From Propionicimonas sp. (GTDB lineage Bacteria; Actinomycetota; Actinomycetes; Propionibacteriales; Propionibacteriaceae): a DNA stretch of 41,057 bases. The notes below the pieces were generated by a model. That model did not search any database. It worked only from the letters and a program-made list of their open reading frames with translations, and was not told the DNA's origin. Position 1 is the first letter of the stretch; each line of letters opens with the position of its first letter. Shown in pieces: positions 1 to 41,057 of this stretch. The stretch is from contig JAOATP010000130.1 in assembly GCA_030158185.1 (NCBI GenBank), forward strand, positions 1 through 41,057, written 5' to 3'. The position numbers and the translations under genes were made by a program.

Positions 1-20
1 CCTAGCCACGACGCCGGCCG

Positions 21-1106
21 CTACGCCGGCAGCTGGTACCCCGGCGTCGACTTCGAAAGCGCGACCTCTTCCTCGGTCATGTCGGCAGGGATGGCGTCGA
101 ACAGCGGCGTCGACATGTAGCGCTCGCCGGTGTCGGGGAGCATGCACAGGATGACCGCGCCACGCTCGGCCTTCTCGGCCACCTGACGGGCGACGGCGAA
201 GCTGGAACCACCGGACGTGCCGGTGAAGATCCCTTCGGACCGCGCGAGCTGCTGGGCCCACTTCATGCCCTCTGGGCCCGCTACGGGGATGAGCTCGTCG
301 TAGTAGTGGCCGTCGATGGCCTCCTGGAGCACCTTGGGGATGAAGTCCGGCGTCCAGCCCTGGATCGGGTGCGGCTCGAAGGCCGGATGGCTCGAGGCGG
401 GGGCCCCCTCGGGCGTGCGTTCCTGCGGCGTCCCGCTGCCGATGAGCTGGGCGTTGGCAGGTTCAGAGAGGATGATCTTCGTCTCGGGGCGCTCCCTGCG
501 CAGGACCCGTCCCACACCTGCGACGGTGCCGCCCGTCCCGTAGCCGGTGACGAAGTAGTCGAGCCGGGAGCCGGCGAAGTCGTTGATGATCTCGCGGCCG
601 GTGGTGGCCTCGTGGATCGCAGCGTTGGCCTCGGTCTCGAACTGGTGGGCGAGGAACCAGCCGTTGGCCTCAGCCAGTTCGACGGCCTTGTTGTACATGC
701 CGAAGCCCTTCTCGGCGCGCGGGGTGAGGACGACCTTCGCGCCGAGCATGCGCATCAGCTTGCGCCGCTCGATGCTGAAGCTGTCGGCCATCGTGACGAC
801 CAGGGGGTAACCCTTCTGCGCGCAGACCATGGCCAGCCCGATACCGGTGTTGCCACTGGTGGCCTCAACGACGGTCTGGCCGGGCTGCAGGGTGCCCTGG
901 CGTTCGGCCTCCTCGATCACATTGATCGCGAGCCGGTCCTTCACGGAGGAGAGCGGGTTGAAGTACTCCGCCTTCACGTAGATGGTGACGCCGTCGACGC
1001 CGATGTTGTTGATCCTGACGACGGGGGTGTCCCCCACTGTGTCGAGGATGCTGTCGTACAGGCGTCCGCGTCCCTTGGTTGTCCTGATCGAGTCCGGTGT
1101 AGCCAT
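21..1106 (-). CDS. cysK: Cysteine synthase (O-acetylserine sulfhydrylase family)
   Basis: PLP-dependent fold-type II enzyme of 361 residues, expected to make L-cysteine from O-acetylserine and sulfide in the cytosol. The PLP lysine lies in NPLSSVKDR (K56), the substrate loop is TSGNTG (83-88), the phosphate-binding loop is GTGGT, and the PLP-pyridine motif near the C-terminus is PDTGERYMST. It is longer than the usual ~310 residues: there is an extra N-terminal stretch, a C-terminal extension after the PLP motif, and a Pro/Ser/Glu-rich insertion before the PIQGW segment. I chose the ATG at 1106 because GAGGAG lies six bases upstream; an in-frame ATG six codons earlier lacks such a site. The gene stands alone, divergent from the HNH gene, with a long structured leader. 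A cystathionine beta-synthase-type substrate cannot be excluded from sequence alone. Confidence 0.9.
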   Translation of the reverse strand: MATPDSIRTTKGRGRLYDSILDTVGDTPVVRINNIGVDGVTIYVKAEYFNPLSSVKDRLAINVIEEAERQGTLQPGQTVVEATSGNTGIGLAMVCAQKGYPLVVTMADSFSIERRKLMRMLGAKVVLTPRAEKGFGMYNKAVELAEANGWFLAHQFETEANAAIHEATTGREIINDFAGSRLDYFVTGYGTGGTVAGVGRVLRRERPETKIILSEPANAQLIGSGTPQERTPEGAPASSHPAFEPHPIQGWTPDFIPKVLQEAIDGHYYDELIPVAGPEGMKWAQQLARSEGIFTGTSGGSSFAVARQVAEKAERGAVILCMLPDTGERYMSTPLFDAIPADMTEEEVALSKSTPGYQLPA

Positions 1107-1290
1107 GAAGTTCTCCTCGCACATGCTCCGGGAGGCCCCCTGCCCCTCGCGGATGCGCCTCCGCTCAAGCTACGAGCCACATCAGCGTGGCTCCATGCGC
1201 AGGGTTGCGCACCTCCGGGATGGCCGCGCCCCCGAGAGTCTCTCGTACACCTGTTCCATTTTCTCATCATACTTTCAGGTTCACTAGGGC
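1107..1290 (-). promoter_or_regulatory. Structured leader upstream of the cysteine synthase gene
   Basis: The 5' leader on the minus strand contains two adjacent perfect stem-loops. GAGCCAC/GTGGCTC encloses six bases (1174-1193), and TGCGCA/TGCGCA encloses ACCC (1196-1211). Further self-complementary stretches (GAGAGACTCTC) lie near 1235. Sulfur-amino-acid genes in actinobacteria often carry SAM-type riboswitches, but I could not match this leader to a known SAM consensus. It is recorded as a candidate regulatory RNA only. Confidence 0.3.
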
Positions 1291-1344
1291 TTTTGCCAGC
1301 GGCTTTGGCAAGGAAGTGTCAGAGGCGGTGTCTAACGTTGATCC

Positions 1345-2664
1345 ATGGAAACGACCACCGGGTTGATCTCGACCAGCGAAGCGCTGGCCGAGATCGAGCG
1401 CCTGCTCGGTGCCGTCGACCACTCCGGCCGCGGCCTGGCCACCGACGCCGAGCGGCTCGAGCTGCTGCAGACCGCCGTGCGCGTGACGGGTCAGGGCACG
1501 GCGCTCGTCCAGCAGTTGGCGGGCGAGGTCGTCGCGACGGAGGCTGCAGAGCACGCACACGGCACGAGCGCCGGCTCCTGGCTGGCCGAGACCACGCAGC
1601 TCACCCGCAAGGAGGCCTCGGCCCTGCTGTACGCCGGACGCGATCTGTCGCGGTTCCCCGCTGTGGCGTGGGCGACCATCGATGGCCAGGTGCTGCCGCA
1701 ACAGGCGCGGGCGATCACGCGGGTGCTGGCCGACCTGCCCGACGACCTGCCCGCCTCGGTGATCGGCGACGCCGAGCAGCTGATGGTGGAGTACGCCGGG
1801 CAGTTCAACTCGGCGGAGCTGTCGCAGCTCTCCCGCCACCTGCTGGAGGTCCTTGCACCCGAGATCGCAGAGGCCAGCGATGCCGAGCGGCTGGAGCGCG
1901 AGTACCAGCAGGCCGTGCGCAACCGCCACCTCGATTTCCAGCACGACGGTCATGGGACCACGACTTTCAGGGGCGCCTTGCCCACGGTGGATGGCGAAGC
2001 GCTCATCCGGCTGGTGGATTCCTATGCGGCACAAGAGAAGCGTGCGCTCGAAGCGATCGACCCGCTACAGCCCATACCGACACGCTCCCAGCGGCAGGCC
2101 GACGGGCTGATGGCGATCGTTCACCACCACGCGCAGGAGGCGCTGGCGCCCAACCACGGCGGCGACCGTCCGCGCGTGGTGGTGATGGTCGACTACGAGA
2201 AGCTGAAGCAGGACTGCATCGATGCCCACCTGTTGTCGCTGGGTGAGTCGATCAGCGCGGCTGCCCTGCGGCAGCTCGCCTGCGACGCCGACCTGCTGCC
2301 AGCCGTGATGAACGGCCCGTCCGAACCGCTCGACGTGGGTCGCACGCAGCGGCTGGTGACCGGTCCGATCCGGGCGGCCCTCGAACTGCGCGACCGCGGT
2401 TGCGCGTTCCCCGGCTGCAACAAGCCGCCGAGCGCCTGCCAGGCCCACCACATCATCCCGTGGTGGATGGGCGGGGTGACAGCGCTGTGGAATCTGGTGC
2501 TCTTGTGCCCACATCACCACAACATCGTCGAACCCAGCCGGCTCCCCGGAGCCGATCGCTGGACCATCGAGTTGCGCCCCGACGGCATCCCACAGGTGCG
2601 GGCACCCTCGTATGTGGATAGAACCCGGGCACCCCGGATCCACACTCGGTTCCTGTCGGCTTAG
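1345..2664 (+). CDS. DUF222 / HNH endonuclease domain protein (13E12-repeat type)
   Basis: The 439-residue protein has the architecture of the actinobacterial 13E12/DUF222 family: a long helical DUF222 region over roughly residues 20-300 and a C-terminal HNH nuclease-like domain. The HNH domain shows C353 and C358 (CAFPGC), the tandem histidines H368/H369 (AHHIIPW), N383 (LWNL) and CPHHH at 388-392, so both the metal-binding cysteines and the HNH residues are intact. Members are abundant and multicopy in actinobacteria; their role is not established, although mobile-element or DNA-processing roles are usually assumed. The stop codon overlaps that of the convergent downstream gene (TTAG at 2661-2664), so there is no room for a terminator between them. 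Confidence 0.9.
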   Translation: METTTGLISTSEALAEIERLLGAVDHSGRGLATDAERLELLQTAVRVTGQGTALVQQLAGEVVATEAAEHAHGTSAGSWLAETTQLTRKEASALLYAGRDLSRFPAVAWATIDGQVLPQQARAITRVLADLPDDLPASVIGDAEQLMVEYAGQFNSAELSQLSRHLLEVLAPEIAEASDAERLEREYQQAVRNRHLDFQHDGHGTTTFRGALPTVDGEALIRLVDSYAAQEKRALEAIDPLQPIPTRSQRQADGLMAIVHHHAQEALAPNHGGDRPRVVVMVDYEKLKQDCIDAHLLSLGESISAAALRQLACDADLLPAVMNGPSEPLDVGRTQRLVTGPIRAALELRDRGCAFPGCNKPPSACQAHHIIPWWMGGVTALWNLVLLCPHHHNIVEPSRLPGADRWTIELRPDGIPQVRAPSYVDRTRAPRIHTRFLSA

Positions 2665-3761
2665 GACGCCCAGCGTCCACTGAAGAACAACCAGGCCCAG
2701 GCGCACTGCACCACGATCGCCGCTGCAACCAGCACGCCGATCAGCACAGCCCGCCAGCGCGGCATCTTGCGGCGGCTCTCACCGATGCGCCCCACCATCG
2801 TCCACAGCGGGAACCACAGCAGCACCGCCCGGTTCACGCTCATGAACCAGTAGGACACCGAGAACGCCGCCACCTGCAGGCCCACCCAGACACCCTCGGC
2901 CCAGCGCCGGCGGAACAGGCAGGCGATGGTGACCACCAGCCCGATCGCCATGCTCACCACCTCGGCCCGGAAGACCCAGGCCCACTCGGGGTGATCGGCG
3001 TAGGCGCCGGGAGCGAAGGCATCGAAGGTGTGTCTCAGCGAGTCCCAGGGATAGGTGAACCCGCGCGCCCACCCGGCGGCCTGCGCGTCGTACCAGGCCG
3101 TCCACGACCCGGTGAGGAAGAACAGGTAGCCGGCGTAGGCCGCCACGACGGCGACGGGGAGCGCCAGCCACAGCACCCGCCGGCCACGCACCTTCGAGCT
3201 CCCTGCCTGCGTGAGTGCCAGCACCACCAGCGCGACGATCAGGAACACACCCGACACCCGGACGGCTGCAGCGAACGCCGCCAGCACGGCAGCCGAGCCC
3301 CACTTCTTCGCCGTCGCCCGCTCCCACGCCCAGAAGGCGGCGGCGCAGAACACCGACTCGGTGTAGGGCACCATCGTGAACACGGCCGTCGGTGCCAGCA
3401 GCCACGCGATCGCTGTGGGCGCGCCCCCGATCCGGTACAGCGCTGCAGCGGCGAACCCGGAGGCCAGCAGCGCCAGGATCGTCCCCACCAACAGGGTGGA
3501 GATGCCGGTCATCGAAGAGATCCGCAGCAGCAGTGGCCAGCCGGGGAAGAACGCGATGTCCTGGGGGTCGGCGTACCCGTTCTCCGCGATGGCGACGAAG
3601 TGCGCCACATCCCAGTTGCCGAACAGGTCCTTGAGGCCGCGATGATCGGTGAACATCAGCCAGACAGCGACGAGACCCATCAACAGCCGGGTGCCGAGCC
3701 ACGTCTGCACGACCAGCCGGGCGTCACTGTGCGGATCGACCCAGCTGCCTGCTCGGCTCAC
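2661..3761 (-). CDS. PIG-V-like polytopic mannosyltransferase
   Basis: Integral membrane protein of 366 residues resembling the GPI-mannosyltransferase II (PIG-V) superfamily of polyprenyl-phosphate-mannose-dependent GT-C enzymes. The signature near the N-terminus is GNWDVAHFVAIAENGY, a WD followed by an IA-x-x-GY pattern, then AFFPGWPLLLR. About eight hydrophobic segments follow. I placed the start at the GTG at 3761, whose bases overlap the stop of the upstream GT87 gene (GTGA), so the two are translationally coupled; an ATG at 3944 would read through that gene out of frame with its product. Its place after DUF5318, ponA and GT87 suggests a role in building cell-envelope glycans or glycolipids. 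The sugar acceptor is unknown. Confidence 0.8.
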   Translation of the reverse strand: MSRAGSWVDPHSDARLVVQTWLGTRLLMGLVAVWLMFTDHRGLKDLFGNWDVAHFVAIAENGYADPQDIAFFPGWPLLLRISSMTGISTLLVGTILALLASGFAAAALYRIGGAPTAIAWLLAPTAVFTMVPYTESVFCAAAFWAWERATAKKWGSAAVLAAFAAAVRVSGVFLIVALVVLALTQAGSSKVRGRRVLWLALPVAVVAAYAGYLFFLTGSWTAWYDAQAAGWARGFTYPWDSLRHTFDAFAPGAYADHPEWAWVFRAEVVSMAIGLVVTIACLFRRRWAEGVWVGLQVAAFSVSYWFMSVNRAVLLWFPLWTMVGRIGESRRKMPRWRAVLIGVLVAAAIVVQCAWAWLFFSGRWAS

Positions 3762-5104
3762 CTGACCGCCAGGCGCTGGTTCAGCCTGGCCACCCAGGGC
3801 GTGTCCGGCGCCTGGTCGAAGATCCCGCCGTCCGGGTCGTCGAGCCCGCCGGCCCGCACGATGTCGCGGCGCGGGGTGAACATGTCGTGCACCACCCGTC
3901 CGCACAGCCAGAGCTGGACGCCGATCCGCACGTAGACGGCCCACCAGTAGAGCCGTTCCTGCCCGGAGCCCATCGCGAGGGTGCCGTCGAGGTGCGCCCA
4001 GATCGCGACGAAGTAGATGGCCTCACCCACGGCGAAGATCGACCAGTCCAGCCACCGTGGGCGGGCCAGCACCAGCAGCGGCAGCAGCCACAGCACGTAC
4101 TGCGGCGAGTAGACCTTGTTGACCATCAGGAACAGCGCCACCATCAGGAACACGCCCTGCGCCAACCGCGGACGCCGCGGCGCGAGCAGCAACATCCCGC
4201 AGATCGCCAGCGTCCCCGCCACCATCAGCGCTGCCACCAGCTTGGAGACGTCGGGCACGTCCACCTGCGCCATGCCCAGCACGTACCAGATCGAGCCGAG
4301 GTCACCGCCGCGGTCGACGTTGAACGTCCAGAAACCCATCCACCCCTCAGGCGTGGCCAGGTACACCGGCAGGTTCACCGCCACCCAGGAGGCCACCGTC
4401 GCCCCGACCGTGATGAAGAACGGACGCCACTTCCCCGTGCGGACGCAGAGCACGGCCAGGGGCACCAGCAGCAGGACCGGGTAGAGCTTCGCCGCGATTC
4501 CGAGTCCCAGCCAGACGCCTGCCCACACCGGCTTCTTGCGCGCCCAGGCCAGCAGCGCAAGCGAGGTCAACGCAACGACCAGCGCGTCCCAGTTGATCAG
4601 GCCGGTCGTCCAGATCGCCGGCGCGGCGGCGATCATCATCGCGTCCCACGGCCGGTGCATCTTCAGGTGCGCCCAGATCAGCACGCCGAACAGCGCGAAC
4701 AGAAGGACGGCGTTGATCCCGAAGTAGAGCCCCGCCGCCTGCGTCACTTCGTCGCCGCTGAGGCCGGGACGGCTCTGGCCACCCAGCATCAGCAGGATCC
4801 GTCGGCTGAACTCCATGAAGGCGCCGGTGAGCACCGGGTACTCCACATCGGAATCCAGGTACGGCACCTGGCCGTCCTTCAGCCCCCGCCAGTAGTACAG
4901 GACGGTGATGTCGGAGTAGCACATGCGAGGGAACTTGTCGCCGGCGGGGATGCAGGGCAGTTGGCGCAGCATCAGCACGAGCCAGGACACCGTGAGGGTG
5001 AGGAACGCCCATGCTGTCGGGTTGAACCAGATGCCGCCCCGCCGGGCATGTCGGCCGATGGCACCGCCCAGGAACGTCGACAGCGCCGGTGCCGTGTTGC
5101 TCAC
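3758..5104 (-). CDS. GT87-family (DUF2029) polyprenyl-dependent glycosyltransferase
   Basis: The 448-residue protein has about ten or more hydrophobic segments and resembles the actinobacterial DUF2029/GT87 family, which includes the alpha-mannosyltransferase PimE. After the first transmembrane helix there is an exoplasmic loop with CYSDITVLYYWRGL and a downstream acidic DSDVEYP motif, the region that carries the catalytic aspartate in GT-C enzymes. The start is GTG at 5104, preceded by AGGA at suitable spacing. It lies ten bases after ponA and overlaps the PIG-V-like gene, so ponA-GT87-PIG-V looks like one transcript. In Mycobacterium tuberculosis the gene after ponA1 (Rv0051) is of the same kind (family knowledge), which supports an envelope function. 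Donor and acceptor are not identified. Confidence 0.82.
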   Translation of the reverse strand: MSNTAPALSTFLGGAIGRHARRGGIWFNPTAWAFLTLTVSWLVLMLRQLPCIPAGDKFPRMCYSDITVLYYWRGLKDGQVPYLDSDVEYPVLTGAFMEFSRRILLMLGGQSRPGLSGDEVTQAAGLYFGINAVLLFALFGVLIWAHLKMHRPWDAMMIAAAPAIWTTGLINWDALVVALTSLALLAWARKKPVWAGVWLGLGIAAKLYPVLLLVPLAVLCVRTGKWRPFFITVGATVASWVAVNLPVYLATPEGWMGFWTFNVDRGGDLGSIWYVLGMAQVDVPDVSKLVAALMVAGTLAICGMLLLAPRRPRLAQGVFLMVALFLMVNKVYSPQYVLWLLPLLVLARPRWLDWSIFAVGEAIYFVAIWAHLDGTLAMGSGQERLYWWAVYVRIGVQLWLCGRVVHDMFTPRRDIVRAGGLDDPDGGIFDQAPDTPWVARLNQRLAVR

Positions 5105-5113
5105 TGGACGATC

Positions 5114-7279
5114 CTAGGGTGCCTTGGGTGTCCCTGTATCCGTCGGTGGAGCCGTGGTGGGCGGTTCCGTGGCCGGGGGAGCCGTTGTCGGAGGATCCGT
5201 GGGTGGTGCGGTCTCGGTCGGCGTGACGCTCACCGACGGGGTCGGGGTCGGCGTCACGGTCGGCTTGGGCTTGGCCGTGGGCGTCTGCGTGGACGTGCGG
5301 TGCGTCGGCGGGTCGAACGCGAGCCGCTCCTTGCCGTGCATCGCCACCCGCATGTAGTCCAGCCAGGTCAACAGCGGGAAGCCGGAGCCGTAGGTGCGGC
5401 CGAGGTCACCCGTGCCCTCGTCACCCTTCACGTACACGACGGCCGTGGTGATCTGCTTCGTGTACCCGACGAACCACACGGCCCTGGTCTCACGCACGAT
5501 GCTGGTGTAGGTCTGCTTCCCGACCTTCCGGGTCTTCTCGACGCCGTAGCCGACGGTTCCGGTCTTGCCCGCAACGGGGTAGCCGAGAGCGGCAGCGCGG
5601 GAGCCGGTGCCGTCCTGGGTGACCTTGGTGAGGGCGTAGGTCACGTCGTTGGCGACGTCGGCGTCCATGGTCTGCTTGCCGGCGGAGTCGCCCTTGAAGA
5701 GGCTCTTGTTCGTGTTGTCGAACACCTCGGCAACGACATGCGGGTTGTGGCGGACGCCCAGGTTCGCGAAGGTCGCGTACGAGTTCGCCTGGTTCACCGG
5801 GCTGACCTCGGTGTTCCCGAGCGGAATGCGGTTGCTCAGGTCCCACTGGCTGTTCACCGGCACTCCGGCCGCCTGTGCCATCTGCTGCACCTTCGCGGGA
5901 CCGTTGGAGATCTGCGAGACGAGGTCGACGAACGCCGAGTTGATCGAATGCGTTGTGGCCTGCTGCAGCGTCACCGACCCGTGGTTGCCGTCCGCGTTGC
6001 GCACCGGCGCTGAATCACCCCTTGGGGTGAACGAGTTGCCGTTCAGCCGGTCGTTCAGGGTCCAGCCGTCGAGCAGACCGGCGGCGACCGCGTACGGCTT
6101 GAAGCTCGAACCCGTCGGACGGGGATTGTTCGCCCAGTTCCACTGGCTCGCCAGGAAGTCCGGGCCGCCGTACAGCGCGAGGATGCCGCCGGTGGCGTTG
6201 TCGACCGATGCCAACCCGGCGTGCAGCTTCTTGGCAGCCTTCTTGTTCCCCGCTGCCATGGCGAGCGTGTTCTTCTGGGCGGAGGCAACGGCCGCGTCCT
6301 GCGCGTCCGCGTCGAACGTGGTGACCACCTTCAGCCCGCCGCCGTTCACCTGCTCTTCGGTGAAGCCGTTGGCCGCGAGTTCACGCTCCACCATGCTGAG
6401 GAGGAAGCCCTTGGGCCCGCCCAGCCGTGAGTCGTTGGTCGCCTTGGGGAACTTCGGCAGCTTGGAGTAGATCTCGCTGCGCTCGGCTGCAGTGATGTTG
6501 CCGAGGTCGACCATGCCGTTCAGCGTGTACTGGTAGCGCTCGAGCAGGTCGGCAGCCTGCTGCTTGCCCTTGGCGGGGTCGAGGTTGCCCGGCGAGTTCA
6601 GGATCGCTGCGAGGGCGACGGACTGGGAGAGGCTGAGCTTGGAGGCAGGTATCTGGAAGTAGGCCTGCGCGGCCGCCTCGATGCCGTAGGCGCCGCGTCC
6701 GAAGTAGACGGTGTTCAGGTAGCCGGCGAGGATCTCCTCCTTGCTGACCTCCTGGCCGATCTTGGCAGCGAGCAGGATCTCCTTCGCCTTGCGCGTGAAG
6801 CTCTTCTCCTGGGTCAGGTACATGACCTTGATGTACTGCTGGGTGATCGTCGAGCCGCCACCGGTCGCGGTCACGTCCGCGGGAGCGAGGCCGATGAGCC
6901 CGAGGGTCGCGCGGAACAGTCCCGTCGCGGAGATGCCCGGGTCGGTCCAGAAGGTGCGGTTCTCCGCGGCGACGACAGCGTCCTTCACGTCGGCGGGGAT
7001 CTTGTCGTAGTCGATCGACTGCCGGTTCTGCACCTGGAACGAGCCGATCTTCGTCTTGCCGTCCGCGTAATAGACGAAGCTCGTGTTCGTCTGGAAGTCG
7101 GAGTTCGGGTCGGGCAGCTTGATCATCGAGTACGCAACGGCGATGGCGCCCACGCCGATGATGCCAAGCGAGAGCAGGATCGACACGACCCAGATCAGGG
7201 CGCGCACCCAGGGGTTGGTCTTCTTCCTTCCCCCCAAGCCCTTGGTCTTGGGTGATGCCGAACGTTTGGGGTCAGCCAT
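5114..7279 (-). CDS. ponA: Class A penicillin-binding protein (transglycosylase/transpeptidase)
   Basis: The 721-residue bifunctional peptidoglycan synthase has a short basic cytoplasmic tail and one transmembrane helix (about 27-50). The GT51 domain carries the catalytic Glu in ENRTFW (E106), followed by TGGGSTITQQ and KAKEILLA and GYLNTVYFGRGAYGIEAA. The transpeptidase domain has SSFK (S391/K394), SIN (445-447) and KTGT (572-575), all intact. The last ~75 residues form a Pro/Thr-rich low-complexity tail typical of actinobacterial PBPs, with no PASTA domain. The ATG at 7279 has GAGGAT upstream and overlaps the end of the DUF5318 gene by eight bases. Gene order matches Rv0049-ponA1-Rv0051 of mycobacteria (family knowledge), so it is probably the PonA1 orthologue; the other class A enzyme, PonA2-like, is not in this window. 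Confidence 0.93.
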   Translation of the reverse strand: MADPKRSASPKTKGLGGRKKTNPWVRALIWVVSILLSLGIIGVGAIAVAYSMIKLPDPNSDFQTNTSFVYYADGKTKIGSFQVQNRQSIDYDKIPADVKDAVVAAENRTFWTDPGISATGLFRATLGLIGLAPADVTATGGGSTITQQYIKVMYLTQEKSFTRKAKEILLAAKIGQEVSKEEILAGYLNTVYFGRGAYGIEAAAQAYFQIPASKLSLSQSVALAAILNSPGNLDPAKGKQQAADLLERYQYTLNGMVDLGNITAAERSEIYSKLPKFPKATNDSRLGGPKGFLLSMVERELAANGFTEEQVNGGGLKVVTTFDADAQDAAVASAQKNTLAMAAGNKKAAKKLHAGLASVDNATGGILALYGGPDFLASQWNWANNPRPTGSSFKPYAVAAGLLDGWTLNDRLNGNSFTPRGDSAPVRNADGNHGSVTLQQATTHSINSAFVDLVSQISNGPAKVQQMAQAAGVPVNSQWDLSNRIPLGNTEVSPVNQANSYATFANLGVRHNPHVVAEVFDNTNKSLFKGDSAGKQTMDADVANDVTYALTKVTQDGTGSRAAALGYPVAGKTGTVGYGVEKTRKVGKQTYTSIVRETRAVWFVGYTKQITTAVVYVKGDEGTGDLGRTYGSGFPLLTWLDYMRVAMHGKERLAFDPPTHRTSTQTPTAKPKPTVTPTPTPSVSVTPTETAPPTDPPTTAPPATEPPTTAPPTDTGTPKAP

Positions 7280-7691
7280 AAATATCCTCTACGGTCTGCT
7301 GGCGGCGCGGTGGCCGGCGGCGGACGCCGTCACCGAGCAGGTAAGAAGTGATCATGTGGTTCCAGCCACACTCGGGGCAGACCTCGACGACGCAGACCTT
7401 GAACTCGCCGAATTCCGACTGCATCTCTTCGAGTTCAGGGGTCGACTTGATCCGTCCGGAGTACTGGCCGAGCTGCTCGCCAAACACGTAGTTCAGGTTC
7501 AGCAGCCGCTTCGCAGGACACACCGGGCAGTGCACCTCCGACTCCTCGCCGTGGTGCAGTGCTGCGCGGACGAGAAGCGGGTCCGCATCGCAGACATCGC
7601 CCCCGTCAATGACGCGCTGGGGTCGGTGCAGCGACTGCAGCGTATGACGACGCTGCAGGGCGTAATCGACCTCTTCCCGCTTGGACCACAT
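7272..7691 (-). CDS. DUF5318 family zinc-ribbon-like protein
   Basis: Conserved actinobacterial protein of 139 residues and unknown function, encoded directly upstream of and overlapping ponA by eight bases. Two CxxC pairs are visible, HCPVC (C55, C58) and VCPECGW (C105, C108), with another cysteine at 34. This spacing is compatible with a zinc ribbon. The N-terminus is basic and no membrane segment or signal peptide is seen. The ATG at 7691 is the first start of the operon; tRNA-Ala lies 120 bases away on the opposite strand, so the operon promoter should sit in that gap. The persistent link with ponA across actinobacteria suggests a cytoplasmic partner or regulator of envelope synthesis (inference). 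Confidence 0.8.
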   Translation of the reverse strand: MWSKREEVDYALQRRHTLQSLHRPQRVIDGGDVCDADPLLVRAALHHGEESEVHCPVCPAKRLLNLNYVFGEQLGQYSGRIKSTPELEEMQSEFGEFKVCVVEVCPECGWNHMITSYLLGDGVRRRPPRRQQTVEDIYG

Positions 7692-7811
7692 GGGTTCAAG
7701 GGTAGTTGGCCCCCTCGAATAGGTCGATTTCCCCGCTCCTGGCCCGCTCCGGGCCCGCTCGGGGCGCCGGTTTTGGCCGGGCGCGGGGTGGATGCGAGAA
7801 TGTCGCAGCGC

Positions 7812-7884
7812 GGGGCATTAGCTCAGTTGGTAGAGCGCAGCCTTTGCAAGGCTGATGTCAGGGGTTCGAGTCCCCTATGCTCCA
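7812..7884 (+). tRNA. tRNA-Ala (anticodon UGC)
   Basis: A 73-nt cloverleaf. The acceptor stem is GGGGCAT/ATGCTCC with one G-U pair and discriminator A at 7884. The D-arm contains AGCTCAGTTGGTAGAGC. The anticodon stem CAGCC/GGCTG encloses TTTGCAA, with anticodon TGC at 7845-7847. The T-arm contains GGTTCGAGTCC. The 3' CCA extension is not encoded beyond the discriminator. Its last 19 bases plus one form the left attachment core of the integrated element that follows, so the gene has been kept intact on integration. Confidence 0.97.
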
Positions 7885-7885
7885 C
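7866..7885 (+). repeat. Left attachment core (attL) in tRNA-Ala
   Basis: Twenty bases identical to 12157-12176. They cover the T-arm 3' half, the acceptor 3' strand and the discriminator of tRNA-Ala plus one base. Crossover within this identity would restore a single tRNA gene on excision. Confidence 0.85.
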
Positions 7886-7900
7886 TCCGTGTTAATTACC

Positions 7901-7910
7901 GTCTGACTAG
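7901..7910 (+). promoter_or_regulatory. Candidate integrase arm site near attL
   Basis: GTCTGACTAG, identical to 12132-12141 at the other end and at the same 15-base distance from the attachment core. A ten-base match alone would be weak; the mirrored distance is what makes it notable. Confidence 0.4.
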
Positions 7911-8090
7911 GTGTGATAGTGCAGGCTAGGAAAGCCGGAAGAGGTGGCGTGCACCATACGTGCCCTTCAGTAACCGTGAGCACGGCTCGCCCCGAAGCTC
8001 TCCCTCAAGTCCGTGAGTGCCGTTCCCCCCGCGTGATGCATGAGGTTTGTTCGACTTCGAGCTTCCTTTGGACGCGGTTTCGCGCCGCCT

Positions 8091-8519
8091 TCAGCGGGCT
8101 TGCTCGATTGTTCGGTTCCAGACTTCGACGAGGCGTCGCATGGCCGGAGTGAGGGTCGGCAGGTCCCTGCGATAGATGCGTCCCTGCGCCAGCCGAGTCG
8201 AAAGCGCCTCAAGGACAACCACCCAGTCTTCGGCGGTCCGGGGCTCGACGGGAACCGGGATCTCTACCGTGCGGATGGTCGGCTTCTCAACCTCGACGGT
8301 GCGGGTGACAACTCGAACGTCCGCCGGTTGTTCGCGGACCGCCCGTCGTGCTTCCCAGGCGCGGTGCCTGCACGATGAGGAACACCACGACGGAACGCGG
8401 CCGCGGGCCGGCACTTCGACGGCTCGACCGCACCAGCCGCATTCGACTGTTTGCCCTAGCCGTCGGTGGCCCGAACCCGGGACCTGGCCCTGGCTGTGAG
8501 TCGTGTCGGCTTCAGCCAT
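8091..8519 (-). CDS. Uncharacterised protein with a four-cysteine zinc-finger motif
   Basis: The 142-residue protein begins at an ATG preceded by GGAGGT six bases upstream, one of the strongest ribosome sites in the window. Residues 27-50 hold ECGWC and WCSSSC, giving C27-x2-C30 and C46-x3-C50, a plausible zinc-binding knuckle resembling short DNA-binding or FPG/MYM-like fingers. A Val/Pro/Glu-rich linker (about 66-92) follows, then a helical tail with LTPAMRRLVEVWNRTIEQ. I recognise no named family. It is the cargo gene nearest attL, on the same strand as the other element genes. A role in element maintenance or DNA binding is speculative. Confidence 0.65.
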   Translation of the reverse strand: MAEADTTHSQGQVPGSGHRRLGQTVECGWCGRAVEVPARGRVPSWCSSSCRHRAWEARRAVREQPADVRVVTRTVEVEKPTIRTVEIPVPVEPRTAEDWVVVLEALSTRLAQGRIYRRDLPTLTPAMRRLVEVWNRTIEQAR

Positions 8520-9007
8520 GTTGCACCTCCGCTTTTCGTGCCAACGACTTTACGTCCCACCGGAAATGCACATTGTGTGTTCGGTTGGGAGGGATGTTCG
8601 GAGGGACGTTGAGGGCAAGGGAGGGACGAGTCTCGGATGGGACGAGTCTCGGATGGGACGAGAGGAGCCGGGGCGGGGTGATGGCGAGGACGGAGGATGG
8701 GGCTGTGGATGCGGGCAGTCGGTGGGGAGGGGGTTAGCGGCGAGATGAGGTTCGACGTCCCTTCCAACGTCGCGCAGCGACGTCGACGCCATGATCGTGC
8801 CAGCTCCGGATTCGTGCCAACGACATTCTGAGGTCCCGATTGCACCGGGTGTACGGCAGATGGTTGTCGAAGTTGGGTCTGCCGAGTGACGTTCGACGGG
8901 TTGGTCTTCGAGCAGCGCGAGGCGAGATGGATTGTGCGGTGGGTCGGTAACAGGCTCGGAGGAGATGGGCCGCCGGTCAGGCCAAGCATCCTGGCGGCTC
9001 CGGCAGC
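8520..9007. other. Repeat-rich non-coding stretch inside the element
   Basis: About 490 bases without a convincing gene. It holds a 16-bp tandem repeat (8623-8662), a 14-bp direct repeat TTCGTGCCAACGAC (8535-8548 and 8811-8824) and a partial third copy of the CGTGCCA core at 8796. Short frames here lack ribosome sites and have improbable composition. The repeated ends could be the remains of an insertion sequence, but no transposase fragment was recognised. Confidence 0.5.
8623..8662 (+). repeat. 16-bp tandem repeat, 2.5 copies
   Basis: The unit GGGACGAGTCTCGGAT occurs exactly at 8623-8638 and 8639-8654, with the first eight bases repeated again at 8655-8662. It lies in the non-coding part of the element. 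Confidence 0.85.
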
Positions 9008-9400
9008 TCAGAGCGTCTGGGGTATGAGATGGATCTCGGCGTTGTGGCCGCTGGTGGCGAGCTTGGCGTCGCAAGTCCACAGCGGCGCTTGCAGGGCCTC
9101 AGCCAGGGCGAGGTAGCTGGCGTCGTAGCTGGTGAATTGGTGGCGCAGCTGCCAGATCCGCTCAGCCAGCGGTGCGGTCTCGTGGCGGGTGATGGTGAAC
9201 GCGAAGTGGTCGCGTCGCGCCTGCTCGGCATCGTCGTTGCTGAGCTTGCCGCCGCGGAGAAGTCCTCGGAGGACGGAAAGCACCTCGACGTCCAGCAGGT
9301 GGGGTGCGTCGAGGTCGCCCCCAAGGGTCTCCAGGAGCTCCTGGTCTGCGTTACGCCCGACAAGTGCCTCAACCATGGCCGAGGCGTCGATCACGATCAC
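9008..9400 (-). CDS. vapC: VapC-type PIN-domain toxin
   Basis: The 130-residue PIN-domain ribonuclease belongs to a type II toxin-antitoxin pair. The acidic active-site set is recognisable: D5 in MIVIDASAMVEAL, the acidic residues of HLLDVEVLSVLRG, D in SYDASYLALAEAL and D in WTCDAKLA. The start is GTG at 9400, overlapping the antitoxin stop as GTGA, so translation is coupled to the upstream antitoxin. VapC toxins cleave tRNA or rRNA (family knowledge). The target here is unknown, although the element sits in a tRNA gene. Length is normal for the family and no catalytic residue seems missing. In an integrative element it would act as a stability or defence module. Confidence 0.9.
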   Translation of the reverse strand: MIVIDASAMVEALVGRNADQELLETLGGDLDAPHLLDVEVLSVLRGLLRGGKLSNDDAEQARRDHFAFTITRHETAPLAERIWQLRHQFTSYDASYLALAEALQAPLWTCDAKLATSGHNAEIHLIPQTL

Positions 9401-9624
9401 CGACGGCCGGCCTCAACTGCGGCCACGATCTCCTCGGTGGTTGGACCCTTCGAGCGATCCCTTGCACGCAGCCTTGCCGCGATCTCCTCGTTGGTGGGCC
9501 GTTCCGCGATCCTGGCCAGTTCTGCTCCGACGTAGGCCGACAGCGACTTGCCCTGGGCTGCGGCCCGCTCCTTCAGCGTTTCCGCGACCGACTCAGGGAC
9601 CTCACGAATGTAGAGCGTTGTCAT
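9397..9624 (-). CDS. vapB: VapB-type antitoxin
   Basis: A 75-residue protein directly upstream of and overlapping vapC. The N-terminal half (MTTLYIREVPESVAETL, then AAQGKSLSAYV) has the pattern of a ribbon-helix-helix DNA-binding domain of the FitA/VapB kind: a short beta strand followed by two helices. The C-terminal half is a charged helical tail ending in EEIVAAVEAGRR, the region that wraps the toxin in this family. It should neutralise VapC and repress the operon. The ATG at 9624 has only a weak ribosome site. An inverted repeat lies 16-47 bases upstream and may be its operator. Confidence 0.85.
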   Translation of the reverse strand: MTTLYIREVPESVAETLKERAAAQGKSLSAYVGAELARIAERPTNEEIAARLRARDRSKGPTTEEIVAAVEAGRR

Positions 9625-9639
9625 GAGGCCATGCTAGCA

Positions 9640-9671
9640 CTCTGCAAGCAGGTGGCTTAGTTAGTGCAGAG
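9640..9671. promoter_or_regulatory. Candidate VapB operator
   Basis: Inverted repeat CTCTGCA (9640-9646) and TGCAGAG (9665-9671) with an 18-base spacer, just upstream of vapB. A second palindrome, GCTAGC, lies at about 9633. Antitoxins of this type bind such palindromes to autoregulate. The assignment rests on position only. Confidence 0.35.
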
Positions 9672-9685
9672 CGCCGATGACGCCC

Positions 9686-9973
9686 TCAACGCTCTTTCGG
9701 CGCCCCGAGTTCCCACCAATCCACGAATTCGCGGTCGCCGTCGCGGATGAGTCGAGCGACGAATTCTGGATCGCTCATGTTGCAGAACTTCCACAGTTCC
9801 TTCGCCGCCCGCGCGTACTGGAACAGGACCTGGTCAACATCGAAGGCATCCATCTGACCGCTCCTGAAGCCGTCCACCGCTGAGCCGACGTGTGCAACCA
9901 GCCCGGCAAGCTCAGCCTCGTGGAAAGCCGCCACAGCCTCGCGGGCAGCTTGGCGGTCAGACTTCGACGTCAC
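9686..9973 (-). CDS. Uncharacterised 95-residue conserved-type protein
   Basis: The predicted product starts VTSKSDRQAAREAVAAFHEAELA and ends DWWELGAPKER. It is charged, mostly helical, with FQYARAAKELWKFCN in the middle and a WWE-x-G-x3-K tail. I believe similar short proteins occur in other actinobacterial accessory regions, but I know of no function. I prefer the GTG at 9973 over an ATG at 10078, because the upstream extension is basic, low-quality sequence overlapping the next gene. No good ribosome site precedes the GTG, so it may be leaderless. It lies just upstream of vapBC on the same strand and could be transcribed with it. Confidence 0.65.
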   Translation of the reverse strand: MTSKSDRQAAREAVAAFHEAELAGLVAHVGSAVDGFRSGQMDAFDVDQVLFQYARAAKELWKFCNMSDPEFVARLIRDGDREFVDWWELGAPKER

Positions 9974-10049
9974 AAATAGGAGGCTAGTCGGCCGCCATCT
10001 GCCGCGCGACCCGCGGCAGAAGTGCGCGCCTTTTCTGGATGGCAACCAT

Positions 10050-10577
10050 TCAGGCGCGTGATTCGGGCTTCGACCCACGACGTTTCACCAAGACGGCGCC
10101 AGCAATAAGCAAGCCGGCCGAGACGATCGTGATCGTTTCGCTGACGATTATGTCCACGGTGGCCAGGCGGACCATTTCCGGGGTGGTGTCTGTGAAGCTG
10201 CGGATCCCCCACGGGTCGAGCCAGTCGTCCACCAGCCTCCAAGACCAGTTCGCGACCAAACCGGCTCCAATCATCACCAACGCGCGCCGACCCGGCCGTT
10301 CCTCCTTGGGCCAGCACACCATCAGCAGGACGGCGAGGGCGACGCTGGTCGTGACAAGCGACCACCACAACACCCAGCCTGACAGGGACGCAACTTCGGT
10401 GAACCCCTGCACGTTGCTGGGGGCGAAGATGTCGTACAAGGGTGTGAGGGCATAGTTCCAACCGACAAGGAAAACGAGCAGCCCGCCAACGATCCATGCG
10501 AGCACCGCCAGCCACGGACGCAGCTGCACCCACCACCGGTCCCGACTCACCAGCTCAACAGGTGCTCTGTCATCCAT
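10050..10577 (-). CDS. Small polytopic membrane protein, unknown function
   Basis: A 175-residue protein with four predicted transmembrane helices: around WLAVLAWIVGGLLVFLV, GWVLWWSLVTTSVALAVLL, ALVMIGAGLVANWSW and IVSETITIVSAGLLIAGAVLV. It ends in a basic cytoplasmic-type tail (VKRRGSKPESRA). The loop between helices 1 and 2 and the WRLVDDWLDPWG loop are the only distinctive soluble parts. The start at 10577 gives a product beginning MDDRAPVEL; a longer form from 10640 is possible because the ribosome site is poor. No family was recognised. It is separated from integrase by about 330 bases that hold no clear gene. Confidence 0.6.
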   Translation of the reverse strand: MDDRAPVELVSRDRWWVQLRPWLAVLAWIVGGLLVFLVGWNYALTPLYDIFAPSNVQGFTEVASLSGWVLWWSLVTTSVALAVLLMVCWPKEERPGRRALVMIGAGLVANWSWRLVDDWLDPWGIRSFTDTTPEMVRLATVDIIVSETITIVSAGLLIAGAVLVKRRGSKPESRA

Positions 10578-10903
10578 TCCCTCATGATGGCGCGCAAGGA
10601 CTGGGGCGGTGCGAAAGTGGGGAACTTCGTACGGACGCATGAAGCGTGCGTGAGCCGCAGGCGAGCGATTCGCGAAGTCGGCCTACCCCTCGTTCGAGCC
10701 GTCTCAGACATGTCGGTCTTGAGGCACTTCCTAAGCGCAGCTAACATCCCGCATTCGGCACGTGCAAACCCACGCACCGCGGCATTGAGGATGTTTTGGT
10801 CAGGCTGTCGTGCCGGCCTGCGAGCTGCGGTTGTCGTGAACAACCAGACGCTCACACCGGTGACGCGCGGCACCGGGTTCGATGGCAGCTTGCTCTCGCA
10901 GCC

Positions 10904-12025
10904 TTACGACGCACCGCCCGTCATACGGCGTCCCAGTCGCTCGGCCAGGAGCTTGTCGCGGCCGCTGGCGGCGTGCTGGTAGATCATGGCCGCGGCCGCG
11001 GTGGTGTGACCCAGCCGGGCCTGCAGCTCCGCGATGGTGGCGCCCTCCTGCGCGGCCATGACAGCGCCCGTGTGCCTAAGGTCGTGGAAGTGGAGGTCGG
11101 GCCTCCCAGCGGCCAGCCTTGCCTTGTTCCAGGGCTTGTAGAACGAGGACGGCTGGATCGGCCTGCCCGACGACGACGGGAACAACAGGCCGTCCTTGCC
11201 CCACTGCCCATGCTCCGCGATGTGGTCGCGGATGACCTGTTCCATGTTCGGGGGGTAGGCCACATTTCGGGAGCCGGCCGCGGTCTTGGGCGGTCCCGAC
11301 AGCGTCTGCCCCTTGAGCCACACGGCGCCGCGGCGCACCTTGAGCACGCCGGCCGCGAAGTCGATGTCCGAGCGACGAAGCTCGGCGATCTCCCCGTAGC
11401 GAAGCGCGCACCAGCTGCCGAGCAGGATGGCCAGTCGGAGTCTTGGTGGCATCGCCTCCACGATCGTGGCCAGCTCCTCGAGCGTGGCTGGCTCGATCGC
11501 ACGCGTTCTCTTGGTGGCGCCGGCGCCGCGGATCTGTGCCGGGTTGATGGCGATCTCCTCCTCGTCGACCGCTGTGCCAAGGATCGTGCGCAGCAGTGAG
11601 TAGGCCTTGGCGTTGGTCCTCGGGCGCGACGGGTCGAGCTCGGCCCACCATTGGCGCACGTCCGCCCGAGTGAGCTTGCTCAGCGACTTGGCACCCAGGC
11701 CGGGCACGATCACGTCGTCGGCCAGGTGCCGGTAGTCTCGCAGGGTGCTCGCCCTGAGCTTGCGCGTCCGAAGCCACTGCTCCGCGTAGGTCTGAATGGT
11801 CAGCGTGTCCTGGCGCCGCTTGGCCGCAGCGCGCACGGCCGGCGGCGTCCACTCCTCGCGCTCGATCAGCTGTCGCTCGTTCTCGAGCCACTTCTCCGCG
11901 TAGCCCTTGCCTTCGAAGGTGACCGGCGCGACGTGCCGCTGGAGGTCCGGGCCGGCGTAGGACGCCTGCCACCGCCGGGACGGCAATTGCCGAAGTTTCC
12001 CGAAACTGCGGCGTTTGGTCGACAC
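10904..12025 (-). CDS. int: Tyrosine-type site-specific integrase
   Basis: A 373-residue phage/ICE-type recombinase. It has an N-terminal arm-binding region rich in basic residues, a SAM-like core-binding domain (about 75-160, TYAEQWLRTRKL through SKLTRADVRQWW), and a catalytic domain with the first Arg in CALRYGEIAELRRSD, HDLRHTG (His-x2-Arg), GHTT (His) and the nucleophile Tyr in MIYQHA. All catalytic residues are present, so it could be active. The start is taken as GTG at 12025, because AGGAG lies seven bases upstream; an ORF from 12046 would include that site. It is located about 130 bases from attR and reads into the element, and it should recombine the 20-bp tRNA-Ala cores. No excisionase was found. 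Confidence 0.93.
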   Translation of the reverse strand: MSTKRRSFGKLRQLPSRRWQASYAGPDLQRHVAPVTFEGKGYAEKWLENERQLIEREEWTPPAVRAAAKRRQDTLTIQTYAEQWLRTRKLRASTLRDYRHLADDVIVPGLGAKSLSKLTRADVRQWWAELDPSRPRTNAKAYSLLRTILGTAVDEEEIAINPAQIRGAGATKRTRAIEPATLEELATIVEAMPPRLRLAILLGSWCALRYGEIAELRRSDIDFAAGVLKVRRGAVWLKGQTLSGPPKTAAGSRNVAYPPNMEQVIRDHIAEHGQWGKDGLLFPSSSGRPIQPSSFYKPWNKARLAAGRPDLHFHDLRHTGAVMAAQEGATIAELQARLGHTTAAAAMIYQHAASGRDKLLAERLGRRMTGGAS

Positions 12026-12104
12026 GATCTGGCTCCTTTCGTGCACCCCGCGTGCCCCCCGCGTGCACTAACGGTGCCCATGTTAGCCCATAGGTGTCTA
12101 CATG

Positions 12105-12141
12105 AAACAGCGCCTGACAAGGTAAAACAGTGTCTGACTAG
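12105..12141 (+). promoter_or_regulatory. Candidate integrase arm-binding repeats near attR
   Basis: Two imperfect copies of AAACAGYGYCTGACWAG start exactly 20 bases apart (12105-12121 and 12125-12141). The 10-base core GTCTGACTAG of the second copy recurs next to attL at 7901-7910. Both core copies lie inside the element, 15 bases from the attachment core. Repeats in this position are typical of arm-type sites for tyrosine integrases. They also overlap the stretch where the integrase promoter is expected, so binding could repress int (inference). Confidence 0.5.
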
Positions 12142-12156
12142 CACCCCTCGATGGGA

Positions 12157-12176
12157 TCGAGTCCCCTATGCTCCAC
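12157..12176 (+). repeat. Right attachment core (attR)
   Basis: Exact 20-base copy of the tRNA-Ala 3' end, not preceded by any other tRNA sequence. The match ends at a T/C difference just after the core on the right and at a T/A difference on the left, which limits the crossover region to these bases. Confidence 0.85.
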
Positions 12177-12270
12177 CCCGCGATGAGTCGCGACATGGGT
12201 GACATCTGAGTCCCAAGACGCGCACGCAGCGACCGAATGAGCAGCAACCCGGGCACCCGGAAGGCTATCC

Positions 12271-12381
12271 GCACCCGCAGAGCCCGAATGAGCCCCGAAT
12301 TGCCCGGTATTCGGGCGCTGCGGGCGCATCGTCCGGTGGGGAGCAACCAGGGGGCCCGGATTCGGGCGCTGCGGGCGCATC
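12271..12381. repeat. Three-copy palindromic repeat outside the element
   Basis: A 22-bp sequence beginning ATTCGGGCGCTGCGGGCGC is repeated exactly at 12309-12330 and 12360-12381. A 19-bp inverted copy with two mismatches is at 12271-12289. The inverted and first direct copy can form a long hairpin. The block lies between attR and the next gene and resembles a small REP-type cluster. Confidence 0.8.
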
Positions 12382-12419
12382 CGCTCCACTCCTCGCGGGT
12401 GGGCCGGTAGCGTTTGGCT

Positions 12420-12830
12420 ATGCAGCTACCGGAGAACTACCCCGACGCCCTCACCGATGAGCTTGCGCCCTACGGCTTCGAGTTCGCTTCGGTTTCTGCA
12501 GACGACGAGGGTGGCGCGATGGTGCTCTTCGTCGCCGAACCGGAGTCGTTCGTCCGCTCCAACCCAGGCCTTGGCATCGAGGAGTCCTACGGGACGGGCT
12601 GGCCGCCGGCGCACCTGCGGCTGCAACTGTTGTTCGACCGCTTCGGCGACCCGTTCCACATCGACTTCGAGACCATCGACCTGATGTCCTGGGCGGCTGC
12701 CGCAGCACCCGAACTGCACGCCCGGCTGAGCAGCATGGCCGACCCGGAGGATCAGGCGATCGCCGTCGGCGAGGCGCTCGAAGCTGCCCTGCAACCCGAG
12801 CGTGCGGACCCCGACGAGTACCTGGAGTAG
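12420..12830 (+). CDS. Hypothetical acidic protein
   Basis: A 136-residue acidic cytosolic protein beginning MQLPENYPDALTDELAPYGF, without signal peptide, membrane segment or recognised motif. It contains a central PPAHLRLQLLFDRFGDPF segment and a helical Ala/Glu-rich C-terminus (AVGEALEAALQ). I chose the ATG at 12420 over an in-frame TTG two codons upstream; neither has a strong ribosome site. Codon use is typical of the chromosome and it lies outside the integrated element. It converges on the DLW-39-like gene with five bases between stops. I assign no function. Confidence 0.6.
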   Translation: MQLPENYPDALTDELAPYGFEFASVSADDEGGAMVLFVAEPESFVRSNPGLGIEESYGTGWPPAHLRLQLLFDRFGDPFHIDFETIDLMSWAAAAAPELHARLSSMADPEDQAIAVGEALEAALQPERADPDEYLE

Positions 12831-12835
12831 CGGGG

Positions 12836-12961
12836 TCAGTCGACCGGATCGGTGCCGGCAGCCCACGCGTCAGCGTTCGCCTGGTTCGCCGACTGCCAGT
12901 ACCACCATGCGACGCCGGCAGCCGTCACCAGCAGGACGACGGATTGCAGCAGCCTCTTCAC
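12836..12961 (-). CDS. DLW-39-like microprotein
   Basis: A 41-residue reading frame with a GTG start. It is a short hydrophobic helix (KRLLQSVVLLVTAAGVAWWYW) followed by an acidic/Ala tail ending DAWAAGTDPVD. The single-helix-plus-tail layout and the terminal D-x-W-x3-TDPV pattern resemble the actinobacterial DLW-39 family, usually found close to the gyrA/tRNA-Ile/tRNA-Ala region (family knowledge). The match is by eye and the motif reads DAW rather than DLW. If right, the tRNA-Ala element has been inserted between tRNA-Ala and its usual neighbour. It lies 19 bases downstream of the LCP-like gene on the same strand. The ribosome site is weak. Confidence 0.55.
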   Translation of the reverse strand: MKRLLQSVVLLVTAAGVAWWYWQSANQANADAWAAGTDPVD

Positions 12962-12980
12962 ACCGACGAGCCTAGCTGCG

Positions 12981-13892
12981 TCAGCGCGTGGGCTGTGGGG
13001 ACGGCACCTGCGCCTGCTTCATGATCGTGTCCGCCGGCGGGAACGAGTCGGTCGCCAGCGCGTCACGCAACCTCTGGAGGGCTGTCGGATCGGCCACGGC
13101 ACCCTCTGCCGTCCGCATCGTCGAAAGCGGCCAGGTGACGATCTCCTCCGACTGCACCCGCGACTCCATCATCGTGTCGCGGATCTCGTCCGCGGTGAGC
13201 CCTGCGTCGACGGTCACGCACGGGACGATCGCCGTCATCACCTTGTCGAAGCTCGCGGGGTCGGTGATGGCCGACCCCATCGATGCCCTCGCGAGCGCCG
13301 CCCGTAACAGGTCGGCCGTGCGCTCCGAGCGTGCCAGCGGGTCGCCGGCGAGGTAGTCGACGACCTGTGCCCCCGTCAGCCGTCCGCCGGGCACCTCGAG
13401 ACCACCCAACGAATCGACGACCGACCCGAACAGGTCGGCGTCGAGGTGCACCTGGTGGTCCATCCGGGAACCGGTCAGGGCTTCCAGCGCCCGCGCCGTG
13501 CGCAGCGGGTCGGCCCGGTAGCTCGTTGCGAGGCTGCCGGTGCCGTCGGGGGCCATCAGGTCGGGCGGCACAGCGATCAGGGTGAGGTTGCGCCGGGAGG
13601 CCGACAGGTGGGCGACCAGCACCGCGGCCAGCGTCCCGTCCTCCTTGGTGGTCATGAGCAGGTAATTCACGGCGTCGACGCCGTCGATGGCGACCTGCGT
13701 GGGGCGTCCCTCGTAGGACGGCAGCGGGTCGACCTTCTGCAGGACGGCTGCGGTGTCCCCGATCCGGTCGAGGTAGATGGTGAGCAGCGTCACGCCACCG
13801 ACGGTGACGGTGACGATGCCGACGAGCAGGACGATCGCCATCCGGTCGACGAGGCCACGTTTCCTGGCCGGCGGTTCCGTGATCGGCTGCAT
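12981..13892 (-). CDS. Divergent LytR-CpsA-Psr (LCP) family protein
   Basis: A 303-residue membrane-anchored protein with one N-terminal transmembrane helix (about 17-41, MAIVLLVGIVTVTVGGVTLLT) and an extracellular domain that follows the LCP order. There is a first beta segment (DAVNYLLMTTKEDG), then RRNLTLIAVPPDLMAP, DHQVHLDADLFGSVVDSLGGLEV and LTGAQVVDYLAGD. LCP enzymes attach glycopolymers to peptidoglycan. The positions normally holding arginines of the S-x-PRD and late R-x2-R motifs here read VPPD and ARSERT, so activity is doubtful. The N-terminal tail (MQPITEPPARKRG) is basic. Three imperfect GCTGGRAYGAA-like repeats lie just upstream of the start. It may be a pseudoenzyme partner or an LCP branch specific to this clade. 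Confidence 0.7.
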   Translation of the reverse strand: MQPITEPPARKRGLVDRMAIVLLVGIVTVTVGGVTLLTIYLDRIGDTAAVLQKVDPLPSYEGRPTQVAIDGVDAVNYLLMTTKEDGTLAAVLVAHLSASRRNLTLIAVPPDLMAPDGTGSLATSYRADPLRTARALEALTGSRMDHQVHLDADLFGSVVDSLGGLEVPGGRLTGAQVVDYLAGDPLARSERTADLLRAALARASMGSAITDPASFDKVMTAIVPCVTVDAGLTADEIRDTMMESRVQSEEIVTWPLSTMRTAEGAVADPTALQRLRDALATDSFPPADTIMKQAQVPSPQPTR

Positions 13893-13980
13893 CCCACCCC
13901 CTTCGTTCCCAGCTTCGTTCCAGCTTCATTCCCAGCGCCCAGCGTAGGAGCCCGGGCCAAGGCGCGCCGATGTTCCTCGG

Positions 13981-14042
13981 GCCGCTGGCGCGTCCCTCGA
14001 CTTCCGCCGGTCCAGACTTCCGCCGGTCCAGCCGCTGGCGCG
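13981..14042 (+). repeat. Nested direct repeats upstream of a hypothetical gene
   Basis: GACTTCCGCCGGTCCA is tandemly duplicated (13999-14014 and 14015-14030). The pair is flanked by direct copies of GCCGCTGGCGCG (13981-13992 and 14031-14042). The block ends about 30 bases before the start of the next gene. Confidence 0.8.
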
Positions 14043-14073
14043 GCTGGAACCGACGCGCGTCTACTCTGTGGTC

Positions 14074-14484
14074 ATGGCAGAAGAGAGTCAGCGGCAGACC
14101 GACGCGCGACGGCGGCACGAGCTGGCTGCCGGGGCGGCGCAGGCAGAGGCGCAGGCCGCCCAGCAACAGCTGGACGCGTTCGTGGCCCGGCTGCGTGAGC
14201 TCGGTATCGAACCGGAGCCCCTGCAGGCCACCCTGCTCAACGGGTCACGCGTGAAGACGGACACGACCGGCTGGTACCTCAACAAGGCCAGGACGCTCGC
14301 CGTAGCTGCGGACGGCAGCTACTACCAGCTGGTGACCGCAGGCACCGCTCTGGCGCGGTTCACCGGGGTGAAGCTGCAGCCGAGCCAGCCGACCCTTGTG
14401 ATCGGACGGGGTGGTCGCGACGGCGAGACCGGCGACCTCGCCGACTTCCTCGCCCGCGCCCTCGAGGACTACACCAACCGCTGA
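14074..14484 (+). CDS. Hypothetical protein with N-terminal coiled coil
   Basis: A 136-residue soluble protein. Residues 1-50 are Gln/Ala/Glu/Arg-rich and strongly helical (AAGAAQAEAQAAQQQLDAF), consistent with a coiled coil. The C-terminal half is more beta-like (TTGWYLNKARTLAVAADGSYY, GVKLQPSQPTLVIGRGGRDGE) and ends in a helix (LADFLARALEDY). The ATG at 14074 is preferred over a GTG two codons upstream; neither has a clear ribosome site. No family was recognised. It is divergent from the LCP-like gene and stands alone. Confidence 0.6.
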   Translation: MAEESQRQTDARRRHELAAGAAQAEAQAAQQQLDAFVARLRELGIEPEPLQATLLNGSRVKTDTTGWYLNKARTLAVAADGSYYQLVTAGTALARFTGVKLQPSQPTLVIGRGGRDGETGDLADFLARALEDYTNR

Positions 14485-14762
14485 GCCGGACCACATCCGA
14501 AGGCCTGAGGGCCCCGGAAACGGCACCAGGGGGCCGCTGGATATCCGAGCGTCCCCCTGGGCGAATCTGATGACGGAACGGCCGTCAACCCCCTGTGATG
14601 AGTACGCTCTCATCGTACGAGACGCACGGCCGGGTCAATCGGTTTTTCACGCTTCGATGCCGGATTGTTAGAAACCGTGCACCAAGGGGTATCCAGCGCC
14701 GACAACAGTGCACGCCCTTCGGGCAACACCTGCGGCAACACCCGGTGGCCAGTGTCGTCGGC

Positions 14763-15401
14763 ATGGCAGCGAGACATCCGGCGCTGAGGGCGCTGAACAG
14801 CGAGTGGCAGGTACTGCTCCCCACCTCCGTCGGGCAGCTCATGGAATGGGCGCTGACGGAGCCCGTCCTTGCCGGCGCCGACGACCTCGACGGCGTCCTC
14901 GACCTGATCCGGCAACACCCCGACGACGCGCTCGCAGCACTGCTGCGGCTCGGCGCCGGCGGCCGGACCCTTGCTCACCGGGTCGTGCTCCAGACGATGC
15001 TCGGCATGGTCGCACGACTGTGCGCCGGCCGGCCCGCCCTGCTGCCGGAGGCGATCTCGGAACTCTGGCTCGCCATCGTGGACTACCCGCTCGATCGGCG
15101 TCCACGTGCGATCGCAGCCAACCTCGCCTGGACGGTGCGCCGCTCGCTCCACACCGCCACACCCCCGCCACCGCCACCCCCGCAAACGCGCGATCCCGAT
15201 GCGGCGTCCGTGCTGGCGGACGCCCGGCGCCTGGGGCTGATCGACGAAGTCACCCACCGCACCCTGTGGACGGTCTACGTCGCCGGTCTCACCAGCCAGC
15301 AGGCAGCGGACGTGCTCGGCACGACAGCGGGAGCCGTCCGCTGGCGCTGCAGCAACGCGCTCCGGAGACTGGCGGGGAGGGCGCGTCTCCTGGCTGCCTG
15401 A
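14763..15401 (+). CDS. Sigma-70 region-4-like helix-turn-helix protein
   Basis: A 212-residue protein. The C-terminal ~60 residues (LIDEVTHRTLWTVYVAGLTSQQAADVLGTTAGAVRWRCSNALRRL) form a helix-turn-helix like region 4 of sigma-70 factors. The N-terminal domain (LNSEWQVLLPTSVGQLMEWAL onwards) is helical and not obviously sigma region 2. A poly-proline run (PPPPPPP) links the halves. Without a recognisable -10-binding region it may be a transcription regulator rather than a true sigma factor. The start is taken as ATG at 14763; upstream in-frame sequence to 14595 is Arg-rich and looks untranslated. That leader holds a GATGAG/CTCATC hairpin near 14597. Confidence 0.6.
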   Translation: MAARHPALRALNSEWQVLLPTSVGQLMEWALTEPVLAGADDLDGVLDLIRQHPDDALAALLRLGAGGRTLAHRVVLQTMLGMVARLCAGRPALLPEAISELWLAIVDYPLDRRPRAIAANLAWTVRRSLHTATPPPPPPPQTRDPDAASVLADARRLGLIDEVTHRTLWTVYVAGLTSQQAADVLGTTAGAVRWRCSNALRRLAGRARLLAA

Positions 15402-15490
15402 AACCGGAGTTTCTTGATCATCGACCGCCGAGTAGTCCCGACTGGGGTAAACGTGCGTCACAATGGCGGACGGACGAAGGAGACAATCGG

Positions 15491-16333
15491 GTGACTGAGC
15501 CGGGGACGAACAGGTATTCCGCCGCTGCGCCTGCAGCCGCACGCCTGGTCGCGCAGCACCTCGTCATGAAGCCGTACATCTGGTCGTCCCTCTCCGTGCA
15601 CACGCACGGGATGCGCAACCTCGACGGGCTCAAGCCCCCGTTCGTCGTTGTCGCCAACCACTCCAGCCACCTCGACGCCCCGCTGATCTACGGCTCGCTG
15701 CCCCGCCGGCTGTCGAAGAACCTCGCCGCCGGCGCAGCGTCCGACTACTTCTTCGACTCCTGGTACAAGGCGTTGCCGACGGCACTGTTCTTCAACTCGT
15801 TCCCCGTCGAGCGGCAGGGCATGCGCGGACGGCGCGGCATGGCCGGCGTCCTGCTGAACGAGGGCATCCCGCTGCTGCTGTTCCCCGAGGGCACCCGCTC
15901 CCGCACCGGGGCGATGGCCAACTTCAAGCCGGGCGCAGCAGCCCTGAGCATCTCCCGCAACGTGCCGGTCCTGCCGATGGCCCTGGTCGGCGCCTACGCT
16001 GCCATGCCGTACGGCGCGACGGTCCCGGTGCCGGGACGTCCGCACGTCCATGTCGTCTTCGGCCGCCCGCTCCGCGCGGCCCCCGGCGAGATCGCCCACC
16101 AGTTCTCCGACCGGCTGCACCGCTACGTCGTCGAGATGCACGACACCACGGCACGCGCCTACGGCATGCCCACCCAGGCCGACTTCGCCCGCGCCGTAGC
16201 GCTGCGCGCAGCTGCAGCGCAGGCCGAGCGGGACGCCGACGCCGAGGTCTTCGCACCGGTCGTCGAGACCGTCATCGAGCCGGTGACCGACACCGAGCCG
16301 CCCGCCGTCGACGGGCACGCGCAGGCCAGCTGA
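15491..16333 (+). CDS. 1-acyl-sn-glycerol-3-phosphate acyltransferase family protein (PlsC-like)
   Basis: A 280-residue acyltransferase of the PlsC/GPAT family, which moves an acyl group from acyl-ACP or acyl-CoA to lysophosphatidate or a related acceptor at the inner membrane. Motif I is NHSSHLD with H57 and D62 in the H-x4-D arrangement. Motif III is FPEGTRS (131-137), and motif IV is VPVLPMALVGAY. The N-terminal helix around LVAQHLVMKPYIW may anchor it to the membrane. The C-terminal tail of about 60 residues is Ala/Glu/Val-rich and disordered-looking. The GTG at 15491 has AAGGAG eight bases upstream. It converges on the YhgE gene, with seven bases between stops. The family is diverse and the acceptor is not certain. 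Confidence 0.88.
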   Translation: MTEPGTNRYSAAAPAAARLVAQHLVMKPYIWSSLSVHTHGMRNLDGLKPPFVVVANHSSHLDAPLIYGSLPRRLSKNLAAGAASDYFFDSWYKALPTALFFNSFPVERQGMRGRRGMAGVLLNEGIPLLLFPEGTRSRTGAMANFKPGAAALSISRNVPVLPMALVGAYAAMPYGATVPVPGRPHVHVVFGRPLRAAPGEIAHQFSDRLHRYVVEMHDTTARAYGMPTQADFARAVALRAAAAQAERDADAEVFAPVVETVIEPVTDTEPPAVDGHAQAS

Positions 16334-16340
16334 CTCAGGA

Positions 16341-18368
16341 TCAGCCGGCGGCCAGTACCGCCGAAAGGGTCGTTGTGCGCCGACGGGCCACGGCGATCGA
16401 GCTCGCCAGCACCCCCATCAGCAGCCACCCGACGAGGGTGAGGGTCGACGTCACGGCGCCCGAGGATTCCGTGACGATGGCGCGGACGGCGTCCAGCGCC
16501 GGCGTCAACGGCGAGAACGGACGCAGCGCCGCGAACAGTCCGGGAGCGGACCCCACGAGCGCCGCCGCAGCCGTCAGCACGGCGAACACGACAGAGACCA
16601 CGCGCCCGATCCCGTCCAGCCAGGCCACGAGGGCATGGTTGATGACGACGAAGGTCAGCCCGGCGATCACCAGCACGCCGGCCACCGCGAACCACTTCTG
16701 CAGCGACAGGTCCAGCCCGAACTGTCCGAGCCCGGCCACCAGCACCGCCTGCACGGCGATCACCACCGCACCCGGCAGCAGGGAGCGTGCGATCAGCAGC
16801 GCCGTCGGCTCCGAGGAGCTGAGCAGCCCGGCACCGACAGCCTTCACGACCGCATAGAACGCGAGGGCACCCAGCCAGAGCGAGAGGACGAGGATCAGGC
16901 TGATCCAGCCGAGGTCGGGGTTCGCGAGGCCGTTCAGGTCGCTGGTGTCGATCGGGGCTGCGACGACCGTCGAGAGGTTCTCCCTGTCCGAGCTGGAGAA
17001 GCTCGGGATCTTGTCCTTGCCCTCCGCGATGCCGTCGGCCATCTTCCGCATGCCGTCGGCGAGCTTGGTGCTTCCCGTGTGCGCGTCGATCAGGCCGGCG
17101 CCGAACGTGTCGATGCCGGTGGCGAGCTGGGCGGAGCCGTCAGCCAGCTTCGAGATGCCGTCGGTGAGGGCCGGGATGCCGTCGGCGAGCTTGTCCGTGC
17201 CGCCGGCCAACTGCTTGCCGCCGGCGGTGAGCTGCTTGAGCTGCGCGATCGTGTCCTTGTCTGTCGCTGCGGCCTCAAGGCCCTGCCGGAACTGCGTGAG
17301 GCCGCCGGTGAACTGCGTGACGCCCTGCTCCGCCGCCTGCCCGGCAGCGCCGACGCCGACGGTGGCGCCCACCTGCGCGCCGCCCTTCAGCCCGGCCTGG
17401 AACGCCTGGCACATCGCGGCCTGCGTGGACGGGTCGCCGAAGTCCGGGCAGGGCACCTGGGTGGCTGCCTGTTCCGCCGCGGCGGTCGCGCCCTGCACGA
17501 GCTGGGAGTTCGACGTGAAGTTGCCGAACTGCGCACCCATGCCTGCGGCGCCGTCCTCGAACTGCTTCACGGTCGCGATGATCGTCTGCTGCCCTTGCGC
17601 CGAGCCCGCGACGAGCTGGTCGACACCGTCGACGTACTGCGCGGCGCCGTTCGCCAGCTTGCGGACGTCCTTGGGCATCGACTTCGTCTTCGCGGCGAGC
17701 TGGCCAAGGCCGTCGGAGAGCTGGCTGGCGCCGGTGTAGAGCTGCTTGCCGCCGTCGGCCGCCTTGCCGATGCCGTCGGAAAGGGCCTCCGTCCCGTCCG
17801 CGAGCTGGCCGGAGGCGTCGGCGAGGGTCGCGAACTGCTTTCCGGTGTCGTTGAAGCCGATGTAGATCTGCTTCAGGTAGCTCTCGGTGAGGGTCTGGTT
17901 GAGCGTGATCGCAGCCTCGCTGGCCACCAGCTTGCCGAGCGTTGCGTCGGCGACGCCTGCGACCGGAGAAGTGCTCACCTCGATGGTGGCCTGCTCCGCC
18001 TGGTCGGCGTCCTTGCTGAAGGACGTTGCCGCTGCGGAGAAGTTCTGCGGGATCACGACCATGGCCGCGTAGGTCCCGGTGGCCAGCCCGGTGCGCGCGT
18101 TGGTCTCGCTCTCCAGCACCCAGGTGAGGTTCTCCTGGCGATCGGAGTCGACGAGGTTGGCTGTCAGCTGCCGGCCGAGCGGGGTGTACTGCCCGTTGAT
18201 GGTCACCGGGTCGTCGAGGTTCACGACCGCTGCCTTCACGGTGTGGGTGCGTGCATCGGCGTTCACTCCCGCCAGCAGGAACCCGCCGGCGACGAGCAGC
18301 GGCACCAGGAGCAGGCCGAGCAGGGTGTACCAGCGAGCCGGTGTCGAGTTCAGGTGCTCGAGATTCAT
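16341..18368 (-). CDS. YhgE/Pip-family ABC-2-like membrane protein
   Basis: A 675-residue membrane protein with one N-terminal transmembrane helix (about 13-33), a long extracytoplasmic region of some 430 residues and a cluster of about five C-terminal helices of ABC-2 permease type. The extracytoplasmic part contains two arrays of short 7-11-residue repeats of the LADG type (for example LADGTEALSDGI and LADGIPALTDGISKLADGSAQL), the hallmark of YhgE/Pip and phage-infection proteins. The ATG at 18368 has AGGAG seven bases upstream and overlaps the MMPL stop by one base (TGATG). Translational coupling suggests it works with the MMPL protein, whose C-terminus looks like an ABC ATPase remnant. 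The substrate is unknown. Confidence 0.88.
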   Translation of the reverse strand: MNLEHLNSTPARWYTLLGLLLVPLLVAGGFLLAGVNADARTHTVKAAVVNLDDPVTINGQYTPLGRQLTANLVDSDRQENLTWVLESETNARTGLATGTYAAMVVIPQNFSAAATSFSKDADQAEQATIEVSTSPVAGVADATLGKLVASEAAITLNQTLTESYLKQIYIGFNDTGKQFATLADASGQLADGTEALSDGIGKAADGGKQLYTGASQLSDGLGQLAAKTKSMPKDVRKLANGAAQYVDGVDQLVAGSAQGQQTIIATVKQFEDGAAGMGAQFGNFTSNSQLVQGATAAAEQAATQVPCPDFGDPSTQAAMCQAFQAGLKGGAQVGATVGVGAAGQAAEQGVTQFTGGLTQFRQGLEAAATDKDTIAQLKQLTAGGKQLAGGTDKLADGIPALTDGISKLADGSAQLATGIDTFGAGLIDAHTGSTKLADGMRKMADGIAEGKDKIPSFSSSDRENLSTVVAAPIDTSDLNGLANPDLGWISLILVLSLWLGALAFYAVVKAVGAGLLSSSEPTALLIARSLLPGAVVIAVQAVLVAGLGQFGLDLSLQKWFAVAGVLVIAGLTFVVINHALVAWLDGIGRVVSVVFAVLTAAAALVGSAPGLFAALRPFSPLTPALDAVRAIVTESSGAVTSTLTLVGWLLMGVLASSIAVARRRTTTLSAVLAAG

Positions 18369-21088
18369 CAGATCGCTCCTTCCAGGACGAGGTGAGAGGG
18401 CAACCGGATGAGCTGGTAGGCCACCGGCAACTGGGCTTCGAGGTCGGAACCGGGCATCACGCCGAGCACCCAGGTGATCGGGGCTTCTGCGTCCGGCTCG
18501 GCGCTGAGCGCGCGCCGCAGCGACCGGTCCTGCACGTCCTTGAGCTCGTCTGCACTGTCGACGCAGACGAGGCCGCCACGCTGGCGGCTGAGCACCCGTC
18601 CGAAGTGGGGCACGGAGGGGCCGAGCACGGGGGCGAGGCCGCGGACGACGGGTCCCTCCTCCGGCAGTACGTGGCCGAGGACCTTCAGGGTTCCCTCCGT
18701 CAGCTTCACGCGTCCGGCAAGGGCGAGCAGGAGGGCCCGCCGCTGGGCGTGCTCGCCCTCGACGACCAGCACCTGTCCCGGCTGGACGCTGAGGTCGATG
18801 CCGCGGAACAGCGTGCGCCCGCCCGCCTCGGCAGTGAGTCCCTCGCCGACGATCGCCGAGGTGTCCTCCGGCGTCGGCCAGCTGGCAAGGTGCACCTGCC
18901 GGGTGAGCGATTCGCCTTCGATGTCGAGGGACGGCAGCCGCGCGTCCAGCCACTTCGGCAGCCACCAGGCGTGGCGGCCGAGCAGCTTCATCACGGCGGG
19001 AACCAGCGTCATGCGGATCACGAAGGCGTCCAGCGCGACGCCGACGGCGAGGCTGAACGCGATCGGCTTGATCGCACCCTCACCGTTGGGCACGAAGAAG
19101 GCGAACACGGCGAACATGATCAGGCCGGCCGCGACGACGACGCGCGCCGAGTGCACGAACCCGTCCTCGACGGAGCGTTCGGTGTTGCCGTGCACGAACT
19201 CCTCCCGCATCCGGGAGACGAGGAACACCTCGTAGTCCATGGCGAGGCCGAACAGGATGCCCATAAGGATGATCGGAAGGAAGCTGATCACCGGTCCGGT
19301 CTCTGGCAGGTTGATCAGCTGCTTCGCCCAGCCCTTGTTGAACACGAGGACCGTCGCCCCGAAGGCGCCGAGGACGCTCAACAGGTAGCCCAGCGCTGCC
19401 TTGATCGGCACCCAGATCGAGCGGAAGACGATGGTGAGCAGGATGAGCGACAACCCGACGACGAAGATGCCGAACGGCAGCAGCGCTGCCTGCAGCTGGT
19501 GCGTGACGTCGATCTGGATGGCCGTGAACCCGGTGACGGCCGTGGTCACGTCGTAGGCCTGCTTCCACTCGTCCTCGCGCTCACGGAGCCGCTCGACAAG
19601 GTCGGCCGTCGCCGGGTCGTCGGGCCCGGTGGTCGGAATGATCTGCACCATGCCGGTGTCGACGTTCGCATTCGGGGTGGACGCGGCAACCATGTGCACG
19701 CCCGGCATCTTCTCGATGTCGGCCTTCAGCCCGTCCAGGGCCTCGATGGGGTCGTCGAGCTCGACGATGTCGACCGTCATGATCAGCGGGCCGTTGAACC
19801 CGATGCCGAACGTGCTCGTGATCTCGTCGAAGGTCTCACGGTCCTGCGTGCCGGGCAGCGAGTGGCCCGACGTCGGGAGCGCCATCGACAGGTCCTTCGC
19901 CGGGTAGGCGAGTGCGCCGATCCCGACCAGCACGACAACGATGGTGAGCACCGGCCAGGCCGTGACGAGCTTGACCCACCTCGAAGCGAAGCCGTGGGCA
20001 TCCTTGGTCTCGACAGGCTCGACCACCGACGTGCGGGTCGAGCCCCTGACCTTCCGGACCTTCTTCGGCTTCGGACGCAGCCGCTCACCTGCGAAGCCCA
20101 TGAAGGCCGGCAGGAGCGTGAGGGCGAGCAGCACCTCGAAGGCGACGGTGAGGGCGCCGAAGACGCCCATCACGGTGAGGAACGGGAGCCCGGCGATGCT
20201 CAGCCCGACGAGCGCGATGACGACGGTGAGGCCGGCGAACACCACTGCGGAGCCGGCGGTGCCGACGGCGCGGGCTGCGGATTCCTCCACCTCCATGCCG
20301 GAGGCGAGCTGGTCGCGGTGCCGGGAGATGATGAACAGCGCGTAGTCGATGCCAACGGCGAGGCCCAGCATGATCGCCAGCATCAGGGTGGTCGAGCTCA
20401 CGGAGATCACCCCGGCGGCGATCTGCACGCTGAGGACGCCGATGCCGACACCGGCGATCGCCGTGCCCACCGGCATCATCGAGGCGACCAGCGACCCGAG
20501 GGTGATCACGAGGACGATGATCGCGACCCCGAGGCCCAGCGCCTCGACGACGGTGATACGCGGCACGTGGATGGAGAAGATCTCGCCACCGATCAGCACC
20601 GTCGAGCCGGGCAGTGTGGTCTCGAGCGTCCCGGCCGCCTCGGTAAGCTCCTCGCGCTGCACGTCGGTGATGGTCGATGAGGTGCCTTCCACCCGGATCA
20701 TGGCCCGACCGCTGGTGCCGTCTTCACTGATCAGGCCGTCGATGTTCTCGTTGTAGGGGTCGATGACGCCCTTCACCATCGGTACCTTCTCGAGTTCCTT
20801 CGACCAGTCGGCGATGGCGTCCTTGACCAGGCGGTCCTCCATCTTCGCGCCACTGGGTGCCGTGATCAGCACCGTCGCGGTCGCGTCCGCCGCCTCGGGG
20901 AAGGTCACCTTCAGCTGGTTCAGCGCCTTGGTCGAGCTGGCGCCGGGCACCTCGAAGGTGTCGTTGAAGTGGCCGCCGATCGTCAGTGCGAGACCGGCGA
21001 ACAGCACGATCACCACGGTCCAGCCGATCAGCACCCGGCCACGCAACCGGTAGCACGCACGTCCGAGGCGGTAGAGGAACGATGACAA
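18368..21088 (-). CDS. MMPL-family (RND) transporter with C-terminal degenerate ABC-ATPase domain
   Basis: A 906-residue protein. Residues 1-730 form a complete MMPL/RND exporter: twelve transmembrane helices in two halves, two extracytoplasmic loops, and the proton-relay GIDYALFIISRHRDQ (246-260) and MDYEVFLVSRMREE motifs. Residues 746-906 resemble an ABC nucleotide-binding domain (LTAEAGGRTLFRGIDLSVQPGQ, then LLLALAGRVKLTEGTLKVLG). The Walker A loop reads EGEHAQRRA with no GKS/T, no LSGGQ is visible, and GLVCVDSADEL sits where Walker B would be, so it should not hydrolyse ATP. A dispersed repeat encodes SVVEPVETK (354-362) in the cytoplasmic linker. The TTG start has AAGG upstream. It is co-transcribed with YhgE and faces tetR. 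It probably exports a lipid or drug (family inference). Confidence 0.9.
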   Translation of the reverse strand: MSSFLYRLGRACYRLRGRVLIGWTVVIVLFAGLALTIGGHFNDTFEVPGASSTKALNQLKVTFPEAADATATVLITAPSGAKMEDRLVKDAIADWSKELEKVPMVKGVIDPYNENIDGLISEDGTSGRAMIRVEGTSSTITDVQREELTEAAGTLETTLPGSTVLIGGEIFSIHVPRITVVEALGLGVAIIVLVITLGSLVASMMPVGTAIAGVGIGVLSVQIAAGVISVSSTTLMLAIMLGLAVGIDYALFIISRHRDQLASGMEVEESAARAVGTAGSAVVFAGLTVVIALVGLSIAGLPFLTVMGVFGALTVAFEVLLALTLLPAFMGFAGERLRPKPKKVRKVRGSTRTSVVEPVETKDAHGFASRWVKLVTAWPVLTIVVVLVGIGALAYPAKDLSMALPTSGHSLPGTQDRETFDEITSTFGIGFNGPLIMTVDIVELDDPIEALDGLKADIEKMPGVHMVAASTPNANVDTGMVQIIPTTGPDDPATADLVERLREREDEWKQAYDVTTAVTGFTAIQIDVTHQLQAALLPFGIFVVGLSLILLTIVFRSIWVPIKAALGYLLSVLGAFGATVLVFNKGWAKQLINLPETGPVISFLPIILMGILFGLAMDYEVFLVSRMREEFVHGNTERSVEDGFVHSARVVVAAGLIMFAVFAFFVPNGEGAIKPIAFSLAVGVALDAFVIRMTLVPAVMKLLGRHAWWLPKWLDARLPSLDIEGESLTRQVHLASWPTPEDTSAIVGEGLTAEAGGRTLFRGIDLSVQPGQVLVVEGEHAQRRALLLALAGRVKLTEGTLKVLGHVLPEEGPVVRGLAPVLGPSVPHFGRVLSRQRGGLVCVDSADELKDVQDRSLRRALSAEPDAEAPITWVLGVMPGSDLEAQLPVAYQLIRLPSHLVLEGAI
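20006..20028 (-). repeat. Dispersed VVEPVET-type repeat inside the MMPL gene
   Basis: The 23 bases beginning GGTCTCGACAGGCTCGACCA match, from memory, a repeat common in intergenic and coding DNA of several actinobacteria. In frame it adds VVEPVET to the linker between the two MMPL halves, where an insertion is tolerated. Confidence 0.5.
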
Positions 21089-21123
21089 GGTGCTGCCTTC
21101 CGGAGATGCCGCACACGGCGGTT

Positions 21124-21157
21124 CGATACAGTATCGTATTCAATACAGCTCTGTATT
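21124..21157. promoter_or_regulatory. Stacked palindromic operator between MMPL and tetR genes
   Basis: Three overlapping palindromes fill 34 bases: CGATAC-A-GTATCG (21124-21136), GTATT-C-AATAC (about 21136-21147) and AATACAG-CT-CTGTATT (21142-21157). They share an ATAC/GTAT core and sit between the divergent starts at 21088 and 21178. This is the expected position of both promoters, so TetR dimers could control both directions. No reliable -35/-10 pair could be fixed. Confidence 0.75.
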
Positions 21158-21177
21158 CAAACTCGGAGGGAGGCGAC

Positions 21178-21819
21178 ATGGCCATGACCACCCTTACGCC
21201 TCGCCGCACCCAGACCCGCGAGAAGCTGATGGACGCTGCGACGGTCCTGTTCGCGCAGAAGGGCGTGCTGGCGGCCAGCGTCGAGGAGATCTGCGAACGC
21301 GCCGAGTTCACCCGCGGAGCCTTCTACTCCAACTTCGCCGACAAGGACGAGCTCTGCCTCGCCGTGCTGAACCGGCAGGCCGCCCGTGAACTGGTCGCCA
21401 CACAGAAGGCCGTCGCAACCCTGAGCGGTGACGTCCTCGAGGCCAACACCATCGACGGGCTGGTCGAGTCGGCCCTCAGCGTCTTCCTCGCCGCCCAGCC
21501 GCGCAGGAGCGAGGACCTCCTCGCCGCGATGGAGCTGCGGTTGCACGCGATCCGGAATCCCGCCCTGCGGGCGCCCCTCCTCGCGCTCAACGACGAAATG
21601 GTCGACCAGATCGGGACCCTGCTGGTGACAGCGATCGGACGGGTCGGCGCGACCCTCACCGTCCCGGTCGCCCAGGCGATCGACCTGCTGCACGCCGTGT
21701 ACGCCCACAGCGGTGGCACGGCCCTCCTGCACGGCCTCGAGCCCGACGACCGGTCACGCAGGGAGCAGCTGACGGCCCTCATGCGGTCGCTGGTGAGCGA
21801 GGACTGCAAGCCTCGGTAG
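21178..21819 (+). CDS. TetR-family transcriptional regulator
   Basis: A 213-residue repressor-type protein. The N-terminal TetR helix-turn-helix covers about residues 8-60 (TREKLMDAATVLFAQKGVLAASVEEICERAEFTRGAFYSNFADKDEL), with the family hallmark FTRGAFYSNFADKDEL. The ligand-binding C-terminal domain is helical and divergent, so the inducer cannot be guessed. The ATG at 21178 has GGAGGG upstream. An in-frame ATG at 21184 is less likely. It diverges from the MMPL-YhgE pair across stacked palindromes, the standard arrangement for a local repressor of an exporter. It ends nine bases before the lactate dehydrogenase gene, so the two may share a transcript. Confidence 0.92.
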   Translation: MAMTTLTPRRTQTREKLMDAATVLFAQKGVLAASVEEICERAEFTRGAFYSNFADKDELCLAVLNRQAARELVATQKAVATLSGDVLEANTIDGLVESALSVFLAAQPRRSEDLLAAMELRLHAIRNPALRAPLLALNDEMVDQIGTLLVTAIGRVGATLTVPVAQAIDLLHAVYAHSGGTALLHGLEPDDRSRREQLTALMRSLVSEDCKPR

Positions 21820-21828
21820 GCTTCTCCC

Positions 21829-22806
21829 ATGACTTCCCCGAGCGTCGAGAACGCCAACCTCGCCAATTCGAAGCTCAGTGTCGTGGGTGCCGGGTCGGTC
21901 GGAACATCGATCGCCTACGCAGCGCTGATCCGCGGTTCCGCCCGCCAGATCGCGCTCTACGACATCGACACCAAGAAAGTCGAGGCGGAGGTCCACGACC
22001 TCGCGCACGGCACCCAGTTCACCCCCACCTCCGTCGTGACCGGCGGTTCGGACATCTCCGTCGTGAAGGACTCCTCGGTCATCATCATCACGGCCGGCGC
22101 ACGGCAGAAGCCCGGGCAGACCCGCCTCGACCTGGCCGGGGTGAATGCCGGCATCATGACGAAGCTGGTGCCCGACCTGCTGGAACAGGCACCCAACGCC
22201 GTCCTCGTGCTCGTGACGAACCCGTGCGACGTCCTCACCGTCGTCGCGCACAAGGTGAGCGGGCTGCCGGTCAACCGGGTGCTCTCCACCGGGACGCTGC
22301 TGGACACGTCCCGCCTGCGCTGGGCGATCGCGCAGTGGGCGGGCGTTGCCCTCTCCAACGTGCACGCCGCCATGTTCGGCGAGCACGGCGACACCGAGTT
22401 CCCGATCTGGTCGTCCGCCTCCATCGCGCAGATCCCGATCCGCGAGTGGACGGACGCGAACGGCAAGCGCAGCTTCTCCGAGGAGGGTCTGGCCCAGATC
22501 GCCCACGACACCGTGCACGCCGCCTACTCGATCATCGAGGGCAAGGGTGCGACCAACTACGCGATCGGCCTTGCCGGCGCGCGGCTGGTGGAGGCCATCC
22601 TCGGCGACCAGCGCAAGATCTGGCCACTCTCGAGCGTGCTCACCAACTACCGCGGCGTCTCCGGCGTCGCCCTCTCCGTGCCAAGCCTCGTCGGCCCTTC
22701 CGGCATCCAGCGGACGTTCGAGTTCCCGATGGACGCCCACGAGATCGGCATGCTGAACAAGTCCGCTGCGGCCATCCGGGCCACCCTCAACGCGATCGGC
22801 TTCTGA
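21829..22806 (+). CDS. ldh: L-lactate dehydrogenase
   Basis: A 325-residue NAD-dependent dehydrogenase of the LDH/MDH family, interconverting pyruvate and L-lactate. The Rossmann loop is [10 protein letters not shown] (18-27), the aspartate that selects NAD is in LYDID, substrate arginine lies in ARQKPGQTR, and the catalytic His is in GEHGDTE. The active-site loop has Gln in ARQKPGQ, which favours lactate over malate specificity (Arg at that position marks malate dehydrogenase). Length is normal. The start ATG at 21829 is nine bases after tetR and has little ribosome site. The aminotransferase gene follows after four bases, so ldh and the aminotransferase are probably co-transcribed. Fermentative metabolism would fit the suggested lineage. 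Confidence 0.92.
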
Positions 22807-22810
22807 GACC

Positions 22811-24058
22811 GTGTCGGAGCTGGCTGCCGCCCAGGCCGCCTACGCGGGTTTCGCCTCCGCGGGGCTGAAGCTCAACATGCAGCGCGGACAGCCGTCGGAC
22901 GCCGACTTCGACCTGTCGAACGACCTGCTCGGCGCCGTCGGGCCCGGGGAGACCTCGCTGGACGGCATCGACCTGCGCAACTACCCGGGCGGGGTGGCCG
23001 GCCTTCCGAGCGCGCGGGCGCTGTTCGGGCGCTACCTCGGGGTGGACGCAGCCAACGTCCTGGTGTGGAACAACTCCTCCCTCGAGCTGCAGGGCCTCGT
23101 GCTGGCCTTCGCGCTGCTGCACGGCCTGCGTGGCTCACAGCGGGGCTGGGTGCACGAACGGCCGCGGATGATCGTCACCGTCCCCGGCTACGACCGGCAC
23201 TTCCTCCTTCTGGAGACCCTCGGCTTCGAACTCGTCGCCGTCGACATGCAGCCGGACGGCCCCGATGTCGAGGCGATCGCCGCGCTGGCGGCGTCCGACG
23301 AGCGGGTGAAGGGTGTGCTGTTCGTCCCCACCTACTCCAATCCCGGGGGCGAGACGATCAGCGCGGAGAAGGCGGCCCGCCTCGCCGGCATGGCGACGGC
23401 AGCGCCCGACTTCACGATCCTCGCCGACGACGCCTACCGTGCCCACCACCTCGGTGCCCCGGTGGAGACGGTGAACTTCGTCGACGTGTGCGCTGCGGCC
23501 GGCCATCCCGACCGGGCGCTGGTCTTCGGCAGCACGAGCAAGATCACGTTCGCCGGCGCAGGCCTGGGGTTCGTCGGAACGTCGACGGACAACCTGAAGC
23601 TGCTGGCCACCTACCTGGGCGCGCAGAGCATCGGGCCGAACAAGCTCGAGCAGGCACGGCACGTCCGGTTCCTCGACGCCTACCCGGGCGGTATCGAAGG
23701 GTTGATGCGCGCCCACGCAGCCCTGATCGCGCCGAAGTTCGCGGCCGTCGACGAGGTGCTCGCGGCCGAACTCGGTACCGACGGGGCCTACGCCACCTGG
23801 ACGACGCCGCGCGGCGGCTACTTCAGCTCGCTGTTCACGACGGAGCCGGTGGCTTCCCGGGTGGTCGAGCTCGCCGACGCGGCCGGGGTGAGCCTCACTC
23901 CCGCCGGTGCCACCTACCCCGGCGGGGTCGACCCGGCCGATCGCAACATCCGGCTCGCGCCCACCCGTCCGCCGGTCGACGAGGTTCGGACGGCCATGCA
24001 GGTGACTGCTGCGTGCATCAGGCTCGCGACCGCCGAGTACCGGGCGTCGCAAGGCTGA
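22811..24058 (+). CDS. PLP-dependent aminotransferase (aspartate aminotransferase, MocR-like family)
   Basis: A 415-residue fold-type I aminotransferase of the family typified by a Corynebacterium glutamicum aspartate aminotransferase. The N-terminal substrate segment is LNMQRGQPSDADFDL, followed by LRNYPGGVAGLPSARALFGRYLGV. The PLP-binding lysine is in FGSTSKITFAGAGLG. Lysine and the surrounding Ser/Thr residues are intact. It should interconvert aspartate/oxaloacetate or a related pair with glutamate/2-oxoglutarate. The start is GTG at 22811, four bases after the ldh stop. The phosphotransferase gene follows three bases after its stop. Substrate choice cannot be told from sequence. Confidence 0.87.
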   Translation: MSELAAAQAAYAGFASAGLKLNMQRGQPSDADFDLSNDLLGAVGPGETSLDGIDLRNYPGGVAGLPSARALFGRYLGVDAANVLVWNNSSLELQGLVLAFALLHGLRGSQRGWVHERPRMIVTVPGYDRHFLLLETLGFELVAVDMQPDGPDVEAIAALAASDERVKGVLFVPTYSNPGGETISAEKAARLAGMATAAPDFTILADDAYRAHHLGAPVETVNFVDVCAAAGHPDRALVFGSTSKITFAGAGLGFVGTSTDNLKLLATYLGAQSIGPNKLEQARHVRFLDAYPGGIEGLMRAHAALIAPKFAAVDEVLAAELGTDGAYATWTTPRGGYFSSLFTTEPVASRVVELADAAGVSLTPAGATYPGGVDPADRNIRLAPTRPPVDEVRTAMQVTAACIRLATAEYRASQG

Positions 24059-24061
24059 GCC

Positions 24062-24802
24062 GTGGACGCGGACGAGCCGCTGGCCGGCGGGAACATGGGC
24101 CCGGTCAGCCGGCTCGGTGACGAGGTCCTGCGCACCGCAGGACCGTGGACGCCGAACGTGCACCGGCTGCTGCAGCTCTGCGCGGACAGCGGCGTCACGG
24201 GGATCCCCCGTCCGCTCGGCCACACCGGGGACGGCCGGGAGCGGCTGAGCTACCTGCACGGCACCGTCCCCGTGTACCCGATGCCCGCCTGGGTGTGGAC
24301 CGAGAGGGTGCTCGACGACGCGGCCCACCTGCTGCGCGAGCTGCATGACGCCTCCCTCCCGCTGGCCGGGGTCACGGAGGGCTGGCGGTCGCCGGTGCGC
24401 CAGCCCGTAGAGGTGGTCTGCCACAACGACTTCGCCCCGTACAACCTGGTCTTCGACGACGGCCGGCTGGTCGGCGTGATCGACTTCGACTACTGCTCCC
24501 CCGGATCACGGATCTGGGACCTCGCCTACCTCGCGTACCGGATCGCTCCGCTGACGGGGGCGCTGGACACCGGGCCCTTCACGACGAAGGAGCGGGAGGG
24601 CCGCATCGAGCGGCTGCTGGCCACCTACGGGCTGGACGCCGAGGTCGAGGAGCTCCTTGCCACCGTCGTGCTCCGGCTGCGCGACCTCGCCGACTTCAGC
24701 GAAGCGGCGTCGGTAAGGCTTGGGAACCCCGAGCTCGCCGACCACGCGGCCGGCTACCGCGCGGATGCCGACCGGATCGCCCAGGGACGCCTGCGTCCCT
24801 GA
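24062..24802 (+). CDS. Aminoglycoside-phosphotransferase-fold protein
   Basis: A 246-residue kinase-like phosphotransferase. The catalytic core is CHNDFAPYNLVFDDGRLVGVIDFDYCSPG, where HND-x4-N gives the catalytic Asp and Asn and IDFD the metal-binding Asp. A WDLAYLAYR segment follows, typical of the APH/choline-kinase superfamily. The N-terminal lobe is short, with LSYLHG in place of a clear nucleotide-binding lysine motif. The start is GTG at 24062. It lies three bases after the aminotransferase. Members phosphorylate small alcohols, aminoglycosides or homoserine-like metabolites; nothing here makes it a resistance gene. The physiological substrate is unknown. Confidence 0.8.
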   Translation: MDADEPLAGGNMGPVSRLGDEVLRTAGPWTPNVHRLLQLCADSGVTGIPRPLGHTGDGRERLSYLHGTVPVYPMPAWVWTERVLDDAAHLLRELHDASLPLAGVTEGWRSPVRQPVEVVCHNDFAPYNLVFDDGRLVGVIDFDYCSPGSRIWDLAYLAYRIAPLTGALDTGPFTTKEREGRIERLLATYGLDAEVEELLATVVLRLRDLADFSEAASVRLGNPELADHAAGYRADADRIAQGRLRP

Positions 24803-24881
24803 ATGCCTCGGCGTGGAGGTCGGAGAGGACTCGCCGCCCCTCGGACTCGCTCACGCCCGTGAGGTTAGTAGGGTTCGGCCC

Positions 24882-25415
24882 ATGGCTCACGTCCTGGTCA
24901 CCGGAGGGGTGCGCAGCGGCAAGTCCCGCTACGCCGAATCGCTGCTCTCCGTCGACGATCCGGTGAGCTACCTGACCCCCGGCTACCCCGCCGACCCGGC
25001 GGCGGACGCAGAGTGGGCTGCCCGCGTCGCCGCGCACCAGTTGCGCCGTCCTGCCTCGTGGCTGACGGTGGAGACGCTCCACCTCGCCGACGCCGTTCGT
25101 GGTGCGGAGGGCCCGGTGCTCATCGACTGCCTCGGCACCTGGATCACCCGGCTGTTCGACTCCTGGCACGCCTGGGACGCAGAGGAGGGCGAGTGGTCGG
25201 GACTGCTGAAGACGGAAGCGTCCGCCCTTGTCAGTGCGATAACGGCACATGGCGACGACGTGGTCGTGGTCACCAATGAGGTCGGCTGGGGCGTGGTGTC
25301 GGAGTATCGCTCGGGACGGATGTTCGCCGACAATCTCGGAAGGCTCAACCAGCAGGTGGCAGCCGCCTGCGACCAGGTGTTCCTGATGGTGGCCGGCCGC
25401 CCGTTGTCACTGTGA
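24882..25415 (+). CDS. cobU: Adenosylcobinamide kinase / adenosylcobinamide-phosphate guanylyltransferase
   Basis: A 177-residue enzyme that phosphorylates adenosylcobinamide and then adds GMP, giving adenosylcobinamide-GDP. The P-loop is GGVRSGKS (8-15). ARVAAHQLRRPASW carries the histidine region that accepts GMP, followed by LIDCLGTWITR and VVTNEVGWGVV, all family hallmarks. Length is normal. The ATG at 24882 is the first good start; the upstream frame to 24720 overlaps the phosphotransferase gene. It converges on cobS, 48 bases apart, so the cob genes here are in two transcription units. No cobalamin riboswitch was recognised in its 79-base leader. Confidence 0.93.
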   Translation: MAHVLVTGGVRSGKSRYAESLLSVDDPVSYLTPGYPADPAADAEWAARVAAHQLRRPASWLTVETLHLADAVRGAEGPVLIDCLGTWITRLFDSWHAWDAEEGEWSGLLKTEASALVSAITAHGDDVVVVTNEVGWGVVSEYRSGRMFADNLGRLNQQVAAACDQVFLMVAGRPLSL

Positions 25416-25463
25416 CCAACGACCGCAGTCGGGCGGTGAGGGCTACTCCATCGCAGCGCACCT

Positions 25464-26243
25464 TCAGCGGCCTGGAGGCCACGCTGTCGCTGTGACAAGC
25501 AGGACGGTCGCGCACACCTCGACAAGGGCACCGAGCACGTCGCCGGTGATGCCGCCGAGACGGCGGACACAGCGCAGCACCAGCCAGACGCAGGCCAGCA
25601 CAGCCAGCACGCCGCCGACGGCCGGAGCCCAGAGCGCCTGACCGGTGAGTGCAGCTGCCCCCGTCACGGCTGCGAGCCCCACCAGCCAGCTCAGCACGGC
25701 AGCCGGCACCCCCACGCTGCCGGCCACCAGGGCGCCCAGCCCGTCGGGACGGGCGGCGGGCACGCCTGCGACGCACCCGAACAGCAGCGCTGCACGGGAG
25801 AGGCAGACCAGCACAACCAGCTGCAGCCAGCCGAACGGATGACTGAGCAGCGCTCCGGCGGCAACGGCCTGCATCGACAGCGCCAGCACCAGTGCGACGG
25901 TGCCCATCGGACCGACGTCACCGCGCCGCATGATCTCCAGCGCCCGGTGGGTCTCCTTGCCGCTGCCCAGCCCGTCGGTGGTGTCGGCGAGCCCGTCGAG
26001 ATGCATCGCCCGGGTTCCGAAGGCGAGCACCGCCACGACGACGAACCCTGCGACCACCGGCGGCACCCCGGCCACCGTCGCGCCCCACCCCACCAGTCCG
26101 GCCGCGAGCGCGACCGGCAGCACCGCGAAGGGCGCAAGCAGCATCGCCGCGCGGGCCTCACGCCGTCCGATCGTCTCCGGGGGACGCACGGGAACGATCG
26201 TCAGCAGCCCGACCGCGAGCCGCAGCCCGGCGAACCGGCTCAT
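25464..26243 (-). CDS. cobS: Adenosylcobinamide-GDP ribazoletransferase (cobalamin synthase)
   Basis: A 259-residue integral membrane enzyme that joins adenosylcobinamide-GDP to alpha-ribazole (phosphate), the last step of lower-ligand attachment. The N-terminus has FAGLRLAVGLLTIVPV, and the hallmark acidic motif MHLDGLADTTDGLGSG (80-95) is followed by ALEIMRRGDVGPMG. Six or more hydrophobic segments follow, then RRLGGITGDVLGA, another family motif, before the end. All key acidic residues appear intact. The start ATG overlaps the cobT stop (ATGA), so cobT-cobS are translationally coupled. It partners functionally with CobU and CobT encoded either side. Confidence 0.93.
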   Translation of the reverse strand: MSRFAGLRLAVGLLTIVPVRPPETIGRREARAAMLLAPFAVLPVALAAGLVGWGATVAGVPPVVAGFVVVAVLAFGTRAMHLDGLADTTDGLGSGKETHRALEIMRRGDVGPMGTVALVLALSMQAVAAGALLSHPFGWLQLVVLVCLSRAALLFGCVAGVPAARPDGLGALVAGSVGVPAAVLSWLVGLAAVTGAAALTGQALWAPAVGGVLAVLACVWLVLRCVRRLGGITGDVLGALVEVCATVLLVTATAWPPGR

Positions 26244-27283
26244 GTCAGGTCGGAGAGCTGCGCGATCCCGTTGAGAGCAGCCACGGCGGAGCGCACCATC
26301 GGGACGGCGAGCACGGCGCCGCTGCCCTCACCGAGTCGCATCGAGAAGTCGACGAGCGGCGTGAGCCCGAGCCGGTCGAGGGCGAGCGCCTGGCCGGGTT
26401 CCGTCGAGCGGTGGCCTGCCTGCAGCCACGCCTTCGTCCCGGGAGCGAGGTCCTCGGCCACCAGCGCCTCGGAGACCGCGATCACGCCGTCGAGCAGCAC
26501 GGGGACGCCGCGGCGCGCCGCGCCGATCATGAACCCGACGGCAGCCGCGAAGTCCGCTGCGCCGAGGGCGGCGAGGCGTTCGACGGGGTCTGCGACCCGC
26601 TCGCCCGCGCGGGCGATGGCCGCCTCGATCAGCGCCGTCTTGTGGGCGAGGGTGCCCTCGTCGATCCCGGTGCCGCGACCGGTCACCGCTGCGGCGGGGA
26701 CGCCGAGGCTTGCCGCGATCAGGGCGGCTGCGATCGTGGTGTTGCCGATGCCGAGGTCACCGGAGATCAGCAGCTGCGCACCCGCGGCGATCTGCTCTGC
26801 CGCGATCAGGTCGCCGGCGGCCAGCGCCTGCTCCACCTGCTCGCGGGTGAGGGCGTCGGTGAGGTGGATGGCGCCCGAGGACTGGCGCACCTTGAACCGG
26901 CTGATCTCCGCCGGCAGGTCGGGGAAGTCGACCGCGACGCCGAGGTCGTAGATCGACACGGCAACGTTGTTGGCCGCGGCGAGTGCCGACACCCCGGCAT
27001 GCCCACCGGCGATGCCGTACACCATGGCCGGCGTGATCTCCGTCGGGTAGGCCGACACCCCGTCCTGCGCGACGCCGTGGTCACCCGCGAACACGACCAC
27101 TCGCACGTCGTCGAGCTGCACCGGCGGGCACTGGCCCTGGCAGGACGCCACCCAGGCGGCCAGCGTCTCGAGGTCACCGAGGGCGCCAAGCGGCTTGGCC
27201 TGCCCGTCGCTGTGGGCTCGCGCCGCGGCGTACGCGGCGTTGCTGGGGGCCTGGACGGGGGTACTGACGAGGTGCTGGATCAC
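26240..27283 (-). CDS. cobT: Nicotinate-nucleotide-dimethylbenzimidazole phosphoribosyltransferase
   Basis: A 347-residue enzyme that makes alpha-ribazole phosphate from nicotinate mononucleotide and dimethylbenzimidazole. Recognisable segments are VVVFAGDHGVAQDGVSAYP, LISGDLGIGNTT, AVTGRGTGIDEGTL, VLLDGVI and, near the C-terminus, RLGEGSGAVLA, where the conserved glutamate acts as catalytic base. The start is a GTG at 27283 with only a weak AGGG upstream, and it diverges from the DUF456 gene with 81 bases between. It precedes and overlaps cobS. With CobU and CobS this completes lower-ligand assembly, while corrin-ring genes are not in the window, so the cell may also salvage cobinamide (inference). 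Confidence 0.93.
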   Translation of the reverse strand: MIQHLVSTPVQAPSNAAYAAARAHSDGQAKPLGALGDLETLAAWVASCQGQCPPVQLDDVRVVVFAGDHGVAQDGVSAYPTEITPAMVYGIAGGHAGVSALAAANNVAVSIYDLGVAVDFPDLPAEISRFKVRQSSGAIHLTDALTREQVEQALAAGDLIAAEQIAAGAQLLISGDLGIGNTTIAAALIAASLGVPAAAVTGRGTGIDEGTLAHKTALIEAAIARAGERVADPVERLAALGAADFAAAVGFMIGAARRGVPVLLDGVIAVSEALVAEDLAPGTKAWLQAGHRSTEPGQALALDRLGLTPLVDFSMRLGEGSGAVLAVPMVRSAVAALNGIAQLSDLT

Positions 27284-27364
27284 GCGTCAACCCTAGCCAC
27301 GACAGGACGTGCGGCCCGCCTTGGCAGACTATTAGACGGTGTCGTGCAACAGAAGGACAAAATC

Positions 27365-27841
27365 GTGCTGCAACTGCTCGTCGGACTGGCCATTCTCATC
27401 GGACTGGTCGGGATCGTCATCCCGGTACTGCCGGGCTCCATCCTGATCGGGCTCGCCGTCCTGGTCTGGGCCGTCGTCACGGGGACGCCGGCCGCCTGGC
27501 TGGTGTTCGCGATCTGCGCCGTCCTGCTGGCCTCGGGCGCCACCATCACCGTCATCATCACGACGAAGCACACCCGGGCGGCCGGGGTGCCCCAGCGCTC
27601 GCTGGTGGTCGCAGGCCTCGCCGGCATCGTCGGCTTCTTCGTCGTCCCGGTGATCGGCCTGCTGCTGTTCTTCCCCGCCGGCCTGTACGTCGCCGAGTAC
27701 CTGCGGCAGCGTGACGGCGCCCTTGCCTGGAGCTCGACGAAGGTCGCGCTGCGGGCCACCGGCATCGGCATCCTGAGCGAGCTCGGCCTGGCCCTGCTCG
27801 CCGCCGCCGTGTGGCTGGTGGCGGTGCTCAGCGGCGTCTGA
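27365..27841 (+). CDS. DUF456 family membrane protein
   Basis: A 158-residue protein with about four transmembrane segments: LVGLAILIGLVGIVIPVLPG at the start, WLVFAICAVLLASGATITVI, a glycine-rich GLAGIVGFFVVPVIGLLLF pair and a final AALLAAAVWLVAVLSGV-like helix. GIVIPVLPGSILI and GFFVVPVIGLLLFFPAGLYVAEYL are typical of DUF456 proteins, whose function is not known. I chose the GTG at 27365 because AGAAGGA lies seven bases upstream. It diverges from cobT and stands alone before dps. Confidence 0.78.
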   Translation: MLQLLVGLAILIGLVGIVIPVLPGSILIGLAVLVWAVVTGTPAAWLVFAICAVLLASGATITVIITTKHTRAAGVPQRSLVVAGLAGIVGFFVVPVIGLLLFFPAGLYVAEYLRQRDGALAWSSTKVALRATGIGILSELGLALLAAAVWLVAVLSGV

Positions 27842-27867
27842 GGCGACGCGCGGCGGGGTACAGCATC

Positions 27868-27894
27868 CTTCGACACCGATGACCTGAGTCGAAG
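27868..27894. promoter_or_regulatory. Inverted repeat just upstream of dps
   Basis: CTTCGAC (27868-27874) and GTCGAAG (27888-27894) with a 13-base loop, 13 bases before the dps start. It could be an operator or a leader hairpin. The evidence is symmetry and position only. Confidence 0.35.
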
Positions 27895-27906
27895 AGGAGC
27901 GAGGAG

Positions 27907-28431
27907 ATGGCCAACGCCACACGCAAGACCAGAAGCAAGTTCACCCTGCCCGGCCTGTCCACGGAGGAGGGCAGCAGGATCGTCGCGATCCTGCAGGAGC
28001 GGCTCGCCTGCTACAACGACCTGCACCTCACCCTGAAGCACGTGCACTGGAACGTCGTCGGCCCTCACTTCATCGGCGTCCACGAGATGATCGACCCGCA
28101 GGTCGAGCTGGTCAGGGCGTTCGCAGACGAGGTCGCGGAGCGGATCGCCGCGCTGGGGGCTTCGCCGAAGGGGACGCCGGGCGCGATCATCGCGATCCGC
28201 ACCTGGGAGGACTACCCGCTGGGCCGCGACACCGTCGAGAACCACCTGCACGAGCTCGACAAGGTCTACGACGGGGTCGTCGAGTCCCACCGGACGGCCA
28301 TGGAGGACCTCGAGGAGCTCGACCTGGTGACCCAGGACATCCTGGTCGGTCACACCGCGGAGCTGGAGAAGTTCCAGTGGTTCGTCCGCGCCCACCTGGA
28401 GAGCGCCGCCGGCACCATCCCCACCACCTGA
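27907..28431 (+). CDS. dps: Dps-family ferritin-like protein
   Basis: A 174-residue protein that stores iron and shields DNA from oxidants as a dodecamer. The ferroxidase signature is KHVHWNVVGPHFIGVHEMIDPQVE: H47 (HWNV), H59, D63 and E67 are all in place, and the four-helix bundle continues to HLESAAG. The N-terminal tail (ANATRKTRSKF) is basic, as in Dps proteins that bind DNA directly. GAGGAG is five bases upstream of the ATG, a strong ribosome site. A perfect 26-bp hairpin follows the stop. It lies among stress genes (a P-type ATPase, a SigF-like sigma factor and CsbD), which suggests stationary-phase or oxidative-stress control. Confidence 0.92.
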   Translation: MANATRKTRSKFTLPGLSTEEGSRIVAILQERLACYNDLHLTLKHVHWNVVGPHFIGVHEMIDPQVELVRAFADEVAERIAALGASPKGTPGAIIAIRTWEDYPLGRDTVENHLHELDKVYDGVVESHRTAMEDLEELDLVTQDILVGHTAELEKFQWFVRAHLESAAGTIPTT

Positions 28432-28444
28432 CCCGACCCCCTCT

Positions 28445-28500
28445 CCCGACTTGTCAGAATCTCAGGGCGCTATGGCGCCCTGAGATTCTGACAAGTCGGG
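28445..28500. terminator. Long perfect hairpin between dps and the P-type ATPase
   Basis: A 26-bp exactly paired stem (28445-28470 with 28475-28500) encloses TATG and separates convergent genes; the dps stop is 14 bases upstream and the ATPase stop 12 bases downstream. It has no U-run on either strand. Its left arm starts CCCGACTTGTCAGAATCTCA. A stem this long is unusual for an intrinsic terminator and may be a mobile palindromic repeat that acts as a bidirectional terminator. Confidence 0.85.
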
Positions 28501-28511
28501 AAGTGCTGGGG

Positions 28512-31310
28512 TCAGCGGCGGCTGGCCCGGGTCCGGACGAACAGCTTGCGCGCTTCCTCCACCCAGAGGACGACGGAGGCGCAGGCGAGGCTGAGCAGCC
28601 ACTGTGCCGGCGTGAGCGCGGCGGTCTGGAACGCGACCTGCAGCCAGCCGACCTGCGTGATGGCCACCTGCAGCAGGATGGCGAGACCTGCTGCTGCCCA
28701 CAGCCACCGGTTGGCGAACAACCCACCGAAGGCCGAGGCCGTCATCGATCGGGCGTTGACGGCGTTGAACAACTGGGCGAGCACGAGGGTGGTGAACCCG
28801 ACGGTCCTGGCGACGGTGAGGGAAGACGTGCCCTCGACGAGCCCTCCCGGCAGGCAGAAGTCGATGCTGAAGAGCGTGACGGCCCCCATCACCATCCCGA
28901 TCCAGATCACCCACGCCCAGGTCGTCGCGTCGATCACCGGTGCTCCCGGACGGCGCGGTGGCCGCGCCATCACGTCGTCGGCCTCCGGGTCGACACCCAT
29001 GGCGAGGGCCGGACCGGAGTCGGTCACGAGGTTGATCCACAGGATCTGGGTGGCAAGCAGCGGGAGGGCGATGTCCTCCGGCCCGCCGGAGGTGAGCCCG
29101 AGCCAGCCGGCGAGCACCACACCGCCGAACACCGTGCAGACCTCGCCGAGGTTGGAGGAGAGCAGGTAGCGCAGGAACTTGCCGATGTTGTCGTAGATCA
29201 GCCGGCCCTCCCGGACCGCTGCAACGATCGTCGCGAAGTTGTCGTCGGCCAGCACCATGTCGGCGGCCTCCTTGCTCACCTCCGTACCGGAGCGGCCCAT
29301 CGCGACCCCGATGTCGGCGGCCTTCAGTGCGGGCGCGTCGTTCACCCCGTCCCCGGTCATCGCAACGACCTGGCCGCCGGCCTGCAGTGCACGGACGAGT
29401 GCGAGCTTGTGCGCGGGCGCCACCCGTGCGTAGACCGAGGTGCCGGAAACCTTCGACCCCAGCCACTCCGGTGAACCGGCGTCGATGTCCGCTCCGGTGG
29501 TGACGGCGGCCCCCGGATCACAGATGCCGAGGTCGGCGGCGATCCGCGCTGCCGTCGCGGGATGGTCGCCGGTGATCATGACGACCCTGATGCCCGCCCG
29601 GTGCGCTTCTGCGATGGCCGCGACGGCCTCTGCCCGCGGCGGGTCGATGATGCCGACAGCGCCGGCGTAGACGAGTCCGTGCTCCAGCCCGCCTGCGTCC
29701 GCGGTTCCCAGCCGGTCCATCACAGAGGGCTGCTCTTCGGAGTCGAACCACGCGTACCCGACACCGAGCGTCCGGTACGCGTCGCCGGAGAGGCGCTCGA
29801 TACCGGCAAGGATCCGGGCGCGTTCGCCGTCGGTGAGCGGCACGGCCGCGTCCCCGTGCTGGACGGCGTCGCAGCGGCCGAGCAGGACGTCGGCAGCCCC
29901 TTTCGTGACGATCCCCAGCCGGGCGAGCGGACGGTGCCAGTGCACGGCAGACATCAGCCGGCGTTCCGCGGTGAACGGGATCTCGCCGCGGCGTTCGAGC
30001 TGGTCCAGCCGTTCCTCGAGGCCGGCGACCTTGCGGGCGGCGACGAGGAAGGCCGCCTCCGTCGGGTCGCCGTGCACCTCGACGCCTCCGGCCGACTCCG
30101 TGACGACGGCGTTGTTGGCCAGCGCCCCGCCGAGGGCCACCAGTTCCACCTCCGCAACGAGATCGGGGTCGTCCAGGCTGCCGGAGACGGCCTCAGGAGC
30201 CCCTACAGCCCGGTAGCCGGTGCCGGTCAGCCGCACCTCGCCGGACGCGGTGAGCACCCGCTGGACGGTCATCTCGTTGCGCGTAAGGGTGCCGGTCTTG
30301 TCCGAGGCGATGACGGTCGCGCAGCCCAGCGTCTCCACCGAGTGCAGCCGTTTGACCACTGCCCCCCGCCCGGCCATCCGCTGCACTCCGATAGCGAGCA
30401 CGACGGAAAGGATCGCCGGCAGCCCCTCGGGAACGGCCGCAACGGCGAGCGACACTCCCAGCAGCAGGACGGTCACGGCGCCGGTGAGGGTGTGGACGCC
30501 GTTGGTGACCGCCGTCACCACCATCACCACCACGGCGATCACGATCACGGTGAGGCCGAGCAGCCGGGAGACGACAGCAAGGTCCCGTTCCAGCGGACTG
30601 GGTTCGGTTGCCGTCGACTCCAGCAACTCTGCGATCGTCCCGACCTCCGTCGCCATGCCGGTGGCCGTGACGACGGCACGGCCCGAACCCTCCACCACCG
30701 CCGTCCCCCGGAACACCATGTCAAGCCGGTCTCCGATGGCCGCCGACGCTGGAAGTGGCGCCGGATCCTTCGCCACGGCCTCGCTCTCCCCGGTGAGGGC
30801 CGACTCCAGCACGCGAAGGCCGCTGACGCCCACCAGCCGGCCGTCAGCGCCGACGGCGTCGCCCTCGCTGAGCTGCAGCAGGTCGCCGGGCACGAGGTCC
30901 GCCGCAGGAACCTGCTCGAGCCGGCCGTCCCGGACCACCGTCGCTGTCGCCGCCGTCAGCCGGGCGAGCGCAGCGACGGCATCCTCTGCGCGACGCTCCT
31001 GGGCGAGCCCGATCGCCGCGTTCAGCAGCAGGACAGCGATGATCACGATGGCGTCGACCGGCACCCCCTCCGCGCCCTCGGCGAACCAGGCGACGACGGA
31101 GACCCCAACGGCCACCAGCAGCAGGTAGACGAGGGGGTCAGCGAACTGGTGCAGCGCCTTGCGCCACCACGGGCGCACCGCGTGCCGGACGAGGACGTTC
31201 GGGCCGTGCGCGGCCAGTCGGCGAGCGGCCTCCGTTGCGGTGAGGCCACCGTCGGGATCCGTGCCGGGCACCTCGGCAACGTCCGCCGCAGGAATCGTCG
31301 TCGGGTCCAT
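28512..31310 (-). CDS. P2A-type (calcium-like) cation-transporting P-type ATPase
   Basis: A 932-residue pump energised by ATP. The phosphorylation motif is DKTGTLT (Asp near 337), the dephosphorylation motif TGES (near 173), and the M4 ion-site motif is AAVPEGLP (near 291-298). TGDGVNDAPAL lies in the P domain and NLVTDSGPALAMGVD in M6 echoes the NLVTDG of calcium pumps, so I favour Ca2+ (or Mn2+) export. An N-terminal cation-ATPase domain and a C-terminal cluster of four helices are present. I chose the ATG at 31310 over a GTG two codons upstream, because GAGG then sits nine bases away. It converges on dps and precedes nothing on its strand. Confidence 0.9.
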   Translation of the reverse strand: MDPTTIPAADVAEVPGTDPDGGLTATEAARRLAAHGPNVLVRHAVRPWWRKALHQFADPLVYLLLVAVGVSVVAWFAEGAEGVPVDAIVIIAVLLLNAAIGLAQERRAEDAVAALARLTAATATVVRDGRLEQVPAADLVPGDLLQLSEGDAVGADGRLVGVSGLRVLESALTGESEAVAKDPAPLPASAAIGDRLDMVFRGTAVVEGSGRAVVTATGMATEVGTIAELLESTATEPSPLERDLAVVSRLLGLTVIVIAVVVMVVTAVTNGVHTLTGAVTVLLLGVSLAVAAVPEGLPAILSVVLAIGVQRMAGRGAVVKRLHSVETLGCATVIASDKTGTLTRNEMTVQRVLTASGEVRLTGTGYRAVGAPEAVSGSLDDPDLVAEVELVALGGALANNAVVTESAGGVEVHGDPTEAAFLVAARKVAGLEERLDQLERRGEIPFTAERRLMSAVHWHRPLARLGIVTKGAADVLLGRCDAVQHGDAAVPLTDGERARILAGIERLSGDAYRTLGVGYAWFDSEEQPSVMDRLGTADAGGLEHGLVYAGAVGIIDPPRAEAVAAIAEAHRAGIRVVMITGDHPATAARIAADLGICDPGAAVTTGADIDAGSPEWLGSKVSGTSVYARVAPAHKLALVRALQAGGQVVAMTGDGVNDAPALKAADIGVAMGRSGTEVSKEAADMVLADDNFATIVAAVREGRLIYDNIGKFLRYLLSSNLGEVCTVFGGVVLAGWLGLTSGGPEDIALPLLATQILWINLVTDSGPALAMGVDPEADDVMARPPRRPGAPVIDATTWAWVIWIGMVMGAVTLFSIDFCLPGGLVEGTSSLTVARTVGFTTLVLAQLFNAVNARSMTASAFGGLFANRWLWAAAGLAILLQVAITQVGWLQVAFQTAALTPAQWLLSLACASVVLWVEEARKLFVRTRASRR

Positions 31311-31348
31311 GCGCACTCACCTCGATGAATCCACTATGCCCCTTGGAA

Positions 31349-32212
31349 TCACACGGCGAGCAAGGCCGTCGCAATCAGCGCCACCGCCAGCCCTGCCCAC
31401 TGGACGGGCGCGATGCGCTCCTTCAGCACGGTGGCTGCCAGCAGGATCGTTCCGGCCGGGTACAGCGCGGTCAGCACGCCGATCACCGACAGGTCGCCGA
31501 GCCGCACGCCGAGCAGCAACAGGGAGTTGGCGATGGCGTCGACGACACCGCCGAGCATCGCCAGCCGGACGCCGCCCGTGCCCAGCTTCCGCAACCCGCC
31601 GGCAAGGCCCGTCCCCCGGGAGCGCAGGAGGAGGAACCCGATCGCCCCCAGCATGATCAGGCCGTTGACGCCGCGGTTCATCAGCAGCGGCACGAGCCCG
31701 GAGTCGTCCGGCGCGAGATCGATGAGCACAAGGAAAGCCCCGATCATGGCGCCGGACCCGATCGCCATCAGCACCCCGCGGAGCGTGGGACGCACCGCGC
31801 CCACCTCCCGCACGAAGCCCACCAGCACGACAGCGACGAGCGCCAGCCCGAGCCCGAAGAAGCCGAGGGTGCCGAGCTGCTCCCCCCGTGCGAGGCCGAA
31901 ACCCAGCGGGACGAGGGCGGAGATCACGGCGGTCAGCGGGGAGAGGATGCTCATCGGCCCGATCGCAAGGCAGGCGTACAGCAGGGCGATCGCGAGGCAG
32001 CCGGCTACCCCGGACAGCCCGCCCCAGAGCACGGCCTCCGGCGACCACCGTCCGGGCACGAACGGCAGGAACACCAGGAGCGCCGCGAGGCCGGTGAGCG
32101 CGACGACGGCGGTGACCAGCACAGGGTGGGAGCGGCGCGAGGCGACGCCGCCGACGAAGTCGGCTGCGCCGAAGACCAGCGCTGCGAAGGTCCCGATGGC
32201 GGCGGTGAGCAT
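31349..32212 (-). CDS. EamA-family (DMT) transporter
   Basis: A 287-residue permease of the drug/metabolite transporter superfamily with about ten helices in two EamA repeats, for example FAALVFGAADFVGGVASRRSH and SVIGVLTALYPAGTILLAATVLKERIAP. The second repeat ends LKERIAPVQWAGLAVALIATALL, typical of EamA. Members export amino acids or small metabolites, and the substrate here is unknown. The ATG at 32212 has AGGG eight bases upstream; an earlier ATG at 32269 would start inside the leader of the sigma-factor gene. It is divergent from sigF and lies 38 bases from the ATPase start. Confidence 0.82.
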   Translation of the reverse strand: MLTAAIGTFAALVFGAADFVGGVASRRSHPVLVTAVVALTGLAALLVFLPFVPGRWSPEAVLWGGLSGVAGCLAIALLYACLAIGPMSILSPLTAVISALVPLGFGLARGEQLGTLGFFGLGLALVAVVLVGFVREVGAVRPTLRGVLMAIGSGAMIGAFLVLIDLAPDDSGLVPLLMNRGVNGLIMLGAIGFLLLRSRGTGLAGGLRKLGTGGVRLAMLGGVVDAIANSLLLLGVRLGDLSVIGVLTALYPAGTILLAATVLKERIAPVQWAGLAVALIATALLAV

Positions 32213-32409
32213 GGCCAGAACCCTAGCGGGGTGCCATGTAAGCGCTTGCTCTGAATTGCGTACGATCACGGTCCCGCCCCGCCTTGGGGACCCTTCCCAC
32301 CCACCTGGCGGCGTTTGCCAACGGCGGAGATGTCTGCGAGTGTCGAGGAGTCAGAGCGGTCAAACCACGTGCCGACCCTGATGATCTGGCTCCTTGAAGG
32401 AGAAAGACG

Positions 32410-33207
32410 ATGGCACGTGGGAACTCCCCCGTCACCGACGTCACCACCCGCGAACAGCGCACCGATGCGCTCCTCGCCCAACTAGCCGAAACCGTCTCGG
32501 AATCCGGGCGCGAAGCCATCACCGCCGAACTCGTCGAGTTGAACCTCGGCCTGTGCGACGCCCTCGCCCACCGCTACGTCAACCGCGGCGCCGATCGTGA
32601 CGACCTCGTGCAGGTCGCCCGGATGGCACTCTTCATGGCCGTCGGACGCTTCCGTCCGGAAGCAGGCCGCTCCTTCGCAGCGTTCGCGGTTCCCACCATC
32701 ACGGGGGAACTGAAGCGCTACTTCCGTGACCACTGCTGGGTGGTCCGCCCGCCGCGTCGCATCCAGGAGCTGCGCTCCCGGGTGAGCCGCCAGGGCCAGC
32801 AGCTCGAACAGACCCTCGGTCGTGCGGCGACCAACGCGGAACTCGTCGCAGAGCTCGAGGTCGACGAGGACCTGCTGCGCGAATCACGGGTGGCGGACGG
32901 CAGCTTCCGGCCCTGGTCGCTGGACGCCCCCTTCGACGCCAGCACCGACGGCTCCCTCGCCTCGACACTTGCTGACGACGACGAGGCCATCGACCGGCTC
33001 ACCGACCGGCTCGCGCTGCAGCGGGCGCTGTCGGGCCTCAGCACGCGCGACCAGCTCGTCCTGCGGTGGCGCTTCGAGGAGGGCTGCACCCAGGGTGAGA
33101 TCGGACAGCGTCTGGGCATCTCCCAGATGCAGGTGTCCCGGATCATCCGGCGCATCCTCGACGAGGCCCGCCGCTCCCTCACGGAGCCGGAGCCGCTGGC
33201 CGGCTAG
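32410..33207 (+). CDS. sigF: SigB/SigF-type RNA polymerase sigma factor
   Basis: A 265-residue group 3 sigma factor. Region 2 is seen in YVNRGADRDDLVQVARMALFMAVGRFRPEAGRSFAAFAVPTITGELKRYFRD, followed by WVVRPPRRIQELR, characteristic of the SigB/SigF/SigG group. Region 3 follows, and region 4 (STRDQLVLRWRFEEGCTQGEIGQRLGISQMQVSRIIRRIL) carries the HTH. The ATG at 32410 has AAGGAGA upstream. Such factors direct general stress or sporulation regulons and are usually held by an RsbW/RsbV-type anti-sigma switch, which is not in this window. The gene is convergent with the hybrid kinase, whose stop is 46 bases away. The leader between the divergent starts is about 200 bases. Confidence 0.92.
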   Translation: MARGNSPVTDVTTREQRTDALLAQLAETVSESGREAITAELVELNLGLCDALAHRYVNRGADRDDLVQVARMALFMAVGRFRPEAGRSFAAFAVPTITGELKRYFRDHCWVVRPPRRIQELRSRVSRQGQQLEQTLGRAATNAELVAELEVDEDLLRESRVADGSFRPWSLDAPFDASTDGSLASTLADDDEAIDRLTDRLALQRALSGLSTRDQLVLRWRFEEGCTQGEIGQRLGISQMQVSRIIRRILDEARRSLTEPEPLAG

Positions 33208-33253
33208 GTGGGCTCCTGTGAGCACGAGCGGGGCCCGCGGTAGCGGGTCCCGC

Positions 33254-35959
33254 TCAGGCGTTGTCGGGGTCCAGCCCGGTCTCGATCACCCGCTGTGCGA
33301 TCTCGCGCAGCCGGATGTTGCGGTCCTGGGACGCCCGTCGCAGCTTCTGGAACGCCTCTCCCGGCGTGACGCGGTGGCGCTCGACGAGGATTCCGACCGC
33401 CTGGCCGACCGCCCGATGGCTCTCGATGGCCCGCTCGAGGTTCGCCTGCCGGTCGGCCAGCTCGTCGACAGCCAGCACCCGGTCGAGGGCGAGGGCAAAA
33501 GCCTGGGCCAGCAGGTCGGCGACGATCTGCTCGTCCGTGCTGACGATGCGGGGGGCTGCGAACTGCACCCACGCACGGGTACCGCTCGCTGCGCTCTGCG
33601 GCAGCAGGAGGATCCCGTCCACCGGCAGCGCTGCATCCACCGGCCCGGCGAGCGGCGTCCCGGCGAGCCGGACGGTGATGTGCTCGGGCAGGCTGTCGGT
33701 GGCAACCGGGCCATAGGCCGTGAAGGTCTGGGTCGTGCCCGCCCCGTCCACCTGCACGGTGGAGTCGCCGTCGAACAGGGTGTGCAGGCCGTCGACGGCG
33801 ATGCTCACCAGCTGGTCGAGCGCCTCAGCCGTCGCGAAGTCCGAGACCACCCGTGCAGCCGCCTGCCGGCGCTCCAGCGCCACGTGCTCCCGCGTGACGT
33901 CGCGCAGGGTCTTCAGGATCGCCGTCCGGCTCCGTCCGGGCACTTCGACAGAACTGCCGTAGGCGGAGACCCAGAGGCGGCGACCGTCGCGGTGACGGAC
34001 CTCGAACTCGCCCTGCAGCTGGTCGCCCTGCACCAGGGCCTCCTGCGCCCGGCTGCGGAGTGCGAACGCCTCCGGATCCGTCGCGGGGTCCGGCCACCAC
34101 GGGTACGGCGGACGCAGCGGACCGTCGTCCAGCGACCACCCGACGATGCGGGTGAAGGCCTCGTTCATCTCCGTGACGAGGCCGTCGGAGTCGGCGATGA
34201 GCACGGCCTCCTGCATGGAAGCGACAACGGCACGTCGCCAGCCGGCGTCCAGGCTCCGGTCGGAGGCCCTGCGCAGGTTGCTGGCGAGACGGGCGCGCAG
34301 GTCGGCGAGGTCGAAGGGCTTCACGACGTAGTCGTCAGCGCCCCGCTCCAGCCCGGTGACGGCAGCCTCCTGCCCGGCACGTGCCGACAGCATCACCACC
34401 GGCAGGTCCTTCAGCTCCGGGTCGCTGCGGATCTCCGCCACCAGCGCGAACCCGTCGAGGCCGGGCATCATCACATCGGTGAGGAGCACATCGGGACGGC
34501 GTGCCCGTGCTGCTGCGAGGGCCTGCAGGCCGTCGGCCACCGACTCGACCTGGTAGCTGTCGGCGAGCACCTCGGCGAGGTAGCGCGCCATGTCCGTGCT
34601 GTCCTCCGCGATCAGCAGGCGGGGACGCGGGGCGGCGTCCGCTGCTCGCTCCACAGGGGCGATCGGCCTCTCCCAGCCTTCCACCTCTGCGAGGAAGGCC
34701 TCGACGCCGCGCGGGGTGATCGACCGGGCGCCCTCCGCAGCCTGTGGGTGCTGTGGCGGCCGGTAAGGCAGCTGGACGGTGAACGTGCTGCCGCGCCCCG
34801 GTGCTGACCGCAGGTCGACGGAGCCGCCGAGGAGTTCCGTGAGCTCCTTCACCATGGCGAGGCCGATGCCCGCACCGTCGGAGCTGCGCGACTGGGAGCG
34901 GCGTGCCAGCTGCTCGAAACGGGCGAAGACCCGGTTCTGGTCGCGCACGGCGATGCCCAGCCCGGTGTCGGTGACCGCGACCTCGAAGCCGTCGGGCAGC
35001 GCCGTGAGTTGCAGCCGCACCGAACCCCGGGGGGTGTACTTGAGCGCGTTCGAGAGCAGGTTGAGCACGATGCGCTCGACGATGTCGCGGTCCAGCTGGC
35101 CGAGCCGGGGCAGGTCCGGCAGGTCGACGGTGAACTCGAGCCCTGCCCTCTCGATCGCGGGGCCGAAGCCGGCGGCAAGGGACCGCAGCAGCGCGGCCAC
35201 GTCGACCTCCGTGAGGTTGGGCACGATGCGCCCGGCCTCCATGCGGCTGAAGTCGAGCATGGCGTCGACCATGCGGCGCAACCGGACGACGTTGCCGCGC
35301 ACCAGCACCAGCCGGTCGCGCGCCGTGCCTGCGACGGTCTCGTCGGAGAGCACCTCCTGCAGGGGAGCGGAGATCAGGGAGAGCGGTGTGCGCAGCTCGT
35401 GGCTGACGTTGGCGAGGAAGGCCGACTTCGCGGCGTCCAGCTCGCGCAGGGTCTCGGAGTGCTGGCGTTCGAGGGCCAGCTCGCGCAGGCCGCTGAGGCC
35501 GGCACCGATCAGGCCGGCAGCGAGCTCGAGGTAGTCGGCGAACTCACCGTCCGTGCTCAGCTGGCAGGTGCTTCCCACGACGAGGACCAGCGATGGTGCG
35601 TCCTGGCCGGGTTCGACGATCGGACGGGCGAACAGCTCTGCGATGCCCTCCGGGCTCGTGACCGCCAGAACCTCGAGGCGGCCGGAGCTCGTCGCTGCGA
35701 CGGCGAGCGCGTGGGCCTCCGCTGCGTGGTGTCCGGTCGGGTCGGCCACCGGGCCCGACGTCGAGACCGAAGGGCTCAGCTCGCCGTAGCCCTGGGAGAG
35801 CACCTCCAGCAACCACACCAGTGGGGTGTCGGTGTCGTTGTGGCGCAGCACCGCCGCCGCCCGGGTGGCGACCTGATCGGGCGCCTCAGCGAGGGCCACG
35901 GCGTCGGCAAGCCGAGCGAGGATCCCCAGCCGCAGGGACGCCGCCTGGGTCAGCTCCAC
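33254..35959 (-). CDS. Hybrid sensor kinase with receiver, PAS, GAF and C-terminal ANTAR domains
   Basis: A 901-residue soluble signalling protein. A GAF-like region spans about 10-160. HisKA has the phospho-accepting H187 in FLANVSHELRTPLS, and the ATPase domain spans about 250-400 (N304; DTGLGI 331-336; DGAGIGLAMV 361-370). A receiver at 445-560 has acidic E452/D453, phospho-site D495 in LLTDVMMPG, and K547. A PAS domain (about 575-690, NEAFTRIVGWSL) is followed by a second GAF-like domain (700-830) and an ANTAR domain (about 838-896, ESHRAVGQAVGILVERHRVTPGEAF). ANTAR domains bind RNA hairpins to prevent termination. It could relay phosphate from H187 to D495 to control ANTAR within one chain. 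The GTG start has AAGGAG eight bases upstream, and no transmembrane helix is seen. Confidence 0.9.
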   Translation of the reverse strand: MELTQAASLRLGILARLADAVALAEAPDQVATRAAAVLRHNDTDTPLVWLLEVLSQGYGELSPSVSTSGPVADPTGHHAAEAHALAVAATSSGRLEVLAVTSPEGIAELFARPIVEPGQDAPSLVLVVGSTCQLSTDGEFADYLELAAGLIGAGLSGLRELALERQHSETLRELDAAKSAFLANVSHELRTPLSLISAPLQEVLSDETVAGTARDRLVLVRGNVVRLRRMVDAMLDFSRMEAGRIVPNLTEVDVAALLRSLAAGFGPAIERAGLEFTVDLPDLPRLGQLDRDIVERIVLNLLSNALKYTPRGSVRLQLTALPDGFEVAVTDTGLGIAVRDQNRVFARFEQLARRSQSRSSDGAGIGLAMVKELTELLGGSVDLRSAPGRGSTFTVQLPYRPPQHPQAAEGARSITPRGVEAFLAEVEGWERPIAPVERAADAAPRPRLLIAEDSTDMARYLAEVLADSYQVESVADGLQALAAARARRPDVLLTDVMMPGLDGFALVAEIRSDPELKDLPVVMLSARAGQEAAVTGLERGADDYVVKPFDLADLRARLASNLRRASDRSLDAGWRRAVVASMQEAVLIADSDGLVTEMNEAFTRIVGWSLDDGPLRPPYPWWPDPATDPEAFALRSRAQEALVQGDQLQGEFEVRHRDGRRLWVSAYGSSVEVPGRSRTAILKTLRDVTREHVALERRQAAARVVSDFATAEALDQLVSIAVDGLHTLFDGDSTVQVDGAGTTQTFTAYGPVATDSLPEHITVRLAGTPLAGPVDAALPVDGILLLPQSAASGTRAWVQFAAPRIVSTDEQIVADLLAQAFALALDRVLAVDELADRQANLERAIESHRAVGQAVGILVERHRVTPGEAFQKLRRASQDRNIRLREIAQRVIETGLDPDNA

Positions 35960-36024
35960 GTTTGCTGCTCCTTCGACGCGGGTAGGTGATGAGGGTACAT
36001 ATCAAACCGAAGCAGGAGGATCAC

Positions 36025-36198
36025 ATGGGTATCGACGACAAGGTCAGGAATGCCGCCCAGGAGGCCAAGGGCAAGCTCAAGGAGGGTTTCGGTGACCTCA
36101 CCGACAACCCAGAGCTCCAGGCAGAAGGCAAGGCCGACCAGGCCGCTGCGAACGTCAAGCAGGCCGGCGAAGACATCAAGGACGCGTTCAAGAAGTAG
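36025..36198 (+). CDS. CsbD-family stress protein
   Basis: A 57-residue acidic/basic helical protein of the CsbD family (MGIDDKVRNAAQEAKGKLKEGFGDLTDNPELQAEGK, a CsbD core with the NPELQAEGKADQ signature). The family is induced by general stress in several bacteria, but its molecular function is not known. The ATG at 36025 has AGGAGG five bases upstream, a textbook site; upstream in-frame residues from 35986 are not part of the family. It precedes a tiny membrane gene by 17 bases, so the two form an operon. It diverges from the kinase gene and lies near sigF, consistent with SigF control (inference). Confidence 0.9.
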   Translation: MGIDDKVRNAAQEAKGKLKEGFGDLTDNPELQAEGKADQAAANVKQAGEDIKDAFKK

Positions 36199-36215
36199 GA
36201 AGAAGGGAACAACCG

Positions 36216-36359
36216 ATGGCAACCCTCTTGTGGATCCTTGCAGCAGTGCTTGTGGTCTCCGGCATCTTTTCGCTGGTCAAGGGCCAGATGTTGTGGGGCA
36301 TCGTCCTCATCGTCGTGGGCCTGCTCGTCGGCCCCGGGGGCGTCAGCGTCTTCACCTGA
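36216..36359 (+). CDS. Small hydrophobic membrane protein (GPGGVSVF motif)
   Basis: A 47-residue protein made almost entirely of two helices: LLWILAAVLVVSGIFSL and MLWGIVLIVVGLLVG, joined by VKGQ and ending PGGVSVFT. A terminal GPGG(V/Y)S-x-F is typical of a small stress-associated membrane protein family in actinobacteria, whose function is unknown. The ATG at 36216 has AAGGGAAC upstream and follows the CsbD stop by 17 bases, so they are probably transcribed together. A hairpin follows 16 bases after the stop. It is too short for many gene finders. Confidence 0.75.
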   Translation: MATLLWILAAVLVVSGIFSLVKGQMLWGIVLIVVGLLVGPGGVSVFT

Positions 36360-36375
36360 TCCCCTGCAGTTCGCA

Positions 36376-36402
36376 CCCGTCGCCGGCTTCGCCGGCGGCG
36401 GG
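36376..36402. terminator. Hairpin between the small membrane gene and the hydrolase gene
   Basis: CCCGTCGCCGGC pairs with GCCGGCGGCGGG around TTC, with one mismatch. The flanks (TGCAG and CTGCATGCAAGGGG) can extend the pairing. It sits between convergent stops and probably ends both transcripts, although neither strand has a long U-run. Confidence 0.6.
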
Positions 36403-36425
36403 TTCTGCATGCAAGGGGCAAATAC

Positions 36426-37343
36426 TCACTGCCGATCGATCGCCTCGATGACCACGCCGAGAACATCGGGGTCCCAGGTGAGCGCACGTTCCCAGGGAAG
36501 TCCGAGAAGGTTGCAGAAGAACACCGAATGGGCATCGGGGAACGTGTGCGTGACCCGGTGCGGCAGCACCGCGGGGGACACCTCCTGCGCAAGGGCGCTC
36601 ACTGTCGCAACGAGGCCGTCGTTGGGGCTCACCCTCGGCCCGGCCGACCAGGTGAGGGCGTCGCCGGCCAACAGTGTCACCTCAAGCCCGTCGAGCACGC
36701 CCGCCTGGCGTTCGTTCCAGCCGGCGGGCCCGGCAAGGTAGCTGTGCGTCACCTGGTCGGCAGCGCTCTCCCTCGGCAGCCCGGACGCCTCGTCGGCAAA
36801 GCCGGCCAGCAGGGCGTCCACTCGCGCGTCACCACCGATGGCTTCCCTTGACAGGTCGCCCCGGCGGTGGTCGGCGGGGAAGGCCCCCGTCCACGGGGTG
36901 CCGAGCGTCGTGAGCGAGCGCACCCGCAGCGGCGAGCCGGCCAGGGCGAGCTCGCGGATGGCCGCGCGGCTGAACAGGCCACCCATCGAGTGCCCCACCA
37001 GGTGGAACGCTGCGTAGCCGTACCGCTCGGAGAGGTGGCCGAGGAACCGGGCGACCGAAGCCCCGGCGTCATCGATCGAGCCGAGCGGGTTGACGGTGAG
37101 CTCCGCTGCCAACACCTCCGGTGGGCCGGAGAACCCGGCGAAGCCGGCATCGGATTCTGCGACACCGTCCGGGCTTGCCGGCGAGGTGAAGGTGGCGAAG
37201 CCGGCGTCGAGCAGGCCCCGGCGCAGGAAGGTGTCACTGCTGCCAGCCGCCTGGCCTTCTGCGCAGCCGGCCTCGGGCGTGGTGAACGGGCTGATCGCGC
37301 TGCCGCCGGAGACAATCACGACAGCGGTGGTCGGGGAGGTCAT
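36426..37343 (-). CDS. Alpha/beta-hydrolase (lipase/esterase-like)
   Basis: A 305-residue hydrolase with nucleophile S119 in LVGHSMGGLFS, the G-x-S-x-G elbow of lipases and esterases. Acid and base partners are likely D in SPNDGLV and H in the FPDAHSVFF segment near the end, giving an ordinary triad (inference). There is no signal peptide. The N-terminus (TAVVIVSGGSAISPF) is the first beta strand of the fold with its oxyanion loop. The ATG overlaps the GcvR-like stop (ATGA), an unexpected pairing. The hydrolase may act on an acylated or lipid substrate that cannot be named. Confidence 0.75.
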   Translation of the reverse strand: MTSPTTAVVIVSGGSAISPFTTPEAGCAEGQAAGSSDTFLRRGLLDAGFATFTSPASPDGVAESDAGFAGFSGPPEVLAAELTVNPLGSIDDAGASVARFLGHLSERYGYAAFHLVGHSMGGLFSRAAIRELALAGSPLRVRSLTTLGTPWTGAFPADHRRGDLSREAIGGDARVDALLAGFADEASGLPRESAADQVTHSYLAGPAGWNERQAGVLDGLEVTLLAGDALTWSAGPRVSPNDGLVATVSALAQEVSPAVLPHRVTHTFPDAHSVFFCNLLGLPWERALTWDPDVLGVVIEAIDRQ

Positions 37344-37861
37344 GACGTGAGTGAGATCTCCACCATGATCTCCGCGGCCAGCTCCTCGAGGTCGGCGCGC
37401 ACCGCCGCGAGGTCTGCGTCCTGCGGCACCCGGGCGACGACTTGCGCCTCGAACAGCCGTCCGCCGGCCATCGGGGCGTCCCTCGTCTCGCTGGAGAAGT
37501 CGTCGATGCTGATCAGGTGACGGCTGAGCACGGCGGAGATGTCGCGCACGATGCCGGGATGGTCGTTGCCGAGGACGCCGAAGGTGAGCCGGGCGCGTTC
37601 GTCGACCGCCGGTTCCGCAGCACCGGCGTGGACGGTGACCTTGAGCATCCCGTCCAGCAGGTCGAGGGCCTCGCGGAGGGCTGCGACGCGGTCATCGGGC
37701 ACCGAGACCACGACGATGCCGGCGAAGGTGCCGGCGAGTTCTGCGAGCTGGCTGTGCTCCCAGTTGCCGCCGTGCGCGGAGACGACTTCTGCAAGGGCGG
37801 TGACGAGACCGGCGCGATCGTCGCCGACGACGGTGAGGACGAGACTGGACACGTCCCGCAT
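37340..37861 (-). CDS. GcvR-like double ACT-domain protein
   Basis: A 173-residue protein with two tandem ACT domains. The first is VLTVVGDDRAGLVTALAEVVSAHGGNWEHSQLAELAGTFAGIVVVSVP; the second is LTFGVLGNDHPGIVRDISAVLSRHLISIDDFSSETRDAP. Each has the DR/HPG-I-V core of ACT domains, as in GcvR, the glycine-cleavage regulator, and the related PurU and SerA tails. It should bind a small ligand such as an amino acid. I chose the ATG at 37861, because the longer form would begin in the next gene's tail. It overlaps the hydrolase gene and follows the SRPBCC gene by 22 bases. Confidence 0.8.
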   Translation of the reverse strand: MRDVSSLVLTVVGDDRAGLVTALAEVVSAHGGNWEHSQLAELAGTFAGIVVVSVPDDRVAALREALDLLDGMLKVTVHAGAAEPAVDERARLTFGVLGNDHPGIVRDISAVLSRHLISIDDFSSETRDAPMAGGRLFEAQVVARVPQDADLAAVRADLEELAAEIMVEISLTS

Positions 37862-37883
37862 GCTACCGGCGCGACGCCACGAA

Positions 37884-38531
37884 CTACGAGGGCCCACCCT
37901 CCGCGCGTTCCTTCAGGGTGAGCAGCATCTTGCGCGTCATGAGCCAGGTGACCGGGGCGCCGAGGGTCGTGGCCGCCCGTAGCACCGCCTGGCCGACGCC
38001 GGGGTTGCGGTGGGTCCGCGTCCGGGAGACGAGGCGGCACAGTCCCGGGCCCACCTCGCGGATGGAGAAGGTCCACACCCCGCCCCACGGGTCCTGCGGG
38101 GGTCCCTGGCGCAGCACCAGCGTGTGCGGGGGCTCCACCAGCGAGACCCGCAGCGCGTAGCCGTCGGGCAGCGGTCCCCAGCCGGGAGGGACGAGCCGGA
38201 CGCGGTCGTCGGGTTCGAGGTGCTGCCAGGCGGGGTTGATCGTCTCAGCGGAGTGGATCTCGAGGCCGACGGCCTGTTCGAGGCCGTCGTAGCTGTACAT
38301 GCCGCCACGGTCCTGGCCGATCTGCACCAGCCAGCTCCAGATGACCTCTGCCGGCGCTGCGATCGTGACCGCCATTGTCGTCTGGTCTGCGGGAGACTCG
38401 ATCAGCTCGTCGCCGGGATAGCCGGCTGCGATCTCCTCCTCACTGGCTCCCCAGTGGCTCATCCACCCGATCAGCTGGTAGCCGGCTGTGCCGGCAACTA
38501 CCGCTCCCAACAGCACTTTCGACGGGCGCAT
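37884..38531 (-). CDS. SRPBCC-superfamily (START-like) protein
   Basis: A 215-residue protein with an N-terminal transmembrane or lipid-anchoring helix (KVLLGAVVAGTAGYQLIGW) followed by a hydrophobic-cavity fold (VTIAAPAEVIWSWLVQIGQDRGGMYSYDGLE, typical of the polyketide-cyclase/SRPBCC group). These proteins bind hydrophobic small molecules. AAGGAGG is about eight bases upstream of the ATG, a strong site. It leads a probable operon with the GcvR-like and hydrolase genes and diverges from the MFS transporter. No ligand can be named. Confidence 0.75.
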   Translation of the reverse strand: MRPSKVLLGAVVAGTAGYQLIGWMSHWGASEEEIAAGYPGDELIESPADQTTMAVTIAAPAEVIWSWLVQIGQDRGGMYSYDGLEQAVGLEIHSAETINPAWQHLEPDDRVRLVPPGWGPLPDGYALRVSLVEPPHTLVLRQGPPQDPWGGVWTFSIREVGPGLCRLVSRTRTHRNPGVGQAVLRAATTLGAPVTWLMTRKMLLTLKERAEGGPS

Positions 38532-38621
38532 CGGCGTCCCCTCCTTCCTCCGCGGCCAACGCTAGTCTTCCGCCGGTGGCCGCGGACGCCGCGCACGCCG
38601 AGGCGGTGATTAACTGGTCCG

Positions 38622-39908
38622 GTGCCCAGAGCCCGGAGCCTCCTGCTGACCAGCATGCTGGACCTTCGCGGCAACGGAAGGGCCTGCGTCTACACCGAGC
38701 CCATGTGGGGCCTCTCGATGATGCTGGTGCTGCCCTACGCGTCGGTGTTCATGCTGGCGCTCGGCGTCAAGGACCAGCAGATCGGGCTGCTGGCCACCAT
38801 CTCGATGTTGTCCCAGGTGGTGTTCGGGCTGCTCAGCGGGGTGCTCACCGACAAGCTGGGACGCCGCCTGACGACGGCCGTCTTCGACATCGTCGCCTGG
38901 GCGATCCCCTGCCTGATCTGGGCCTTCGCGCAGAACTTCTGGTGGTTCCTCGCAGCGTCCGTCATCAACGGCGCCTGGCAGGTGACCCAGAACTCGTGGG
39001 ACTGCCTGCTGGTCGAGGACGTCGACCGCGGCGAGATCACCAAGGTGTACTCGCTGGTGAAGGTGGCCGGTGAGTTCTCCGCCCTCTTCGCGCCGATCGC
39101 AGCGCTGCTGGTGTCGCAGTTCGGGCTCGTGCCGGCCGTCCGGGTGCTGTACCTGAACGCCTTCGTCATCATGACAGCCAAGATCGTGCTGCTGTACCGG
39201 CTGACGACGGAGACGGCCGTGGGGCGGCTGCGCCGGGAGCAGACACGCGGGGTCAGCGCGTGGCGGCTGCTGGGCGAGTACCGGGGAGTCCTCCCGCTGA
39301 TCCTGCGGTCGAAGGGCACCCTCTTCTCCCTCGCCATCGCGGCCATCGTCGGGGCCGTCGCGCTCGTCAACGGCACCTTCTGGCAGGTGGTGATCAACCA
39401 GCACCTCGGTGTGCCGGACCCGCTCCTGCCGTTCTTCCCGATGGTGCGGTCGGTGCTTGCCGTCGTCTTCTTCTTCACCGTGATCCCCTGGCTGACCCAC
39501 GGCCGGCACCTGCAGCGACCGACGCTGTGGGGCTTCCTGAGCTACCTCGGCGGGCAGGTGCTGCTGGTGCTCATCCCGGCAGCTCCCCACGGGCCGGGCT
39601 GGTCGACCTACGCGCTGCTCGGCGTCTGCCTGCTGCTGGACGCCTTCGGCGCCAGCATCCTGTTCATGCTCGCCGAGTCGCTGGTCGCCCTGCATGTGGA
39701 CCGCGACGAGCGGTCGCGGGTGATGGCGATCCAGCGCACGGTCGTGATGCTGGTCACGGCCCCGTTCGGCTGGATCTCGGGCTGGCTATCGGGCATGGAC
39801 CGCACCTGGCCGTTCATCCTCACCTCGGCCCTCCTCGTGCTGGGGATCGCCGTGACGTCGCGCTTCTGGGTTACCACGCACACCGATCCCGCCGAGGCCG
39901 TCGTCTGA
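38622..39908 (+). CDS. MFS-family transporter
   Basis: A 428-residue permease with about twelve transmembrane helices. The loop between helices 2 and 3 reads SGVLTDKLGRRLTTA, the classical MFS motif A (G-x3-D-R/K-x-G-R-R). Helix 4 has ASVINGAWQVTQNSWDCLLVEDV, with an acidic EDV that is common in proton-coupled exporters. The start is GTG at 38622, without a good ribosome site; no other start fits the helix 1 position. It diverges from the SRPBCC gene. It is unknown whether it exports a drug or a metabolite. Confidence 0.82.
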   Translation: MPRARSLLLTSMLDLRGNGRACVYTEPMWGLSMMLVLPYASVFMLALGVKDQQIGLLATISMLSQVVFGLLSGVLTDKLGRRLTTAVFDIVAWAIPCLIWAFAQNFWWFLAASVINGAWQVTQNSWDCLLVEDVDRGEITKVYSLVKVAGEFSALFAPIAALLVSQFGLVPAVRVLYLNAFVIMTAKIVLLYRLTTETAVGRLRREQTRGVSAWRLLGEYRGVLPLILRSKGTLFSLAIAAIVGAVALVNGTFWQVVINQHLGVPDPLLPFFPMVRSVLAVVFFFTVIPWLTHGRHLQRPTLWGFLSYLGGQVLLVLIPAAPHGPGWSTYALLGVCLLLDAFGASILFMLAESLVALHVDRDERSRVMAIQRTVVMLVTAPFGWISGWLSGMDRTWPFILTSALLVLGIAVTSRFWVTTHTDPAEAVV

Positions 39909-39916
39909 CCGGCAAC

Positions 39917-39941
39917 GGGCCCTGAGCCTGACGAAGGGCCC
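39917..39941. terminator. Palindromic repeat between MFS and thioredoxin genes
   Basis: GGGCCCT (39917-39923) pairs with AGGGCCC (39935-39941) around GAGCCTGACGA. The core GAGCCTGACGAAGGGCC resembles a dispersed actinobacterial repeat whose usual form has GAGCCTGTCGAAGG (from memory). It lies between convergent stops and touches the thioredoxin stop codon, so it probably ends both transcripts. Confidence 0.6.
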
Positions 39942-40273
39942 TAGACCTTGCCACGACCCATGGCGTCACTCAAGGCCTCCTCGACGTCCGACTCGCGCCA
40001 GGGCCGCACGACCCGGGCCACCTCCACACCGCCGGAGAGGAAGACCAGCGTCGGCCACAGCTTCACGCGGTACGAGCGGCCAAGGGGCCGGCCCTTCCCG
40101 TCCTCCACCAGCACGCGGCGGGGGCCGTCCGCCGTGTCGAGCACCGGGTCGATGACCTTCTCTGCAGCCCGGCAGTAGCCACACCAGTCCGTGCCGAACT
40201 GCAGCACGGTGGCGCCGGGGAGGGCGTCGGCCTGCTCGCGGGTGAGGGTTTCCGGCAGGTACGCATGAGCCAT
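39941..40273 (-). CDS. Thioredoxin-family protein
   Basis: A 110-residue protein with the redox motif WCGYC (C31, C34), following the strand TVLQFGTD, and the cis-proline region KLWPTLVFLSGG. Length suits a minimal thioredoxin fold. The Tyr in the CGYC pair differs from the WCGPC of classical thioredoxins and is closer to thioredoxin-like and glutaredoxin-like reductants. There is no signal peptide, so it acts in the cytosol. It ends on the palindromic repeat between it and the MFS gene, and lies six bases from the surface-protein stop on the same strand, so the surface-protein transcript may read into it. Confidence 0.85.
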   Translation of the reverse strand: MAHAYLPETLTREQADALPGATVLQFGTDWCGYCRAAEKVIDPVLDTADGPRRVLVEDGKGRPLGRSYRVKLWPTLVFLSGGVEVARVVRPWRESDVEEALSDAMGRGKV

Positions 40274-40278
40274 GCCGA

Positions 40279-41057
40279 TCAGGATAGTTCGGCCCCGTAG
40301 CGGCGGCGGAGGACGACCCCGGCGGCGATGAGGGCGAGAGCAACCCCGGCAACGGGTGCCGGGTCGACGCCGGTGTGCGCGAGCTCACCGGAATCGGAGG
40401 GGTTGGGATCTGAGTCGTCGCCGGTTGTGGTTGCTTCCGTGCCGGCGGTGCCCTCGCCATCGCTCCCAGGGCAGGGAGCCGCGAGATCGGTGAAGGTCCA
40501 GCTGGTCCCACCGGTCAGGGTGTGCGTCGCCGTGGTCGAAACGGTGACGGTGTCGGTTCCCTTCACCCATCCGGATTCGGCGTAGGCGAGGCCATCGATG
40601 TCGGGCAGCGTGACCACATCGTTGTTGGCGCCGCACACCTCGACGACGGTGGGATCCGCGGGGGTGATCGCCGTGGTGCACGCCTCGTTCGAGTCGGTGA
40701 GCGTCCAGGTCGACTCACCGTCCAGGACGTAGCCCTTCCTCGCCGTCGCTGTCACGGTCATTGACCCGTCGTTCCAACCCGGGGCGCTGTAGGTCACGCC
40801 GGTCACTGTCGGCAGGTCCACCAGGTCATTGTCGGCGCCGCACTTCTGCGTCACCGTCGGACCCGTGGCCACGACGTGCACGTCTGCTCCGCACAGCCCG
40901 TCGACATCGACATCAGCCACAACCGTGTTGAGAACGCCGAGTGCATCCACATACCCAAGGGTCAGCCGGTAGGAGCCGGCCACCTCGCCCGGGACGGTCA
41001 TGGTCAGCGAGCCGGAGGTGATCACCGCACCGAAGTCCGAGCCGGACGCCGGGGTGA
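40279..41057 (-). CDS. Sortase-anchored surface protein with tandem repeats, 5' end beyond window
   Basis: The frame remains open to the right edge, so the N-terminus and signal peptide are missing; about 259 residues are seen. The last part has two copies of a ~60-residue repeat (CGADNDLVDLPTVTGVTYSAPGW and CGANNDVVTLPDIDGLAYAESGW, each followed by a beta-rich stretch ending WT(L/F)TD). A Pro/Ser/Asp-rich spacer leads to LAHTG, a hydrophobic helix (PVAGVALALIAAGVVL) and the basic tail RRRYGAELS. That order is the LPxTG-type cell-wall sorting signal, so sortase should link it to peptidoglycan. Cysteines recur once per repeat and could form disulfides or isopeptide-like cross-links (inference). 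Confidence 0.85.
   Translation of the reverse strand, partial: TPASGSDFGAVITSGSLTMTVPGEVAGSYRLTLGYVDALGVLNTVVADVDVDGLCGADVHVVATGPTVTQKCGADNDLVDLPTVTGVTYSAPGWNDGSMTVTATARKGYVLDGESTWTLTDSNEACTTAITPADPTVVEVCGANNDVVTLPDIDGLAYAESGWVKGTDTVTVSTTATHTLTGGTSWTFTDLAAPCPGSDGEGTAGTEATTTGDDSDPNPSDSGELAHTGVDPAPVAGVALALIAAGVVLRRRYGAELS

Follow-up and report, generated by a model that had tools for sequence, protein, structure and literature searches.

RND pumps and ABC transporters are regarded as two separate energy classes. MmpL3, the trehalose monomycolate exporter, has a cytoplasmic C-terminal domain; the NBDs (nucleotide-binding domains) of the type V exporters ABCG5/G8, ABCG2 and ABCA1 are active as ATPases, and heterodimeric ABC proteins in which one site is degenerate exist as well. 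The YhgE/Pip family is widespread and is described as being without known function (PMC4999554); Pip of Enterococcus and Lactococcus is known through phage infection, and the portion of that paper available to us mentions no ATPase partner (PMC4999554).

The locus described here lies in a window of 41,057 nucleotides (the whole stretch of DNA that was analysed). Its main protein resembles MmpL3 and the MMPL family at large in its family membership, its aligned Asp-Tyr pairs and its C-terminal cytoplasmic extension, and differs from MmpL3 in that it has an ABC-type tail and a YhgE partner and scores under the NCBIfam cut-off of the MmpL3 equivalog NF052608 (163.5 of 1400 bits). The tail differs from NBDs of the FtsE, MalK or NosF type, being without the Walker A lysine, the helical subdomain, the signature and the catalytic glutamate, and the arrangement differs from ABCG5/G8, ABCG2 and ABCA1 in that the linked NBD is degenerate and is carried by another pump. 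Among the YhgE/Pip and EsaA/YueB proteins, it is to YhgE/Pip that the product of the partner gene belongs. What we describe is a conserved fusion of an RND pump with a pseudo-ABC domain, paired with YhgE wherever this was testable, within a class-wide family of YhgE-linked pseudo-NBDs. One gene joins the RND and ABC classes in a conserved lineage in which the order of loss is largely traceable, and YhgE/Pip gains a specific partner domain, by which the question of what energises YhgE becomes directly testable. If the mechanism proposed below is true, it suggests that two kinds of transporter were merged into one machine. A literature search (titles and the beginnings of abstracts) brought up no report that we recognised on an MMPL-ABC fusion or a YhgE-linked NBD.

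The fusion gene and its YhgE neighbour

The open reading frame 18368..21088 announced by the first-pass annotation exists and lies on the minus strand, which that annotation did not give; it encodes 906 residues plus a stop and starts with TTG at 21088, with a GGAAGG-type ribosome site ahead of it. Residues 1-715 (18944..21088, minus strand) form the MMPL/RND pump part, as had been read at the outset: PF03176 matches with E 4.4e-83 and 279.4 bits (Pfam gathering cut-off 20.5), and the closest solved relative is MmpL3 (7nvh, E 5.4e-42). The Asp-Tyr pairs of both pump halves, D248-Y249 (20342..20347, minus strand) and D618-Y619 (19232..19237, minus strand), are intact, invariant in 31 aligned MMPL proteins and aligned with MmpL3; we take them, from MmpL3 work, to be the proton-relay pairs.

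The gene directly downstream (16341..18368, minus strand) encodes a YhgE/Pip protein of 675 residues with an ABC-2/ABCG-like membrane domain and an extracytoplasmic part of heptad repeats, and is the single YhgE match in the source draft genome (2.84 Mb, 80% complete). The MMPL stop and the YhgE start overlap in TGATG (18366..18370, minus strand; TGA 18368-18370, ATG 18366-18368), from which translational coupling, as claimed from the sequence at first reading, would follow. The TIGR03061 N-terminal model recognises the protein above its cut-off (112.1 bits, cut-off 96.15), the TIGR03062 C-terminal model only below its own (69.7 bits, cut-off 102.2), and the EsaA N-terminal model matches it under cut-off. 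The resemblance to ABC-2/ABCG permeases that had been noted is borne out by Pfam and by the fold of a predicted model which is itself weak (pLDDT 66, pTM 0.39); with this weak model Foldseek puts coiled-coil chemoreceptors on top and ABC permeases at E 0.1-0.9 only, and a sequence search for solved relatives of YhgE gave only matches which we read as chance coiled-coil ones.

Whether YhgE always follows a tailed MMPL gene, as the first-pass annotation had wondered, can be answered for 101 fused proteins, all distinct (the 13 pairs of identical copies being counted once each, and L131, with its pump part cut at 620 codons and YhgE downstream, and L031, with an unrelated C-terminal extension, being left out). 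YhgE lies directly downstream (HMM E < 1e-20) in 100 of these 101 loci, the contig of the remaining one stopping 20 nt past the stop codon; for the 24 unfused MMPL loci it was found in none of the fetched flanks. Overlaps are of the 4-nt ATGA type in 56 and of the TGATG type in 21 of the 95 loci with an assigned YhgE start. When the class was surveyed with the L117 protein over 296 genomes, at least 24 genomes among the matches listed reached query residue 800 or beyond, and a YhgE match was found 33-396 bases beyond the tail match, on the same strand, in 24/24 of those listed (some of these genomes are also represented among the 101 fused proteins). The complete YhgE partners of fused loci (starts assigned mechanically, two split genes excluded) have between 646 and 1097 codons, so that the length of the extracytoplasmic rod would vary greatly. 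The two split genes, behind the fused genes of L095 and L105, occupy two separate open frames each and may therefore be interrupted or misassembled there. In L057/L242 (G039:C2:857000-866000), MMPL, tail and YhgE stand in one open frame of 1842 codons; the frame changes near the end of the tail, which may be genuine or, since a plausible tail end can be read in another frame, due to a sequencing indel. L057 is counted among the 101 and given no weight as a natural MMPL-tail-YhgE chain.

A degenerate ABC domain and the age of its losses

The C-terminal tail, residues 716-906 (18371..18943, minus strand), consists of a linker and a degenerate ABC NBD core. The motifs on which its likeness to an NBD had been based, GGRTLFRGIDLSVQPGQ and then VVEGEHAQRRALLLALAGRVKLTEGTLKVLG, are present. 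Searched alone, the window tail finds no Pfam family up to E 1 (the ABC_tran cut-off is not reached), only weak NCBIfam matches far under their cut-offs (PhnT, E 7e-4; CcmA, 8e-4) and, by phmmer against the PDB, a best E of 0.0076; TmrAB and CFTR are among its matches. Profile against profile, it matches seven canonical NBDs with a probability of 96.5% (E 8e-10); the ABC_tran Pfam cut-off is passed by 6/6 relatives of the tail tested (chosen by hand), and the predicted fold, which the first-pass annotation had put at stake in naming an unrelated fold as the outcome against it, is that of an ABC NBD, aligned over residues 742-899. By these three observations taken together the ABC resemblance is not due to chance, and the assignment of the tail as a putative pseudo-ATPase of ABC type is supported by profiles and by the predicted model.

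The motif counts given here come from, and depend on, a single MAFFT alignment that puts 101 fused domains beside 24 stand-alone and 11 canonical ones. The canonical NBDs are those that passed regular expressions among 30 loci of the window's own genome (7/11 went into the canonical profile, and four canonical NBDs from other loci were not used). Where a Walker A motif, GxxxxGK[ST], is expected, the window tail reads GEHAQRRA (residues 778-785; 18734..18757, minus strand), one residue short of a P-loop and with Arg aligned to the Lys position, as the first reading of a degenerate loop had it. The GR that follows the Walker A helix (G792-R793; 18710..18715, minus strand) is diagnostic, the Arg being found in 98/101 fused and 24/24 stand-alone domains and in 0/11 canonical NBDs; this GR and direct linkage to YhgE define the clade of YhgE-linked pseudo-NBDs, and the window tail has both. 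The Walker B motif, LVCVDS (residues 840-845; 18554..18571, minus strand), keeps its Asp and has Ser at the position of the catalytic Glu. As to the signature, the remark that no LSGGQ is visible was right but understated: only 61 residues separate P-loop and Walker B in the window tail, versus 114-131 in the 11 canonical NBDs of the same genome, so that the whole helical subdomain, with the signature, is gone. Judged by these motifs, the window tail is dead as an ATPase. Among the fused tails, the P-loop is missing in 88/101 and the helical subdomain in 93/101 (kept in 8), and the signature SG is kept in 0/101; GxxxxGK[ST] is kept in 13/101, and nucleotide binding may therefore matter in part of the family.

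A FastTree tree of the pump parts, with 97 fused and 23 unfused rows (of the 101, L057 was left out together with L127-L129, which are cut at the N-terminus, as was L031 of the unfused), requires one change for the fusion, one for the helical deletion and four for the P-loop state. The fusion has a single origin on this tree, and the P-loop is absent in 84/97 fused rows, 79 of which form one clade that includes the window. Six fused tails (L116-L121) have a full-length NBD with an intact P-loop, a degenerate signature and DD in Walker B, and seven others (L113, L114, L122, L123, L014, L098, L109) have lost the helical region and kept an intact P-loop. Broadly, these states point to an order of fusion, then excision of the helical subdomain, then loss of the P-loop. 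L124 and L126, which complicate this order, keep the helical region and have lost the P-loop, possibly independently; they are basal and their joint long branches were flagged by the tree program. Among 18 close relatives the median dN/dS is 0.34 for the tail (146 of 153 pairs) and 0.28 for the pump (153 pairs), so that by this measure purifying selection acts on the tail; the ratios are rough, as these genes are GC-rich and their dS values high and in part saturated. In 12 close relatives the conservation of the altered P-loop stretch is above average, at 0.89 versus 0.79 for the whole tail (rank 27 of 147 nine-residue stretches). A recent mutation or a pseudogene is rejected on the pump tree and on dN/dS: the intact relatives that would have made this copy a mere recent mutant in the eyes of the first-pass annotation do exist (13/101), yet the loss is old and shared.

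Stand-alone relatives, a possible mechanism and its alternatives

Forty YhgE loci were chosen by hand from the class survey for their spread over families. A separate, related NBD lies directly upstream of YhgE in 24/40 (24/25 among L172-L196, the exception being L186), its gene having 204-320 codons in the 15 loci where one was called; an MMPL-tail fusion takes this place in 11/40 (nine by HMM, L201 and L207 otherwise), and neither is recognisable in 5/40 (L186, L197, L198, L204, L211). Of the 24 domains found with the stand-alone HMM, 15 had served to build it. These domains are degenerate as well, with Lys at the P-loop Lys position in 2/24, Arg in 12 and His in 7, and the signature SG in 0/24. 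In an NBD tree of 97 columns with a small canonical set, the canonical NBDs split from fused and stand-alone ones at an SH-aLRT of 98, with no clean split between fused and stand-alone rows; the tail profile matches the stand-alone profile (8 of the 24 domains) at 98.9%, E 2.5e-17. The fused tails and the YhgE-linked stand-alone NBDs are of common descent. Given these degenerate NBDs upstream of YhgE, the tail looks like YhgE's own partner domain, later tethered to an MMPL pump, and the stand-alone pairs of YhgE and pseudo-NBD are the likely source of the fusion. Two genomes, G046 (L184/L109) and G041 (L181/L209), have two YhgE systems each: in one the pseudo-NBD stands alone, in the other it is fused to MMPL. 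In L197 and L198, two YhgE-type matches lie less than 3 kb apart on each source contig, with no recognised NBD partner.

Our preferred reading, to which we give somewhat better than even credence from sequence comparison and models, is that YhgE has in the tail its cognate pseudo-NBD, which ties the MMPL pump to the YhgE export path. In this scenario a proton-driven MMPL pump would have acquired a pseudo-NBD of YhgE, covalently joined at the pump's cytoplasmic end. The ABCG-type membrane domain would come from YhgE, a fold that expects NBDs at its cytoplasmic face; the tail would dock there, without ATP hydrolysis and probably without ATP binding, and in this way hold an MMPL protomer and YhgE together. 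Energy would be supplied by the MMPL part, whose Asp-Tyr pairs are intact, and the exit path, passive or gated mechanically, would be formed by YhgE and its long extracytoplasmic rod. Docking, stoichiometry of the complex and energy coupling are inferred from genetics and fold. Rates of the tail and of the YhgE membrane part covary with a partial r of 0.22 (0/500 permutations as high), little above the TetR control (0.16, 8/500), in the 56/71 loci with TetR, and gene adjacency is compatible with co-regulation only. A lipid-like substrate may be surmised from the MMPL and ABCG relatives and from one case of co-induction by cholesterol in Saccharopolyspora hirsuta, where a published expression table gives a 3.82-fold rise for the YhgE gene F1721_04135 and a 3.33-fold rise for an MMPL gene, F1721_04140, whose tag comes next (PMC9782250). 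More tentatively, and here we would lean against rather than for, an ABCG-type exporter, YhgE, may have lost its ATPases and then been welded to an RND/MMPL pump, the dead ABC domain passing movements driven by the proton-motive force to an exit gate of ABC type. The energy class would then have been switched, with a hybrid RND-ABC transporter as the result. The hybrid complex put forward in the first-pass annotation remains a proposal, and a strengthened one.

Alternatively, the tail might belong functionally to the MMPL pump, as a domain for regulation or scaffolding comparable with the C-terminal domain of MmpL3, and YhgE would merely share the regulon. We consider this rather unlikely, since in the 24 of 40 loci described above a domain of the same type has its own gene immediately ahead of YhgE, since no MMPL match is found among the neighbours listed for the 24 stand-alone loci (lists which are imperfect for L180, L184 and others), and since YhgE accompanied the fused form in every locus whose contig was long enough. 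It is true that the tail sits on the MMPL chain, that the cytoplasmic C-terminal domains of MmpL3 are a precedent, and that distances of the tail correlate with those of the pump (partial r 0.48 with YhgE controlled for), for which the position of both on one chain is a sufficient explanation. A further possibility is an asymmetric NBD pair in which the tail is combined with a competent ABC ATPase that is encoded elsewhere and powers YhgE. In its favour are the heterodimers with one degenerate site (with TmrAB and CFTR among the tail's matches) and 71 ABC_tran matches in the source genome; we think it unlikely, as the tail is without the helical subdomain and signature used by an NBD sandwich and as the NBD beside YhgE in stand-alone loci is degenerate too.

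A nucleotide-binding switch, whose ancestor bound ATP without hydrolysing it and whose members in the window's clade went over to another ligand or to a constitutive state, would agree with the intact P-loops and full-length NBDs of L116-L121 and with the conservation of the mutated stretch, and we hold it to be decidedly unlikely, there being no sign of a ligand in the window tail, where the loop is shortened by one residue and has Arg for Lys. As for a decaying remnant or a recent functionless mutation, the loss of the examined catalytic motifs might bring it to mind; with the P-loop missing in most rows of the tree and mainly in one clade, a dN/dS well below 1 and a well-folded predicted tail model, it is hardly credible.

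Regulator and other features of the window

Divergent from the fusion gene is a TetR-family regulator (21178..21819, plus strand; PF00440, E 3.5e-13). A divergent TetR is found near 89/110 testable fused loci (duplicates included); TetR is also near 9/23 unfused ones, and it was rejected as a specific mark of the fusion. Between the TetR gene and the fusion gene sit palindromes read by eye (21125..21157), GATACAGTATC at 21125-21135 and AATACAG-CT-CTGTATT at 21142-21157, which resemble operators and may function as such. Elsewhere in the window (33257-35959, minus strand), histidine kinase, receiver, PAS and ANTAR domains are found on one chain of 901 residues.
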